NCBI RefSeq assembly: GCF_003012935.1
Contig: NZ_PUDR01000016.1
Span: forward strand, 1 to 64,000
Length of the DNA: 64,000 nt
Direction: 5' to 3'
DNA from: Pannonibacter carbonis
GTDB lineage: Bacteria > Pseudomonadota > Alphaproteobacteria > Rhizobiales > Stappiaceae
The position numbers and the translations under genes are program-made. The notes beneath the pieces are model-generated. The model was not told where the DNA came from. It did not search any database and saw only the letters and a list, made by a program, of their open reading frames with translations. This document shows positions 1 to 64,000 of this stretch, one piece after another (positions within the stretch are counted from its first letter, which is position 1; each line of letters starts with the position of its first letter).

Positions 1-252
1 CGGCCAGACGTAGAGTCACAAAACGTCCGAGGGAAGCCTAGTCAGGAAGGTAATTGCCCTGGATTTAAGCCCGCTCCCCCCACCCCCAGACCCCTCCCCA
101 CGAGGGGGAGGGGAGCGGAGAGGCTCCGACAAGGTTAAACTCTCTAGGCACAGTCCTTCGCATCGAGCATGTGCCAGATTTCATATGCGATAACCTTGCC
201 CTCAAGGGGGGAGAGGGAGGCTGCGGCAAGCGACACGTCTGCTCCGATCCCC
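1..252. other. intergenic stretch, no gene seen
   Basis: I see no credible gene here. The reading frames that cross it are shadows of the neighbouring dehydrogenase. The stretch contains a C-rich/G-rich inverted repeat (left arm 91-99, right arm 104-113, loop ACGA) with an outer arm pair near 71-79 and 110-118. It lies downstream of the minus-strand gene at 253-1053, so it could help end that transcript. There is no T-run directly after the stem, so terminator function is only inferred. Confidence 0.4.
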
Positions 253-1053
253 CTACTCCCGCTCGAACCGCGGATCCGGGTCGATCTCGGCTTCCAATCC
301 CTTCATGAACAGGTCGGCGAGCTTGGGGGGCAGCAGGCCCTGAAGGTAGATGCCGGTGGCGAGCAGCAGCGGGAAGGCATGGATCGCGGCGCGGCGCTCG
401 ATGGCACGGCGCATGCGGCGGGCGGCGTCCTCGGCTGAGATCTCGAAGGGTTTGGCACCCTTGTGCCGGGCCGACATGGGCGAGGTGACAAAGCCCGGGC
501 ACAGGATCGTCACCGACACGCCGAAGGGCTTCAACCAGCCGCGCAGGGAATGGCCATAGGCGACCACGGCGGCCTTGGAGGCGCTGTAGGACGGCATGTC
601 CGGCAGGGCACGCAGGCCAGCCAGCGAGGCAACGAGCGCGATCCGGCCCTGGCCCCTGAGGCGCATCGGCTCCACCAGCGCCGTCACCGTATTGATGACC
701 CCGCCAAGGTTGATGTCGAACTGCCGGTCGGACGCTGCATCCGGCTCGCGCGAGCGGGCCGGTCCAAGCCCGCCGGTGACGCCGGCATTGGCGATCACCA
801 GATCCACCGGATGGCGGCCGTCGAACTCGGCGAGCGCGGCCCTGAGCGCGGCCCTGTCACGCACGTCGATGGCCGCCCATTCTGCCGTTGCCCCGCGCGC
901 CTCGACATCACGGGCCAGCGCCTTGAGCTTGTCCGCATCACGGGCCACCAGCAGCAGCACGCGGCCGGGCGCGGCATACTCAAGCGCCAGCGCCGTGCCG
1001 ATGCCCCCGCTGGCGCCGGTCAGGACAATCGAGGTGGGGGAGAAACGGGCCAT
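253..1053 (-). CDS. short-chain dehydrogenase/reductase, end of capsule operon
   Basis: A 266-residue classical SDR. The cofactor loop TGASGGIG lies at residues 12-19, NAG at 89-91, the catalytic serine near 143, and the Tyr-Lys pair YSASK at 156-160. It probably reduces or oxidises a small hydroxyl or keto group with NAD(P); the substrate cannot be read from the sequence. The start ATG at 1053 is preceded by GAGGA at good spacing. The gene lies 15 bases after the kpsC-like gene and ends the minus-strand capsule block. Rhizobial K-antigen loci also carry an SDR (RkpH-type), so a role in making or modifying the lipid or sugar precursor is plausible. That link is by context only. A C-terminal stretch of about 45 residues beyond the core, with a hydrophobic segment around 225-245, could help it sit at the membrane. 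Confidence 0.85.
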   Translation of the reverse strand: MARFSPTSIVLTGASGGIGTALALEYAAPGRVLLLVARDADKLKALARDVEARGATAEWAAIDVRDRAALRAALAEFDGRHPVDLVIANAGVTGGLGPARSREPDAASDRQFDINLGGVINTVTALVEPMRLRGQGRIALVASLAGLRALPDMPSYSASKAAVVAYGHSLRGWLKPFGVSVTILCPGFVTSPMSARHKGAKPFEISAEDAARRMRRAIERRAAIHAFPLLLATGIYLQGLLPPKLADLFMKGLEAEIDPDPRFERE

Positions 1054-1068
1054 GCAGTCCTCGGGAGG

Positions 1069-2994
1069 TTAAAGGCCCAGGCGTCGGCCGAGCCAGGAAA
1101 GATGCCGCCAGAAGTCGGCAACGAGCCGGTGACGCCGGCTCTGGCGCTGTGCCACAAGCCGGGCGATGACGTCTTCCGGCCGGCAGGGCAGCAGCGTCAC
1201 GGGGTCGATGCAGCGGGTGTAGACCACCAGCGCCAGATAGACCAGCTCGTCAAGCTCCCGCGCCCGCCCGCGCCGCTCACTGGCGGTCAGGTCCTCGCTC
1301 AGGCCCCAGCCGGCATAGAACGGCAAACCGTGCGTCGTCACCGCCTTGCCGCGCAGCATCGCCTCGAAGCCGGACAGGGAGGAGAAGGTCTCGATCTTGT
1401 CCGCCGCCTCGATCAGATCCACGATATCGGCATCGCGGGCGACGAAATCCGCAAGACCGACGAGGTCCGAGTCGTCGATCTTGCCCTTGCGCAGGCCGGT
1501 TTCCACGTCCGGATGCGGCTTGAACACCAGATAGGCGTCCGGATTGCGCTGCCGGGCGAGCCGCAACAGGTCCAGATTGACGTTGGGGGTGCTGGCGCAG
1601 TCGATGGTCGCGGACTTCGACCGGCGCACGGCCGCATCGTCGGCGACCTGGCCGGGCACCAGAACCACGTGCCGGTCTGTCGGGAAGGCATAGCTGCGCC
1701 GTTCGCCGAAGTTGTACTTGGTGATCCGCGCCGCCACGATGGCCCGGCGCAGGGCGGCACCGCGCGCCTTCTGCTGCGCACTGACGTCCGCCTCCATCAG
1801 CAGACGCTCGAGGGCGCTGGGGCGCGAGGGATCGTAATAGATGCCGAGATCATCAACGGCGAGCGAGGCCCCGCGGGCAAGACCGGCGCCGAGCCCGACC
1901 GAGCGCAGGAAGCCATCCTCGATGCGCAGCAAGGGCACGCCGATTGCTTCGGCCGCGGCCTCCAGGTCCGGCGTCGTCTTGCTGGCCCAGGACAGGATCC
2001 GCCCGCCGGTCTTGCGCGCGCCCTCCAGCGCCGCTGCCGGGGCACTGCAGAAGGTGACGCCGCCAGCACCGGCAAAGGTCGCGCGGATCGCCGGATGGTT
2101 CCAGCTCTGCGCGCCAACGCAATAGGTGCTCTGGGCATTGCGGCTGTAGGCATCTGCCAGCGCCGCCCCAATGTCGAGGCCTTCGGCAAGGCTGACGGCC
2201 TGACGCTGATAGGGTTCGATCCAGGCCAGCCCCTCGGCAGCCAGAACGGCGGTCAGCTCATCACGATCCGGTGCCGCCGCAATCAGCGCTGCCGGCGAAC
2301 CAGCGGGGGCCTCGGCCAGCGTGATGCCGCTGAGGACCGCGTAGAGCGCCAGCGACGCGCTGTCGGTCTCCAGCTGGCTTGCGGCAGCCAGCCATGGGCG
2401 CGGATTGCCGGGGCTCGGCGCGGCGCGCAGCAGGCGGGCGCTGGTGTCGCTGCAAGGCGCGAAAGCCCCGTTGCCACTGGCGACGAGGCGAAACTCGCCG
2501 TCATCCGGCGGCCGGTCGGCCTGCAGGTGACGCAGCTCGAGCGGGAAGTTCGTTGTCTGCGGCAGGTCCAGCGGCGCGTGGCGATACCAGGGATCTGGCC
2601 AGTCCGCGCGCCAACAGCCAAGCGCTGCGCCATGGTCGGCCGGTGCTAGCGCGCGCAAGGAAGACAAGAACGCCGTCTGCGGCTGTTCCGACAGCAGCAG
2701 CACCCGTGATGGCACGACAACGAGCCCGACCACATGCGGAAAACGGCTCACCGGCTCCGTGCCGAAGGGCCCAGGAAACACGAGGGCAAGGCAGGCCCCC
2801 GTTACCAGCGCCTCGTTGCGGGCCCGTGCATAGGCCGATGCATCGAACCCGGTGGCGATGATGCGCCGGCGGCCATTGGCCATGCTGCAGGCAGCCAGCG
2901 GTCCGGTCCGGCTGCGCGACAGCGCAATCAGATCCGCATGCAAGGGCTCCAGCGCCGGATCGGTCACCGCCAGGCGTGGTGAGCGTCTCCTCAC
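1069..2994 (-). CDS. kpsC: KpsC-like capsule beta-Kdo transferase
   Basis: A 641-residue cytoplasmic glycosyltransferase of the KpsC/LipA family, which extends the poly-Kdo linker between the lipid anchor and the capsule chain. The C-terminal half shows the family motifs: EDGFLRSVGLG (359-369), YYDPSRPS (from 386), VPGQVADD (446-453), KPHPDV (492-497), ETFSSLSGFEAMLRGK (535-550) and HGLPFYAGWG (555-564). Classical KpsC carries two transferase modules of about equal size. Here residues 1-290 show none of these motifs clearly, so only the second module is recognisable and the first is divergent or replaced. The start is a GTG at 2994 that overlaps the stop of the kpsS gene (GTGA), which indicates translational coupling. 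Sure of the family; the exact linkage made is inferred. Confidence 0.88.
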   Translation of the reverse strand: MRRRSPRLAVTDPALEPLHADLIALSRSRTGPLAACSMANGRRRIIATGFDASAYARARNEALVTGACLALVFPGPFGTEPVSRFPHVVGLVVVPSRVLLLSEQPQTAFLSSLRALAPADHGAALGCWRADWPDPWYRHAPLDLPQTTNFPLELRHLQADRPPDDGEFRLVASGNGAFAPCSDTSARLLRAAPSPGNPRPWLAAASQLETDSASLALYAVLSGITLAEAPAGSPAALIAAAPDRDELTAVLAAEGLAWIEPYQRQAVSLAEGLDIGAALADAYSRNAQSTYCVGAQSWNHPAIRATFAGAGGVTFCSAPAAALEGARKTGGRILSWASKTTPDLEAAAEAIGVPLLRIEDGFLRSVGLGAGLARGASLAVDDLGIYYDPSRPSALERLLMEADVSAQQKARGAALRRAIVAARITKYNFGERRSYAFPTDRHVVLVPGQVADDAAVRRSKSATIDCASTPNVNLDLLRLARQRNPDAYLVFKPHPDVETGLRKGKIDDSDLVGLADFVARDADIVDLIEAADKIETFSSLSGFEAMLRGKAVTTHGLPFYAGWGLSEDLTASERRGRARELDELVYLALVVYTRCIDPVTLLPCRPEDVIARLVAQRQSRRHRLVADFWRHLSWLGRRLGL

Positions 2995-4397
2995 AGCGGC
3001 ACCCCGAGCGCCCGCGCCCGCGCCAGACGCTGGGGCGGCGTCACATGGGCAGCCCCCTGATTGAGACCGCGATCGAGGATACGGCGCGTCATGTTCCCGG
3101 CCGCCGCCTCCAGGCCCTCGCGGTTGTGGATCGATCCGCGAACCTGAATATGGGCGGCGATTGCCCGGATGTAGTCGTCGAGCAGCTCCGGGTCCGGGCG
3201 CTGCGGCGCTGTCCAGAAGCCATCGAGCGGACCGGCATGGGTCAGCCCGCGAATGTCGAAATGGGCCGGCACCAGCGTCTTGACCGGACAGCCGGCCTGC
3301 ATGGCTTCCAGCCCGGCCGTGCTGTTCAGGGTCACCACGCCGGCGGCGCGCTGGAACAGAGGACCCAGCGTGCCGCCGTCGAAGAACAGCACTCTGTCGC
3401 GCACGTCGTGCCGGTCGGCAATCGCCGCTGTCCGCTCTGGCCAGCGCTCGAACCCGGCATCGAGCGGATGGCTCTTGAGAACAAGGCGACTCGCCTGCGG
3501 TGCATGGGCGGCGAAGGAGGCAATGACGGTCTCGATGACCTCGGCAAAGCTCGCGTAGGGGGAATGGGCGCGCAGCTGGAAGTCCCCCTCCAGCTGCAGC
3601 GGCAGCACGAAAAAGGGCGCGTTGCCCGCAAACAGCAGCGCCTGCTCACTGGCGACAGCCGTGTTGCGGCGGCCCTTGCCGAGAAGACGCAGCCCATGGG
3701 CGGGATATTCGACAAGCGGATGATAGATCGTGTGACGCTGATAATGCGGATAGGTAAAGCCAGCGAACACATTGAAAAGATTGTAGATCATGTCCGGGAT
3801 CGCCTCGAGGGCGAAGGAGCCGGGATAGATCGGCTCAAGGTCAGCCTCCGGGGCCTCGGCCGCCAGCGCCCGGATCGCATCCGGATCGTCGGGGAAGCGG
3901 CTCAAGGTGGAGAGGCCGTCGCGCTCGAGGGTCAGATAGCCGGGGCGCAGATATCCAAGTTCGGTCACCGCGATCTGGATGCCGAGCGGGGCCGCTGCCG
4001 CGATCGCCGCCTTGTGATAGATCCGCTGGTCGCCGTGCAGCACCAGATCGGTGACAGCGTTCTGGCGCAGATAATCGTCGATGAAATGCCGGAACGCTTC
4101 CGGCTGCCCGCGATAGGACAGCGTATCCGGGCCGCGCCAGTGCAGCCAGTCGCCGGGGCAGAAATTGATCCGGGACACATGATGCCTCTCCTGCCGCATC
4201 AACGCGCCCATGCGGGCGTAGAGCGGACAGAGCGGCCCCTGCAGGAACAGGATATGCCGAGAGGCAGCCCCCGGTCCGGCAGCGCCTGCCGGCGGGTCGG
4301 CTAGTTCCAGGTCGGTAGCCCCGAGCATCCCGCTTGTTCCTTCCCCGCCTGCAGCGGCCACGGCCGGATCAGAGGCGTCGGCCGGCCCGTCCCTCAC
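2991..4397 (-). CDS. kpsS: KpsS-like capsule Kdo transferase (copy 1)
   Basis: A 468-residue KpsS/LipB-family protein, thought to add the first Kdo to the phospholipid acceptor of group 2 type capsules. Motifs seen: LFLQGP (50-55), INFCPGDW (77-84), HGDQRIYH (121-128), ELGYLRP (146-152), LPLQLEGD (265-272), KSHPLD (308-313) and a NST sugar-phosphate type loop (358-360). The first 45 residues are Ala/Gly-rich and probably disordered; a later start is possible. Its stop overlaps the kpsC start, and it sits 28 bases after the DUF6447-like gene. A second full-length paralogue lies at 14968-16362, which is unusual because most loci carry one. Confidence 0.88.
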   Translation of the reverse strand: MRDGPADASDPAVAAAGGEGTSGMLGATDLELADPPAGAAGPGAASRHILFLQGPLCPLYARMGALMRQERHHVSRINFCPGDWLHWRGPDTLSYRGQPEAFRHFIDDYLRQNAVTDLVLHGDQRIYHKAAIAAAAPLGIQIAVTELGYLRPGYLTLERDGLSTLSRFPDDPDAIRALAAEAPEADLEPIYPGSFALEAIPDMIYNLFNVFAGFTYPHYQRHTIYHPLVEYPAHGLRLLGKGRRNTAVASEQALLFAGNAPFFVLPLQLEGDFQLRAHSPYASFAEVIETVIASFAAHAPQASRLVLKSHPLDAGFERWPERTAAIADRHDVRDRVLFFDGGTLGPLFQRAAGVVTLNSTAGLEAMQAGCPVKTLVPAHFDIRGLTHAGPLDGFWTAPQRPDPELLDDYIRAIAAHIQVRGSIHNREGLEAAAGNMTRRILDRGLNQGAAHVTPPQRLARARALGVPL

Positions 4398-4425
4398 AAC
4401 GCGGCAAGGGACGGGAGGTTCCGTG

Positions 4426-4629
4426 TCAGGCCATCTTGTCCAGTTCGGCCTTCAGCGCATGGCTGTGGATCGTCCGCCAGGTCGTCATGGTCTCGATCTC
4501 GTTCTGCGCCATGGCGATCTTGCGATCGACTTCCTGCAGGTTGCGCAGCTGGTTCTGGGCTTCCGAACTGAGGTCGGAAAGCTTGTAGACCTTGCCATCG
4601 ATGGTGACGGTATTGTCCGAAGCGCTCAT
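4426..4629 (-). CDS. small DUF6447-like protein inside capsule operon
   Basis: About 67 residues if translated from the ATG at 4629. An in-frame start at 4668 would add 13 residues, but the extension looks unrelated to the rest. The N-terminal part has the pattern TVTIDGKVYKLSDLS followed by a helix rich in Gln, Glu and Asn (about residues 20-45), and ends in ALKAEL. This matches what I recall of DUF6447, a family of small alphaproteobacterial proteins of unknown function. There is no signal peptide or membrane helix. It sits between kpsT and kpsS, so it is probably co-transcribed with the capsule genes. No function can be assigned. Confidence 0.65.
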   Translation of the reverse strand: MSASDNTVTIDGKVYKLSDLSSEAQNQLRNLQEVDRKIAMAQNEIETMTTWRTIHSHALKAELDKMA

Positions 4630-4730
4630 CTGTCTCGTCTTTCTTTTCGTTTCAGGCGTGCAGTCCACCGGACCGACGTAGCCATGTCATCCGTATAAGG
4701 GTGCAGGCGCGACACGTCAAAGCCGGGGGT

Positions 4731-5378
4731 TCAGAGATTGTTGTAGATGTCGAGGGCGAGGGGAATGTCCTGGAAAAACTTGGACCGGCCCTGATGCAGC
4801 ACAAGAGCGCCATTGCAATAGTCATTGAGAATGGCGGCATCATGGGAGACCAGCAGCAAGGCGCGGTCCGCCCGCTTCTCGAAGATCTCTTCCTTGCACT
4901 TGCGGTGGAAGCGCTGGTCACCGACGAAAATAACCTCGTCGATGAGATAGCAATCAAAGTCGATGGCGAGCGACAGGCCAAAGGCAAGCCGCGCCCGCAT
5001 GCCGGAGGAATAGGTTTTCACCGGCTGGGCGAGATAAGCACCAAGCTCGGAAAAATATTCCACGTAATCGAAGACCTCTCGGTACTCGCGATCATACAGG
5101 CGTGCGATGAACTTCATGTTGTCGATGCCGGTCAGGCTGCCCTGGAAGCCGCCATTCAGGCCGAGCGGCCAGGACAGGGTCATATCGCAGTGGATCTTGC
5201 CGGAGGTCGGGTACTCAAGCCCGCCGAGAAGACGGACCAGCGTCGACTTGCCGGCGCCATTGCGCCCGAGCACTGCCAGCCGCTCGCCCTTGCGCACCTC
5301 GAAATTCACCCCATCCAGCACCCGCTTGGTGCTGTGGCCATGCCGGTATTCCTTGACGAGATCAACGACACGAATCAA
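4731..5378 (-). CDS. kpsT: capsule ABC exporter ATPase KpsT
   Basis: A 215-residue ABC ATPase that powers export of lipid-linked capsular polysaccharide with KpsM. The Walker A motif GRNGAGKST is at residues 38-46, the ABC signature YSSGMRARL at 123-131, Walker B YLIDEV at 144-149, and the switch His at 179. Length and the YSSGM form of the signature are typical of the KpsT/Wzt group; it lacks the extra C-terminal carbohydrate-binding domain of long Wzt proteins. It starts 9 bases after kpsM ends, so the two are co-translated. This is the exporter of the ATP-dependent capsule pathway, which acts at the inner membrane. Confidence 0.95.
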   Translation of the reverse strand: MIRVVDLVKEYRHGHSTKRVLDGVNFEVRKGERLAVLGRNGAGKSTLVRLLGGLEYPTSGKIHCDMTLSWPLGLNGGFQGSLTGIDNMKFIARLYDREYREVFDYVEYFSELGAYLAQPVKTYSSGMRARLAFGLSLAIDFDCYLIDEVIFVGDQRFHRKCKEEIFEKRADRALLLVSHDAAILNDYCNGALVLHQGRSKFFQDIPLALDIYNNL

Positions 5379-5387
5379 GGCACGCGC

Positions 5388-6212
5388 TCACTGCAGATCG
5401 ACATAGGACCGGGCGTCCTTCAGGAAGTATAGGCCAAGCACCGTGATCACCGCCGAGACGTAGATTGCCACGGGGAGATTATAGTAGGTCGCAACCGTCG
5501 GCCCGAAGATGCCATGGCGAATATACTCCACGGCACTGACCTGCGGAATAAGTATGATGTATTCGCGCAAGGGTTCGGGCAGCCAGCTGACCATATAGAA
5601 AGTCCCTGACAGCGGAATCATGATGTAGGACAGTGGGTTCCAGATCTTTTCGACGATTTCCGAACGCTCGGACAGGGCACCGATCAGAATAGCGACAGCG
5701 ACCGAATACCAGGCATAAAGCCCCCAGCCGAACAGGATCGGACCGAGGTCATCGGGCATCTCCACGAAGCCCCAGATGTAGAAGATGATCCAGGTGATGA
5801 AAAACGCCGCCAGCGTTCCGATCACCTCGACCCCCATGCGGGCCATGTACATGGCAAAGATTGTAACCTGGCGATGATACATCAGTTCCAGGTTGGCCTG
5901 CATACAGCGCAGCGCGCGCATGACGCAGTGGCGGTACATCAGCAGTGGCATGTAGCCGGACAAGAGAAACGGTACGATCGGCGTCTCAACATGACTGCTC
6001 GACTTGGCTAGCGACCACATGCCGATCACGCCGAGGCAGAACAGCACCGGCTCGATGATGATCCAGGCAAAGCCGATATTGTCGCGGCCGAACCGGGTGT
6101 GGATTTCGCGCATCACCAGCGCGCCAATCACACGGGTCTGGGTCGAGGCCATCGCCCTGGCATTGCTCAGCCAGCCCGGCTGCCTGCGCTCCTGACCCGG
6201 CTGTCGGCTCAA
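5388..6212 (-). CDS. kpsM: capsule ABC exporter permease KpsM
   Basis: A 274-residue ABC-2 type permease, partner of KpsT. It has about six hydrophobic segments, the first near residues 46-70 and the last near 245-265. The N-terminal amphipathic stretch with VMREIHTRFGRDNIGFAW is characteristic of KpsM/Wzm proteins. The likely start is a TTG at 6212 whose last bases overlap the kpsE stop (TTGA). An ATG 20 codons in (6152) is the alternative. It moves the finished, lipid-anchored polysaccharide from the cytoplasmic to the periplasmic face, where KpsE and KpsD take over. Confidence 0.93.
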   Translation of the reverse strand: MSRQPGQERRQPGWLSNARAMASTQTRVIGALVMREIHTRFGRDNIGFAWIIIEPVLFCLGVIGMWSLAKSSSHVETPIVPFLLSGYMPLLMYRHCVMRALRCMQANLELMYHRQVTIFAMYMARMGVEVIGTLAAFFITWIIFYIWGFVEMPDDLGPILFGWGLYAWYSVAVAILIGALSERSEIVEKIWNPLSYIMIPLSGTFYMVSWLPEPLREYIILIPQVSAVEYIRHGIFGPTVATYYNLPVAIYVSAVITVLGLYFLKDARSYVDLQ

Positions 6213-7456
6213 TGCTTGTGCTCCCGGGCATTCACATACAGCAGCCAGATGATGGCATAGCCAAGGAAGAACGTCATGAAGACCGTGAGTATGCGCAGGA
6301 TACGCTGCGGGAAACGGGCATAGTCAGGCGCATTCGGCTCGATGATCCGCTCAAGGTAAAGCTGCTTGCGCGCGGCCTCGATGCGGGCAGACGACAAGTT
6401 CGCCTGGGCCGTCAACAAAGCCTTGGCCGCGAACTCCTGTTCGAGAACCAGTTGCTCATATTCGGCATAGGTGCCAACAAGCGACCCGGTCTGGCTGACC
6501 AGCTTGGCCTTCTCCTGCTCGAGCTGAGCTACGACCGCATCCAGACGCTTCTGCAGCACCTGAATCTGGACGCTGTTGGGCGTCTGCTCGGTAATCAGGC
6601 GCAGCTGGGTTTCCAGCTTGGCCTGCTCGCCGGCCATCTCGCCAATCAATTCCAGCGCCGCCTTGGACGCAAGTTCAGGATCGACAATGCCCTCCTTGAC
6701 CCGGAAGGCCTTCATCTTCAGCTGATTGTCCAGAACACGTTGTTCGGCGTTGCGCACTTCGGTTCGCGCCAGCGTCAGGCTGTCCTCCCGTGACCGCGTG
6801 TTCATCCGGTTGATGAGTTGTTCGGCGTTGGTCAGAAGCGCTTCGGCGATGCTTTTTGCATCTTCCGGCGTAAAGGCACGCACAGTCACTGTCGAAATGC
6901 CGGAGGCCGTATCATGCTTGGGTGTTACGTGCCGGCTGAAGTGGTCGTACATGCCTTCGAAAGTCGATCCGTCGATCAGGTTCGGATAGGCCGAAAGGAA
7001 GTCGATGAAGTCGCGGCCCATCAAGGTCTTGTAGTCGATACTGGACTGGACATCGCGCAGCGCATCACGGGAGGCCATGTAATCGAGGACGGAATAGGTT
7101 TGCTCCTGCGCCGGGCCAAGGCCAGTGGTCTGCAGCAGGGCTCCCAGGCCACCGACTTGCGGCTTGTCCGAGGAGCGGACGATGAAACGGGCCTCGGATT
7201 CATACTGATCGGACGCGATGAAGCCGTAATAGATAAAAGCAAAGAACGTCGGCACCATGACCAGCGCAATGAATGCTCCCCAGCCGCCGATTCGCAGCTG
7301 CGACTTCCAGTCCTTGCGTACATGGTCGAACGCCCCGGCAGGCGCCCGCGACAGGCGTTGCAACGGCTTGGCGATGCTGGCCGGGCTGAGCGTCTTGAAT
7401 CCCGAGGGGGCCTCCGGCTTCACCATGGACGGTTCCTTGAGCTGCTGGTCTGTCAT
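6209..7456 (-). CDS. kpsE: capsule export periplasmic adaptor KpsE
   Basis: A 415-residue inner-membrane polysaccharide co-polymerase of the KpsE/CtrB type. It has two membrane helices, at about 58-79 and 389-407, with a large periplasmic part between them. The region from about 215 to 375 is rich in Glu, Gln, Leu and Ala in heptad-like spacing and should form the long coiled coil that reaches toward the outer-membrane exporter. A Pro-rich PNAPDYARFPQ segment precedes the second helix, as in the Wzz/KpsE family. This is the first gene of the kpsE-M-T block; the ATG at 7456 faces the gap shared with gmd, so a divergent promoter region lies at 7457-7841. Confidence 0.92.
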   Translation of the reverse strand: MTDQQLKEPSMVKPEAPSGFKTLSPASIAKPLQRLSRAPAGAFDHVRKDWKSQLRIGGWGAFIALVMVPTFFAFIYYGFIASDQYESEARFIVRSSDKPQVGGLGALLQTTGLGPAQEQTYSVLDYMASRDALRDVQSSIDYKTLMGRDFIDFLSAYPNLIDGSTFEGMYDHFSRHVTPKHDTASGISTVTVRAFTPEDAKSIAEALLTNAEQLINRMNTRSREDSLTLARTEVRNAEQRVLDNQLKMKAFRVKEGIVDPELASKAALELIGEMAGEQAKLETQLRLITEQTPNSVQIQVLQKRLDAVVAQLEQEKAKLVSQTGSLVGTYAEYEQLVLEQEFAAKALLTAQANLSSARIEAARKQLYLERIIEPNAPDYARFPQRILRILTVFMTFFLGYAIIWLLYVNAREHKH

Positions 7457-8816
<1,360 letters not shown>

Positions 8817-8843
8817 CATCCGTCCGGAACAGGACTGCGCCAG

Positions 8844-9920
8844 ATGATCTATACGGTTCTCGGTTTGCCGGGTCCTTTCACCAACTGGTGCCGCGCCGTG
8901 CTGTGCGAACTGATCGCAGAACGCGGTGAACGAGCCTCGGACACGCATATCGCCGGGAGCCTGGCCGATATCGCAACCGAGCTGATGCGCCGGGACGAAG
9001 AACATCTGGTGTTTTCCGCCGGGCGCCCGGACGTGGCACTGACAGGACGGCTGAAGGAGTTTCGCCGTCCGATCCTGCTCGCCCTGTCGGATCCGCGCCA
9101 GGGCGCCCTCCACCTCTTCCGAAGCGGCAAGGCGGATGAACGCACCAGCGTGCGCCTGATTTCCGGTGATTGCTCGTGCCTCGTCGGGTTCAATGACACC
9201 GACCACGTCACCCGCCTGCATCTGGAAGATGCACTTTCCGATCCGCTCAGCGCCATCCAGAGGATCGGGGCAGCTTTTGGCGTGCGCGCGGATGTTTTGC
9301 AGGCCCGGCGCGTGCTGGAGCGGACAGTAACCCAGCTGGCCGATACCACGGGCCAGGACAATGGCGGCGCAGACCCGAAGGCCGGGCTGGTCGAGAGCTT
9401 CGGCGAGGCGCTTGGCGCTGCTGCCGACTATGTCCTCGGGGGCTTCGAGCAACTCCTGAAAGGCGATCGCGATGCACCGCTGATCATCACCAAGGAGTTC
9501 TTTCTCGCCGGTGACCCGCCGCATGACCATGTCACACATCCGCTGGACATGACCGGCCGCGCCCGCTTCATCGCCTTCGGGCCCTATATGCATATTCCCG
9601 CAGGAGCGTGGGCCCTGCGCTATGTCGTCGGTTTCTCGGCCGAGGCCATGGGCACGCCCTGCATCATCGACGTCGGTGTGTCGGAAGGCCCAGTCTATCA
9701 CGAACTGACGCGGGCCCACATGGCCGTGTCGTCGCGCGGGCGGATGGAAATTTCCCTGTCCTTCGAAATCACCGATCCGTTGATGCCGCTGCAGGTCCGG
9801 CTTCTGACCGAAAAGGCGATCTTCGACGGCCGCATGGCCATCGGCTATGCCGAGTTCCGCCGCAAGGCGCACCACGACGCGGGCGACCTCGACACCAGCA
9901 CTCTCTTGCCGCCGGCCTGA
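8844..9920 (+). CDS. sulfotransferase-like protein with C-terminal beta domain
   Basis: A 358-residue protein I do not recognise as a named family. The N-terminus VLGLPGPFTNWCRAVL (5-20) has the strand-loop-helix pattern of the sulfotransferase 5'-phosphosulfate loop (LPxSGTTWLRALL in the family). A strand ending in LALSDPRQGAL (about 79-89) resembles the 3'-phosphate site (RDPRDVALS), and LEDALSDPLSAIQRIGAAFGV (about 126-146) resembles the usual LRYEDL-DPxxxLRRLxxFLG segment. The loop lacks the normal Ser-Gly-Thr and the second motif lacks its first Arg, so activity is uncertain. From about residue 225 to the end, strand-rich sequence (PYMHIPAG, MEISLSFEI) suggests a beta-sandwich, possibly sugar-binding. 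It follows gmd by 27 bases and is probably co-transcribed. No signal peptide. Confidence 0.6.
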   Translation: MIYTVLGLPGPFTNWCRAVLCELIAERGERASDTHIAGSLADIATELMRRDEEHLVFSAGRPDVALTGRLKEFRRPILLALSDPRQGALHLFRSGKADERTSVRLISGDCSCLVGFNDTDHVTRLHLEDALSDPLSAIQRIGAAFGVRADVLQARRVLERTVTQLADTTGQDNGGADPKAGLVESFGEALGAAADYVLGGFEQLLKGDRDAPLIITKEFFLAGDPPHDHVTHPLDMTGRARFIAFGPYMHIPAGAWALRYVVGFSAEAMGTPCIIDVGVSEGPVYHELTRAHMAVSSRGRMEISLSFEITDPLMPLQVRLLTEKAIFDGRMAIGYAEFRRKAHHDAGDLDTSTLLPPA

Positions 9921-9941
9921 CCCTGCACGCCGGCGCGGACC

Positions 9942-12233
9942 TTATTTGTCCAGCTTCGGGCGAACCAGGCGGATACGCTGTTCCATTGCAATCAGCGGCT
10001 GGGCTTCGACCGGGCTGGCAACGCCCAGCGCCCGGACGGCCAGCAGGATTGGCTGCAACCGGTCATCGCGCGGCATGAGCCCCTCGACGGCGAGGCTCAA
10101 CCGGATGACCCCATCAGCATCAGCCGGCACGCCGCAGACCACCTGGAACGCACCAGCCCGAACCTCAAGACGTCCCAGTTCGGTTGCGCCCGAGCGGAAC
10201 ACCAGCCGGTTGCCTTCCTTGCCAGGTGTCCGAAACTGCAGCTCCAACGAGACGGGCAGCACAAGGCCAGGTGCCGGCGCCGGACCTTCGAGCCGAAAGG
10301 CAAGGTCCGCACTGTTCCCGGTCAGCCACTTGACCTGGACCTCGTCCCATACCCACTTGTCGTCAAAGACGAAATCGGCCTCGGCCAATTCACGCATCCG
10401 GTCGATGCGCGGTTCAAGGGCAGACTCCGCGAAGGAAATCTGTGCCCCTTCCCGCAATTGCGCAATGAGCTCCTCCGGACGCTCGTCGGCACCATCATAG
10501 GGCGCCGTGCGGGTCAGGACCTCGGCAAAGCGGGCACGCATCTCGTCAGCCACCTGCGGCCAGATGACGGGCCGGAACTCGGAAGCGATCCGTGCGCGGC
10601 GGGCCTCCAGCGCACCGGGCGTGAACAGCAGTTCCTCCACCAGCGCCAGACCGCCCGTCACATTGTAGGGGTCAACATAGTCGACGAGATCGCCGCCGAC
10701 CTCCGGCATGGACGATGTAGTTGATGCAATGCAGGGCGTCCCAAAGGCCAGGCTCTCGCCGATCGGCAGACCCCAGCCTTCCACAAAGCTCGGGAAAGCC
10801 GAGAACTGCGCCGCCCGGTAGAGCAACGACAGGTCGGCGTCGGACACGTTGCTAAGGATGTGCAGCTTGCCGTCCAGATGATTACGGGACGCAAAGCTCC
10901 CCATCAGATCCTTCACCCGCCAGCCAGGGCGCCCAACAAAGACCAGTTCCGGCACATGATCAGAGGGGTATTTCTCCAACAGTTTCTGCCAGATCTGGAA
11001 CAGGTAGTTGTGGTTCTTGCGCGCCTCGATGGTGGAGACGAACAGCACGAAGGGCTTGTCGAGCAGCCTTTTCACCGCAGAGCTTGCGCGGCCGGCGGCG
11101 CATTCGCCGCTGTCGAGCTGATGCGCCAGCTTCACCGGACGCACGGGCGCCAGCGGTATGCCGCGTTCAGCGCAATAGCGCTTCAGTTCAACAGCGGAAA
11201 ACTCCGAGATCGTGAAGATGACATCGGCAAGGCGAATGAAATGAAACAGGCAGCGGGAGAACCGGGCCACCAGCTCCGGCGCGCAAAACTCCGGATGGGT
11301 GATCGGGATGATGTCATAGATATAGACCGCGATCCGCACCCCGGCGCGCTTCAGCGACTGGTAGACATTGGCGCTGTCCGGCAGCATCCAGAAGGCGCCG
11401 GCGACAAAGACCACGTCACCGGCGCGCGGCACATAGACCTCGGCGCCCTGCTCTGCCCGGGCAATGATGCCGCGGATCTCGCCGTGATCGACCGGCTGGC
11501 GCCGCAGCGCGGCCGACAGATCAAGCACCGTCTCGGCCGCGATGGTGTAATAGGCGCGCGTCACCTCATCCAGATACGACAGGCGGAACGTATTGCCGCC
11601 AGCCCGGATGATGCTTTCCGACAGGTGCAACTGCACACGCTGGATGCCGGACACCGTCGCGTGATCCTTGAGGAACTTGAAGATATCCGACAGGTCCATC
11701 AGCACCTGTTCGCCGCGCGCGACCAGGTTGCCGGCGGCAGCGGCAAAGGTATCGGCGTCAAGGCTTGCACCCAGCGCCCTGAGCTCGCGGAAGGCCGCGC
11801 GGTCTTCGCTGTTGAGGACAAACGCCTGCCGATAGGCGACTTCGCAGGCTTCCAGATCGCCCATCACCTTGTGCAGATGCCCTTTCATCAGGAAGGCATC
11901 GGCGTTGTCGGGCTTGAGCGCGATGGCGCGGGCGTAAGCCGCCAGCGCCTCGTTGTGGCGGCCTGCCTCCTTCAGCATGTTGCCGCGCTGGATCCAGATG
12001 CCGTCCGCTTCCGGCTTCAGATCGAGAAAAGCGGCGTAAAGCTCTGCAGCCTCGCCCCATTTGCCGGCGTCACGGGCAAGGTCAGCCTCGCGCAATATCG
12101 GCCCCGCTTTCTTCCCAGCGCCACGGCTCAGCAATCGGCGAAACGGGTCCACGGCATATCTCCAATCCGGATACGAACGGGGTGACATACCCGTCCGGCT
12201 ACCGCTTTTCAACAAGGCAGATTTCAACGGCAT
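9942..12233 (-). CDS. TPR-containing GT4 glycosyltransferase
   Basis: About 763 residues from the ATG at 12233, which has AAGGTG seven bases upstream; an in-frame start at 12272 is less likely. Residues about 40-155 contain three tetratricopeptide repeats (for example WGEAAELYAAFLDLKPEA and HNEALAAYARAIALKP). The middle is a GT-B glycosyltransferase: FTISEFSAVELKRY, STIEARKNHNYL, VFVGRPGW, and the donor-site EGWGLPIGE with its E-x7-E spacing. The last about 120 residues are strand-rich and look like a beta domain of the type appended to surface-polysaccharide transferases. It likely adds capsule sugars in the cytoplasm, with the TPR part docking partners. It stands alone on the minus strand between two plus-strand genes. 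Confidence 0.85.
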   Translation of the reverse strand: MPLKSALLKSGSRTGMSPRSYPDWRYAVDPFRRLLSRGAGKKAGPILREADLARDAGKWGEAAELYAAFLDLKPEADGIWIQRGNMLKEAGRHNEALAAYARAIALKPDNADAFLMKGHLHKVMGDLEACEVAYRQAFVLNSEDRAAFRELRALGASLDADTFAAAAGNLVARGEQVLMDLSDIFKFLKDHATVSGIQRVQLHLSESIIRAGGNTFRLSYLDEVTRAYYTIAAETVLDLSAALRRQPVDHGEIRGIIARAEQGAEVYVPRAGDVVFVAGAFWMLPDSANVYQSLKRAGVRIAVYIYDIIPITHPEFCAPELVARFSRCLFHFIRLADVIFTISEFSAVELKRYCAERGIPLAPVRPVKLAHQLDSGECAAGRASSAVKRLLDKPFVLFVSTIEARKNHNYLFQIWQKLLEKYPSDHVPELVFVGRPGWRVKDLMGSFASRNHLDGKLHILSNVSDADLSLLYRAAQFSAFPSFVEGWGLPIGESLAFGTPCIASTTSSMPEVGGDLVDYVDPYNVTGGLALVEELLFTPGALEARRARIASEFRPVIWPQVADEMRARFAEVLTRTAPYDGADERPEELIAQLREGAQISFAESALEPRIDRMRELAEADFVFDDKWVWDEVQVKWLTGNSADLAFRLEGPAPAPGLVLPVSLELQFRTPGKEGNRLVFRSGATELGRLEVRAGAFQVVCGVPADADGVIRLSLAVEGLMPRDDRLQPILLAVRALGVASPVEAQPLIAMEQRIRLVRPKLDK

Positions 12234-12315
12234 GACGGCACCTTGCCGTATTTCTGCCAAGGAGCCGGTCAAAGCTCGCGGACGGGCAAGCGCAGGGTGC
12301 CATCAGGAGATTTGA

Positions 12316-13653
12316 ATGACCTATTATGTGAATGAGACCAGCTATCCTGCCAAGTCTGTCGTGTTTATCAAGGCGACCTGGGGCAACACGACCTTCACCG
12401 GTACAGGGTTCCTGGTCGGCCGTAACGACCTTTTGACCGCTGCCCACGTTGTTTATGATCCGAAGCTCGGGCGCATCGCCGACACGATCAAGATCTATCC
12501 AGTTTACAACCCGGACAAGATCAACCAGAATTTCTACTCCTATGCAGCCATTGATTTCTACAGCAACTCCAATCCGGGTGCATTTGACCCGGACCGTGAC
12601 GGCCTGATCTCTGCTGGCGACAAGAATTTCCGCACAATGGGTCACGCCGAGGTTGACCTTGCCTTCCTGTCCCTCTCCAAGCCGCTTGGCGACACCTATG
12701 GCTGGTTCGGTATCGACCCGGATTTCAACAATGGCGGCAGGGTATCGGTGATCGGCCATCCCGGAGCCTATGACAATTACTCGGTCCGCGACGAAGGCTC
12801 GGTCTATGCCGATGCAGTCGATCAGGTCTACATCAACGAAGGCAATCTCGAGATCAACTCCGGCAATTCCGGCGGTCCGATCTTCTATGAAGGCGCCAAT
12901 GGTCCCTATGCCGTCGGGCTTGTTTCTACCAAGTCCTATTTCACGGATATCGGCGGCCACTGGAGCTGGCTCAAGGAGAGCATGAAAGACAACGACCGCT
13001 TCATCGAAGGCTATGCCGGACATACGGTCACCGGCACATCCGGCAATGATGTCTTTGGTCTGTTCGCGGGCAAGGGCCGCTACACCAGCGTTGGCAATGA
13101 CACCATCTACGGTGGGGCCGGTCGCGATACAGTCAAGTATCAGGGGCCAGGAAGTGATTTCACCTTCACCCGAAACGGAAACACGATTGTCGTGACCGAC
13201 AAGACCGGCGCCGAGGGACGCGACACGCTCTATGATATCGAGCGTCTGTCGTTCGACAATGGCACGCTGGCCTTTGACCTGAACGGCAACGCCGGGCAGA
13301 CCTATCGCCTGTACCAGGCGGCTTTCGCCCGGACCCCGGACAGTGCCGGTCTGTCGCACAACGTCAATCTCGTTGACCAGGGCATGAGCCTGAAGCAGAT
13401 GGCCGGCGCCTTCATCGGCTCTGCCGAGTTTATCCAGCGCTATGGCTCGGGAACCTCCAATACGACCTATCTGACAGCGTTGTATCAGAACGTGCTCGGT
13501 CGCGGGCCGGATCAGGTTGGCCTCAACGGCTGGCTCGACCGTCTCTCCAGCGGCACCTGGGACCGCCAGGACGTTCTGCTCGGCTTCTCCGAAAGCCCGG
13601 AAAATCAGAACCTCGTCGGCGTCCACATCGCCAACGGCATCTGGCTGACGTGA
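12316..13653 (+). CDS. secreted trypsin-like protease with RTX-like and DUF4214 C-terminus
   Basis: 445 residues. The trypsin-like serine protease domain (about 10-225) carries TAAH (His44), DLAF (Asp114) and NSGNSGGP (Ser185). An EF-hand-like loop, DPDRDGLISAGD (91-102), with acidic residues at positions 1, 3, 5 and 12, is inserted in the domain. Next come short glycine/aspartate RTX-like motifs (GNDTIYGGAGRD, about 256-267) and a DUF4214 module from about 325. There is no N-terminal signal peptide. The RTX-like motifs and the C-terminal end suggest type I secretion, which is inferred. A good ribosome site, AGGAG, precedes the ATG. The C-terminal 140 residues are close to those of the CAP protein at 50936-52342. 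Its place inside the capsule locus hints at a role at the cell surface. Confidence 0.85.
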   Translation: MTYYVNETSYPAKSVVFIKATWGNTTFTGTGFLVGRNDLLTAAHVVYDPKLGRIADTIKIYPVYNPDKINQNFYSYAAIDFYSNSNPGAFDPDRDGLISAGDKNFRTMGHAEVDLAFLSLSKPLGDTYGWFGIDPDFNNGGRVSVIGHPGAYDNYSVRDEGSVYADAVDQVYINEGNLEINSGNSGGPIFYEGANGPYAVGLVSTKSYFTDIGGHWSWLKESMKDNDRFIEGYAGHTVTGTSGNDVFGLFAGKGRYTSVGNDTIYGGAGRDTVKYQGPGSDFTFTRNGNTIVVTDKTGAEGRDTLYDIERLSFDNGTLAFDLNGNAGQTYRLYQAAFARTPDSAGLSHNVNLVDQGMSLKQMAGAFIGSAEFIQRYGSGTSNTTYLTALYQNVLGRGPDQVGLNGWLDRLSSGTWDRQDVLLGFSESPENQNLVGVHIANGIWLT

Positions 13654-13670
13654 CTGGCGGGTCGGTTGAG

Positions 13671-14984
13671 TCAGGTGAAAGCCTGAGCCAGATATCGGTT
13701 CAGCACACGGAAATGGGCCGGCCAGGTCATGGCCTCCGGCACGCCCGGTTCGATGTCGAGCCGGGCGCCACGGTCGCCGCGCGCCAGGCCCTCGATGGCG
13801 CGCAACCAGCCGAGGCCATCGAGCGGGGACAGGAGACGGGCCGCCGGGCCCGCGACCTCACGGTGCACGGCAATGTCGGAGGCGATGACCGGGGCCCCCA
13901 ATGCCTCGGCCTCGACAAGCGGCAGGCTGAAGCCCTCGACATAGGACGGCACCAGCACGGCGGCAGCGCCCTTCATCAGGGCCGCCACTTCCGCGTCGGT
14001 CAAGCCACCTGCCTCGTGCACATGGGCCGCCAGCGCCGGGCAGCGGTCAAGATAATCGACGATATTCTCGTTTTCCCAGCCCCGCCGTCCAATCAGCACC
14101 AGGCGCGGTGCTGCATCGCCGAGACGTTCCACCATGTCCCGCCAGAGTGGCAACAGCAGCAAGTGGTTCTTGCGCGGTTCGATGGTGCCAAGGACCACGA
14201 AATACGGTCTCTCCGGCTGCGGTTCGGTGAGCGCGCCCTCGGGAGACTGGAACTGGTCCTCGATCCCCAGCAGCGCCACCTCTGTGCGCGGGCTTCGCAG
14301 CGCGGCCTCGGCCACATGCGCAAGGAAGACATCGCGCGTGTAGGCCGAGTTGGTGATCACAAGGTCGGCATGGGCGGCCACAGTCGCCATGCGGCGGCGA
14401 TGCAGGTCGTCATGGCCCGGCCGGCAGTATTCAGGGTGGGTGATCGGAATCAGGTCATGGATCAGGAACACCGGCCGGACGCCCGAGCGCTCCAGCCAGC
14501 GTGGCAGTGCGGGGGCGGTCAGATTGGAATGGGCGACGTTGATGTATACGCCGCCGTTGATCCGGTCCGGATTGTTGGACAATGTCCCCGCCACCTGTCC
14601 GGCCGCCCGCTTCACCCAGGCCGCAGCGCCTGTCACCGTATCGCGCCGTCCCCCCACCTGGGTTGCCGCCGGCGCGTCCAGTCCCAGGAACCGCAAGGTC
14701 CGGCCATAGGCGGCGCTGGCTCCGGTTTCGGTAACGCCCCAGTTGGCGGCAGTGCGATCCCGCAAGTCGAGGCCCGCAGAGCGTGGCAACAAGCGCAAAC
14801 CGAAATCGCCGGCCTCGACAAAACCGAGATCAATGTCCATGCGAGCCAACAGATGATCTAGGTAAGCGTATTCAACCCGGTCGATGCCGGTCGGCGAGGC
14901 CCGCAGCCCACGGCCCATCAGCCGGGTGATGTCCAGCAGCACGGGGTGGCCCGACCGTGCGCCCGTCTCAGCCGCGCCAGGCAT
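13671..14984 (-). CDS. GT4-family glycosyltransferase
   Basis: About 437 residues from the ATG at 14984, which has AAAGGTGG just upstream; the open frame extends to 15041 but that start would overlap the preceding kpsS by 74 bases. GT-B features: LLDITRLMGRGLRASPTGIDRVE near the N-terminus, FLIHDLIPITHPEY, LGTIEPRKNHLLLL, LVLIGRRGW, and the donor site PSYVEGFSLPLVEAE (E-x7-E form). It is the same general type as the enzyme at 9942-12233, including the shared HD-IPITHPE segment, but without TPRs. It follows the second kpsS with a short overlap, so it belongs to the kpsD-kpsS2 transcript. It probably transfers a repeat-unit sugar onto the capsule chain; sugar and linkage are unknown. Confidence 0.87.
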   Translation of the reverse strand: MPGAAETGARSGHPVLLDITRLMGRGLRASPTGIDRVEYAYLDHLLARMDIDLGFVEAGDFGLRLLPRSAGLDLRDRTAANWGVTETGASAAYGRTLRFLGLDAPAATQVGGRRDTVTGAAAWVKRAAGQVAGTLSNNPDRINGGVYINVAHSNLTAPALPRWLERSGVRPVFLIHDLIPITHPEYCRPGHDDLHRRRMATVAAHADLVITNSAYTRDVFLAHVAEAALRSPRTEVALLGIEDQFQSPEGALTEPQPERPYFVVLGTIEPRKNHLLLLPLWRDMVERLGDAAPRLVLIGRRGWENENIVDYLDRCPALAAHVHEAGGLTDAEVAALMKGAAAVLVPSYVEGFSLPLVEAEALGAPVIASDIAVHREVAGPAARLLSPLDGLGWLRAIEGLARGDRGARLDIEPGVPEAMTWPAHFRVLNRYLAQAFT

Positions 14985-16362
14985 GGAACCACCTTTCGGT
15001 CTGCGTACCGTCATTGACCTGCTCGTCGAACGTGGTTGCAATCCCCGCGGCTCGGGCTTGAGCGAGACGCGGCGGAACCGGTTCGTTCGTTCCCAGCCCG
15101 TTCACCGTCCCCTCGGCTAGCCGCCGGGCCATGGCATAGGCCCCGGCGCGGCGACCTTTCTCGACGTAGAAGTTGCCCTTCACCTGGATCGTGGCGGCCA
15201 GAAGACGTTCGAGATGGTCGAGCAGGTCAGCGTCAGGTGGCGTGCGGTCAGCCCAGAACTGGTCGAGCGGCACCTGGCTGGTCAGGCCGGCAATGTCATA
15301 GAGCGCAATGCCCAGGACCTTGGTCGGGCAGCCCACGCGCAGGGCGTGAATGCCGGTGGTGCTGTTGATCATCAGCGCGCCCTTGGCGTGTTCCAGCAGA
15401 CGGTTCAGGTTGCCACCGTCGATCACATAGACGCGCTTGCGCACGCCATAGCGCCGGGCAATCTGTTTCAGCAGCTTGGGCCAGGGCTCGATGCCATTGT
15501 CGAGCGGGTGGATCTTGAACACCAGCCGGGCCGACACCGGCGCGGACTTGGCAAAGGACCGGATCACCTCTTCCGCCGCCTCGCCGATATGGCTGAAGGG
15601 CGAATTGTAGCGCAACTGGTAGTCGCTCTGGATCTGCAGCGGGAACACGTAATAGGGGATGCCGCTGCCGATGACGTCGTCGATCAGGTGCTCGGCCACG
15701 CTGTTGCGCCAGCTCGACTGCACCAGCCGCGGAATGAACCGCAGATATTCCGCCAGCGGATGATAGAAGCGATCACGGGTGTAGCGCGGGAAGGAAAACC
15801 AGGAGCAGAAGACGTTGGAGAGGTTATAGACGACCTCGTGATAGGCTTCGAGCCAGAACGGATGCGTGTAAAGCGGACGCCGGTCTATTGGCGGCAAATC
15901 GCGGGCCAATGTCCGGATCCGCTCCGGATCGAGCGGAAACCGCGAATGCGCCGACATGCCGTCGCGCTCCAGCGTGATCCAGTCCGGGCGTAGGTAGCCG
16001 AACTCATAGGCGCTGGCGGACAAGCCAAGCTCGGCTGCCACTTCGGCGGCAGCAACGTGATAGGGCACTCGGTCGGCGTAATAGACCACGTCGGTCACAC
16101 CGGTTCTGCGCGCGAAGTCGCGGAACCAGTCCATGAACCCGGCAAGAGTGCCTCGGTAACTGACCGCTCGCCCGTCATGCCAGGCGAGCCAATCGCCTGG
16201 ACACAGGTTGATGCGAAGGGTTCGGTGCCCGAGCAACTCAAGTTCGTCGGCGACACGGCGGCAGAATACCGATGGTGGGCCTTGCAGGAAGACAAATGTC
16301 CTCTTGCCTTCACTGGCAGGTTCTGACCCACCTGCGCCCTGCCCTTGCGGCTTTTCCGCCAT
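14968..16362 (-). CDS. kpsS: KpsS-like capsule Kdo transferase (copy 2)
   Basis: A second KpsS paralogue, 464 residues from the ATG at 16362, where AAGGA lies seven bases upstream. A GTG at 16380 would add six residues but has no clear ribosome site. Numbering from the GTG, motifs are FLQGP (31-35), INLCPGDW (57-64), YADRVPYH (101-108), FGYLRPDWITLE (127-138), FPLQIQSD (246-253), KIHPLDNG (289-296) and NST (339-341). It follows kpsD by a few dozen bases. Clear sequence divergence from copy 1 outside these motifs suggests an old duplication or a different acceptor, rather than a recent copy. It acts in the cytoplasm on the lipid-linked linker. Confidence 0.87.
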   Translation of the reverse strand: MAEKPQGQGAGGSEPASEGKRTFVFLQGPPSVFCRRVADELELLGHRTLRINLCPGDWLAWHDGRAVSYRGTLAGFMDWFRDFARRTGVTDVVYYADRVPYHVAAAEVAAELGLSASAYEFGYLRPDWITLERDGMSAHSRFPLDPERIRTLARDLPPIDRRPLYTHPFWLEAYHEVVYNLSNVFCSWFSFPRYTRDRFYHPLAEYLRFIPRLVQSSWRNSVAEHLIDDVIGSGIPYYVFPLQIQSDYQLRYNSPFSHIGEAAEEVIRSFAKSAPVSARLVFKIHPLDNGIEPWPKLLKQIARRYGVRKRVYVIDGGNLNRLLEHAKGALMINSTTGIHALRVGCPTKVLGIALYDIAGLTSQVPLDQFWADRTPPDADLLDHLERLLAATIQVKGNFYVEKGRRAGAYAMARRLAEGTVNGLGTNEPVPPRLAQARAAGIATTFDEQVNDGTQTERWFHAWRG

Positions 16363-16398
16363 GGCCCCGTCCTTGTTCACCCTTCGAACAAGAAGGAA

Positions 16399-17544
16399 TT
16401 ACTTGTTCATGATCGCGGCAACGCCGATGGCATTGTTGGTCAGAGGCGCGATGATCTGCAGGAACTTGCCGAACTCCGCAGTCGGGTGGTTCGCCACATA
16501 CAGGATGTCCTTGTCACGCATCTCGAAGAAGCGGGCCAGGAAGAACCCGCGCGGATCCTGCAGGCTGAGGCGATAGACCACCGGCACCTCGACCTGCCCG
16601 GCAAGCCTCTGCGCTAGGTCCGGCCGCAACTGACGCACCAGATCGGCCTCCTCGTAACGGAACAGGAAAATGCCACCCGCATCGGCGCGATAATCATTCA
16701 GGCCGCCGACCGTTGCCAGAGCCTCGGCCATGGAGACGGACTTGGTGCGGAACGGCACCAATTGGTTCGCCTTCGTCGCACCAAAGGCCGAGAAGGTGCG
16801 CGGGCGGTGTGACAGGAGGATGTTGTCGCCCGGTGCCACGAGCACGTTGTTCTCGGGGAAGTCGATGAGGTGTTCGAGACGGGTCGTGCCGGAGCGCGTT
16901 CCGCGCTTCAACGTCACGACTGTCTCGTAGGTTGCCGCACGGGCACCGCCGGCCTGGGCAACAAGTTCAAGCAGACGCGTGTCGCGAACCTGCAGCGGGT
17001 AGACGCCCGGCTTGGCCGCATCACCGACCACAACGGCGGTCGCGCTCATCTTGCCGGAGACGACAATCAGGACCTGCGGCTCCACCGCTTTGCCGGCCAG
17101 CTTGCTTTCGATGGTCTGGCGCAGTCCCTCGACCGACTGGCCCGCAGCCTGGATCCGGCCCGCGTAGGGAACAAAGATAAAGCCGCTCTCGTCGATGGTC
17201 GCCGGAATCAGCGTGCTGTCGCTGCCATTCGAAAACAGGCCCTCGCGCGAGGCTTCCCAGATCTTGATCTGCAGATTGTCGCCAACGCCAAGGCGTGCAC
17301 CGGAGCCGCCGCCGCCCACGCCCTTGAACTGATTCATGAAAGCGAGCGGACGGTAGTTCTTCAGGTACTCGATGTTGCCCGGTGCAATATCGATGACGGC
17401 GTAGTTTTCCATGCCGGAGGGGACGGCGGACTGATCAGCGGTAATCTGGTCGGACGTGATGCCAATTGCAGTAGGCCCCTCGGACGGAAGCGCGGCACAG
17501 CCAGCTGCAAGCAATACTAAAGACAATAGCCACAACGACCGCAT
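16399..17544 (-). CDS. kpsD: capsule outer-membrane exporter lipoprotein KpsD
   Basis: 381 residues from the ATG at 17544 (GGGGAA upstream); an upstream in-frame start at 17589 would spoil the signal peptide. It begins with a lipoprotein signal MRSLWLLSLVLLAAGC, with the LAAGC lipobox. A polysaccharide-export domain follows (GVGDNLQIKIWEASREGLF, then PYAGRIQAAGQSVEGLR), with SLBB-type repeats around GDAAKPGVYPL and later GATKANQLVPF. This family (KpsD/Wza/CtrA) forms the periplasmic and outer-membrane channel that KpsE docks onto. It is the first gene of the kpsD-kpsS2-GT4 block and ends 36 bases before the kpsS2 ATG. Length is that of CtrA-like short members rather than the longer E. coli KpsD. 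Confidence 0.9.
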   Translation of the reverse strand: MRSLWLLSLVLLAAGCAALPSEGPTAIGITSDQITADQSAVPSGMENYAVIDIAPGNIEYLKNYRPLAFMNQFKGVGGGGSGARLGVGDNLQIKIWEASREGLFSNGSDSTLIPATIDESGFIFVPYAGRIQAAGQSVEGLRQTIESKLAGKAVEPQVLIVVSGKMSATAVVVGDAAKPGVYPLQVRDTRLLELVAQAGGARAATYETVVTLKRGTRSGTTRLEHLIDFPENNVLVAPGDNILLSHRPRTFSAFGATKANQLVPFRTKSVSMAEALATVGGLNDYRADAGGIFLFRYEEADLVRQLRPDLAQRLAGQVEVPVVYRLSLQDPRGFFLARFFEMRDKDILYVANHPTAEFGKFLQIIAPLTNNAIGVAAIMNK

Positions 17545-17967
17545 CGGTTCCCCGCTCACACCATCCTGTCCCAGCATTTCTCCTAGCACCCGGCGCGGGC
17601 AAAGTCCAAGCCGGGCTGCAGTTGCGTCTGTGCAGGGACGATACGCTGTGCTTCAATTACAACACCAAATGAAAGGAAAGCGTTAAGGTTCTGGTTTCGC
17701 AGGGAGATGTTTGAATGAGCTCTTGCCGGCACCGTCCCGAGGCCAGCATCACCGACACGTGGCAGTCCCGGCGAAACAGGGGGAATCAGCACCGACAGGC
17801 CGCTTAGCGTCGCGACTCGGTGAAAAGAAATGCCGACGTGGGACGCTTTTGGGGAGGAAAATGTCGTCCGCCCCACTTTTCAGCCGGGCGGACGATTCAT
17901 AATGTGCGCGCAGTTTCAGCACCCGGCCGGTCCTGCCCGTGACCGCGCCAGCCCGGAAAGGCCCACC
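17545..17967. other. divergent gap between kpsD and folD
   Basis: A 423-base gap. I see no gene in it: frames crossing it lack a credible start and ribosome site. It probably holds the kpsD promoter in its left half (AT-richer stretch near 17650-17715) and the folD promoter in its right half. Confidence 0.45.
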
Positions 17968-18879
17968 ATGAGCCAGGCAACCCTGATCGACGGCAAGGCG
18001 ATTGCCGCCTCCGTCCGCGCCGAAATCACTGCCCGCGCCGCCTGCCTTCTGGCCGAGACGGGACGCCAGCCTGGTCTGGCCGTGGTCCTGGTTGGTGAGG
18101 ATCCGGCCAGCCAGGTCTATGTCCGCAACAAGGACAAGGCGGCTGCTGCCTGCGGTTTTCATTCGGTCAAGCACAGCCTGCCGGCCGACACGTCCGAGAC
18201 GGACCTTCTCGCCCTTGTCGAAACGCTGAATGCCGATGACACCATCCACGGCATCCTGGTGCAGCTTCCCCTGCCCCGTCACATCGACGAAAGCAAGGTC
18301 TTGCGCCTGATCCGGCCCGAGAAGGATGTCGACGGGTTCCACCCGGTCAATGTCGGGCTGCTGTCCATTGGCGACCGTGAGAGCGCTCTGGTTCCCTGCA
18401 CCCCGGCCGGAAGCCTTGTGCTGCTGAAGCGCACGCTGGGGCCTTCGCTCGCCGGTCTCGATGCCGTTGTCATCGGCCGCTCCAACATCGTCGGCAAGCC
18501 GATGGCCCAGTTGCTGCTGTCGGAAAGCTGCACGGTCACAGTCGCCCACAGCCGCACGAAGGACCTCGTCGAGGTGGTGCGCCGGGCGGATATCGTCGTG
18601 GCGGCAGTCGGACGGCCGGAAATGGTTCGTGGCGACTGGATCAAGCCGGGCGCCACGGTCATCGACGTCGGCATCAACCGGGTACCGGATCCCTCGCGCG
18701 GCGCGGATGCCACCAGGCTGGTCGGCGATGTCGCCTTTGCCGAAGCTGCTGTCCACGCCGGAGCCATCACGCCGGTTCCCGGCGGCGTCGGCCCGATGAC
18801 CATTGCCATGCTGATGGCAAACACGCTGACCGCCGCCCGCAGGTTGCTGAATGTACCGGCTGAACCGGATCTGTTTTAG
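17968..18879 (+). CDS. folD: bifunctional methylenetetrahydrofolate dehydrogenase/cyclohydrolase
   Basis: 304 residues. FolD interconverts 5,10-methylene-THF, methenyl-THF and 10-formyl-THF for purine, formyl-Met and one-carbon supply. Motifs: YVRNK with catalytic Lys55, GILVQLPLP (95-103), [10 protein letters not shown] (119-128), PCTPAG, the NADP loop [11 protein letters not shown], and the C-terminal [12 protein letters not shown]. The start ATG at 17968 gives the usual family N-terminus; a longer frame from 17830 adds 46 unrelated residues. A clear intrinsic terminator follows at 18921-18956, so it is a single-gene unit. Confidence 0.96.
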
Positions 18880-18920
18880 GCGCGCAGATCTTACTGTCAC
18901 AAATACTGATACAGAAAGCC

Positions 18921-18956
18921 GGGACGCCGACATTCAACAGCGGCGCCCGCGTTTTT
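18921..18956 (+). terminator. intrinsic terminator after folD
   Basis: A GC-rich stem (GGGACGCCG at 18921-18929 pairing with CGGCGCCC at 18941-18948, one bulged base, 11-base loop) followed by GCG and five T residues, 41 bases past the folD stop. Confidence 0.65.
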
Positions 18957-19040
18957 ATTCGCAAGGTCCTTGCGACTTATAATTTCGTTAACCATGAACA
19001 TACAATCGTTGTTGCCGATACCAGATCAAAGGATATCGGC

Positions 19041-20705
19041 ATGAGCCAGCCCTTGCGTCAGCAGTCCGGCACCCCGTTGTTTCCCCCGTCGCTCGAAAAA
19101 TCTCTTGGCTCTGCAATCCACGAAGCGGTTCGCTGGGTGGAGAAAGACGACACGCAAGGATTGCGCCGACCGTCCGCCCAGACCGGCACAGACCGCTGGG
19201 TCGATGCCTTGTCTGCATCGGACGTAGCTCTGAGGACACGCGCCGAGGCCGCAGGCCGTGCGGATGCAGCAGCAGGGCAACGAATCGCTGCCGAGTTGCA
19301 TTTCCGCGCGCGGGTGCAGACGCGTCTTCTGAAAGACCTGATGGGCCGCAAGCTCGGGTTTGGCTCCTCGTCGCGCGGAATTACCCGCCTTCTGGATCTG
19401 CTGGAGCGGGATCTTCAAGCCTACATGACCGGCTTTCTTGCCGAAGAGGAAATGCGCAAGGCCAAGGAAAGCAATGCCGGCCGTGTTGGATCTGTGAAGT
19501 CGATCGCCCAGACCGTTGCCGAGACAAACCAGGTCCTGCTTGACCTCGCCTATCTGCAGAAGAACTCAAACCTTGTTGCCAGCAACAGCCAGACCATTTC
19601 GGCGGCGGCCACCCAGTTGGTCGCGTCCGTTGAGGAAATAGCGGGAACCGGCTCGCAGGTAGCCAGCGACGCCCAAACGAGCTTCTCCTCGATCGAGGAA
19701 AACCGGAAGGCCATCCATCAACTGGCCGGATCCGTGCGCGACATATCGATGGCAATCGGTGGAACGTCGCAGAGTGTGGACACACTCGGCAGTATCACGG
19801 ATGAGATCGCCAAGACACTTTCCGTCATCGAGCGCATTGCCAAGCAGACAAACCTCCTGGCGCTCAACGCAACCATCGAGGCCGTTCGGGCGGGCGACTC
19901 AGGGCGTGGTTTTGCCGTCGTGGCCTCCGAAGTGAAGCAGCTTGCCGAGATGACGGGCCAGTCAACGGAGGAGATTACCCGCCGGATCAACGACCTGAGC
20001 GCCGGCATGTCGATGATCGAAGGCAACATGCGTGGCTCGACATCCGCCGTGATGGAGGGCGAGAAAGCCATCGATATCAGCACAAGCCAGATCGAGGATT
20101 TCGCCGGCAAGATCGGCGGGGTCGTCTCGCGCATGACGGAGATCGCCGGCATCCTGGAGCAGCAGAAGCGAGCCAGCGAGGATGTCGCGCAACACATCAA
20201 CAGCATTGCCGGCATGGCCGACGACAGCAAGCAGATGGTCGAGGACATCGCCAACGGCGTCAATCGCGCGGTCACGCATTCGATCAACCGGGCCAAGGAA
20301 CTGTTTGTTGCCGATTCCGATGTCTGTCTCTGCCATATGGCCAAGATCGACCATGTCGCCTTCAAGAAGCGGGTCATTGATACGTGCATGGGCAAGGACA
20401 GCTGGAAAAGCAGCGATGTGCCGGATCACCACAACTGCCGGCTCGGCAAATGGTACGATGGCCTGAAAGACCCGCAGATCACCTGCATGCCGGCCTTCAA
20501 GGCCCTGTTGTCCCCCCACGAAGAGGTCCACGCATCGGCGAAGGCCGCGCTCGATGCGGCCTTTCGCTCCGATGCCTCCGGAATCACTGCTGCCCTGCGG
20601 CGCATGGATGCTGCAAGCGTCCATGTCCTGACCGGCCTCGATGAGCTGGGTGCAGCCATCGAAGCCAGGGAAAAGACGCAGCAAACACGGGCTGCCACGC
20701 GATAA
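19041..20705 (+). CDS. soluble chemoreceptor with C-terminal CZB zinc-sensing domain
   Basis: A 554-residue methyl-accepting chemotaxis protein with no membrane helix, so it is cytoplasmic. Residues 1-150 are a helical region I cannot assign. The coiled-coil signalling part spans about 170-410, with the hairpin tip [16 protein letters not shown] at 271-286 and [15 protein letters not shown] after it; the tip is standard except for Thr and Val where Ala is usual. The C-terminal CZB domain carries the zinc ligand set His438, Cys466 (in HHNCRLGKW), His493 and His497. CZB receptors are known to respond to zinc and hypochlorite. AAGGA precedes the ATG. No chemotaxis genes adjoin it, and there is no C-terminal CheR/CheB tether motif. 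Confidence 0.92.
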
Positions 20706-20833
20706 GGCCGTGGGTCTGGCGCGCGTCTTTCCCGCCAGCGACCGCTTCTCAGGACAGGGCACGCGGCCCCTTCAAAGGCACAGGAAAGCCTTAACTCTTC
20801 CGTTACTATGATAGCTTGGGGCTTTATCCTAAT

Positions 20834-20855
20834 CCGGTTGCTCGTTTGCAACCGG
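20834..20855. promoter_or_regulatory. perfect inverted repeat upstream of tamA
   Basis: Eight-base arms CCGGTTGC (20834-20841) and GCAACCGG (20848-20855) with a TCGTTT loop, about 120 bases before the tamA start and in an otherwise featureless 270-base gap. It may be an operator or part of the leader; no T-run follows, so it is not a clear terminator. Confidence 0.35.
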
Positions 20856-20975
20856 CTATGGATCTCTTGTCCCGCGCACGGAGCAGGGCTCGCAACAGCG
20901 GCCTGACCATGCGATACAAACCCATGGGTCACGGATCCGCCGTGCCCCTTTGGGCCACCAGACGGCTGCGAGTTG

Positions 20976-22958
20976 ATGCGAGTTCCGTCCAAACAGTCAG
21001 GCCCCGCTGCGGTTGTTGACCGCGCGGATGGTCCCCTGCCCCGCCCCGCTCCCAACCGGACGGCCTGGCGGACAGGGTTGTTTTGCGCCGGTTTCCTGCT
21101 TGCCTCTGCCTCGGTCCTGATGCCGCTGCCGGCCGGGGCCTTCGAACTTTTCGGGTACCGCCTGTGGGGCTCGGCGAGCGACGACGCCAACACGCCGGAT
21201 GCCTTTCCCTATGTTCCGACGCTGACCCTTTCAGGCGGTGATGACCCGCTCAAGGAACGGCTGACTGCTGCCTCCGTTCTGATGAGCGAGGCCGAAAAGG
21301 CTCCCTCTGGCGAGGCGGGTCTGATTGCCCGTGCACTCAATGATTTCGACCGGCTGATCGCCCAGCTCTATGTCGAGGGTCGCTATGGCGGCACGGTCGA
21401 CATCAAGATCGCCGGGCTGCCGCTGCAAAGCGCGCTGCAGCGCGGCAGCCTGCCGGGTCCGCGTCCGGTCCCTGTGACCATCGCCATTTCGGCCGGTCCG
21501 CTGTTCACCTTTGGCGACGTGCGCATTGGCGCGGAAGGGGCTGCGGCCAGCCAGCTGTCGACCGATCCCGGATTCTGGGGCCTTGCGCCTGGCACAACGG
21601 CGGATTCGTCCAAGGTCCTCGTTGCCGAACGGCAGATCCTGAACACATTGCGCGCGCGCGGCTTCCCGAAGGCGCGCATCGTCACCCGTGACATCACCGC
21701 CGACCACGCCAATGACCATCTGGACGTGACGCTCGTCGCCAACGCCGGAGAGCAGGCACGTTTCGGCGCGGTCACGGTCACAGGAACCAAGGTGACCGAT
21801 CCGAATTTTGTCGTGGCACAGGCGATGATCCCGGAAGGGTCCATCTATGATCCCGAGATTCTGGCTGCTGCCCAGAAACGCCTGAATGACCTGGGCATCT
21901 TTGCCAGCGTCAACATGGTCGAGGCCGACACGATCGGACCGGACGGCGCGCTGCCAGTCACCATCGAGGTCTCCGAGCGCAAGCGGCACGTGCTTGGCGC
22001 TGGCGCGACCTGGTCGTCAACGGAAGGCGGCGGCTTCGAGGCCTACTGGCGCCGGCGCAACCTGTTCGGACAGGGCGAGCTTCTTTCCGTCGAAGGCTCG
22101 GTCGGCCGGCTCGGCAATTCCTCGTTCAAGGACATGGAATATGCCGCGAAGATCGCCTTCGAGAAGCCGGGCGTGTTTGGCCCGCTGACCAGTTTCAGCA
22201 CCTCCCTGTCGGCCAAGCAGGAAGCGCCCAACGCCTATACAAGCCGCTCGGTCGCCTATGATGCCTATCTGAAGCGTCAGTTCACCGACCAGTTCACTGG
22301 CCGGGCTGGTTTCGAGGTCGCCTTCCTCGACGAGAAAGACGCCTATGGCAAGAAGACCTATCTGCTGACCGGCCTGCCTGCTGACCTCACCTATGACACG
22401 CGGGACGACAAGCTCAATCCCTCCAAGGGTTTGCTGGCGACTGCTTTTGCCGAACCGGCCTATGACATCCGCAACCGCAACATGATGATGTTCATGAAGG
22501 GGTCGGTGTCGAGCTACGTGGCGCTGGACGAGGCCAAGCGCTTCATCCTGGCCGGGCGCCTCACGGCGGGCAGCATTGTCGGGCCGCAGGTGGATGACAT
22601 TCCGGCCGGCCGGCGCTTCTTTGCCGGCGGCGGTGGCTCGATCCGTGGCTACGCCTACCGAAACGTCGGTCCGCGCCGCAATGGCGAGGTCACCGGTGGA
22701 CGCAGCCTCATCGAGATGTCGGGGGAAGTGCGCGTCCGCCTGACCGAGACGTTCGGCGCGGTCGCCTTTGTCGACGCCGGCAATGTCTATAATGCCTCGG
22801 TGCCCGACTTCTCGCGCCCCTTCAAGATCGGTATCGGCGCGGGCATCCGCTACTTCACGCCGATCGGCCCGCTGCGCCTTGATGTTGCGGTCCCACTTTC
22901 GCCGGAAAAGGGTGATCCTGATTTCGCGATCTACCTCGGCCTCAGTCAGGCCTTCTGA
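20976..22958 (+). CDS. tamA: TamA, Omp85-family outer-membrane assembly barrel
   Basis: 660 residues from the ATG at 20976 (a TTG just before is also in frame). After a basic 30-residue lead, a hydrophobic signal segment ends at about PLPAGA. POTRA-type periplasmic repeats follow (for example FGDVRIG, FGAVTVTG, LGAGATWS), then a 16-strand type barrel with the family IRGY turn near residue 555 and a terminal Phe (SQAF) typical of outer-membrane barrels. TamA works with TamB to move autotransporters and lipids to the outer membrane. The partner tamB starts 14 bases downstream, which settles TamA over BamA. Confidence 0.92.
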   Translation: MRVPSKQSGPAAVVDRADGPLPRPAPNRTAWRTGLFCAGFLLASASVLMPLPAGAFELFGYRLWGSASDDANTPDAFPYVPTLTLSGGDDPLKERLTAASVLMSEAEKAPSGEAGLIARALNDFDRLIAQLYVEGRYGGTVDIKIAGLPLQSALQRGSLPGPRPVPVTIAISAGPLFTFGDVRIGAEGAAASQLSTDPGFWGLAPGTTADSSKVLVAERQILNTLRARGFPKARIVTRDITADHANDHLDVTLVANAGEQARFGAVTVTGTKVTDPNFVVAQAMIPEGSIYDPEILAAAQKRLNDLGIFASVNMVEADTIGPDGALPVTIEVSERKRHVLGAGATWSSTEGGGFEAYWRRRNLFGQGELLSVEGSVGRLGNSSFKDMEYAAKIAFEKPGVFGPLTSFSTSLSAKQEAPNAYTSRSVAYDAYLKRQFTDQFTGRAGFEVAFLDEKDAYGKKTYLLTGLPADLTYDTRDDKLNPSKGLLATAFAEPAYDIRNRNMMMFMKGSVSSYVALDEAKRFILAGRLTAGSIVGPQVDDIPAGRRFFAGGGGSIRGYAYRNVGPRRNGEVTGGRSLIEMSGEVRVRLTETFGAVAFVDAGNVYNASVPDFSRPFKIGIGAGIRYFTPIGPLRLDVAVPLSPEKGDPDFAIYLGLSQAF

Positions 22959-22972
22959 ACCGGACAAAGCAC

Positions 22973-25900
22973 GTGCGGCGTATTCTGAAAGCCTTGCTCT
23001 ACACCGCCCTTGGCAGCACGGCACTTGCCGGGCTCGCGCTTGCGCTCGTGCCGACACCGCTCGGGGAAAGCCTAATCCAGCAGCTGGCCAATGACGCGCT
23101 GGACTTGCCCGAGGGCGGCGCCCGGCTGGAAGGCCTCTCGATTTCCTGGTCCGGCAACGCCTCGCTCGCCTCGCTGACCCTGACGGACAGCCAGGGGACC
23201 TATGCCACCGTGTCGGGGATCGCCCTCGACTGGCGGCCACTGGCGCTGTTCACCGGACAGATGCACATCACCGCCCTGGCCGCCGATCTGTTTGACCTGC
23301 AGCGCCGGCCGACGCCGGCACAGGCCCAACAGGCCAGCCCGGCGAAAGATGGCCCGTTCCTTCCCATAGCCGAGGTCCGGATCGACAAGCTTGACCTGCC
23401 ACGGATCCAGCTTGACGCGCCGGTGGCCGGCGTTCCGGTGACCCTGGCAGCCAAGGCCGAAGGGTCGGCTCAGGCAGTGCCAGAAACCATTTCCGCCCGG
23501 CTCGGCATCACCCGGATCGACGGCACACCCGGAACGGTTGCCGCCGATGTCAGCTTCGCACCGGGTGCCGGCACGCTCGACTTCAGCCTCAAGGCCAATG
23601 AACCGCGTGGCGGCATCATTGCCCGGCTCGCTGGCATTGACGAGCTTCCGGCACTGGATCTTGACCTTGCCGGCTCCGGGCCCCTCGCAGACTGGGGCGC
23701 CAGGCTGGCGCTTGCCCTTGATGACCGCCCGACGGTCATCGGCACAGCGCGCCTGACCGCAGCAGCCGATGCGAAGCGCAGCCTGACAGTCGAGCTCGAC
23801 GGCGATCTCGGGCCTTTGGTCCCGCCGATTGCCGGTGCCCTGTTCCAGGGGACGACACGACTGGCCGGTTCGGCAGACCTCTCCGGGACGTTCCAGCCGC
23901 TGGGCGCAACGCTGACCATCCGCACCGGGACGCTGCAGGTCTCAGCCTCCGGCAGTCTCGATCCGGCGACGCAGGCCCTCACCGGGCTGGCGGACGTGAT
24001 GCTGGCAGCTGGCGGCGATGCCCTGATCGGCATCGAGACTGGCACTGGCTCCAGCTCTGGCCTCACCACCTTGAAACGTCTGACCGCCTCGGCCAAGCTC
24101 GACGGCTCTCTCGATCGAGCAACCTGGCATGCCAGCATCGAAACCGATACGCTTGCCACGCCGGCCGGGCAGCTTGCCTCCGCCCGGCTGGACGCGACAG
24201 GCGTCGGCGCAAGTGTTCGGCCAGGCGCCGTGTCGGTGCCCCTTACTGCCACCTTGCGCTTCGCCGGTCTGTCACCGCAGGACCCGCGATTTGCTCCCTT
24301 CGCCGGGGCAAGCACGGCCGAGATAGCCGGTCGCTTTACAGTCAAAGGCGGCATGCCCGTGCTGCGCCTGGCGCGGGGCAGCGCTAACCTGCCGGTACTG
24401 TCGCTACAACTGGGCGAAAGCGAGATCAGCCTCGCACAGACACGGCTGACGGGAGACCTGCGCCTGCCGGATCTTGCCAGTCTCGCTCCGCTCGCCGGCC
24501 TGCCGCTGTCCGGCAGCCTGGGGGCCGGCTTCCGCACCGACCTGAACCTCAATGACCCGTCCGGCACTGTTGCCCTATCACTTGCCGGCACCGATCTGGC
24601 CGCCGGCATCGCTCCGCTTGATAGCCTTCTGGCCGGCAAGACCCAGGCGACTGCCAATTTAACGCTTGCCGGGGACGGCACGGTGGGCCTGCGTAACCTT
24701 GCCCTTACTGCCCCCGGCGCAACCCTCTCCGGCAACGCCGAACTGAAGCAGGACGATGATGACGGTCTCGATGGCGACCTCACCCTGACCCTGCCCGATC
24801 TGTCGCGCCTTGATCCGCGGCTTGGCGGAAGCCTGACGGCCGAGGCTGACCTGTCCGGTGCGCTGGCACGTCCCGGGCTTGAGCTGACCGCGACCTCGAA
24901 CCAGATCCTGCTGTCAGGCACGCCGCTCAGCGACCTGTCGCTGGCCCTCTCCGGTCAAGCCGATCCGGATGCGCCGCGCGGGGAACTGAACCTGTCGGCC
25001 AGACTGAACGGCGCGCCGCTGGTGGCACGGGGTGAAGTGTCGAGCACCGATGGCCGCGCCGAGCTGACGGGCTTCGAGGCTGCCGTCGGCGGCAACCGGC
25101 TCAGCGGCGAGCTGACAGTCGCGGACCTGACCCGCGCGCTCGAGAGCGTCAGCGGCACGCTGGCCCTGAACGCCCCCGACCTTTCGGAACTCTCCCCCCT
25201 TGCCCTCACCGCCCTCTCCGGCCGCCTGACGGCGCAGGCTGCGATCAGCGCTGACGCCAAGGGCCCGCGCGTCCGCCTTACGGCAGAGGGCGCAGGCGTG
25301 GGCCTGCCGCAAGCAGCCGTCGACAGCTTCAAGGTCGACGCGGACCTGTTTGATCTGACCGCCGTCCCGCAAGCCTCCGGCACGGTGTCGGCATCCGGCC
25401 TCCTGGCCGGCGGCACGCGGCTTTCCAGCCTTGCGGCCACGGCCAAGAGCGACGGCACCCGCACGGATTTCACGCTGGATGCGCGCCTGCCGGGCACCGC
25501 CAAGGACGGCGTCGCTGCGGCCGGCAGCATGACGGCGGTCGCGGCTGGCTTTGACCTGACGCTCGCCCGACTGGACGGCACCTACAGCGGCCTCAAGACA
25601 TCGCTGGTGCGCCCGGCGCGGCTGTCCTACGCCAATGCCATTGCCCGGCTTGACGAGGTTGCCCTCGCCCTCGGCAGCGGCTCCCTTGTGATCCAGGGCA
25701 CCGCCGGCGAGACGCTGAACCTCAATGGCACGCTGAAATCCGTGCCGGTGGCCCTCGCCAACGCCTTCAGTCCGGGGCTCGGGCTTGCCGGCACGCTCAG
25801 TGGCTCGGTCAAGGTCAGTGGCGCGGCCAGCGCGCCGGTTGCCAGCTGGCAGCTGACGGGCGCGGGTCTTTCGGCGGCGGCCCTCGCCAGCAACGGCATC

Positions 25901-27328
25901 GCCCCGCTTGGCCTCGACAGCCGTGGCAGCTTCCAGGGCCAGCGCATCGAGCAGACCAGCAAGGTGATCGGCGACGGAGGCCTGTCGCTCACCGCAACTG
26001 GCCCGGTGAACATCGCCGGTGCCGGATCGCTGGCGCTTGAAATCTCCGGCAGCGTGCCGCTGGCGCTCGCCCGCCCTGCCCTGACGCGGTCCGGGTTCCG
26101 GGGCGAAGGCGCGCTGGCCGTGTCCGGGCGGATCGGCGGAACGTTCGCCGCGCCCGATTACGCCCTGACGGCGCGTCCGCAAGGCGTCAGCTTCACCGAG
26201 CTTTCCTCCGGCTTCACCCTGCGCGATGTGACCGGCACCATCGACGTCACCCGCGACCGGATCGTTGTCAACGGCATCACCGCTGCCATTGCTGCCGGAG
26301 GCACCGTGAAGGCCAGCGGCTCGGTCGGGCTGTCGCAAGGCATGCCGGCGGATCTGTCCATCACGGTCGACAATGGCCGCTACAGCGATGGCCGCATCGT
26401 CTCGGCCGATATTGGTGCTGCCCTCAAGGTCAGCGGCCCGCTGGCAGGCGGCGGCGTTTTGTCCGGCACGGTGAATGTGCAAGATGCCAACATCGCCATT
26501 CCCCAGTCCCTGCCCGGCAGCCTGTCGCCGCTGGCGGTGCGACACGTCAATGCGCCCAAGCCCGTGCGCGAGCAGGTGGCAGAGTTGAAGCAGGACATGG
26601 GCGAGACAGGCGGCGGCTCGGGCAGCGGCGGACTGTCGCTCGACGTCACCGTCAACGCGCCGGCCCGCATCTTCGTGCGCGGCCGTGGTCTTGATGCGGA
26701 GCTGGGCGGTTCGCTGCGCATCGTTGGCACGACGGCTCAGCCGCAAGCCATTGGCGGCATCACGCTGCGCCGTGGCCAGCTGGATGTGCTCACCCGGCGG
26801 CTTGCCTTCTCGCAAGGCTCGGTCACCTTCACGGGCTCGCTGACGCCGACGCTGAATTTCGTGGCCACCACCACCGCCAGTTCGACCACCATCAATGTGA
26901 CCATCAGCGGCAGCGCCGCGGATCCGGTGATCGCCCTGTCGTCGTCGCCCTCGCTGCCTCAGGACGAAATCCTCGCCCAGCTGCTGTTCGACCGCAGCAT
27001 GACCAGCCTGTCGCCGACGCAGATCGCCCAGTTGGCCGCCGCCGTGGCAACGCTGACCGGTGGCAGCGACCAGGGTCCCCTTGCCCAGCTGCGCAAGTCG
27101 CTCGGGCTGGACGCGGTCGATCTCAATGTCGCAGGTCCAGGCGGACCGTCCCTGTCGGTGGGCAAGTACATCAATGACAACATCTATCTGGGCGTCGAAC
27201 AGGGCACCGGCCGCGACTCCTCCAAGGTCAAGGTCGACATCGACCTGTCGCGCAATCTGAAAGCCCGTGGCGAAGTGGGGGCGACCGGGTCGTCGAAGGC
27301 CGGCATCTATTTCGAAAAGGAATATTGA
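22973..27328 (+). CDS. tamB: TamB translocation and assembly module, DUF490
   Basis: A 1451-residue protein starting at a GTG. One N-terminal membrane anchor (about 5-27) is followed by a very long run of repeating amphipathic strands rich in Ala, Gly, Leu and Asp (the AsmA/TamB beta-taco fold), and a C-terminal DUF490 domain with SLPQDEILAQLLF, GLDAVDL and the ending AGIYFEKEY. It bridges the inner membrane and TamA in the outer membrane and is now thought to carry phospholipid. The coding bias over 4.3 kb is so strong that the opposite strand also stays open in long frames. Operon with tamA. Confidence 0.93.
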   Translation: MRRILKALLYTALGSTALAGLALALVPTPLGESLIQQLANDALDLPEGGARLEGLSISWSGNASLASLTLTDSQGTYATVSGIALDWRPLALFTGQMHITALAADLFDLQRRPTPAQAQQASPAKDGPFLPIAEVRIDKLDLPRIQLDAPVAGVPVTLAAKAEGSAQAVPETISARLGITRIDGTPGTVAADVSFAPGAGTLDFSLKANEPRGGIIARLAGIDELPALDLDLAGSGPLADWGARLALALDDRPTVIGTARLTAAADAKRSLTVELDGDLGPLVPPIAGALFQGTTRLAGSADLSGTFQPLGATLTIRTGTLQVSASGSLDPATQALTGLADVMLAAGGDALIGIETGTGSSSGLTTLKRLTASAKLDGSLDRATWHASIETDTLATPAGQLASARLDATGVGASVRPGAVSVPLTATLRFAGLSPQDPRFAPFAGASTAEIAGRFTVKGGMPVLRLARGSANLPVLSLQLGESEISLAQTRLTGDLRLPDLASLAPLAGLPLSGSLGAGFRTDLNLNDPSGTVALSLAGTDLAAGIAPLDSLLAGKTQATANLTLAGDGTVGLRNLALTAPGATLSGNAELKQDDDDGLDGDLTLTLPDLSRLDPRLGGSLTAEADLSGALARPGLELTATSNQILLSGTPLSDLSLALSGQADPDAPRGELNLSARLNGAPLVARGEVSSTDGRAELTGFEAAVGGNRLSGELTVADLTRALESVSGTLALNAPDLSELSPLALTALSGRLTAQAAISADAKGPRVRLTAEGAGVGLPQAAVDSFKVDADLFDLTAVPQASGTVSASGLLAGGTRLSSLAATAKSDGTRTDFTLDARLPGTAKDGVAAAGSMTAVAAGFDLTLARLDGTYSGLKTSLVRPARLSYANAIARLDEVALALGSGSLVIQGTAGETLNLNGTLKSVPVALANAFSPGLGLAGTLSGSVKVSGAASAPVASWQLTGAGLSAAALASNGIAPLGLDSRGSFQGQRIEQTSKVIGDGGLSLTATGPVNIAGAGSLALEISGSVPLALARPALTRSGFRGEGALAVSGRIGGTFAAPDYALTARPQGVSFTELSSGFTLRDVTGTIDVTRDRIVVNGITAAIAAGGTVKASGSVGLSQGMPADLSITVDNGRYSDGRIVSADIGAALKVSGPLAGGGVLSGTVNVQDANIAIPQSLPGSLSPLAVRHVNAPKPVREQVAELKQDMGETGGGSGSGGLSLDVTVNAPARIFVRGRGLDAELGGSLRIVGTTAQPQAIGGITLRRGQLDVLTRRLAFSQGSVTFTGSLTPTLNFVATTTASSTTINVTISGSAADPVIALSSSPSLPQDEILAQLLFDRSMTSLSPTQIAQLAAAVATLTGGSDQGPLAQLRKSLGLDAVDLNVAGPGGPSLSVGKYINDNIYLGVEQGTGRDSSKVKVDIDLSRNLKARGEVGATGSSKAGIYFEKEY

Positions 27329-27403
27329 TCTGCCTCAGCGTGCAGGTCGCACCCCTGCCTGCACACGATGTGCAAAGGCCCTTTACCGCGCGCCTCGAAA
27401 CTG

Positions 27404-27417
27404 TTTAACATGTTAAA
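27404..27417. promoter_or_regulatory. perfect 14-base palindrome upstream of gabD
   Basis: TTTAACA/TGTTAAA with no spacer, in the gap between tamB and the aldehyde dehydrogenase, about 85 bases before the gabD ATG. The AT-rich palindrome looks like a MarR- or GntR-type operator; which regulator binds is unknown. Confidence 0.45.
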
Positions 27418-27500
27418 TAATAGGCGCTGACGTGACGTCTCGCCTGATACATGCCACACACGTCCGACACGACGGGCAAGACAAATCGGGGGAGACCGAC

Positions 27501-28958
27501 ATGGGCCTTGATGCAAATCTGGTGAAGCAGCAGCTGTACATCGATGGAGCCTGGGTTCCGGCGGACAGCGGCCAGACCATCCGCGTCGACAATCCGGCAA
27601 CGCTTGAGACCATCGGCACCGTTCCGAAAGCCGGGCGCGCCGAAACGCGCCGCGCCATCGAGGCCGCGCACAAGGCGCTGGCCGGCTGGAAGGCCCTGAC
27701 GGCAGAGGATCGCGCGGGCCGCATGCACAAGCTGTGCGATGCGATCATGGCGAACCATGATGCGCTGGCCGAGTTGCTCACCACCGAAATGGGCAAGCCG
27801 CTGGCCGAGGCCAAGGGCGAAATTGCGCTTGGCGTGAAGTACATCCGCTTCTTCGCCGAAGAGGGCAAGCGCATCTACGGCGACGTCATTCCCGCCCCCT
27901 GGGCCGGCAAGCGCATCCTTGTCACCAAGGAGCCGGTCGGCGTCGTCGGGGCCATCACGCCCTGGAACTTCCCGAACTCCATGATCGCGCGCAAGCTCGG
28001 CGCCGCGCTCGGGGCCGGCTGCACCATCGTCATCAAGCCGGCCAGCCAGACGCCCTACTCTGCCCTCGCTTTCGGCGCGATGGCGGAGGCAGCGGGCATT
28101 CCGGCCGGCGTCATCAACGTGGTCACCGGTTCGGCAGCCGAAATCGCGGCGGAGATGTGCGAGCATCCCCTCCTGCGCAAGATCACCTTCACCGGCTCGA
28201 CCGAAGTCGGCAAGCTGCTTGCCAGCGAGGCAGGCAAGCACATGAAGAAGATTTCGATGGAACTGGGCGGCAACGCACCCTTCATCGTCTTCGACGATGC
28301 AGATCTCGATGCGGCTGTCGCCGGCGCAATGATTTCCAAGTTCCGCAACTCCGGCCAGACCTGCGTCTGCGCCAACCGGCTCTATGTCCAGGCCGGCGTC
28401 TATGACGCCTTTGCTGCCAAGCTGAAGGCGGCCGTCGAGGCACAGCTAAAGGTCGGCGACGGGCGCAAGGACGGCATCACCCAGGGTCCGCTGATCGACA
28501 CCGGTGCCATTGCCAAGGTCGAGGAACACATCGCCGACGCGGTCGCCAAGGGAGGCACTATCCTGACCGGCGGCGCACGCATCGGCAACGAGGGCAGCTT
28601 CTTCCAGCCGACCATCGTTGCGGGAGCCACCGCCGAGATGAAGGTGGCGCGCGAGGAGACCTTCGGCCCGCTTGCCCCGCTGTTCCACTTCGAGACCGAA
28701 GAGGAAGTCATTCGGCTTGCCAATGACACCGAGTATGGCCTGGCCTGCTACTTCTATGCCCAGAACCTTGGCCGGGTGTTCCGGGTCATGGAAGCGCTGG
28801 AATACGGCCTTGTCGGCATCAACGAAGGCCTGATCACCACGGAAGTCGCCCCCTTCGGCGGCGTCAAGGACAGCGGCATGGGCCGCGAAGGCTCGAAATA
28901 CGGCGTCGACGACTACCTCAGCATCAAATACGCCTGCATCGGCGGTCTGGGGCTCTGA
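27501..28958 (+). CDS. gabD: NAD(P)-dependent succinate-semialdehyde dehydrogenase family protein
   Basis: 485 residues from the ATG at 27501, with GGGGGAGA upstream; a frame start at 27432 is rejected. An aldehyde dehydrogenase closest to GabD: TPWNFP in the cofactor site, the general-base Glu in ELGGNAPF (about 254), the catalytic Cys288 in SGQTCVC, and EETFGP near the end. A second Cys two residues after the catalytic one, as in GabD proteins that can form a redox switch. It oxidises succinate or glutarate semialdehyde to feed the TCA cycle. No transaminase lies beside it. The palindrome at 27404-27417 is a likely control site. Confidence 0.88.
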   Translation: MGLDANLVKQQLYIDGAWVPADSGQTIRVDNPATLETIGTVPKAGRAETRRAIEAAHKALAGWKALTAEDRAGRMHKLCDAIMANHDALAELLTTEMGKPLAEAKGEIALGVKYIRFFAEEGKRIYGDVIPAPWAGKRILVTKEPVGVVGAITPWNFPNSMIARKLGAALGAGCTIVIKPASQTPYSALAFGAMAEAAGIPAGVINVVTGSAAEIAAEMCEHPLLRKITFTGSTEVGKLLASEAGKHMKKISMELGGNAPFIVFDDADLDAAVAGAMISKFRNSGQTCVCANRLYVQAGVYDAFAAKLKAAVEAQLKVGDGRKDGITQGPLIDTGAIAKVEEHIADAVAKGGTILTGGARIGNEGSFFQPTIVAGATAEMKVAREETFGPLAPLFHFETEEEVIRLANDTEYGLACYFYAQNLGRVFRVMEALEYGLVGINEGLITTEVAPFGGVKDSGMGREGSKYGVDDYLSIKYACIGGLGL

Positions 28959-28972
28959 GCCATTCCATGGCG

Positions 28973-28994
28973 CGCCGCAGCTCAGGCTGCGGCG
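28973..28994. terminator. stem between convergent gabD and the EAL gene
   Basis: Perfect eight-base arms CGCCGCAG (28973-28980) and CTGCGGCG (28987-28994) with a six-base loop, in the 23-base convergent gap and reaching into the last codons of the minus-strand gene. No T-run on either side, so bidirectional termination is only suggested. Confidence 0.35.
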
Positions 28995-31513
28995 TGCTGC
29001 AAGGCAAGGAGGTCCTCGGCACTCATCGGACGGCCGTAAAGATAGCCCTGCCCGATGTGACAACCGAGCCGGCGCAACACGTCTTCCTGGGCCCGCGTTT
29101 CAATGCCCTCCGCGATGACCGTGATATCGAAGCCGCGCGCCAGTTCGACAACGCTGCGGACGATGGCAACGCTGCCCTTGTCGACGGCGACCCGTTCCAC
29201 AAACGACCGATCGATCTTGATCTTCGAGAATGGGAAGCGCGGAATGTAACCGAGCGATGAGTAGCCAGACCCGAAGTCATCGAGGGCGAGGCCACAGCCG
29301 AGGCTCCGCAGACGCGAGATGCTGGCGGCAACCTGATCAGCCTGCCCGAGGAACAGGGATTCGACGAGTTCCAGATCCAGTTGAGACGGCGACAGCCCCG
29401 ACGATGCGAGCGCCGCTTCGACGGCTGTGGTGACCGACCCGCGCTCGACCTGGATCGGGGAGACATTGACCGCAAGGCGCAATGGCAGGTTCCATCCCTG
29501 CACGGTTTGACAAGCCTCACGCAGAACAAAGGCTCCGAGCGGCTCGATCAGACCACTCTCCTCTGCAATGGGAATGAACTCGACGGGCGACACATTGCCG
29601 AGCTCAGGATGCTGCCAGCGCAGCAGTGCCTCGACGCCGATCATCTTGCCACCCTGCAGCTCGACCTGAGGCTGGTAGACGACGTGGAACTGGCCCTTCT
29701 GGATGCCCTCCTCAAGATCAATCTCGAGGAGCCGGCGACGGGTCACGGCATGCAGCATGGCCTGGTCGAACCGGCGTATCGTACGTGGACCTGACTTCCG
29801 GGCCCACGACAGAGCCGTGCCGGCCTGGCGCAGCATGGCCGCGGCGTCAGGTACATCCTCAGGAGCAAGCGTCGCCAGACCAAAGCAGGCGCTGATGTGC
29901 AGACGGTGGCCACCAAGAACGAGTTCCCGCGATATTCGCTGCAACACCTCCTGACAAAATTCTTCAGGCACAACGCCGTCCGGAAATCCGGCCAACGCAA
30001 GCTGCCGGTCACCGACACTGGCGACAAACTCGCATCCGAGCTGTCGCAATTCGTGGGCGATCGCCGCACGAACCTTGTCAGCCCAGCTAAGCCCGAGGGA
30101 CGCGGCGATGATATCGATGCGCTCAAGGCCGGCGACGAGCAGGTGATAGTCACCCGCGCGCCGCGCCCCGTCCTGTAGGCGGATCTGCAAAGCTTCTTCG
30201 AAGGCGCGCCGGTCCAGCAGGTCGGTTATCGGGTCGTGACGGGCAAGATAGGCAAAGGCATCTTCCGCACGCCGCTTGTCGGTGATGTCACGACAGGTCA
30301 GGCAGGTCACCACATCCGGCCGATCTCCCTCGATCCCGGCAAGCACGGAGGCTGTAACCGCGTATTCGATCAATCGGGCATTGTCCGGCTGGTCGCCAAG
30401 CTTGATTGCAATTTCGTGCAGTCTGACACCTTCATCCTGCGATTCCGGATCTGTAATTGCGTTCTGAAGCGTCACCACGACTTCGGACGGCAGCACGTCT
30501 GGAGCACAGGTCCCACTGCGAATGGGGGCACGCCAGATTGCTTCCGCGCTGCCGCTGGCAGCGCGGACGATGCCCTTGCTGTCGACAACGATCACGCCAT
30601 CGAAGTTATCCTTGAACACCTGATCGAGGATCCGGCGGTCGTTTTCCTGCTCCCGGTGGATCGCGCGGATCTGCAGCTGGCGAACCCCGATTTCCCGTAG
30701 CAGGGCCGCAAGGGCCAAGACGATCAGGGCGATCTGGGCAGGCACCGTGTCGAGGCTCAGCGGTGCGATGGCCTGTACAGCGAGCGCGACGATCTCCAGC
30801 CCGACAGAAAGGATAAAGAACAGGACGAGCCGCGGCCGCCAGGTCGTCATGCCCGAAAGCGTTGCAATGGCCCCGATCGCGAGCACAAGTGCCAGCAACG
30901 GGTAGCCGAAACCGCTGCTCATCGCCCTGTCGGCCAGCAGGCTTTCGGCTGCCAGGATCTGCAGCAGCGCTCCGGGCAGAATGCCATGCACCGGGACATT
31001 GAAGTAATCCCGCAGCTCCTGTGCACTGGCTCCGATCACGACCTTGCGCCCCTCAAGCGCGCCGGAATCAACCCTGCCTGCCAGAACATCCCCCGCTGAG
31101 ATGCGCGGGATACTGCCCGGATCAATACTGAAATCGATACCAAACGTCTGCAATATGCCGCCATCCGCTCCTGCTGCCATGGCAGACAGAGACAGCACAG
31201 CTTCGCCATGAATGCTGTCGGCAAAAAGCGACGACCGGATCCTTCCGTCGCTGTCAACCGGCAGGCTGACTGTCACTGGCCAGGCATGGTCCAGAAGGGG
31301 CGAAATCGGAATGTTCGTGAGGCGTTTTTCTGCAGGGAGCGCCGGGTCAGACGGTTGCCGAAAGACTGCAAGGTAAACCGAGCCCTCTGCCCGTTGCAGC
31401 GCCGCCGCAAATTTGCTGTCTTCGACTGGACCAGAGTAGGCGCTGAAGTCGATATCGAAATAGATTTCTGCGGCACCGGCTGCCCGGAGGCGGTCAACAA
31501 GTTCGCCGTGCAA
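28982..31513 (-). CDS. CHASE2-PAS-GGDEF(degenerate)-EAL protein, 5' end cut by in-frame stop
   Basis: This 843-residue frame starts at a TTG inside the CHASE2 sensor domain, so it is not the natural N-terminus. In the same frame, codons upstream to 31633 read VFVDIDASSLRKVGVWPWARG, a normal CHASE2 opening, and then meet TAA at 31634-31636. Beyond it the frame continues to ATG-ATG at 31780. In this numbering: CHASE2 to about 190, three hydrophobic segments (about 200-275), PAS (about 295-410), a GGDEF domain whose signature is VGDRQ (500-504) instead of GGDEF, and an EAL domain with EAL (628-630), ELVES, LDDFGSGYSS, KIKID and AEGIET intact. It should therefore break down, not make, cyclic-di-GMP, if expressed. 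It lies 31 bases after the FecR gene. It may be a pseudogene or may re-initiate internally. Confidence 0.8.
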   Translation of the reverse strand: MHGELVDRLRAAGAAEIYFDIDFSAYSGPVEDSKFAAALQRAEGSVYLAVFRQPSDPALPAEKRLTNIPISPLLDHAWPVTVSLPVDSDGRIRSSLFADSIHGEAVLSLSAMAAGADGGILQTFGIDFSIDPGSIPRISAGDVLAGRVDSGALEGRKVVIGASAQELRDYFNVPVHGILPGALLQILAAESLLADRAMSSGFGYPLLALVLAIGAIATLSGMTTWRPRLVLFFILSVGLEIVALAVQAIAPLSLDTVPAQIALIVLALAALLREIGVRQLQIRAIHREQENDRRILDQVFKDNFDGVIVVDSKGIVRAASGSAEAIWRAPIRSGTCAPDVLPSEVVVTLQNAITDPESQDEGVRLHEIAIKLGDQPDNARLIEYAVTASVLAGIEGDRPDVVTCLTCRDITDKRRAEDAFAYLARHDPITDLLDRRAFEEALQIRLQDGARRAGDYHLLVAGLERIDIIAASLGLSWADKVRAAIAHELRQLGCEFVASVGDRQLALAGFPDGVVPEEFCQEVLQRISRELVLGGHRLHISACFGLATLAPEDVPDAAAMLRQAGTALSWARKSGPRTIRRFDQAMLHAVTRRRLLEIDLEEGIQKGQFHVVYQPQVELQGGKMIGVEALLRWQHPELGNVSPVEFIPIAEESGLIEPLGAFVLREACQTVQGWNLPLRLAVNVSPIQVERGSVTTAVEAALASSGLSPSQLDLELVESLFLGQADQVAASISRLRSLGCGLALDDFGSGYSSLGYIPRFPFSKIKIDRSFVERVAVDKGSVAIVRSVVELARGFDITVIAEGIETRAQEDVLRRLGCHIGQGYLYGRPMSAEDLLALQHAAA

Positions 31514-31633
31514 TCCGCGGGCCCAGGGCCATACTCCGACCTTGCGAAGGCTGCTTGCGTCAATATCAACGAATACAATCTCGCCTGACGCCTGGCGCTC
31601 CAGCAGCGAATACCTGACCTCCTGGATGGCCCG

Positions 31634-31780
31634 TTAAATCGGCTGCAGCCAGCCCTTCGTGTGCAGGCCGACGGCTAGCAACGCGGCAATCACGGCCGCC
31701 AGAGCGCAGCTGACCGAAGCCAGTCGAACCAACTGACGGGCCAGTTGAGCCAGCGACTGCAAGCGACCTCCACGCATCAT
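31634..31780 (-). pseudogene. N-terminal membrane-anchor fragment of the split CHASE2 gene
   Basis: A 48-codon piece from ATG-ATG (31780) to TAA (31634-31636). It holds a basic N-terminus and one hydrophobic helix (SCALAAVIAALLAVGL), exactly the anchor expected before a CHASE2 domain, then ...LQPI-stop-RAIQEVRYSLL in unchanged frame. A single base change, GAA (Glu) to TAA, would explain the break. An AGG sits about ten bases before the ATG, 31 bases after the FecR stop. Confidence 0.7.
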
Positions 31781-31811
31781 CTTGGCGACCTGTCAGTTGG
31801 ACCGAATGCCA

Positions 31812-33062
31812 TCACTGGCGTCCATTGCCGTTGCCGCCAGCATTGCCATTGCCGTTGCCGCCAGCATTGCCATTGCCATTGCCGCCAGCGTTGCCATTGC
31901 CGTTGCCGCCAGCGTTGCCATTGCCATTGCCGCCAGCGTTGCCATTGCCGTTACCGCCGGCATTGCCATTGCCATTGCCGCCAGCATTGCCGTTGCCATT
32001 GCCGCCAGCATTGCCATTGCCGTTACCGCCAGCATTGCCGTTGCCATTGCCGCCAGCGTTGCCGTTGCCATCGCCGCCAGCGTTGCCATTGCCGTTACCG
32101 CCGGCGTTGCCATTGCCATTGCCGCCAGCGTTGCCGTTGCCATTGCCGCCAGCATTGCCGTTGCCGTTGCCGCCAGCATTGCCGTTGCCGTTGCCGCCAG
32201 CATTGCCGTTGCCATTGCCGCCAGCGTTGCTGTTGCCATTGCCGCCGGCGTTGCCGGCGGGACCGCTGTCATGCGGAGAGCTGTCATTCACCACTGTGCC
32301 GGTACTACGGGTACTGCCGGCCGGGCTTGCGTCAGTTGCCAGGCTTGCCGCAGGAGACAGCGGCGCTGTGAAGGTGGACGAGGCAGGAGCCAGTCCACTC
32401 TCGACGGAGGGAAGGGTGCCGGATCCGGTTACGCTTAGGCCGACACCGTCCTGCGTGCTGGCTTGTTGCCCGGCCCCGATATCAGACCGCTCGCCGGTAT
32501 CGAGATCGATCACCTGGACCAGGCCGCGCTCAACCTCGACCTTTGCCTGCCCTTTGCGGATCTGGACACCAAAGCGCGTGCCCTTGACCACGGCGGCCAG
32601 GAACGGGGTCTCGACAACAAAATGCGGCCGGGCACGCTTCTGCACATCCACCGTCACCTGGCCGTCGCGCTGCAGGAGGGTCGTGGTCTCGCCCGTGCTT
32701 TTCAGGCGCGAGATAGCGACCGTCGAATTCGGCGAGACCAGAATGGTCTCCCGGCCACGAACCAGCAGCGCCTTCGCCCCGCTTCTCGTTGCAAGGGTTA
32801 CGCCTTTCGGCAGGACCATGCCGCTTCGCGCGGCGACGGGCTCAACGCCCGGTGAAAGCAGGTATACCTTGCCGCTGCTGCGCTGGATCACCCAGTCGGC
32901 AGCCAGAACCGGCGAGGACAGCAAGAACAAGGCAAGGATCGTGCCCGCAAGAGACGCCGCCGCCGCAGCAGCAGATCCCCGTCTGGTCGGAGCCAGGCGT
33001 GTTGCCGGATGACCAATTGATCTGTGCCCGAGAAGGCCGGCCCGCGGTGTCCGCATTTGCAT
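31812..33062 (-). CDS. FecR-domain periplasmic protein with glycine/asparagine repeat tail
   Basis: 416 residues. A long basic lead and a hydrophobic segment (about 35-54) ending VLAADW form a signal peptide or anchor. The FecR domain (about 58-200) has the pattern LATRSGAKALLVRGRETILVSPNSTV, then VETPFLAAVVKGTRFGV and a VERGLVQV strand. A Ser/Thr/Pro linker follows. The last about 145 residues are 18 copies of AGGNGNGN, with one Asp and one Ser variant. FecR-domain proteins are often encoded next to CHASE2 cyclases or phosphodiesterases, and here the CHASE2-EAL gene starts 31 bases downstream, so the pair probably forms an envelope-to-cyclic-di-GMP signalling unit. An AGGA sits just before the ATG. 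Confidence 0.85.
   Translation of the reverse strand: MQMRTPRAGLLGHRSIGHPATRLAPTRRGSAAAAAASLAGTILALFLLSSPVLAADWVIQRSSGKVYLLSPGVEPVAARSGMVLPKGVTLATRSGAKALLVRGRETILVSPNSTVAISRLKSTGETTTLLQRDGQVTVDVQKRARPHFVVETPFLAAVVKGTRFGVQIRKGQAKVEVERGLVQVIDLDTGERSDIGAGQQASTQDGVGLSVTGSGTLPSVESGLAPASSTFTAPLSPAASLATDASPAGSTRSTGTVVNDSSPHDSGPAGNAGGNGNSNAGGNGNGNAGGNGNGNAGGNGNGNAGGNGNGNAGGNGNGNAGGNGNGNAGGDGNGNAGGNGNGNAGGNGNGNAGGNGNGNAGGNGNGNAGGNGNGNAGGNGNGNAGGNGNGNAGGNGNGNAGGNGNGNAGGNGNGRQ
31818..32249. repeat. 18 tandem 24-base coding repeats
   Basis: Eighteen uninterrupted 24-base units in the minus-strand FecR gene, each coding AGGNGNGN. Units differ mainly at third positions (GCT/GCC/GCG, AAC/AAT), plus one Asn-to-Asp and one Gly-to-Ser change. 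The array stays open in several other frames on both strands, which produces artefact reading frames. Such arrays are prone to length change by slippage. Confidence 0.95.
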
Positions 33063-33195
33063 CGTGTCCTGTCCGTCCCTGTATCAGATCGGACCAAACG
33101 AAACACACTAGCCTTAACTTCCGCTGAATCAGCCCCCTGAAACACCTGGGTTTTGGCAGTTTTATTGCAATATCAACGCCAGACGCATCAATATA

Positions 33196-33918
33196 TCAGA
33201 TCGTCTCTGCCAGCATCCTGGCCTCCACAGCTCGAAACAATTCCGCCTCGTCGATATTCATCTGTTCAATGCCGCAGCGGATCGCCCGTTCGAACACACC
33301 CACATCAGACCCGGCGTAGAACATCTGCGTCACCAGCCCGGCGTCCCGCGCCTGGGCGACGCGCTCGGGCGTGACATTGCCCTCGTGGAATTCGAGAATA
33401 TGCGCCTCGGCCGCAACGGCCCGTTCGACCGAGCCCATATGCTGGAACAGCACCATACGGCGCAGGTCCGGCACCCTTGCGCGCATCTGCGCCCGGATGT
33501 CCTGGTCAAAGGAGAAGGACCAGGCCCGACCCAGCATGCCGCGCGCGGCCAGCATGTCGCGCACCCGCGCCGGGTCCGCCGCCTTGATCTCGGCATAGGT
33601 GCCGACGCGCCCCTTGCAGGCATCCAGGAACACCGACAGACGCGGAAGCCGCTGGCCCGCAAAGGCTGGCGAGAACCAGCTGCCGGCATCCAGTCGATCC
33701 AGTTCGGCCGAGGTCATGTCCGCCACGCGGCCGTGTCCGTTACTTGTACGGTCCACGGTCTCGTCGTGGATGACATAAAGCACGCCGTCGCGGCTTGTGT
33801 GGATGTCGAACTCAACTACATCGGCTCCTGCGGCAATCGCTGCCTCCAGCGCTGCCAGCGTGTTCTCCGGCGCCTTGCGCGACAGGCCACGATGGCAGAT
33901 GAGCACGGCTTTCTTCAC
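33196..33918 (-). CDS. ugpQ: glycerophosphodiester phosphodiesterase
   Basis: 240 residues starting at a GTG with AAGGGA upstream. GDPD TIM-barrel: HRGLSRKAPENT (9-20), EFDIHTSRDGVLYVIHD (36-52) with the metal-binding Glu and Asp and the second His, then the YAEIK strand. No signal peptide, so it is cytoplasmic like UgpQ. It cleaves glycerophosphodiesters to glycerol-3-phosphate and an alcohol. It precedes the FecR gene on the same strand with a 133-base gap, probably a separate unit. Confidence 0.93.
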   Translation of the reverse strand: MKKAVLICHRGLSRKAPENTLAALEAAIAAGADVVEFDIHTSRDGVLYVIHDETVDRTSNGHGRVADMTSAELDRLDAGSWFSPAFAGQRLPRLSVFLDACKGRVGTYAEIKAADPARVRDMLAARGMLGRAWSFSFDQDIRAQMRARVPDLRRMVLFQHMGSVERAVAAEAHILEFHEGNVTPERVAQARDAGLVTQMFYAGSDVGVFERAIRCGIEQMNIDEAELFRAVEARMLAETI

Positions 33919-34330
33919 AACGAATCCCTTCGGCTTCCACCACCAATGATTGCAGCAGATGGAAAAATCTTGTTATGGATGCGGACTTGACTGCTTCCTT
34001 CCTGCACCAGTCCGTTGATGGATTGATGACAAAACGGCCCTTGCCCCCCGACATTCCATTGTGCATTGCACCACCACCTTCGCTCACATCTGCGGCAAAA
34101 GCCCGTGATCAGGCCTTGCCGCATGGAGCCGCAAGACCCGAAGACTGCGTATTTCTCCGCAGTTTTCCGCAGAGATCAGTCTTTATTCGTGGTCAGTTCA
34201 CCGGGTAACTCTTGGTCATCGTTCACTCCTAGTGAACGGCGCGTCAAATTGTGCCTTGCGCAAAATCAGCTACATGTAACAGCGCCGGCATCACTGATGC
34301 CTTTCTGTTTATCCCTTCCGGAGACGTCGC
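33919..34330. other. divergent gap upstream of yceI, with palindrome
   Basis: 412 bases between divergent genes. No credible gene. It holds the inverted repeat at 34220-34238 and AT-richer sequence near 34240-34290 that probably contains the yceI promoter. Confidence 0.45.
34220..34238. promoter_or_regulatory. candidate operator for the yceI-b561-yceI operon
   Basis: Perfect eight-base arms CGTTCACT and AGTGAACG around CCT, 93 bases before the first yceI ATG. The two-fold symmetry and short spacer fit a dimeric repressor site. The alphaproteobacterial LexA box is a direct repeat, so this is not an SOS site. Confidence 0.5.
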
Positions 34331-34909
34331 ATGACCCGCTTTGCAGCTTCTGCCCTCGCCCTCGCCCTGTTCGCCACTCCGGCGCTCGCCGAGCCGGTGG
34401 CCTATTCCTTCGACAAGAGCCACTCGAATCTCTCCTTCACCTATGACCACCTCGGCTACTCGACCACCGATGGCCGCTTCGGCAACTGGGATGCGACGCT
34501 CCTCATTGATGCCGACAAGCCGGAAGCCTCGTCGATCGAGTTCACCATCGACACTACGTCGCTCGACACCTTCTTCGCCGATCGCGACACGCACCTGAAG
34601 AGCGCCGACTTCTTTGACGTCGCACAGTTCCCGCAGGCGACATTCAAGAGCACCAAGGTGACCAAGACTGGTGACAAGGAACTGGAGATCGTTGGCGACC
34701 TCACGATCAAGGGCGTCACCAAGCCGGCCACCCTCGCCGTCAAGGTAACAGCCATGGGCGAACATCCGATGGCCAAGATGCCGGCGGTCGGTTTTGCCGG
34801 CACCACCACGATCAAGCGGTCCGACTACGGCATGAACATGTTCGTCCCTTATGTCAGCGACGAGGTCACCATCACCTTGCATGCTGAAACCCTCGCCGCG
34901 GCCAAGTAA
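34331..34909 (+). CDS. YceI-family periplasmic lipocalin-like protein (copy 1)
   Basis: 192 residues with a signal peptide cleaved after ATPALA. YceI domain: FDKSHSNLSFTYDHLGYSTTDGRF, then FTIDTTSLDT, LKSADFFDVAQFPQATF and LTIKGVTKPATL, the hallmark stretch. The family folds as a beta-barrel that binds a polyisoprenoid chain such as ubiquinone. First gene of a three-gene operon with a cytochrome b561 and a second YceI, suggesting quinone handling or electron transfer at the inner membrane. Confidence 0.93.
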   Translation: MTRFAASALALALFATPALAEPVAYSFDKSHSNLSFTYDHLGYSTTDGRFGNWDATLLIDADKPEASSIEFTIDTTSLDTFFADRDTHLKSADFFDVAQFPQATFKSTKVTKTGDKELEIVGDLTIKGVTKPATLAVKVTAMGEHPMAKMPAVGFAGTTTIKRSDYGMNMFVPYVSDEVTITLHAETLAAAK

Positions 34910-34972
34910 GGTCAGCGCGGTCCGGGCCGGACGGTCCCCATCACGTCCGGCCCACCTATCAGGAGAGCCTGC

Positions 34973-35551
34973 ATGCTGCGCAACAGTTCCAATGGTTACG
35001 GCTGGATCGCCATTGCCTTTCACTGGTCCATGGCCCTGATGATCATCGGGATGATCGGTCTTGGAATGTACATGCACAGGCTGCCCCTCACCGATCCGGC
35101 GACCTTTGCCCTGTTCCAGTTGCACAAGTCGATCGGCTTCGTGGTGCTTGCCTTGACCGTGCTGCGCCTCGTCTGGCGCCTTGCCAACCCGAGCCCGGCC
35201 CTGCCGGCGGCAATGCCGGCCTGGGAAAAGGCAGCGGCGCATCTGGGCCATCTCGGGCTCTATGGCCTGCTCTTTGCCATTCCGCTGACTGGCTGGCTGA
35301 TGGTTTCGGCGTCCCCCTGGAACATTCCGACCATTCTCTTCGGCGCCGTGCACATGCCGCATCTGACCATCCCCGAGGCGCTCGGCACGAAGGCGGAGGC
35401 CGAGACCCTGTTCAAGGATCTGCACGAGCTGTTTGCCTGGCTGCTGATCCTGCTGCTGGTCGCCCATATCGGGGCTGCCCTGAAGCATCATTTCCTGGCG
35501 CGCGACGGCGTCCTCCTCCGGATGCTGCGTCCCGGCCGCACTGCTGGCTGA
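34973..35551 (+). CDS. cytochrome b561, YceJ-like
   Basis: 192 residues with four membrane helices (about 12-32, 45-68, 90-112, 150-170). Candidate haem b ligands are His17 (FHW), His51 (QLHKSIG), His151 (DLHELFAW) and His165. This di-haem b family passes electrons from quinol or superoxide across the membrane. It lies between two yceI genes in close spacing, the same partnership as E. coli yceJ-yceI. Confidence 0.93.
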   Translation: MLRNSSNGYGWIAIAFHWSMALMIIGMIGLGMYMHRLPLTDPATFALFQLHKSIGFVVLALTVLRLVWRLANPSPALPAAMPAWEKAAAHLGHLGLYGLLFAIPLTGWLMVSASPWNIPTILFGAVHMPHLTIPEALGTKAEAETLFKDLHELFAWLLILLLVAHIGAALKHHFLARDGVLLRMLRPGRTAG

Positions 35552-35577
35552 CCGCCTCTTTCCGAAAGGACCATTCC

Positions 35578-36126
35578 ATGCGCAAGTTCCTGCAACTGAC
35601 CGCAATTGCCGCATCGCTCGCCGCCACGCCGGCCCTCGCCTCCGACTGGAAAGTTGATCCCGCCAAGAGCACCCTGGGCTTCGCCGTCGACCAGGGAGGC
35701 CAGCCCGTCGAGGCAACCTTCAAGACCTGGACGGCGGCCATCCGCTTTGATCCGGCCAATCCGGCCGATGCCAAGATCGAGGCCACCATCGAGACCGGCG
35801 GCATTGCCACGGCCAACCCGCAGTTCGTCGAGATGATCCCGGGGGCCGACTGGCTTGCTGCGGCCAGCTTCCCGACCGCGACCTTCACCTCGGGTGCTGT
35901 CACCTCGAAGGGCGGCAATGCGTACCAGATGGACGGCACGCTCACCCTGCGCGGCCAGTCCCAGCCGGTGACGCTCGACTTCACCCTCGACATTACCGGC
36001 GACAGCGCCCGCGCGGTTGGCACAGCCACTGCCAAGCGCTCCGCCTTTGGCGTCGGCGCCAGCTTCCCGCCGGCCACCGTTGGCGACGATGTCACCATCA
36101 AGCTGGACCTGACAGCCAGCCGCTGA
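35578..36126 (+). CDS. YceI-family periplasmic protein (copy 2)
   Basis: 182 residues with a signal peptide ending ATPALAS. YceI features: WKVDPAKSTLGFAV, then ADWLAAASFPTATF and LTLRGQSQPVTL. It is a divergent paralogue of copy 1 rather than a recent duplicate. It is placed 26 bases after the b561 gene. A terminator-like stem follows at 36159-36184. Two YceI proteins around one cytochrome suggest two different lipid or quinone ligands. Confidence 0.92.
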   Translation: MRKFLQLTAIAASLAATPALASDWKVDPAKSTLGFAVDQGGQPVEATFKTWTAAIRFDPANPADAKIEATIETGGIATANPQFVEMIPGADWLAAASFPTATFTSGAVTSKGGNAYQMDGTLTLRGQSQPVTLDFTLDITGDSARAVGTATAKRSAFGVGASFPPATVGDDVTIKLDLTASR

Positions 36127-36158
36127 CAACACGCCGTTTCCCCGCGACGAATTGCGAA

Positions 36159-36184
36159 GGCCGGACCCGTTTGGCGGACCGGCC
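36159..36184 (+). terminator. terminator-like stem after yceI copy 2
   Basis: GGCCGGACCCG...CGGACCGGCC stem 32 bases after the stop codon. The following sequence is GTCGCTTCGTTT, so the T-run is weak. Nearly the same sequence recurs at 36439-36465. Confidence 0.5.
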
Positions 36185-36207
36185 GTCGCTTCGTTTATGC
36201 GCCCGCC

Positions 36208-36395
36208 GATGTCACCCCGGGCGGAGCGCAGCGGAGACTCGGGGCCCACTCGTTCGCAGAGCAGCAGAGACTGGCAGGGTCGCACCACAGGCTGCGGAGA
36301 GGGCGCGCAATGCCTGCCGCAGCGCTGCTGCAAGTATCGCATCGCTCTGGAAGCGAGTTGGCCCCGGCTCTCGCGATGCTCGGCCGGGGTGACAC
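36208..36395. repeat. dispersed palindromic element, family P1, copy 1
   Basis: Imperfect inverted ends of about 42-45 bases (36208-36252 and 36354-36395) that open with GTCACCCCGG. The left end strongly resembles the left end of the element at 38255-38383 (shared GAGCGCAGCG core). No gene inside. Confidence 0.7.
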
Positions 36396-36438
36396 GGAGC
36401 AAGCTGCCGGCAAGAAACAAGGTTTGTCAGCAGCCCGA

Positions 36439-36470
36439 GGCCGGACCCGCTTGGCGGGACCGGCCTTTTT
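36439..36470 (+). terminator. strong intrinsic terminator upstream of fumA
   Basis: Twelve-base arms (36439-36450 and 36454-36465, one mismatch) followed by TTTTT. It lies 70 bases before fumA and copies the stem at 36159-36184, with one substitution and one extra G. Confidence 0.75.
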
Positions 36471-36540
36471 GCCGTAAAGAAGGCCATCCCGTTTTGAGCC
36501 GTTCCAATCACGAAGCACGGCCGCCAGGAAAGAGACCCCG

Positions 36541-38178
<1,638 letters not shown>

Positions 38179-38208
38179 GGTGTTGTCCTGAACTGATCAG
38201 CTGATATC

Positions 38209-38231
38209 GAAGGGCCCCGCCGGGGCCCTTC
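38209..38231 (+). terminator. stem after fumA
   Basis: Perfect eleven-base arms GAAGGGCCCCG and CGGGGCCCTTC around one C, 30 bases after the fumA stop. No T-run directly follows. Confidence 0.55.
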
Positions 38232-38254
38232 GCCACTTCCAACAACCTCGCCAT

Positions 38255-38383
38255 CGTCGTCCCGGGCTGAGCGCAGCGAAGACCCGGGACCGGAGAGCCT
38301 GAGCCTCGCCAGTGTAACTCCTTGAACTATAGACACCTCGGCTCTCCGGTCCCGGCTCGGCGCTTCGCTTGGCCGGGATGACG
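38255..38383. repeat. dispersed palindromic element, family P1, copy 2
   Basis: Inverted ends of about 45 bases (38255-38299 and 38340-38383) that open with CGTCGTCCCGGG on one side and close with CCGGGATGACG on the other. The core GGGACCGGAGAGCC is perfectly matched in both arms. Related to the element at 36208-36395. Confidence 0.8.
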
Positions 38384-38413
38384 CAGGTAGGGCCGAGGTT
38401 GACGATCAACACC

Positions 38414-38443
38414 AAGGGCCCCGCCGAGGCCCTTCGTCGTTTT
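38414..38443 (+). terminator. second copy of the fumA stem, with T-run
   Basis: AAGGGCC...GGCCCTT stem (38414-38434) then CGTCGTTTT. The 23 bases match 38210-38232 except for one G-to-A change. Confidence 0.6.
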
Positions 38444-38638
38444 GCAAATCCATCGGCGACGCTCCAGCTCCGCCCGGCAGGCTGACCCGCAAAAAGTTCA
38501 GAGCACGAGCAAGGCCGGTCAAACCCAACGTAAAACCCAATCCCCTTGCGTTAAGTTGGCAGAAAGACGCATGCTCTAGTCTGCGGCAGGATTTGGAGAG
38601 ACGCGCCGGGTGGCGCTATGTGTGGGGAGCACTTTCTG

Positions 38639-39232
38639 ATGCGCAAGATGATCGGCCTTCTGGCCACCTGTATTCTTCTGGCCGGCACAGCGGCCGCCAG
38701 CGCCCAGGCGGGCCGCTTCTATGATCCGGTGACCCGGCAGTGGGAGAGTTTTGGACCGGGCACAGGCTCTGGCCGCTCGCCGATCGCGCGCGAGATGGTG
38801 AACTATTCCGGTCCCCATGCACCGGGCACCATCGTCGTCGACACCAAGGAGCGCCGTCTCTACCACGTGCGCGAGGGCGGCCGGGCAATGAAATACGGCG
38901 TTGGCGTCGGCAAGGAAGGCATGCAGTGGTCGGGCGTGCACCAGGTAACGCGCAAGGCCGAGTGGCCGGGCTGGACCCCGCCGCCGGCCATGCGCGCCCG
39001 CGAGCGCAAGCAAGGCCGGATCCTGCCCGCGCATATGGTCGGCGGCATCAACAATCCACTCGGCGCCCGCGCGCTCTACATCGGCTCGACGATCTACCGC
39101 ATCCACGGCACAAACCAGCCCTGGACCATCGGATCGGCGGTCTCCTCCGGCTGCATCCGCCTTGCCAACGAGGACGTCGAGCATCTGTACGACAACGTCG
39201 GCATCGGCGCGAAGGTGGTCGTCAAGCGCTGA
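38639..39232 (+). CDS. periplasmic L,D-transpeptidase (YkuD domain)
   Basis: 197 residues from the ATG at 38639 (GGGGAG upstream); an ATG at 38618 would add seven residues before the signal peptide. Signal MRKMIGLLATCILLAGTAAASAQA. YkuD domain with IVVDTKERRLYHV, the catalytic-site IHGTNQPWTIG and SSGCIRLANED, where the Cys is the nucleophile. It makes 3-3 peptidoglycan cross-links or attaches proteins to peptidoglycan. Compact single-domain form common in Hyphomicrobiales, which carry many such genes. Confidence 0.93.
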   Translation: MRKMIGLLATCILLAGTAAASAQAGRFYDPVTRQWESFGPGTGSGRSPIAREMVNYSGPHAPGTIVVDTKERRLYHVREGGRAMKYGVGVGKEGMQWSGVHQVTRKAEWPGWTPPPAMRARERKQGRILPAHMVGGINNPLGARALYIGSTIYRIHGTNQPWTIGSAVSSGCIRLANEDVEHLYDNVGIGAKVVVKR

Positions 39233-39330
39233 TGGCTTCCAGGGGCTAGAGCCCCTGCCTCCCTTGACTGGCCCCGGCTGTGCATCGCCAGAGCCGGGGC
39301 CATTGACGCATCAAACCGGATCCGCACTTC

Positions 39331-39442
39331 GTCGCTCCTGCGCAGGCAGGAGCCTAGTAACCCGCTGAATTGACTATTTTTTGATGCCGGGGCCAAACAA
39401 TCCCTGCCCCGATTACTAGGCTCCTGCCTGCGCAGGAGCAAC
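39331..39442. repeat. dispersed palindromic element, family P2, copy 1
   Basis: Thirty-base inverted arms (39331-39360 and 39413-39442) with one mismatch, around a 52-base centre. The arm core is CTCCTGCGCAGGCAGGAGCC. It lies between the convergent L,D-transpeptidase and DUF971 genes. A second copy is at 56202-56322. Confidence 0.9.
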
Positions 39443-39460
39443 GGGTAAAATTTCCCGGCC

Positions 39461-39820
39461 TCACCGATCCCGCGACAGGCCCTTGGCCTCGAGTTCCGTC
39501 AGATAGACGCCCCAGTGCTTGTCCGGATTGCGGGCGAGGTCGAGGAAATAGGGCCAAGTGTAGATGCCCGTCTGGTGCAGGTCGTCGAAATGCAGGCGGA
39601 CGGCGTAATTGCCCACGGGCTCGACGCTCAGGATCATCACGTCGCGCTTGCCCGGAACCGTGATCTTCTGCGACGGATTATGCCCCTGCACCTCGGCCGA
39701 AGGCGAGCAGACCCTGAGATATTCCGCGCTGTAGTCATGCTTCTCGCCGGTATCAAAGGCGACCGTCAGGGTCTTCTTGTCCTTGGAGAGGCGAAGTTCG
39801 ATGGGCCAGGGCGTGATCAT
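39461..39820 (-). CDS. stand-alone DUF971 (GBBH-like N-terminal) protein
   Basis: 119 residues from the ATG at 39820; the frame runs on to 39901 but the extra residues look random. DUF971 pattern: WPIELRLSKDKKTLTVAFDTGE, LRVCSPSAEVQGH, VPVGNYAV-like EPVGNYAVRLHFDD, and HQTGIYTWPYFLDL. The domain is the N-terminal metal-binding part of gamma-butyrobetaine hydroxylase and also the C-terminal domain of plastid HCF101, an Mrp-type iron-sulfur carrier. Here it is separate, and an Mrp lacking it lies 6 kb away. Possible role in iron-sulfur cluster handling; inferred. Confidence 0.85.
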   Translation of the reverse strand: MITPWPIELRLSKDKKTLTVAFDTGEKHDYSAEYLRVCSPSAEVQGHNPSQKITVPGKRDVMILSVEPVGNYAVRLHFDDLHQTGIYTWPYFLDLARNPDKHWGVYLTELEAKGLSRDR

Positions 39821-39980
39821 GGAGAAAATCCGGAGGCAAGGGGCGGGAGTGCAGCGATGCAAAATCGTCTCAGAACCTAATGTCTTGCGTGCACAGGTCA
39901 AGCACAGCCGCGATATCGCTTGCCAGACATGCGACGCGATATCATTAGTTGCGCACCAGATTTATGCTCGGACCTGCCAG

Positions 39981-41006
39981 ATGCGCTTTGAATCTTTTTC
40001 CCAGAACCTTGAGGATGTCCTTCTCTGGCGCGTGCTGCGCGATGTCGAGGCCGGTTTTTACATTGACGTGGGGGCTTCCCATCCGGTGCAGGATTCCGTT
40101 TCCCTCGGCTTCTATCGCAAGGGCTGGCGCGGCTTCCATGTCGAGCCGCTGCCGGAAATGGCCGCAGCGCTCCGCGCCGCGCGTCCCGGTGACCGGGTGT
40201 TCGAAGTGGCCCTGTCCACCAGCCCGGGCAGCGTCACCTTCCACCGCATTGATGGCACCAGCGGGCTCTCGACAGGCCGGGCGGATGTCGCCGCAGCGCA
40301 TGCCGCAGCCGGTCACAGTGCGGTTGCGCTGACCGTTCCGGCGCTGTCCCTGGCCGAGGTGCTGAATGCCGCCCCCGGCGAGGTGCACTGGCTGAAGATC
40401 GACGTGGAGGGCATGGAACAGGACGTGCTGGCGAGCTGGGGCACCTCGCCCGTGCGCCCGTGGGTCGTGGCCATCGAGACAACCGTCCACAGCGAGGGGT
40501 CTGTCGCCGAAAACGAGGTGGACCGGCAGCTGCAGGATCTTGGCTACACAGCGATGCAGTTTGACGGGCTCAACCGCTTCTACCTGCATCAGACCCGCCG
40601 CGAGCTGGCCGACCGGTTTGGCCTTGGTGCCAATGTGTTCGACGATTTCATCTGGTACGGCGGTGGTGCCAGCGTGGCCCTGTCGCGCCTGGCCGCCCGC
40701 GCCACTGGCCTTGCCACGCTGGCGCAGATGGTGCTGACCGGCCAGCTGCCGGAAGGGTCGGCACCGGCGGGGGCACCACGCAGCGAAGCGGAGATCCGCG
40801 CGGCCTACCGGCTTGTGCTCGGGCGCGAACCCGAGAGCCTTGCAGCGATGCAACCGCATTTTGCCCAGCCCGACTTCTGGAGCCTTGCGCGCACTTTCGC
40901 CACCTCGGCCGAATTCGACGTCATCGGCCAGGAGGCGCGGGACCTCGCCGCGCTGCTGGATTTCCGCATTCCGGCGGACATCGCCCGCACACAGGCGGCG
41001 GAATAG
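39981..41006 (+). CDS. FkbM-family methyltransferase with C-terminal DUF4214-like half repeat
   Basis: 341 residues from the ATG at 39981; the frame opens at 39777 but the family N-terminus (SFSQNLEDVLLWR) begins here. SAM-binding fold with GFYIDVGASHP (27-37), FHVEPLPE (52-59) and LKIDVEGME (138-146). FkbM enzymes O-methylate sugars or lipids, often in surface polysaccharides. Residues 271-316 (AYRLVLGREPES ... ATSAEF) resemble one half of the DUF4214 repeat seen in the two secreted proteins of this window. Divergent from the DUF971 gene. Confidence 0.88.
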   Translation: MRFESFSQNLEDVLLWRVLRDVEAGFYIDVGASHPVQDSVSLGFYRKGWRGFHVEPLPEMAAALRAARPGDRVFEVALSTSPGSVTFHRIDGTSGLSTGRADVAAAHAAAGHSAVALTVPALSLAEVLNAAPGEVHWLKIDVEGMEQDVLASWGTSPVRPWVVAIETTVHSEGSVAENEVDRQLQDLGYTAMQFDGLNRFYLHQTRRELADRFGLGANVFDDFIWYGGGASVALSRLAARATGLATLAQMVLTGQLPEGSAPAGAPRSEAEIRAAYRLVLGREPESLAAMQPHFAQPDFWSLARTFATSAEFDVIGQEARDLAALLDFRIPADIARTQAAE

Positions 41007-41035
41007 ACCCATCCGGTGGCTACGCGCGGGTAAGT

Positions 41036-42487
41036 CTATTCGGCCGCGACGCCACCTGCCTCTTTAACGGCTTCATAGCCGGCGAGCGCTGCCGCGCGGG
41101 CGGCGGCGTGATCGACGATCGGGCGGGGATAGGTCTTGCCCAGCACGACACCAGCCGCCTTCAGCACCCGGTCCGGTGCCTCGAAAGGGGCGTGCAGGAA
41201 CTCGTTCGGCAGCCGCGCCAGTTCCGGGCACCAGCGCCGGACATAGACCCCGTCCGGATCGAACTTCTGCCCCTGCCCGACGGGTGCAAAGATGCGGAAG
41301 TAAGGCGCGGCATCAGCGCCGCTGCCGGCCACCCACTGCCAGCTGGCCGAATTGTTGGCAAGGTCCGCATCCAGCAGCGTGTCGCGGAACCAGGCCTCGC
41401 CGTGCCGCCAGTCGAGCCTGAGATGCTTGATCAGGAAGGAGGCGACCAGCATGCGCACCCGGTTGTGCATGTAGCCGGTGGCCCAGAGTTCCCGCATGCC
41501 CGCATCCACCATGGGATAGCCGGTCATGCCGCGCTGCCAGGCCTTCAGGTCGGCCTCGCTTTCGCGCCAGGGATAGGCATCGAAGGCAGGCTTCCAGTTC
41601 TTCGCAGGCAAGGTCGGGAAGTGATAGAGCAAGTGATAGGCAAACTCGCGCCAGCCGATCTCGGACAGGAATTTCTCGCCGTCCTTGGCAAGCGCGGGAT
41701 GCATGTCGGTGTAGAGCCGGGTTGCGGCCCAGACCTGGCGCGGCGAGATCTCGCCGAAATGCAGATGCGGTGACAGGCGAGAGACATTGGGAAGGTCCGG
41801 GCGATTGCGGAGCTCGCCATAGCCTTTCAGCCCCTCCTCGAGGAACGTGCCAAGCAGCGCACTGGCCCCGGCCTCGCCCGGCTGCCACAGGTCCAGCCAT
41901 CCAGCCGCCCAATCGGGCTTGCTCGGCGTCAGGCCAAAGCTGTCCAGGGGCCGGCCCAGCCCGTCCGGGCTGACAAGACGGCCACTGGGGCGCGGCAGGG
42001 GCGCCGCGACTGGCCGGGTCAGGGCCGCCCGCCAGAAGGGCGAATAGACCTTGAACGGGCCGCCGGTCTTGGTTTCCACGTCCCAGGGTTCATGCAACAG
42101 GCTGGCGTTGAAGCTGCGCGCGCTGAGGCCATCGGCGCTGAACCGGGTCTTCAGGTGCTTGTCGCGGGCAATCGCATGCGGCTCGTAGCAGCGGTTCCAG
42201 TGGATCGCCGTTGCGCCGCTTTGCGCCACCGCCCGTTCCAGCGCCGTTTCGGCTGGCCCTTCCATCACCACGAGGCGTCCGCCGAGGGCACCAAGGGTCG
42301 CATCCAGGGCCTTGAGGCTGTGGTGCAGCCACCAGTGGCTCGCCCCGGTCATGGGATGGCTGTCTGCGGCCTGCTCCGGCGTTTCGACAATGTAGACAGG
42401 CAGCACCGGGCCATTGGCAAACGCTTCGGCAAGTGCGGGGTTGTCGGCAAGGCGCAGGTCCTGGCGGAACCAGACGATGGTGGTCAT
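41036..42487 (-). CDS. phrB: deoxyribodipyrimidine photolyase (class I cryptochrome/photolyase)
   Basis: 483 residues from the ATG at 42487. N-terminal antenna domain [19 protein letters not shown]-terminal FAD domain with [34 protein letters not shown], the active-site LADNNSA-type [15 protein letters not shown] and [10 protein letters not shown]. It repairs UV pyrimidine dimers with blue light. The pattern is that of CPD class I enzymes; 6-4 or cryptochrome function cannot be excluded. It is divergent from moaA with a 170-base gap and convergent with the FkbM gene. Confidence 0.95.
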
Positions 42488-42657
42488 GGGGGGCTCTGAT
42501 TGCTGCAGGTCGGTTAGACGTGCGCGTGATACGCTTGTGCGACAGTTCAGGATCACCTGCCAGCACAGCCCTTGCCCGGCGGCAAAAATGCAATATGTTT
42601 GGTGGAATAGAACGACGTGACCCCGGGATCGACGCCCCCGGCATGAGGGAGAGACGC

Positions 42658-43716
42658 ATGGAGGAGATCATCCTGCCACGAGCCGTGCCGTCCTTTGCGA
42701 CGCCCCAGCCGGCTGTCCGTCCCCGGATGATCGACCCCTTCGGCCGCACCGTGTCCTATTTGCGCGTTTCGGTCACCGACCGCTGCGATTTCCGCTGCGT
42801 CTACTGCATGGCGGAAGACATGACCTTCCTGCCCAAGCGCGAGATCCTGACGCTTGAGGAACTGGACCGGCTCTGCGCTGCCTTTATTGCCAAGGGCGTC
42901 GGCAAGCTTCGCCTGACCGGCGGCGAGCCGCTGGTGCGCAAGGGCATCCTTGACCTGATCCGTTCCCTCTCGCGGCATCTGAAATCCGGCGCTCTCGAGG
43001 AGCTGACGTTGACCACCAACGGCTCGCAGCTCGCCCGCTATGCCGGCGAGCTGGCGGAGGCTGGCGTTCGGCGCATCAACGTCTCTCTCGATACGCTCGA
43101 TCCAGACCGCTTCCGCGCCATCACCCGCTGGGGCGATTTCGGCAAGGTCATGGACGGCATCCGCGCCGCGCAGGAGGCCGGTATTGCGGTCAAGCTCAAC
43201 ATGGTGGCGCTGAAGGGCGTCAACGAGGACGAGATCGTCCCGATGCTCGAGTGGGCCCATGCCGAGGGTCACGATCTCACGCTGATCGAAACCATGCCCA
43301 TGGGCGACATCGACGGCGACCGCACGGACCAGTACCTGCCGCTGAGCCTGGTTCGGGCCCGTCTGGCCGAACGCTTCACCCTGACGGATATCCCGTACAA
43401 GACCAGCGGCCCGGCCCGCTACATGCAGGTCGAAGAAACCGGCGGCCGCATCGGCTTCATCACGCCGATGACGCATAACTTCTGCGAAAGCTGCAACCGG
43501 GTGCGCGTCACCTGCACCGGCATGCTCTATATGTGCCTTGGCCAGGACGACAGCGCCGACCTGCGCGCGGCCTTGCGCGCTTCGGAGGGCGATGAGCTGA
43601 TCGCACGGGCCATCGACGAGGCCATCGGCCGCAAGCCCAAGGGGCATGATTTCATCATCGACCGGCGGACAAAAAGACCGGCCGTCGCCCGCCACATGAG
43701 CGTCACCGGCGGCTGA
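42658..43716 (+). CDS. moaA: GTP 3',8-cyclase MoaA, molybdenum cofactor synthesis
   Basis: 352 residues from the ATG at 42658, with GAGGGAGA upstream; the frame extends to 42433 without family sequence. Radical SAM cluster Cys43, Cys47, Cys50 (CDFRCVYC), GGEP (88-91), second cluster Cys276, Cys279, Cys293, and the terminal Gly-Gly that family members need for activity. It makes 3',8-cH2GTP, the first step to molybdopterin. The mobA-moeA fusion at 48935 is the late step of the same pathway. It ends directly against the convergent MFS gene (zero-base gap). Confidence 0.96.
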
Positions 43717-44955
43717 TCAGTCGCTGCGCCGTTCCAGCATCGCGGCCGCCACCACGGCCACCAGCGTCATCACGACGCAAACCCCCATGACCGCTGCAAG
43801 CGGCCAGGTGGTTGCCGGATACATGCCGTCGGACAGCAGGAACGCAACCAGCGCCGACGAGACAGCGCCCAGCCCGATCTGCATGCTGCCGACGAGGCCC
43901 GAGGCCGCGCCTGCCAGATCCGGACGCACGCTGACAGCCCCGGCAATCGCGCTCGGCAGGCACAGCCCGTTGCCAAGTCCCACCAGCAGCATGGGCAGGA
44001 ACAGCGACAGCGGATGCACCACGCCAGCGCCAAACAGCGCTGCAACCAGCACGACGGCAATGAGCGGCATCAGCGATCCGGCGGTGATCATCCGGATCAC
44101 GCCGATGCGCTGCGCGTAACGGCCGGACAGGCCGTTGCCGACGATGTAACCGGCCGCGACCAGCATGAAGTAGAGCCCCATGACGACGGGCGACATGCCC
44201 AGAACCGAGGCCGCGATGAAGGGAGCGCCGCCCAGGAAGGCGAAATAGACCGAGGACGTGAACATCGAGGTCGCGGCATAGGCCCAGAACAGCCGCTCGG
44301 AGCCCAGCGCCCGGTAGCTGGCGACGAGCCCGCCAAAGCCCTGCCCGCGCGTGCGGTTGTGGTGCGTCTCGTGCAGGTCGAACCAGGCCGCCACCAGAAT
44401 GATCACGCCAATGGCCAGCATCAGATAGAACCCGCCCTGCCAGCCGAAGTGCCCGTCGAGAGCACCGCCGATGGCGGGGGCAAACATCGGCCCGACGGCC
44501 ATGCCCATGGTGACGTAGCCGATCATGCTGGCGGCACGTTCCCGTTCAAACAGATCGCGCACGATGGCCCTGCCGAGCACCAGCCCGGCGCAGCCGCCCA
44601 TGGCCTGGATGATGCGGCCGGCGATCAGGGTGTTGATGTCGGGCGCTGCAAGGCAGATGAGCGTCCCGACCACGAACACGGCCATCCCGCCGATGACCAC
44701 CGGACGGCGGCCATAACGGTCAGACAAAGGCCCGAGGAAAATCTGCGTGACGCCCACGGCGGCCATGTACAGCGACATGGTCAGCTGCACCTGCGCCGAA
44801 GTCGTGTTGAAGGCCGCGATCATCCCTGCCAGCGACGGCAGATAGATGTTCAGCGCCAGCGGATTGACGGTCGAAATGGCGACCAGGATCGCCATTGACG
44901 GCCGCGGCAGCGGCTGGTCAGCAGGCTCTCCGGATTTCTGCATCTGCTGGTTCAT
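43717..44955 (-). CDS. Bcr/CflA-type MFS drug exporter
   Basis: 412 residues from the ATG at 44955 (AGG eight bases upstream); a GTG at 44982 is possible. Twelve hydrophobic helices. The MFS loop GPLSDRYGRRPVV lies between helices 2 and 3, and the N-terminal NIYLPSLAGM segment is typical of Bcr/CflA drug:proton antiporters (chloramphenicol, bicyclomycin, other drugs). Substrate unknown. Same strand as the downstream-facing EamA and mrp genes but separated from EamA by 60 bases. Confidence 0.9.
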   Translation of the reverse strand: MNQQMQKSGEPADQPLPRPSMAILVAISTVNPLALNIYLPSLAGMIAAFNTTSAQVQLTMSLYMAAVGVTQIFLGPLSDRYGRRPVVIGGMAVFVVGTLICLAAPDINTLIAGRIIQAMGGCAGLVLGRAIVRDLFERERAASMIGYVTMGMAVGPMFAPAIGGALDGHFGWQGGFYLMLAIGVIILVAAWFDLHETHHNRTRGQGFGGLVASYRALGSERLFWAYAATSMFTSSVYFAFLGGAPFIAASVLGMSPVVMGLYFMLVAAGYIVGNGLSGRYAQRIGVIRMITAGSLMPLIAVVLVAALFGAGVVHPLSLFLPMLLVGLGNGLCLPSAIAGAVSVRPDLAGAASGLVGSMQIGLGAVSSALVAFLLSDGMYPATTWPLAAVMGVCVVMTLVAVVAAAMLERRSD

Positions 44956-45015
44956 GCGAATGACCTGACTGCGGGGCGCCACATGGGCCGCCCGTCCTTG
45001 TTCGGCACGCCCGGC

Positions 45016-45906
45016 TCAGCGCGGTTGTTCTGATCGGGCAAGCTGAGCCACACGCCGTTCGCGCAGCACCGTGTAGATGCCGGTCGCGACCACGATGGCG
45101 GTGCCCAGCAGCGTCAGGGCATCGGGAACATCACCCCAGACAAAGTAGCCGATCATGATCGCCCAGACGATGATCGAATAGCGGAACGGCGAGACCAGAG
45201 AGATGTCACCGATGCGCATGGCAACGATCAGCAGGACATATCCGGCGAGCAGGCAGGCGGCGGCCGCGGCCAGATAGGCCAGATCAACCAGGGTCATCGG
45301 CTCCCAGCCCTCGACGCCGACCACACCAAAACCGAGCAGCAGCACGCCGGCACAGGTGACCAGCGTAACGCCGAAGGTCGGCACTTCAACAGGCATCATC
45401 CGGGTCGTCAGGTCGCGCAGCACCATGAAGAGGATGCCGACGAGGGCCAGGATCGACCACTGGTCAAAGCCTTCGACACCGGGGCGCACGATGATGAGGA
45501 CGCCGGCAAACCCAACGCCGATGGCGGTCCAGCGCCGCCAGCCGACAGGCGCGCCGAGGAAGATCGCGGCGGCACCCGTCACCATCAGCGGCAACACCTG
45601 CAGGATCGCGGTAATGTTGGCGATGGGCATATGCATCAACGCGATGAGATAGCACAGCGTTGCCCCCACCTCGCCCAGCGCGCGCAGGAACACCATCCAG
45701 TTCGCCAAATGGCGGAATTCGCGGTGCACGCCGGTCGCATAGGACAGGATGATGATCATGATGATTGCGATCAGGCCGCGCACCACGATGATCTGGCCGA
45801 GCTGGACCGTCTCGTAGACGATCTTGACCAATGCGTCGTTGCCGATGAAAGCAGCCATCGCCACCAGCATCGCCAAAATGGCCTTGCCATTTTCCTTGAG
45901 GTCCAC
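45016..45906 (-). CDS. EamA/DMT-superfamily transporter
   Basis: 296 residues if started at the GTG at 45906, where AGGA lies eight bases upstream. The open frame reaches a TTG at 46032, but the added residues are basic, Pro-rich and unlike the family. Ten hydrophobic helices in two EamA repeats, with the first repeat ending VGFAGVLIIVRPG, a common signature. These are exporters of amino acids or metabolites (RhaT/YdcZ/SAM-type); substrate unknown. Confidence 0.88.
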   Translation of the reverse strand: MDLKENGKAILAMLVAMAAFIGNDALVKIVYETVQLGQIIVVRGLIAIIMIIILSYATGVHREFRHLANWMVFLRALGEVGATLCYLIALMHMPIANITAILQVLPLMVTGAAAIFLGAPVGWRRWTAIGVGFAGVLIIVRPGVEGFDQWSILALVGILFMVLRDLTTRMMPVEVPTFGVTLVTCAGVLLLGFGVVGVEGWEPMTLVDLAYLAAAAACLLAGYVLLIVAMRIGDISLVSPFRYSIIVWAIMIGYFVWGDVPDALTLLGTAIVVATGIYTVLRERRVAQLARSEQPR

Positions 45907-46050
45907 GGTCGGATCCTGAAAAGGGAGAAAGCCGCCTGGGGACAGGGCAAATGGCGGCAGGAACCCCTCGCTTTTCCGCGTTTTCGCGGCGTCCGTCAAC
46001 CGGGCTGAACCCGATCGGCGCGGTTTCTTCAATGGATTTAGGCGGGTTCT

Positions 46051-46081
46051 GCGCCCGGACCGGCTGGTCCGGGCGCTTTTT
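46051..46081 (+). terminator. orphan plus-strand intrinsic terminator between eamA and mrp
   Basis: Perfect eleven-base arms GCGCCCGGACC and GGTCCGGGCGC around GGCT, then TTTTT. Both flanking genes run on the minus strand, and no plus-strand gene lies nearby upstream. On the minus strand there is no T-run after the stem. It may end a small plus-strand RNA from 45907-46050 or block antisense transcription. Confidence 0.6.
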
Positions 46082-46107
46082 CCGCAATCGGTTTCAGTCG
46101 AACGGTC

Positions 46108-47271
46108 TCAGTCGAACACGATGGCCGGCGCCGCCCGGCGCACTTCGCCCAGCGGCCGCGACACTTCCGACCAGACCTTTGCCGCGATGTCGCGGTAGAC
46201 AGCGGCATGCGGCCCCGCCGGATCAGCCACGACGATGGGCGTGCCGTTGTCGGAATTGATGCGGATGTCCATGTCGAGCGGCACCTCGCCCAGGAACGGG
46301 ATCTCCAGCCGCTCCGCTTCGGCCCTGGCGCCGCCATGACCGAAGATGTCGTAGCGCTTGCCCGTGTCAGGGGCGACGAAATAGCTCATGTTCTCGACGA
46401 TGCCGAGCACCGGCACGTCGACACGGCGGAACATGTTGAGGCCCTTGCGGGCGTCGATCAGGGCCAGATCCTGCGGCGTCGAGACGATCACGGCCCCCGA
46501 CAGCGGCACCTGCTGCGCCATGGTCAGCTGCGCGTCACCCGTGCCCGGAGGCATGTCGACGACCAGTGCATCCAGCTCGCCCCAGGCCACTTCACGCAGC
46601 ATCTGGGTCAGCGCCGACATGACCATCGGGCCACGCCAGATCATCGGCGTGTCTTCCTCGACCATGAAGCCGATGGACATGACCTTGATGCCATGGGCTT
46701 CCAGCGGCTTCAGGATGCGGCCTTCGACCTGTTCCGGACGGCCCGACACACCAAAGAGACGCGGCACCGAGGGACCATAGATGTCGGCATCCAGCACGCC
46801 GACCCGGAGGCCATTGGCCTTCATGCCCAGCGCGATATTGGCCGTGGTGGTCGACTTGCCGACGCCGCCCTTGCCCGAGGCAACCGCGATGATATGCGCG
46901 ACACCCGGCACGCCCGCCTTGGCCGGACCACCCTGACGCTGGCCTTGCGGCGCAGCCGGGGCGTGGCTGTGGCGCTGTGGAGCGGCTGCGGGCGCGGGTT
47001 GCGGCGCCGGACTGCCCGGCTTGCGCTCGGCCGTCAGGGCGACCATCGCCTTCTCGACACCGGGAACGGACTTGACTGCGCTCTCGGCAGCCTGACGCAG
47101 CGGTTCCATCTCGCGGGCCTGGTCCGCCGGAACCGTAATGGAAAAGGCCACGCGGCCGTCGGAGACAAAGACATCTGACACCAGGCCAAGCGATACGATG
47201 TCGCCTCCGCCTTCCGGTCCGGCTATGCGTCCCAGGCGCTCCAGCACCGCTGCCTTGATTGCATCACTCAT
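46108..47271 (-). CDS. mrp: Mrp/ApbC-type iron-sulfur cluster carrier ATPase
   Basis: 387 residues from the ATG at 47271; a longer frame to 47502 lacks family sequence. N-terminal MIP18/DUF59 domain (about 1-90), a Pro/Ala/Gln-rich linker, and the ParA-like P-loop SGKGGVGKST near residues 130-140, followed by DADIYGPS and DMPPGTGD. The site that is CPxC in E. coli Mrp and HCF101 reads VAPDTG here (near residue 300), so both bridging cysteines are absent. It delivers Fe-S clusters to targets in the cytoplasm. No C-terminal DUF971; a separate DUF971 protein lies at 39461. Confidence 0.93.
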   Translation of the reverse strand: MSDAIKAAVLERLGRIAGPEGGGDIVSLGLVSDVFVSDGRVAFSITVPADQAREMEPLRQAAESAVKSVPGVEKAMVALTAERKPGSPAPQPAPAAAPQRHSHAPAAPQGQRQGGPAKAGVPGVAHIIAVASGKGGVGKSTTTANIALGMKANGLRVGVLDADIYGPSVPRLFGVSGRPEQVEGRILKPLEAHGIKVMSIGFMVEEDTPMIWRGPMVMSALTQMLREVAWGELDALVVDMPPGTGDAQLTMAQQVPLSGAVIVSTPQDLALIDARKGLNMFRRVDVPVLGIVENMSYFVAPDTGKRYDIFGHGGARAEAERLEIPFLGEVPLDMDIRINSDNGTPIVVADPAGPHAAVYRDIAAKVWSEVSRPLGEVRRAAPAIVFD

Positions 47272-47543
47272 CCGTCTACCAGTCCTTGATGTTGGGTGCC
47301 CGGTCTTGCCGCCGGTCGACACGCCTAACCTAGTCTGCCGCGCCCATCCGTCAATCAGGTCATCCACATCAACATGCAAGGCCCCACGCCTTGCCGCAAA
47401 CTGCCGCAGGCTGGGTCGGCTCCCGATCTTTTTGCCACTTCGATCTCGCCCGAGGGGAGTTTTAGCCGCTATGCTGCAGCGTCCGACCGCCATACATCTC
47501 ATTGAACGTCCCAGCCGAATGGCCAGCCGATTGGAATATCCTC

Positions 47544-48230
47544 ATGCCCACAATCCTCATCACCGGTGTCAATCGCGGCATTGGCCTTGCCATCGCCGAA
47601 GCCGCACTTGCCCGTGGCTGGACCGTCGAGGGAAGCTGCCGCAGCCAGGCCCAGGCTGATGCGGTGTCCTTGATACTGGGGCATGGCTTTGAGGCTCATG
47701 TCTTCGACGTCACCGATCACGCCCAGCTCGCCGAGATTGCCGCAAGCCGGACAGGCCCGCTCGATATCCTGATCAACAATGCCGGTATCATCGGCCCGGA
47801 CCCAGAGAATCAGAACGCGCTTTCGATGGATTTTGCCGGCTTCCGGCAGACACTGGAAGTCAACACGCTGGCCCCCCTCGCCGTCGCCCAAGCCTTCCTG
47901 CCGCGGCTGCGCCGGGCCGAAAACGGGCGGATCCTGACCATCTCCAGCCAGATGGCCTGGATGGGCTATGCCAAGTCGGACCGCCTCGCCTATCGGGCCT
48001 CGAAAGCTGCGGTCAACAAGGTGATGCAGTGCCTGGCGACCGACCTGGAACCGGAAGGCATTGCCGTCGGCATCGTCGATCCTGGCTGGGTGCGCACGGA
48101 CATGGGCGGTGACGGTGCTGACCTGCCCGCCAGCGAAGTGGCCAACGGCATCGTTGACCTGGCCGAAAACCTGGACCTGACCCGTACCGGACGCTTTTTC
48201 CGCTGGACCGGCGAGGAGCGTGAGTTCTGA
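47544..48230 (+). CDS. short-chain dehydrogenase, C-factor-like
   Basis: 228 residues from the ATG at 47544 (GGAA upstream). SDR motifs: TGVNRGIG, NNAG, the catalytic Ser in TISSQMA, and YRASK. The sequence pattern resembles the CsgA/C-factor subgroup, whose in vivo substrate is often unknown. Divergent from mrp and upstream of the BLUF gene by 124 bases. It could act on an aromatic or lipid carbonyl, but I would not assign a reaction. Confidence 0.88.
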   Translation: MPTILITGVNRGIGLAIAEAALARGWTVEGSCRSQAQADAVSLILGHGFEAHVFDVTDHAQLAEIAASRTGPLDILINNAGIIGPDPENQNALSMDFAGFRQTLEVNTLAPLAVAQAFLPRLRRAENGRILTISSQMAWMGYAKSDRLAYRASKAAVNKVMQCLATDLEPEGIAVGIVDPGWVRTDMGGDGADLPASEVANGIVDLAENLDLTRTGRFFRWTGEEREF

Positions 48231-48354
48231 GAGTGAAACACTCCCCCTTACTGAAGGCCTGCAGAATTCAGTCGAATTTTCGGAAACAGCTTCAGGGAAG
48301 CTATGTATTTTATCTGATATGATAGCAGAGTACCGTAACAGGAGGACTGTATCT

Positions 48355-48807
48355 ATGTCGGACCTCTATCATATCTGCTACATGAGCATGATGCAGCGCT
48401 CGGAGTTTTCGCAAGGGATCGCAACTGGTCTCGAGCAACTGATCCAGAACTCGCGCCGCAACAACGCCCAGTCTGGTCTGACTGGCTGCCTTCTCTTTAC
48501 TGGCGAGGTTTTTCTCCAGGTCCTTGAAGGCAGTGAAGTCGACGTCCTTGAGACATTCGGCCGCATTTCGCGAGACACACGCCACACGGATGTCCGTGTC
48601 CTTAGCGAAGGGCCGATCCTTGAGCGCGCCTTCTCGGACATGTTTGCGACCGCCGGCGTGTCGTCGCCGCTCAGCGCCGATGCCATCGAGGAAATCCGCG
48701 CCGCTTTTGACAATCCGTCAAAGCACCTGCATCCGCGCGAGATGACCACCCTGCTGGCTGTCCTGACCCAGGAAGACCGGCACGTGGATGCCTTGCTGGC
48801 CAGCTGA
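48355..48807 (+). CDS. short BLUF blue-light sensor protein
   Basis: 150 residues from the ATG at 48355, with AGGAGG nine bases upstream. BLUF flavin domain: Tyr9 (ICYMS), SRRNN with Asn37, GLTGCLLF, and FLQVLEG with Gln55; the Asn-Gln spacing of 18 equals that of AppA. The Tyr-Asn spacing is 28 rather than the usual 24, so there is a four-residue insertion in the first loop. A C-terminal helical cap of about 45 residues follows, as in PixD/BlrB. No output domain, so it should work by binding a partner. Upstream sequence is AT-rich, suggesting its own promoter. Confidence 0.88.
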   Translation: MSDLYHICYMSMMQRSEFSQGIATGLEQLIQNSRRNNAQSGLTGCLLFTGEVFLQVLEGSEVDVLETFGRISRDTRHTDVRVLSEGPILERAFSDMFATAGVSSPLSADAIEEIRAAFDNPSKHLHPREMTTLLAVLTQEDRHVDALLAS

Positions 48808-48934
48808 GCTGAGTTGAGCCAAGCCGAGCGGATACACGACTGGCGTCTGTCGCCGGAGCAGGATAGTTCTCTCTTCCATGTGCCGTCTGCGGTTATCGGA
48901 GACGTTTGGACGGCGCAATGGGGAGACCAGGACC

Positions 48935-50821
48935 TTGAACGGACTGATCGGGTGTATTCTCGCCGGCGGCCTTGGCACGCGCTTCGGCGGCGGCGACAAG
49001 AGCCTTGCCGATCTTGCAGGACGCCCGGTCGTGGCGCATCTCCTGGATCGCCTTGTGCCGCAGGTCGATCATGTCATTCTGAGCGCCAATGGCGATCCGG
49101 CCCGTTTTGCCTCCCTCGGCCTGCCGGTCCTTGCCGACATGCAGCCGGGATATGCCGGACCGCTGGCCGGTGTCCTGGCTGGTCTGACCCATGCCGCCAC
49201 CCTGCATCCGGCGGCTCCCGGCCTCCTCACGGTTCCGGCCGATACCCCCTTCATTCCGACTGACCTTGCCGCCCGGCTGTTTGCAGCCTCGGACGGTGGC
49301 GAGGTTCCGGTGATGGCGGAAAGTGCCGGCAGCCTGCATCCGGCCGTGGCTTTCTGGCCCTTGCATCTTCTGCCAGACCTGGCGACGTTCCTGGCCGATC
49401 CCGGCAATCGCCGCGTGCGGGCCTTCCTTTCCGGCAAAAATGCCCGCACGGTGGCTTTTCCAGTCACCCCTGCGGCGTCGGACCCGTTCTTCAACATCAA
49501 CACACCAGCCGACCTTGCCACGGCGCAGGGCTTTTTCAGCCCCGGGGTGGACGACTGCCTTCGCCCCGGGCCGCAGCGGCTCAGTCATGAGGATGCCCTT
49601 GCGCATCTTATCCGGCGCCCCCTACCCGCTCCCGGAACAGAAGACATCGGCCTTGCGGTCGCCCGAGGCCGGATCCTGGCCGAGACTGTGACTGCGCCGC
49701 GCGATGTGCCGCTTGCCGACACCGCCGCCGTCGACGGCTACGCCTTTCGCCATACCGATCTCGATCCAGCGGGCGGGTTTTTCCATCTCGAGGCGCGCAT
49801 CGCCGCCGGCCATCCGGGCACGCAGCCACTGTCGCCCTGGGCCGCCGCACGCATTTTTACCGGAGCCGTCATGCCCGATGGCGCCGACACCGTTGCCATG
49901 CAGGAGGATTGCGAACTGGCAACAAAAGACGGCAAGCGCTTCGTCCGGGTTCCCCTGTCGCTCGCACGCGGCGCCAACCGCCGCCGGGCCGGAGAGGACC
50001 TGAAACAAGGCGATCTCCTGCTTGCGCCCGGCGACCGGCTGAGACCGCAGGACATTGCCGCCCTCGCCTCCATTGGCCGCAGCAAGCTGTTGGCCCATAG
50101 CCGCATCCGCGTCGGCCTGCTGTCGACGGGCGATGAGTTGCTGCGCCCGAAGGAGAACCTCGACGGCGCCCCGATGCGGCCCGGCGCGCTATTTGACGCC
50201 AACCACTATCTGTTGGCCAGCCTGCTCGAGACCTGTCCGGCCACCGTGACCGATCTCGGCATCTGCGGCGACCGGCGAGAAGCCCTGCATCTGGCGCTGG
50301 CGGAGGCTGCGACCGGCCAGAACATCATCCTGACCTCGGGCGGGGCCAGCCATGGCGAGGAGGATCATCTTGTCTCGGTGCTCTCGGCACTCGGCCAAGT
50401 CGAGATCCTGGATCTCGCCATCAAGCCCGGCCGCCGGCTGATCCTGGGGCGCATCGGCACCTGCGAGATCATCGGCCTTCCCGGCAACCCGGTCGCGGCG
50501 ATGATCTCGTTCCTGCTCTATGCCCGGCCGCTGCTGCTGCGCCGGGCCGGGGCGACGGTCACGCCGCCGCACCGGTTGATGGTGGCAGCCGGGTTCTCCC
50601 TGCCCTCGCGCAAGACTGGCCGGCGCGAGTTCCACCGGGCCCGGCTGGTTGCCGGCCCTGACGGAACGCTGACCGCCGATCTCTATGCCCGCTCCGGCTC
50701 AGGTCTCATCTCCAGCCTGCGCGCGGCCGATGGCCTTGTCGAACTGGCCGAGGATGTCACCGGCGTCGCCCCCGGCACGCCGGTCCCCTTCCTGTCCTTC
50801 GCCGCCCTCGGCGTGATCTGA
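48935..50821 (+). CDS. MobA-MoeA fusion, molybdenum cofactor maturation
   Basis: 628 residues if started at the TTG at 48935 (MNGLIGCILAGG; GGGGAG nine bases upstream). An ATG at 48878 would add 19 residues and has no ribosome site. The N-terminal 200 residues are MobA: LAGGLGTRFGGGDKSL, VPADTPF, FNINTPADL. The rest is MoeA: VDGYAFRH, IFTGAVMPDGADTV, STGDELLRP, TSGGASHGEEDH, KPGRRL and GLPGNPVAAMISF. MoeA inserts molybdate into adenylylated molybdopterin, and MobA then adds GMP to give MGD. Joining both in one chain could pass the unstable Moco intermediate directly. MoaA lies 5 kb upstream on the same strand. Confidence 0.92.
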   Translation: MNGLIGCILAGGLGTRFGGGDKSLADLAGRPVVAHLLDRLVPQVDHVILSANGDPARFASLGLPVLADMQPGYAGPLAGVLAGLTHAATLHPAAPGLLTVPADTPFIPTDLAARLFAASDGGEVPVMAESAGSLHPAVAFWPLHLLPDLATFLADPGNRRVRAFLSGKNARTVAFPVTPAASDPFFNINTPADLATAQGFFSPGVDDCLRPGPQRLSHEDALAHLIRRPLPAPGTEDIGLAVARGRILAETVTAPRDVPLADTAAVDGYAFRHTDLDPAGGFFHLEARIAAGHPGTQPLSPWAAARIFTGAVMPDGADTVAMQEDCELATKDGKRFVRVPLSLARGANRRRAGEDLKQGDLLLAPGDRLRPQDIAALASIGRSKLLAHSRIRVGLLSTGDELLRPKENLDGAPMRPGALFDANHYLLASLLETCPATVTDLGICGDRREALHLALAEAATGQNIILTSGGASHGEEDHLVSVLSALGQVEILDLAIKPGRRLILGRIGTCEIIGLPGNPVAAMISFLLYARPLLLRRAGATVTPPHRLMVAAGFSLPSRKTGRREFHRARLVAGPDGTLTADLYARSGSGLISSLRAADGLVELAEDVTGVAPGTPVPFLSFAALGVI

Positions 50822-50890
50822 CCTCTCGGCAGACAAGAATGCTAGAAAATGTAACGCTGCGGCTTGTCTCAGCTGCAAGCCGCGGCGACT

Positions 50891-50912
50891 ATAATGCATT
50901 GCCTTGCATTAT
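50891..50912. promoter_or_regulatory. inverted repeat in the CAP-gene promoter
   Basis: Perfect eight-base arms ATAATGCA (50891-50898) and TGCATTAT (50905-50912) with a six-base spacer, 24 bases before the ATG at 50936. AT-rich symmetry and position suit an operator or a promoter-overlapping site. Confidence 0.45.
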
Positions 50913-50935
50913 GCCGATGTCGTGGGGATATACAG

Positions 50936-52342
50936 ATGAGTGCACCGACTGCCGCTGAAACCTATTTTCTGGAACTGATCAACCGGGCAAGGGCGCAGCC
51001 GCTGAGTGAAGCCAGCCGCTATGGTATTGGCCTGAACGATAATCTGGCATCGGGTACAATCTCGTCCAGCGCCAAGCAGCCACTCGCCTTCAGCTTTTTC
51101 CTGAACGCATCCGCCGATCGCCACACCGCGTCGATGCTTGCAGACAATTATTTTTCGCACACGGGAAGTGACGGCTCCAGTGCCACACAGCGCATCTTCG
51201 CGGCTGGTTGGACGTCGTCTGACGGCAGTTGGCGCACAGGCGAGAACATCTCCTGGCGCGGCAGCACAAGCCCGACCGTCGGGACAAATTCCCCGACCAT
51301 CGACGGCCACCACGAAGGCCTTTTCAAATCCGCAGGCCATCGCACCAACATCCTGCAAGATGCCTTTACGGAAATCGGCATTTCCCAGGGCCTTGGTGCC
51401 TATGTCAGCAACGGGGTGACCTATACGCATTCCTCAATGGTCACGCAAAACTTTGCCGATGGAGGCCGAACCTTCATCACCGGGGTCGTGATCAACGACA
51501 CGGATGGCGACCGCTTCTATGATATTGGCGAAGGCCTGAGCTCCATTGTCGTCAAGGCAACGGGCGGCGGACGCACCTATACGACCACAAGCTGGGACTC
51601 TGGCGCCTATGCCCTCCAAGTCGCTGACGGCACCTACTCGGTCACCTTCTCTGGCGGCAGTCTCGGCGGCACAATTACGAGGACCGTCACTGTCGCCGGA
51701 AAGAACGTCAAGGTCGACGGATTCAAGCAAGACGTCGCAGGGGGGAGCGCTGCGACCGCAGGAAATGACACCTTCACCGCCACCGCAGGCAATGACGTGT
51801 TCGACGGCCTCGCCGGCCTCGACACGGTGACCATCGCCGCCACCCGGGCCACCGCGACCATCGCCAAATCCGGCGCTGTCCTGACCGTGACCGGCACCGG
51901 GCTCGGCACCGACACCTTCACCAACATCGAGCGCCTCGCATTCAGCAACGGCACCCTCGCCTTTGACCTTGATGGCAACGCCGGCCAGACCTATCGCCTC
52001 TACCAGGCCGCCTTTGCCCGAACGCCAGACACCGCCGGCCTTGGCCACAACACCCGCCTCGTTGACAACGGGCTGACGATCAAGGACATGTCCGCCGCCT
52101 TCATCGGCTCTGCCGAGTTCATCGCCCGCTACGGCCAGAACACCACCAACACGACATTCATCACCGCCCTTTATCAGAACGTCCTTGGCCGCGGCCCTGA
52201 TTCTGCCGGCCTTGCCGGCTGGCAGCAACGCCTCGCCGATGGGTCCTGGTCACGTCCAGATGTTCTCTTCGGCTTCTCCGAAAGCGCGGAAAACAAGGCC
52301 CTCGTCGGCGCCGCCATCGAAAACGGCATCTGGCTCGGCTGA
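50936..52342 (+). CDS. secreted CAP/SCP protein with RTX-like and DUF4214 C-terminus
   Basis: 468 residues from the ATG at 50936 (GGGGA upstream); 50864 is a weaker upstream start. CAP domain (about 8-180): ELINRARAQP, HTASMLADNYFSHTG, GENISW and GHRTNIL supply the His-Glu-His set. A strand-rich domain follows, opened by an EF-hand-like DTDGDRFYDIGE (about 190-201), resembling SdrD B/CNA-B folds. Then RTX-like GNDTF/GNDVFDGLAG and a DUF4214 module to the end (NGIWLG). No signal peptide; type I secretion is inferred. The C-terminal part matches the protease at 12316-13653 closely. CAP proteins have varied roles and I would not guess one. Confidence 0.87.
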   Translation: MSAPTAAETYFLELINRARAQPLSEASRYGIGLNDNLASGTISSSAKQPLAFSFFLNASADRHTASMLADNYFSHTGSDGSSATQRIFAAGWTSSDGSWRTGENISWRGSTSPTVGTNSPTIDGHHEGLFKSAGHRTNILQDAFTEIGISQGLGAYVSNGVTYTHSSMVTQNFADGGRTFITGVVINDTDGDRFYDIGEGLSSIVVKATGGGRTYTTTSWDSGAYALQVADGTYSVTFSGGSLGGTITRTVTVAGKNVKVDGFKQDVAGGSAATAGNDTFTATAGNDVFDGLAGLDTVTIAATRATATIAKSGAVLTVTGTGLGTDTFTNIERLAFSNGTLAFDLDGNAGQTYRLYQAAFARTPDTAGLGHNTRLVDNGLTIKDMSAAFIGSAEFIARYGQNTTNTTFITALYQNVLGRGPDSAGLAGWQQRLADGSWSRPDVLFGFSESAENKALVGAAIENGIWLG

Positions 52343-52782
52343 CCTTGTCCGACATCTGATCCTCGCGGGTGGCAGTCCGGAGGCCGCCGCCCGCAAGGAT
52401 CTGATTGCCATGTCCATCAGCAGAGCTGCCAAGGACTGCAGATGACGCAGGGTCGGAGCCATTTCATACAGTCATCCGGATAGCCCGGCATTCCACATGC
52501 ACAGCCCCTGAGGAAAATCCACCCGGATAATTGCTTCAAACAATGCTGTTTCTTCATATGAGTGGTTGAAATCCGGCAAGATATGTTGGGAATATGGTCA
52601 CCAAGCCTGTAGTCCCGACAGGGGCTGCCGGCATTGACCTGAAAGTCCTGCAGCCCGTCTGCGCGGCTTTCCGGTGGGTCCCGATGACGGAACCGCCGTT
52701 CCAGAAAAATGAAACCGAACCGGGCAAGGCCAGGGACAGCAGGAACCTGCGGCCGCCTTGCCCTTGATGAGGGGAGTACTTC
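52343..52782. other. long leader region of the amino-acid transporter operon
   Basis: 440 bases with no credible gene. Near its right end a nine-base stem (GGGCAAGGC at 52722-52730, GCCTTGCCC at 52755-52763) lies just before the ribosome site GGGGAG (about 52771). The stem could control translation of the binding protein. Confidence 0.45.
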
Positions 52783-53562
52783 ATGCGTATCGCCACTCTG
52801 GTCGCCGCCGCGGCCATGACCCTGGCCGCCTTTGGCGGTGCTGAAGCCAAGGACTGGTCCAAGGTCCGCATCGGCACCGAAGGCGCCTATCCTCCGTTCA
52901 ACGTGCTTGGCTCCGATGGCTCGCTGACCGGCTTCGACATCGACATCGCCAAGGCCCTTTGCGAAGAGATGAAGGTCGAGTGCGAATTCGTCACCTCTGA
53001 CTGGGATGGCATCATCCCGGCGCTGCAGGCCGGCAAGTTCGACGCCATCATTGCGTCCATGTCGATCACCGAAGAGCGCAAGCAGAAGGTCGACTTCACC
53101 AACAAGTACTACAACACGCCGCCGGCGATTGCCGTTCCGAAGGACAGCAAGATCACCGAGGCGACCGACGCTGCCCTCAAGGGCATGACCCTTGGCGCGC
53201 AGTCCTCGACCACCCACTCGAACTACGCCGAGGCCAAGCTGAAGTCGGCCGAGCTGAAGCTCTATCCGACCCCGGACGAGTACAAGCTCGACGTCGCCAA
53301 CGGCCGCATCGACGGCGTGATCGATGACGTCGTTGTCCTGTCCGACTGGCTCGCCACCGCTGACGGCTCCTGCTGCAAGCTGCTCGGCACCCTGACGTCC
53401 GATCCGGTGATCAACGGCGAAGGCGCCGGCATCGCCATCCGCAAGGAAGACCAGGACCTCAAGGACATGTTCAACACGGCCATCGCCGCGATCCGCGCCA
53501 ATGGCAAGTACAAGGAAGTGCAGGACAAGTACTTCGCCTTCGACGTCTACGGCGGCGAATAA
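52783..53562 (+). CDS. periplasmic amino-acid binding protein (Lys/Arg/Orn/His type)
   Basis: 259 residues. Signal peptide MRIATLVAAAAMTLAAFGGAEA. SBP family 3: VRIGTEGAYPPFN, LTGFDIDIAKALC, SDWDGIIPAL, DAIIASMSIT-ERK, with the ligand carboxylate Arg in ITEERKQKVDFT. A Cys pair (SCCKLL) is present in the second lobe. It delivers a basic or polar amino acid to the two permeases downstream. Family is firm; exact ligand (Lys/Arg/Orn versus octopine/nopaline type) is not. Confidence 0.92.
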   Translation: MRIATLVAAAAMTLAAFGGAEAKDWSKVRIGTEGAYPPFNVLGSDGSLTGFDIDIAKALCEEMKVECEFVTSDWDGIIPALQAGKFDAIIASMSITEERKQKVDFTNKYYNTPPAIAVPKDSKITEATDAALKGMTLGAQSSTTHSNYAEAKLKSAELKLYPTPDEYKLDVANGRIDGVIDDVVVLSDWLATADGSCCKLLGTLTSDPVINGEGAGIAIRKEDQDLKDMFNTAIAAIRANGKYKEVQDKYFAFDVYGGE

Positions 53563-53580
53563 TCCTGACGCCTGACCGGT

Positions 53581-53604
53581 GCCGGCGGGGCAACCCGCCG
53601 GCGT
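53581..53604 (+). terminator. attenuator stem between binding-protein and permease genes
   Basis: Perfect nine-base arms GCCGGCGGG and CCCGCCGGC around GCAA, followed by GTTTCTCCCGTTT, 18 bases after the binding-protein stop. Such stems commonly lower permease output relative to the binding protein or protect the upstream mRNA. Confidence 0.65.
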
Positions 53605-53698
53605 TTCTCCCGTTTGAACACGGGCAGGACCGGTTGTTGCAGTTCCGGCGCTGTGCGGATCCGCTCCGCCAGCCAGATCACGGCTTCCAGCTCATACA

Positions 53699-54412
53699 AT
53701 GACCGAGGTCCTGACACTTCTTTCCTTCGGACCCGACGGCTGGGGCGACGAAATCGCATCCGGTATTCTCGTCACCGTGTCCCTCGGCCTTGCGACCCTG
53801 CCCTTCGGGCTCGTCGCCGGTTTCCTGCTCGCCCTTGCCAAGAACTCGCGCGAACCCTCGCTGCGGCTGGCGGCGGGCATCTACACCACCATTTTCCGTG
53901 GCCTGCCCGAGCTTCTGACCCTGTTCCTGGTCTATTTCGGGGTGCAGATCGCGGTGAAAAGTCTCGCTGAAGCGATGGGACTGGGCTTCACCATTGAGGT
54001 CAACAGTTTCGTGGCCGGCATGATCGCGCTGACACTGGTGTTCTCATCCTATGCCAGCGAGGCCTTCCTGTCGGCGTTTCGCGGCATCCCGCGCGGCCAG
54101 TATGAAGGCAGCCAGGCGCTTGGTCTCAACAAGTTCCTGACCATGCGTCACGTGGTCCTGCCGCAGTTGATCCGGCTGGCGCTCCCCGCATTGGCCAACC
54201 TGTGGCTAATTCTCCTGAAGGAAACCTCGCTGGTCTCCACCATCGGGCTTGCCGATGTGGTGCGCCAGACCGGCGTTGCCGCACGCATCACCAAGGAACC
54301 GTTCCTGTTCTATGGTCTGGCCTGCCTGATTTATCTGGTCCTCGCCATGATCTCCTCCTCCGGCATCGCCCGCATCGAACGCTGGTCCAAGCGTGGGGAG
54401 GCCGTGCGATGA
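53699..54412 (+). CDS. amino-acid ABC transporter permease, HisQ-like
   Basis: 237 residues, five or so membrane helices. The cytoplasmic EAA loop appears as EAFLSAFRGIPRGQYEGSQALG, the docking site for the ATPase. N-terminal SGILVTVSLGL and IFRGLPELLTLFLVYFG are typical of the HisQ/ArtQ side. Its stop overlaps the next permease start (ATGA), so the two are coupled. No ribosome site stands out, consistent with reduced expression after the stem at 53581. Confidence 0.93.
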   Translation: MTEVLTLLSFGPDGWGDEIASGILVTVSLGLATLPFGLVAGFLLALAKNSREPSLRLAAGIYTTIFRGLPELLTLFLVYFGVQIAVKSLAEAMGLGFTIEVNSFVAGMIALTLVFSSYASEAFLSAFRGIPRGQYEGSQALGLNKFLTMRHVVLPQLIRLALPALANLWLILLKETSLVSTIGLADVVRQTGVAARITKEPFLFYGLACLIYLVLAMISSSGIARIERWSKRGEAVR

Positions 54413-55233
54413 CAGAGCTGTCGACCGCGATCCGCCCGCCCGTACCGCCGCGCCCGTGGACGGCAGCCCGCATCACCGGCCATGTGCTGATGGCGCTGTG
54501 GATCGTCTCCTTCGCCTTCCTGCTCTTGTATCTGTTCAACAACATCGGCAGCGATTTCGTCGCCAACTATGCGCCAAAGTACCTCAGCGGGCTGGTCATC
54601 ACCCTGCAGCTCGTGGTGACGTCGGTCGTTGCCGGTGCCCTGCTGTCGGTGCCGGTGGCCCTTGCGCGCAATTCGAAGAACCGGATCCTGTCGGGCATTG
54701 CCTATGGCTATGTCTATTTCTTCCGCGGCACCCCGCTGCTGGCCCAGACCTTCCTGTTCTACTACGGCGTCGGCACCTTCCGCGAAGCCTTTGAAACGGT
54801 TGGCCTCTGGTGGTTCTTCCGTGAGGCCTGGTACTGCGTGCTGCTGGCCTTCGCCCTCAACACCGCCGCCTACCAGGCCGAGATCCTGCGAGGCGCGGTG
54901 CTCAATGTGGCGCGCGGCCAGTGGGAAGGCGGCCAGGCGCTCGGCCTCACGCGCAATGTCATCTTCTTCAAGATCATCCTGCCACAGGCGCTGATCACCG
55001 CACTCCGGCCCTATGGCAACGAGATCATCCTGATGCTGAAGGGCTCCGCGATTGCGGCCATCGTCACCATCTTCGACCTGATGGGCGAGACGCGGCGCGC
55101 CTATTCGCGCAGTTTCGACTTCCAGGCTTACATCTGGGCCGCCGTGATCTATCTCATGATGGTGGAAACCCTGCGCCAGGTCTGGGAAAAGCTGGAACAG
55201 CGGCTGACCCGTCATCTGGTGCGCAGCGAATAA
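54409..55233 (+). CDS. amino-acid ABC transporter permease, HisM-like
   Basis: 274 residues from the ATG at 54409 in the ATGA overlap. A 40-residue N-terminal lead precedes the first helix. Permease core: LVITLQLVVTSVVAGALLS, FFRGTPLLAQTFLFYYG, and the EAA loop AEILRGAVLNVARGQWEGGQALG. Pairs with the HisQ-like protein. The expected ATPase gene does not follow; the next gene is a dehydrogenase, so the ATPase must be encoded elsewhere or shared. Confidence 0.93.
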   Translation: MTELSTAIRPPVPPRPWTAARITGHVLMALWIVSFAFLLLYLFNNIGSDFVANYAPKYLSGLVITLQLVVTSVVAGALLSVPVALARNSKNRILSGIAYGYVYFFRGTPLLAQTFLFYYGVGTFREAFETVGLWWFFREAWYCVLLAFALNTAAYQAEILRGAVLNVARGQWEGGQALGLTRNVIFFKIILPQALITALRPYGNEIILMLKGSAIAAIVTIFDLMGETRRAYSRSFDFQAYIWAAVIYLMMVETLRQVWEKLEQRLTRHLVRSE

Positions 55234-55284
55234 CCTCGGATCGCCGGGACGCGAGCCCGGCTCTCAAGACATGTGGAGTTGAAC

Positions 55285-56166
55285 ATGGCCAAGGTGGCAT
55301 TCATCGGCTTGGGCGTCATGGGCTATCCCATGGCCGGCTATCTCGCCTCGCGCGGCAGCCACGAGGTAACGGTCTACAACCGCACCCGCGCCAAGGCGGA
55401 CAAATGGGTCACTGACCATGGCGGCAAGGCGGCTGCGACCCCGCGTGAGGCTGCCGAGGGCTGCGACTTTGTTTTCGCCTGTGTCGGCAATGATGACGAC
55501 CTGCGCGCGGTCACCACCGGCCCGGATGGCGCCTTCCACGGCCTGAAGGCCGGCGCGGTGTTCATCGACCACACCACGGCCTCGGCCGAAGTCGCAAGGG
55601 AACTCGGCGCTGCGGCTGCCGCACGTGGCTGCCATTTCATCGACGCACCGGTGTCGGGCGGACAAGCGGGTGCCGAGAAGGGCATTCTCACCGTCATGTG
55701 CGGCGGTGAACCGGACGTGTTCGAACGTGCGAAGCCGGTCATCGAGTGCTTTGCCAAGTTCGTCGGCCTGATGGGTCCGGTCGGCGCTGGCCAGCTGACC
55801 AAGATGGTCAACCAGATCTGCATCGCCGGTGTGGTCCAGGGGCTGGCCGAAGCCATTCACTTCGCCAAGCAGGCCGGTCTTGATGTTCCCAATGTCATCT
55901 CGGCCATCCGCGGCGGTGCGGCCCAGTCCTGGCAGATGGAAAACCGCTGGGAGACCATGGCAGCGGGCAAGTTCGAGTTCGGCTTTGCCGTCGACTGGAT
56001 GCGCAAGGACCTCGGCATCGTGCTCGGCACCGCCAAGTCCACCGGCGCCCGCCTGCCGCTGACCGCCCTCGTCGACCAGTTCTACGGCGACGTCCAGGCC
56101 ATGGGCGGCAACCGCTGGGACACCTCCAGCCTCATCGCGCGGCTCGACGGCGTGAAGAAGGACTGA
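55285..56166 (+). CDS. beta-hydroxyacid dehydrogenase (3-hydroxyisobutyrate dehydrogenase family)
   Basis: 293 residues from the ATG at 55285 with GGAG upstream (a GTG at 55273 is the alternative). NAD(P) loop IGLGVMGYPMA, substrate signature DAPVSGGQAG, and the catalytic Lys in GAGQLTKMVNQ. The family includes 3-hydroxyisobutyrate, tartronate-semialdehyde and glyoxylate/succinic-semialdehyde reductases; the sequence alone does not say which. It follows the transporter genes by 51 bases and may share their transcript. The palindromic repeat P2 copy 2 lies right after it. Confidence 0.9.
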   Translation: MAKVAFIGLGVMGYPMAGYLASRGSHEVTVYNRTRAKADKWVTDHGGKAAATPREAAEGCDFVFACVGNDDDLRAVTTGPDGAFHGLKAGAVFIDHTTASAEVARELGAAAAARGCHFIDAPVSGGQAGAEKGILTVMCGGEPDVFERAKPVIECFAKFVGLMGPVGAGQLTKMVNQICIAGVVQGLAEAIHFAKQAGLDVPNVISAIRGGAAQSWQMENRWETMAAGKFEFGFAVDWMRKDLGIVLGTAKSTGARLPLTALVDQFYGDVQAMGGNRWDTSSLIARLDGVKKD

Positions 56167-56201
56167 GGATAGGGTTGGGGGGCGGCGGCGCCCCCAGCGC
56201 C

Positions 56202-56322
56202 CCTCGTCGCTCCTGCGGAGGCAGGAGCCTAGTAACCACCTGAACTGCTTGGTTGCTCCGGAGGCTACCCAGCCAACTATCGCCCCGTTTACTGGGCTCC
56301 TGCCTGCGCAGGAGCGACGAGG
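56202..56322. repeat. dispersed palindromic element, family P2, copy 2
   Basis: Thirty-four-base inverted arms (56202-56235 and 56289-56322) with two mismatches, around a 53-base centre. Arms match those at 39331-39442, and the centres share scattered identity (CCxxCTGAAxTG). Again in a convergent gap, here between the dehydrogenase and the Lrp gene. Confidence 0.9.
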
Positions 56323-56352
56323 AGGCCAGACTTGCCTCCTCATTCTCCACCC

Positions 56353-56838
56353 TCACTCCGCCCGCGGCTTCTCCACCGGAATATACCCCAGCGGCAGTTC
56401 GGTCGTGTACTTGATCTGCTCCATGGCGAAGGTCGTCGACACGTCGGTGATGTCGATCTTTGCAATCAGCCGCTTGTAGAAGGCGTCATAGGCGGCAATA
56501 TCCGGCACGGTAACGCGCAGCAGATAATCCACTTGGCCAGCCATGCGGTAGAATTCCACCACCTCGGGAAATTCGCGGATCACGTCGGCAAATTTCCGCA
56601 ACCAGTCTTCCGTGTGCTGATTGGTGGTGATGGCAACGAAGGCCGTCACATTGACATTGACCTTCACCGGATCGAGCAAGGCCACCCGTCCGGTGATGAC
56701 GCCGTCCTCTTCCATCTTCTGGATGCGGCGCCAGCAGGGCGTCGTCGACAGCCCGACGCGGCGGCCGATCTCGGCCACAGGGATGGTGCAATCTTCCTGC
56801 AGGATGGACAGGATGCGCCGGTCGATACGGTCAATCAT
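56353..56838 (-). CDS. Lrp/AsnC-family transcriptional regulator
   Basis: 161 residues. N-terminal helix-turn-helix (about 1-55; DRRILSILQEDCTIPVAEIGRRVGLSTTPCWRRIQK) and a C-terminal RAM ligand-binding domain with VVEFYRMAGQVDYLLRV. It is the canonical Lrp layout and length. It probably senses an amino acid and controls its transport or breakdown, possibly the nearby ABC transporter; that link is by position only. It lies 149 bases after the glycosylase-family gene on the same strand. Confidence 0.93.
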   Translation of the reverse strand: MIDRIDRRILSILQEDCTIPVAEIGRRVGLSTTPCWRRIQKMEEDGVITGRVALLDPVKVNVNVTAFVAITTNQHTEDWLRKFADVIREFPEVVEFYRMAGQVDYLLRVTVPDIAAYDAFYKRLIAKIDITDVSTTFAMEQIKYTTELPLGYIPVEKPRAE

Positions 56839-56987
56839 GATGGGTCTCTTCGCGGGTCTGCTTTGGATGGGTCTGCAATCAGGACACCACAGAAGCCTTA
56901 GAATTCTGTTTCCCGCAAGACCCGATCCACGCCAACGCCTTCTGCGTCAGCGAATAAACGCCCCGGCGAACAGAACCACTTTGCGCA

Positions 56988-57698
56988 CTAGCTGCCCAGC
57001 CGGGCGGACACCTGCGCCTTGAGGAACGGCAGCAGCTCGGCCTCGAACCAGGGATGCCGCTTCAGCCAGGCATTGTTGCGCCAGGAGGGATGCGGCAGGG
57101 GCAGCACGGCAGGCCCACCCCGGGCCGCCGTCTCTGCCACGATCTCCCGCCAGTCCGCAACCGTCTGCGTCAGTCCGGATCGCCGCAACGGCCCCAGATG
57201 ATAGACTTGCGCATACTGGCCAATCGCCAGCACAAGTTCGACCTGCGGCATCGCCGCCATGATCCGGTCATGCCAGGTCATCCGGCACTCCCGTCGCGGC
57301 GGCAGGTCGCTGCCCTTGGCATCAAGCCCCGGAAAGCACAGGCCCATCGGCAGGATGGCAACCCGGGACGGGTCGTAAAAAGTGGCAGCGTCAATCCCCA
57401 TCCAGTCGCGCAACCGGTCGCCGGAGGGATCAGTGAAGGGCAGACCGGAGGCATGAACCCGCGTTCCCGGCGCCTGCCCGGCAATCAGCAGACGCGCCGT
57501 ATCGGACAGACGGGCGACGGGTCTTGGCGCATGCGGCAGGCTTTTGCCCAGCGGTGCGTCAACACAGATCCGGCAGGCATTGGCCCCCTCCGCCAGCCCG
57601 GCCAAAGCACCCTGACCGACAACCCCAACCAAGGGATCCGCCCCCTGACCCAATGCGGCCCCGGCCCCTCCAATCAGGCTTTTCCCTTTGTTAACCAA
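56988..57698 (-). CDS. uracil-DNA glycosylase superfamily protein
   Basis: Up to 236 residues; the frame opens at a TTG (57698) and the true start may be up to 35 codons later, just before the conserved ACRICVDAPLG. UDG-fold signatures: GQAPGTRVHASGLPFTDPSGDRLRDWMG (active-site loop region) and PHPSWRNN near the C-terminus. A conserved subgroup with FCFPG-type LCFPGLDAKGSDLPPRREC. It should remove uracil or a related damaged base, but this subgroup is poorly studied. Divergent from the histidine kinase. Confidence 0.85.
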   Translation of the reverse strand: MVNKGKSLIGGAGAALGQGADPLVGVVGQGALAGLAEGANACRICVDAPLGKSLPHAPRPVARLSDTARLLIAGQAPGTRVHASGLPFTDPSGDRLRDWMGIDAATFYDPSRVAILPMGLCFPGLDAKGSDLPPRRECRMTWHDRIMAAMPQVELVLAIGQYAQVYHLGPLRRSGLTQTVADWREIVAETAARGGPAVLPLPHPSWRNNAWLKRHPWFEAELLPFLKAQVSARLGS

Positions 57699-57791
57699 GT
57701 CCTTGAGCCGCTTCTTAAGAGTTGATGAGCGAGAACACTCGAACGGGATTCATTCCGTCAATCAAGTCAAAACCGTAAGGTCGGAAGTGGC

Positions 57792-59345
57792 ATGGGCCAG
57801 GAGCCGCGCACAAAAGGCGACGACAGGACGGCCATCAACCGCGAGCGCGCCCAGCGCCGGCGGGAGGTGGCGCGGACCGTGCGCAGCGTGCGCGAGCGCC
57901 TGTCCACGCATGAGGGCGCGCAACCGGATTTTGACACCGAACTGCTGATGCTGTTCGCCAAGGCGCGCACCAGCGCTGCCTTTGCCGTGCCGATGTTCCT
58001 GATCATCATCGCCAGCATCTCCTTCATCTGGATGGAGCCGGTGCTGGTCGGCGCATGGCTGCTGTTCACCTTCAGCATCTGGATGCTGACTGTCACGACC
58101 TGCCGCCGCTTCGAGAAGCTGCCGGTGAACGAGCGGACCAGCCATCCATGGCGGCGCCAGTTCACCATAGGCGATTTTCTTTATGGCCTGTGCTGGGCCT
58201 CGTTCTTCCTGCTGCCCGCCTCGTCGGCGACGACGGAAGGGTTCGAGGTGTTCCAGTTCGCCACCATGCTCATCGTCATCGCCATGTCGACGATGCAATC
58301 CTCCACCCTGCCCCGCGCACTGCTGGCCTGCACCTTGCCGCTGACACTGGCAATCGCCACCACGCTGATGCAGCGCCATGCACCGCTGCATTATGCCATG
58401 GCCGCGATGGCGGTGGGGGCACAAGGCTTCTTCCTCGTCCTTGGCAACCAGCTCCTCAACGCGTCGCTGACCATGCTCGCCTACCGGGCCGAGAAGGATC
58501 ACCTGATCGCCGAACTGGAACAGGCCAACGCGGTTTCGGACGAAAGCCGCCGCCGCGCCGAAGAGGCCAACCTTGCCAAGTCCCGCTTCCTCGCCACCAT
58601 GAGCCATGAGCTGCGCACGCCGCTCAACGCCATTCTTGGCTTCTCCGAGATCATGAAGGACGAGGTCATGGGGCCGATGGGCAACAAGATCTACCGGGGC
58701 TATGCCGGCGACATCCACGGTTCCGGCCAGCATCTGCTCAATCTCATCAACGAGATCCTCGACCTCTCCCGCATCGAGGCCGGCAAGTACGAGCTGAACG
58801 AGGAAGCCGTTGCCCTGATGGAGATCGTCGAGGACTGCCAGTCGATGATGCAGGTCCGGGCCAAGGCCAAGGGCATCGCCATCCGCGAGAGCCATGAGGA
58901 AGGGCTCGCCCGCATCTGGGCGGACGAGCGCGCCATCCGCCAGGTGATCCTCAACCTTCTGTCCAATGCAGTGAAGTTCACCCCCTCCAATGGCGAAGTG
59001 CTGATCCGCATCGGCTCGACGGCCGATGGCGGCCAGTATGTCTCGATCAAGGACAATGGCCCCGGCATTCCCGAGGAGGAGATCCCGATCGTGTTGCAGG
59101 CCTTCGGTCAGGGCTCGATGGCGATCAAGAGCGCGGAGCCCGGCACCGGGCTTGGCCTGTCCATCGTTCAGGCGCTGGTGTCACAGCATGGCGGCACGTT
59201 CGAGCTGAAGTCGCGCCTGCGTGAAGGCACGGAAGTCACAGTCACCTTGCCCTCCGCCCGTGTGCTGACCGTGCTGCCGGTCTACCCGGACGAGGTCTAC
59301 ACCCTGCCGGCACGCAAGCTTCCCCTGCGCCGCAAGGCGTCCTGA
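57792..59345 (+). CDS. membrane histidine kinase, PleC/DivJ/PdhS-like
   Basis: 517 residues. A cytoplasmic N-terminus rich in Arg is followed by about six membrane helices (58-220) with no periplasmic sensor, a short coiled coil (230-260), the HisKA box FLATMSHELRTPLNAILGFSEIM with phospho-His272, and an HATPase domain: N388/N392, DNGPGIPEEEI and GTGLGLSIVQALV. The long LDLSRIEAGKYEL tail and GYAGDIHGSGQHLL helix are the PleC/DivJ/PdhS signature, a group that signals to DivK to control the alphaproteobacterial cell cycle. No response regulator adjoins it. Confidence 0.9.
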   Translation: MGQEPRTKGDDRTAINRERAQRRREVARTVRSVRERLSTHEGAQPDFDTELLMLFAKARTSAAFAVPMFLIIIASISFIWMEPVLVGAWLLFTFSIWMLTVTTCRRFEKLPVNERTSHPWRRQFTIGDFLYGLCWASFFLLPASSATTEGFEVFQFATMLIVIAMSTMQSSTLPRALLACTLPLTLAIATTLMQRHAPLHYAMAAMAVGAQGFFLVLGNQLLNASLTMLAYRAEKDHLIAELEQANAVSDESRRRAEEANLAKSRFLATMSHELRTPLNAILGFSEIMKDEVMGPMGNKIYRGYAGDIHGSGQHLLNLINEILDLSRIEAGKYELNEEAVALMEIVEDCQSMMQVRAKAKGIAIRESHEEGLARIWADERAIRQVILNLLSNAVKFTPSNGEVLIRIGSTADGGQYVSIKDNGPGIPEEEIPIVLQAFGQGSMAIKSAEPGTGLGLSIVQALVSQHGGTFELKSRLREGTEVTVTLPSARVLTVLPVYPDEVYTLPARKLPLRRKAS

Positions 59346-59378
59346 CCGTTCGAGGTTTCAGGTTTCAGGCATCAGGCA

Positions 59379-60446
59379 TCAGGCCTCAGCGACAGCCTCG
59401 CCGCCCTGCCGGGCGTCGGCAAGTTCCGCCGCCCGCGCCGCTGCCTGGTCCATGGCGTTCAGCGCCTCAAAAAGCACGGAGATCCCGGCCCCCGGCTTCA
59501 CGCCCTCGACAGTCAGGATGCGCCGGAACAGCCTTGCGCCGGGCACCGCGGTGAAGGCACCCAGCATATGGCGGGTGATATGGGCAAGCCGCACGCCGCG
59601 AGCCAGTTCCGCCTCGATATAGGGCACATAGGCCTCGATGGCCGCGCGCGGGCTCACATCCGCGGTCGTCTCGCCGTAGATCCGCCGGTCGACAGCGCCC
59701 ATCAGCGCCGGATCGTGATAGGCGGCCCGGCCCAGCATCACCCCGTCCAGCCCCTGCATCACGGCCATCGCCTCGTCCAGCGTCGCGATGCCGCCGTTGA
59801 TGCCAATGAACAGGCCCGGCAGCCGTGCCTTCAGCCGGTGCACCCGGCCATAGTCGAGCGGCGGGATATCGCGGTTTTCCTTGGGGCTGAGGCCCTGCAG
59901 CCAGGCCTTGCGCGCATGCACCCACAGGGCATCGACCCCAGCGTCCACCACCCGGTCGGCCAGCCGGTCCAGCGCCTCCTCCGGGTCCTGCTCGTCAACG
60001 CCGATGCGGCACTTGACGGTGACGGGCATGCGCACCGCTGCCTTCATCGCCGCAACGCCCTCGGCCACCAGTTCCGGCTCCAGCATCAGGCAGGCGCCAA
60101 ACCGTCCGGACTGCACCCGGTCGGACGGGCAGCCGACATTCAGGTTGATCTCGTCATAGCCCCAGTCCTCGGCGATCTTCGCCGCTTCCGCCAGCTCACG
60201 CGGATCCGATCCGCCCAGCTGACAGGCCACCGGATGCTCGCCGGCGCTGAAGCCCAGGAGCTTCTCCCGGTCGCCATGGATCACCGCCCCGGTCGTCACC
60301 ATCTCGGTATAGAGCAGCGCCCTGGCCGAAAACTGCCGGTGGAACATGCGACAATGCCGGTCCGTCCAGTCCATCATGGGGGCGACGGCGAAGACGGGGG
60401 CCGCGTAGAGACTGCCATCCTTCTGTTTCTCAGTGCCTTGCGACAC
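59379..60446 (-). CDS. dusA: tRNA-dihydrouridine(20/20a) synthase DusA
   Basis: 355 residues; an FMN enzyme that reduces U20/U20a in tRNA. VAPMMDWTDRHCR (21-33), CQLGGSDP, the catalytic Cys106 in NVGCPSDRV, VKCRIGVD and INGGI are all present. The sequence GRFGACLM after the Cys is DusA-specific and rules out DusB/DusC. It is alone between the kinase and the P-type ATPase. A short run of imperfect TCAGGCA repeats lies between its stop and the convergent kinase stop. Confidence 0.95.
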   Translation of the reverse strand: MSQGTEKQKDGSLYAAPVFAVAPMMDWTDRHCRMFHRQFSARALLYTEMVTTGAVIHGDREKLLGFSAGEHPVACQLGGSDPRELAEAAKIAEDWGYDEINLNVGCPSDRVQSGRFGACLMLEPELVAEGVAAMKAAVRMPVTVKCRIGVDEQDPEEALDRLADRVVDAGVDALWVHARKAWLQGLSPKENRDIPPLDYGRVHRLKARLPGLFIGINGGIATLDEAMAVMQGLDGVMLGRAAYHDPALMGAVDRRIYGETTADVSPRAAIEAYVPYIEAELARGVRLAHITRHMLGAFTAVPGARLFRRILTVEGVKPGAGISVLFEALNAMDQAAARAAELADARQGGEAVAEA

Positions 60447-60592
60447 GGCTTGTCTCCGTCTTTCTCAAATATGCCCGCAGCAAATCGATCAGATCGCGCA
60501 ACGGCTTCAACGGCAGAGAGGTCTGCCGGAACTGGTCGTGGTTATTTCGGAAGGGCGTGCCATATCACGGGACGGACCGTTTTGGTAGGCAC

Positions 60593-60623
60593 CCCTTCCC
60601 CGCATGATCGTCACGGGGAAGGG
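60593..60623 (-). terminator. stem downstream of the P-type ATPase
   Basis: Perfect ten-base arms CCCTTCCCCG and CGGGGAAGGG around an 11-base loop, 39 bases past the ATPase stop on the minus strand. No T-run directly follows, so efficiency is unclear. Confidence 0.4.
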
Positions 60624-60661
60624 AAAGGGAGACACTGCGGCTCGCGTTTCGGCCCTCTGCC

Positions 60662-63286
60662 CTAGTGGCGAGCCTCACGCGGTCCAGCGTTCAGGCCAAG
60701 CCGGATCTGCTTCTCGATCTCGATGATGGCAAAGAAGACCACGCCAATGCCGACGATCAGCATGCCGTCGAGGAAGGGAACCGGCTCGGTTCCAAGAACA
60801 AACTGCAAGGGCGGCAGATAGGTCACGGCGAACTGTGCGGCCGTGATGACGATGACGACCGTCCAGACAACGCGGGTGCCCTTTACCGCCGCCCAGGTCA
60901 GCGATGTCCCGTGCATGTTGCGGATGAAGAACAGGTGGAAGATCTCCAGAACGATGATCGTGTTCATCGAAATGGTCTGCGCCATGGCGAGCGAGTGCCC
61001 CCTCGCCAGGGCAAAGTTGAACATCCCGAATACGGCGACGACGAACAGGATTCCGACAAGAACTATATGCCAGACGAGCGTGGCGGAGAGTAGCGGAGCA
61101 TCCCGGCGGCGCGGTGGACGCGCCATGGTTCCGGCCTCGGTCGGCTCAAAGGCCAATGCAAGCCCGAGTGTCACTGTGCAAATCAGGTTGACCCACAGGA
61201 TTTGAACTGGCGTGATCGGCAGGGAAAGCCCGAGGAACAGGGCCAGGATAATCGGCAATGCCTCACCGACATTGGTTGGCAGGGTCCAGCTGATGACCTT
61301 CTTGAGGTTGTCCCAGACGGTCCGCCCCTCGCGCACGGCTGCAGCAATCGAGGCGAAATTGTCGTCTGCAAGGACCAGATCCGACGCTTCCTTGGCCGCC
61401 TCCGAGCCTTTCAGGCCCATGGCAATGCCGGCGTCAGCCCGTTTCAGGGCCGGCGCGTCATTTACCCCGTCGCCGGTCATGGCAACGGACAGGCCCCGCG
61501 CCTGCAGGGCAGTGACAAGCCGCAGCTTGTGCTCCGGGCTGGTGCGGGCAAACACATCCACATCGACGACTTCCATCGCCAGTTGCGCTTCATCGAGCTT
61601 GTCGAAATCCGCACCTGTCAGCACACGGTGCGTGTTCTCAAGCCCGATCTGCGCGGCGATGGCGGCGGCCGTGCCGGCGTGGTCTCCGGTGATCATCTTG
61701 ACCCGGATCCCGGCCGCCCGGCATTCGGCGACGGCGGCAATAGCTTCCGGGCGTGGCGGGTCGATCAAGCCGACAAGCCCAAGGAATTCAAGTCCGCCAT
61801 CCAGCGTCTGCCGGTCGATCTCCGGTTGAGCCTCGGCCCGCTCGGCCAATGCCAGCACCCGCAAGCCGCGGCGGGCCATCGCTTCGGCCCGGTCATGCCA
61901 GTGCGCCAGGTCAATATCCCGGCACATGCGCAGCACCCGTTCCGGCGCACCCTTGACATGGGTGACCCGTCCGTCCGGCCCTTCAGCCAGCACCGCCATG
62001 TAACGGTGGCGGCTGTCAAAGGGAACGAGATCAAGCCGCCGGGCCGCGATGTCGCCTGCAGCCTTCCCGGCAAAGGCAAGCAAGGCACCTTCCATGGGAT
62101 CGCCTTCCACGATCCAGTGGCCAGCCTTGTCGCGCAATGCTGCGTCATTGCACAGTGCTGCCGTGCGCGCGATGCGTGCAAGATCTCCAGCCGGGCTGAT
62201 CTCGCCAGTTGGCGCATAGCCCTCGCCTTTGACCTCGAACGCAGCTTCCGGTGTCTCGACGGCGACAACCACCATCTCGTTGCGGGTCAAGGTCCCGGTC
62301 TTGTCGGTGCAGATGACCGACACGGACCCGATGGCTTCAATCGCCGGAAGGCGGCGCACGATGGCGTGTCGTTTCGCCATTGCCTGCACGCCGATGGCCA
62401 GGGTGATGGTCGTGACCGCCGGCAATCCTTCCGGAATGGCGGCGACGGCAACACCGACCACAGCCATGAACAGGCCGGAGAACTCGAGACCGGCGAGGAA
62501 ATAGCCCCAGGCCAGAAGGATCCCTGCAGCCAGCACGATCAGCAGCGACAACCATCTGGCAAAATGGTCCATCTGTTCGACCAACGGGGTGGTGAGCGTT
62601 TCGACGCCCGACAGCAACCCGCCGATGCGGCCGATTTCCGTATCCGCGCCTGTGGCAACCACGAGACCACGCCCGGCGCCTTGCGTCACCAGGGTGCCCG
62701 ACCACAGCATGGAGCGGCGGTCGCCGAGCGCAGCGTCCGGGGCCACCGGAGCCACCGTCTTGTCGACAGGAACGGACTCGCCCGTCAGGATCGCTTCCTG
62801 CGCGCTCAGCCCATGGGCATCGAGCAAGCGCAGGTCCGCCGGAACCTTGTCCCCTGCCTCGAGCAAGACCACATCACCGGGGACCAGATCCGCCCCGTCC
62901 ACCGTGATCCTTTTGCCGTCACGCAAGACCGCTGCCTTGGGCGCAAGCATGCTCCGGATCGCTGCCATGGCGGCTTCCGCCTTGCCCTCCTGGATAAAGC
63001 CGATGATCGCATTGGCAACGACAACAGCCAGGATGACGCCGGTATCCACCCAATGCTGCAGAAGCGCCGTGACAAACGCAGAGCCCAGCAGCACATAGAT
63101 CAGCACATTCTGGAACTGGGCGAGCAGGCGAACCAGCGGCCCACGCCCCCGGCTTTCGGGCAAGCGGTTGGGGCCATACTCCTTCAGCCTGCGCTCAGCC
63201 TCGCCTGGCGACAAGCCATTGCGATCGGCGTCCAGCGTTTCCAGACAGGCCTCGGCCGGCTGGCTGTGGGGTGATTTCACGGTCAT
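60662..63286 (-). CDS. P2-type cation-transporting ATPase
   Basis: 874 residues. Order: cation ATPase N-terminal domain ([16 protein letters not shown]), TGES (168-171), helix 4 ion site PEGLP (285-289), phosphorylated Asp328 in DKTGT, KGAPE (445-449), TGDH (533-536), GDGVND (605-610), then four C-terminal helices. It looks like the Ca2+/cation pumps of the PMR1/CtpF group. In helix 6 the ion-site stretch reads [16 protein letters not shown] (from Asn700), where SERCA-type pumps have NLVTDG with an Asp; the ion may therefore not be Ca2+. The gene lies next to a monovalent cation:proton antiporter, so Na+/K+ handling is an alternative. Confidence 0.9.
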
Positions 63287-63409
63287 GGGATAAGCCTCAT
63301 CTTGACTGGCAGCGGCCGGGCATCATCGGCGCTGTTACGGTGACAGGGGCGGACACCTTGATCCGGTATCTCGAGCGTTGGATTGGGACTTGTGGTGAAG
63401 TCTTGCGGA

Positions 63410-64000
63410 TCAGGCGGTCGCTCGGCCCTCCGCTGCTATTTCGGGGATCTGCGTCCGTTCTTCTGCCGCGGCACCGCACAGAAGCTCCACAGCCCGGTCG
63501 GCTGCATCCTGGAACGGCTCGAGCACCATGTCGGCGCCGGACCCGACAAGGTTGCCGGTGTCCTCGGACGAGTGGGATGTCACAGCGATGCGTCCCTTGA
63601 ACCCGCCGGCGCGGGTCAGCTGAATGAGGGTCCGCCGGGTGTCCTCGTGACTGAGGCCGGTCGGATGGATCGGCACCGTCGAAACGGCCCAACTGGCTCC
63701 GCGCAACGGCAGTTCGGCCACAAACTCAGGGTCGGTCGCATCGCCGAATTCAGCCTCGATGCCCAACTCTCGCCAGCGCTGCACCGCCTGCGGATTGAAA
63801 TCGACGCCCAGTACACGGATGCCACGCTTGTGCAACCGCATGCCTATGGCCGTCCCGAAGCGGCCGAGGCCGAAAATGATGACCTTGAAGCTGTCGCTCC
63901 TGTGAGCCCCGGCATCGGACGGCTCGCGCGTCATAGTCCGGCGCTCGAAAACACCAAGATACGGCTCAAACAGGGCATAGAGCTGGTGCGAATAGGTGAT
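63410..64000 (-). CDS. cation:proton antiporter, C-terminal TrkA-N part (runs off window)
   Basis: Only the last 196 residues are in the window; the 5' end lies beyond base 64000. Reading in frame from the edge gives ITYSHQLYALFEPYLGVFERR, the tail after the last membrane helix of a CPA2 antiporter, then an RCK/TrkA-N domain with the NAD loop VIIFGLGRFGTAIG, the strand end VLGVDFN and GDATDPEF. An ATG at 63934 is internal. The family (KefB-like, YbaL-like) exchanges K+ or Na+ for protons under nucleotide control. It is in tandem with the P-type ATPase, 123 bases upstream. Confidence 0.85.
   Translation of the reverse strand: MTYSHQLYALFEPYLGVFERRTMTREPSDAGAHRSDSFKVIIFGLGRFGTAIGMRLHKRGIRVLGVDFNPQAVQRWRELGIEAEFGDATDPEFVAELPLRGASWAVSTVPIHPTGLSHEDTRRTLIQLTRAGGFKGRIAVTSHSSEDTGNLVGSGADMVLEPFQDAADRAVELLCGAAAEERTQIPEIAAEGRATA

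Follow-up and report, generated by a model that had tools for sequence, protein, structure and literature searches.

In Shigella flexneri, the degenerate diguanylate cyclase genes dgcQ, dgcN, and dgcM carry a premature stop codon before an intact catalytic part, and the sections of that report drawn on here describe some of these nonsense-split c-di-GMP genes as still active, consistent with internal starts (in-frame stop/Met at 56/59 in dgcQ, 177/180 in dgcM, and 120/101 in dgcN, with products shown; PMC11327459). A second related arrangement is the BiofilmReg operon of Burkholderia contaminans, in which, according to the cited excerpt, the gene for a LysM-FecR protein is followed by that for a CHASE2 histidine kinase (PMC5192318). 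The locus presented here, from a window of 64,000 nucleotides (the whole stretch of DNA that was analyzed), resembles the dgc genes, as far as the cited sections describe them, in that a c-di-GMP enzyme gene is cut ahead of its intact catalytic part, but it has no ATG, GTG, or TTG in the first 40 codons behind the stop and is described here from its sequence. As in the BiofilmReg excerpt, a FecR-domain gene lies directly upstream of a sensor built from one helix, CHASE2, and three helices. The two differ in output: BiofilmReg uses a histidine kinase and its operon includes a response regulator gene, whereas the window protein has GGDEF-EAL. They differ in the FecR protein too, which carries LysM in BiofilmReg but in the window ends in a Gly/Asn repeat tail and gives no LysM match in Pfam.

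The gene is the second of a conserved FecR and CHASE2-GGDEF-EAL pair, and we consider it likely that one recent nonsense substitution put it out of action. It looks like a fresh nonsense allele of the ordinary kind and not like a new mechanism. An earlier sequence-only reading had proposed a split by an in-frame TAA without any frame change, and we observe that the two sides do share the frame opened by the ATG-ATG at 31780: on the minus strand, 48 codons lead to the TAA (31636-31634), and the 883 codons behind it run uninterrupted to the stop that ends the gene at 28982 (Table 1). The VFVDID and WPWARG motifs said to lie behind the stop are found at 31576-31559 and 31531-31514.

Table 1. Features of the split sensor gene and its surroundings (window coordinates)
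Feature	Position	Strand	Remarks
FecR-domain protein gene, upstream partner, Gly/Asn repeat tail	31812..33062	-	Pfam
Broken CHASE2-GGDEF-EAL membrane protein gene	28982..31780	-	48 codons, TAA, 883 codons
Severed 5' piece, 48 codons, with first membrane helix (about 31667-31732)	31637..31780	-	Hydropathy
In-frame premature TAA	31634..31636	-	Asp/Glu at column in 26/31 loci read, stop in 0/31
Shine-Dalgarno-like AGGAGGT just behind stop	31617..31623	-	Then CTG CTG at 31606, 31603
CHASE2 sensor domain	30917..31591	-	Pfam PF05226, E = 2.2e-29; wholly behind stop
First canonical in-frame start behind stop, TTG	31511..31513	-	-2.8 kcal/mol, poor Shine-Dalgarno match; directly behind WPWARG
Three more membrane helices after CHASE2	30674..30922	-	Hydropathy
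GGDEF domain, degenerate signature VGDRQ	29789..30244	-	Pfam; signature at 30002-30019
EAL domain, usual motifs EALLRW, DDFGSGYSS, KIDRSF, AEGIET retained	29027..29719	-	PF00563, E = 5.3e-71

With respect to domain architecture, Pfam matches CHASE2 (PF05226), GGDEF (E = 1.4e-9), and EAL behind the stop and no domain on the 48-codon piece, so that the first membrane helix is encoded but severed by the TAA from the CHASE2 polypeptide. Of the CHASE2-PAS-GGDEF-EAL order first proposed, CHASE2, GGDEF, and EAL hold, the GGDEF with a degenerate signature, whereas PAS is not supported: Pfam gives no PAS match at E 0.001, the only hit over the putative PAS part is a weak one to AtoS in NCBIfam (E = 0.037), and the label is a guess. 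The EAL motifs that we take to be catalytic had been called intact, in agreement with alignments to the dual-domain GGDEF-EAL structures PDB 5m3c and 4rnh (presumably MucR and MorA of Pseudomonas), which span the GGDEF-EAL part (E = 2.2e-75 and 5e-74) and keep these motifs, with CHASE2 outside the matched part and the GGDEF signature degenerate in the window protein. A sequence search for a solved CHASE2 structure gave one match, which was not significant (E = 0.48). Judged from its domains, the intact protein is most likely a c-di-GMP phosphodiesterase. The VGDRQ found where the GG(D/E)EF signature of an active diguanylate cyclase is expected suggests that it is probably a phosphodiesterase only. 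In the intact protein, with its four membrane helices, CHASE2 and probably the FecR partner too would lie outside the inner membrane, and the degenerate GGDEF and a working EAL inside it. With the stop in place, translation would end once the first membrane helix has been made, leaving hardly any enzyme, or none, that is properly inserted, and the locus would be on its way out or carry a private mutation of the isolate. The same genome holds nineteen other GGDEF and/or EAL matches, indicating that the c-di-GMP activity is probably redundant.

Orthologues run unbroken across the position of the stop, which rules out a chance ORF boundary. In a family search (best ten candidates per genome scored in nearly all genomes), a match at E <= 1e-100 was found in 41 of 87 genomes, its own included, and in the 40 others the open frame is 925 to 1,137 residues long without inner stops, compared to 883 for the window copy. 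Thirty-four loci (five named records of three genera and 29 family loci) could be aligned over most of the protein; all of them are open upstream of the stop column and have a 19-residue stretch of mean hydropathy >=1.6 within the 50 residues before it. A natural start downstream of the stop in the relatives, which the sequence-only reading had named as grounds for abandoning its claim, is rejected on account of these open frames and anchor-like stretches. That reading had also called for an orthologue alignment at the stop codon and expected a sense codon, most likely Glu. Across the 31 loci read at this column (L003, L096, and L102, whose local alignments do not start at the first residue, were left out), we find Asp/Glu in 26, other residues in 5, and a stop in none, and the codon of the nearest orthologue is one step from TAA. 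The window aligned with the 29 family loci, L096 and L102 among them, likewise shows no other stop at this position. The TAA is therefore a premature stop at a column where relatives have sense codons, as in a nonsense pseudogene.

Programmed recoding by a conserved stop is rejected, since none of the 31 loci has a stop at the column. Readthrough of the TAA in this one copy, which would yield some full-length protein, fits a frame that is open on both sides. We nevertheless regard it as extremely improbable, because the column shows no conserved recoding, because bacteria read through TAA less than through any other stop, and because it terminates ordinary ORFs in the window (2 among 28 long ORFs selected for their length, one of them a chemoreceptor according to Pfam).

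The FecR and CHASE2-GGDEF-EAL pair is conserved, with the sensor as second gene. In the window, the sensor gene begins 31 bases behind the FecR-domain gene, directly downstream on the same strand, and 33 of the 34 upstream ORFs scanned, that of the window included, have a PF04773 match (window, 5 named loci, and 28 family loci; L113 was dropped, as its locus ends some 400 bases upstream). The tail of the window FecR protein is a 24-base repeat in 18 copies (window 31822-32255) encoding GNGNAGGN; by eye, most of the upstream partners listed have Gly/Asn-rich tails. The gene order TamB-SSDH-PDE-FecR-GDPD is repeated in the congener G004 and in G042 of another genus, and in part in G011 (without a GDPD match) and G040 (without SSDH and GDPD matches), with G009 giving good matches for PDE and FecR only. 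A similar order is thus present in G004 and, whole or in part, in three of the four genomes examined from other genera. The pair is recurrent across the family, and a literature search on CHASE2 with FecR, or CHASE2 with EAL phosphodiesterase, returned no title on a FecR and CHASE2-EAL pair.

We observe constraint on the gene up to the recent past. Compared with the G004 orthologue, the part behind the stop shows 76% identity (dN 0.179, dS 1.17, dN/dS 0.153), and the part before it, over 46 aligned codons, a dN/dS of 0.39. Conservation is lower in the anchor (53% of 45 aligned residues) than in the remainder of the protein (76% of 883), but this is uninformative as a sign of a shortened protein, as the same direction is seen in 7 of 9 unbroken orthologue pairs used as controls. 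Of 113 columns without variation among the other 29 sequences, 2 are broken in the window copy, and the G004 copy likewise breaks 2 of its 113; for 90% columns the values are 13/178 for the window, 16/181 for G004, and 6 to 19 for six others. Relative-rate tests with six outgroups give no excess change in the window lineage (chi2 0.01 to 1.99, none significant; 49 versus 43 changes and chi2 0.39 with outgroup L090). In simulations of neutral change at 0.01, 0.02, and 0.03 substitutions per site, 5.5%, 64.5%, and 97% of 200 runs became significant, and 46.5%, 17.5%, and 9% were free of a second stop. Old decay is rejected by these tests and the simulation, which indicate that selection ended very recently or still acts. 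The claims that the rest of the gene is undamaged and that the change is very recent both agree with this outcome.

The unaccelerated part behind the stop means that the stop is very recent, or is an assembly error, or that product is still made. The stop could be an assembly or sequencing error in a gene that is unbroken in the living strain, for which a single wrong base would suffice in this draft assembly of 33 contigs, and the absence of decay would follow. We consider such an error unlikely, as three neighboring genes align with those of the congener G003 over nearly their full length (TamB 1,447 codons, SSDH 508, fumarase 545), the 21 other matches in the same genome have no inner stop, and assemblies contain fewer substitution errors than indel errors.

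A still-translated enzyme would be equally expected to lack decay, which counts against loss of function, as does the strong Shine-Dalgarno-like site behind the stop. This AGGAGGT, one of 5 occurrences in the window on both strands, lies 10 bases upstream of the CTG at 31606, and its duplex energy with the 16S tail is -11.5 kcal/mol, compared to -3.7 for the gene's own ATG and -8.6 for the G004 start. Re-initiation there would give an anchor-less 874-residue protein next to a 48-residue membrane peptide, and deeper internal starts with fair sites, TTG 31153 (723 aa, -10.2 kcal/mol) and GTG 30313 (443 aa, -7.8 kcal/mol), could free shorter EAL-bearing pieces, with much or all of CHASE2 lost; a start at TTG 31513 would cut off the VFVDID...WPWARG part of CHASE2. 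By analogy, the cited sections on Shigella indicate that genes of like type can make product after a nonsense codon, with dgcQ (stop 56, Met 59) yielding two proteins and c-di-GMP from a plasmid (PMC11327459). We nevertheless find re-initiation quite improbable for the window gene, given the absence of canonical starts from the first 40 codons, and given that AGGAGGT and CTG CTG also occur in the intact G004 gene, indicating that the site did not arise as a start. CTG, moreover, is a poor start codon. A CHASE2 domain without the first helix would probably stay unexported, and three helices would be predicted to place the EAL end across the membrane from its proper side or leave it misinserted. 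The more specific proposal that the stop made a two-cistron unit, in which the pre-existing Shine-Dalgarno-like sequence would serve a CTG-re-initiated CHASE2-GGDEF-EAL enzyme behind the 48-residue peptide and so free the phosphodiesterase from its first anchor and FecR partner, we hold to be very improbable.

Read as a nonsense inactivation, the locus would be one more example of the one-at-a-time loss of c-di-GMP enzymes, at a very early stage; should the gene still yield product, it would rank with the Shigella cases, as the cited sections present them, of annotated pseudogenes that still signal (PMC11327459). Within the genus, for which all candidates were scored, the gene is found in 2 of 5 genomes, those of the window and G004. 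At E <= 1e-100 it is absent from G001, G002, and G003, in which no FecR partner was found either, indicating that the genus can do without the pair. These three genomes do contain weaker, partial CHASE2 matches (29 to 45% identity; E 1.5e-8 or worse), which belong to other proteins. Among plasmid records, 863 match pieces of the locus and none covers 80% of it.

G003, the closest congener by SSDH (97%), is used here solely to show that the pair is dispensable. It lacks both pair genes: one aligned block ends at window 28962, the next starts at 33210, and G003 has 112 bases between them. Its identity to the window in 300-base bins is 92 to 99% over 25740-28960, 68 to 88% over 33205-35005, and 93 to 98% beyond, except for a short 89% bin before 36400, and dS is 1.14 for GDPD, 0.11 for SSDH, 0.09 for fumarase, and 0.39 for TamB. 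From window 28962 to about 35000, compared with the G003 locus (L140), the drop in identity and the missing FecR-PDE pair suggest recombination: G003 may have acquired a segment lacking the pair, the window genome may have acquired one carrying it, or a deletion may have taken place beside an exchange. Such a mosaic extends beyond this stretch, since the region further left (22120-28962, 89% overall) and TamB are more divergent too.
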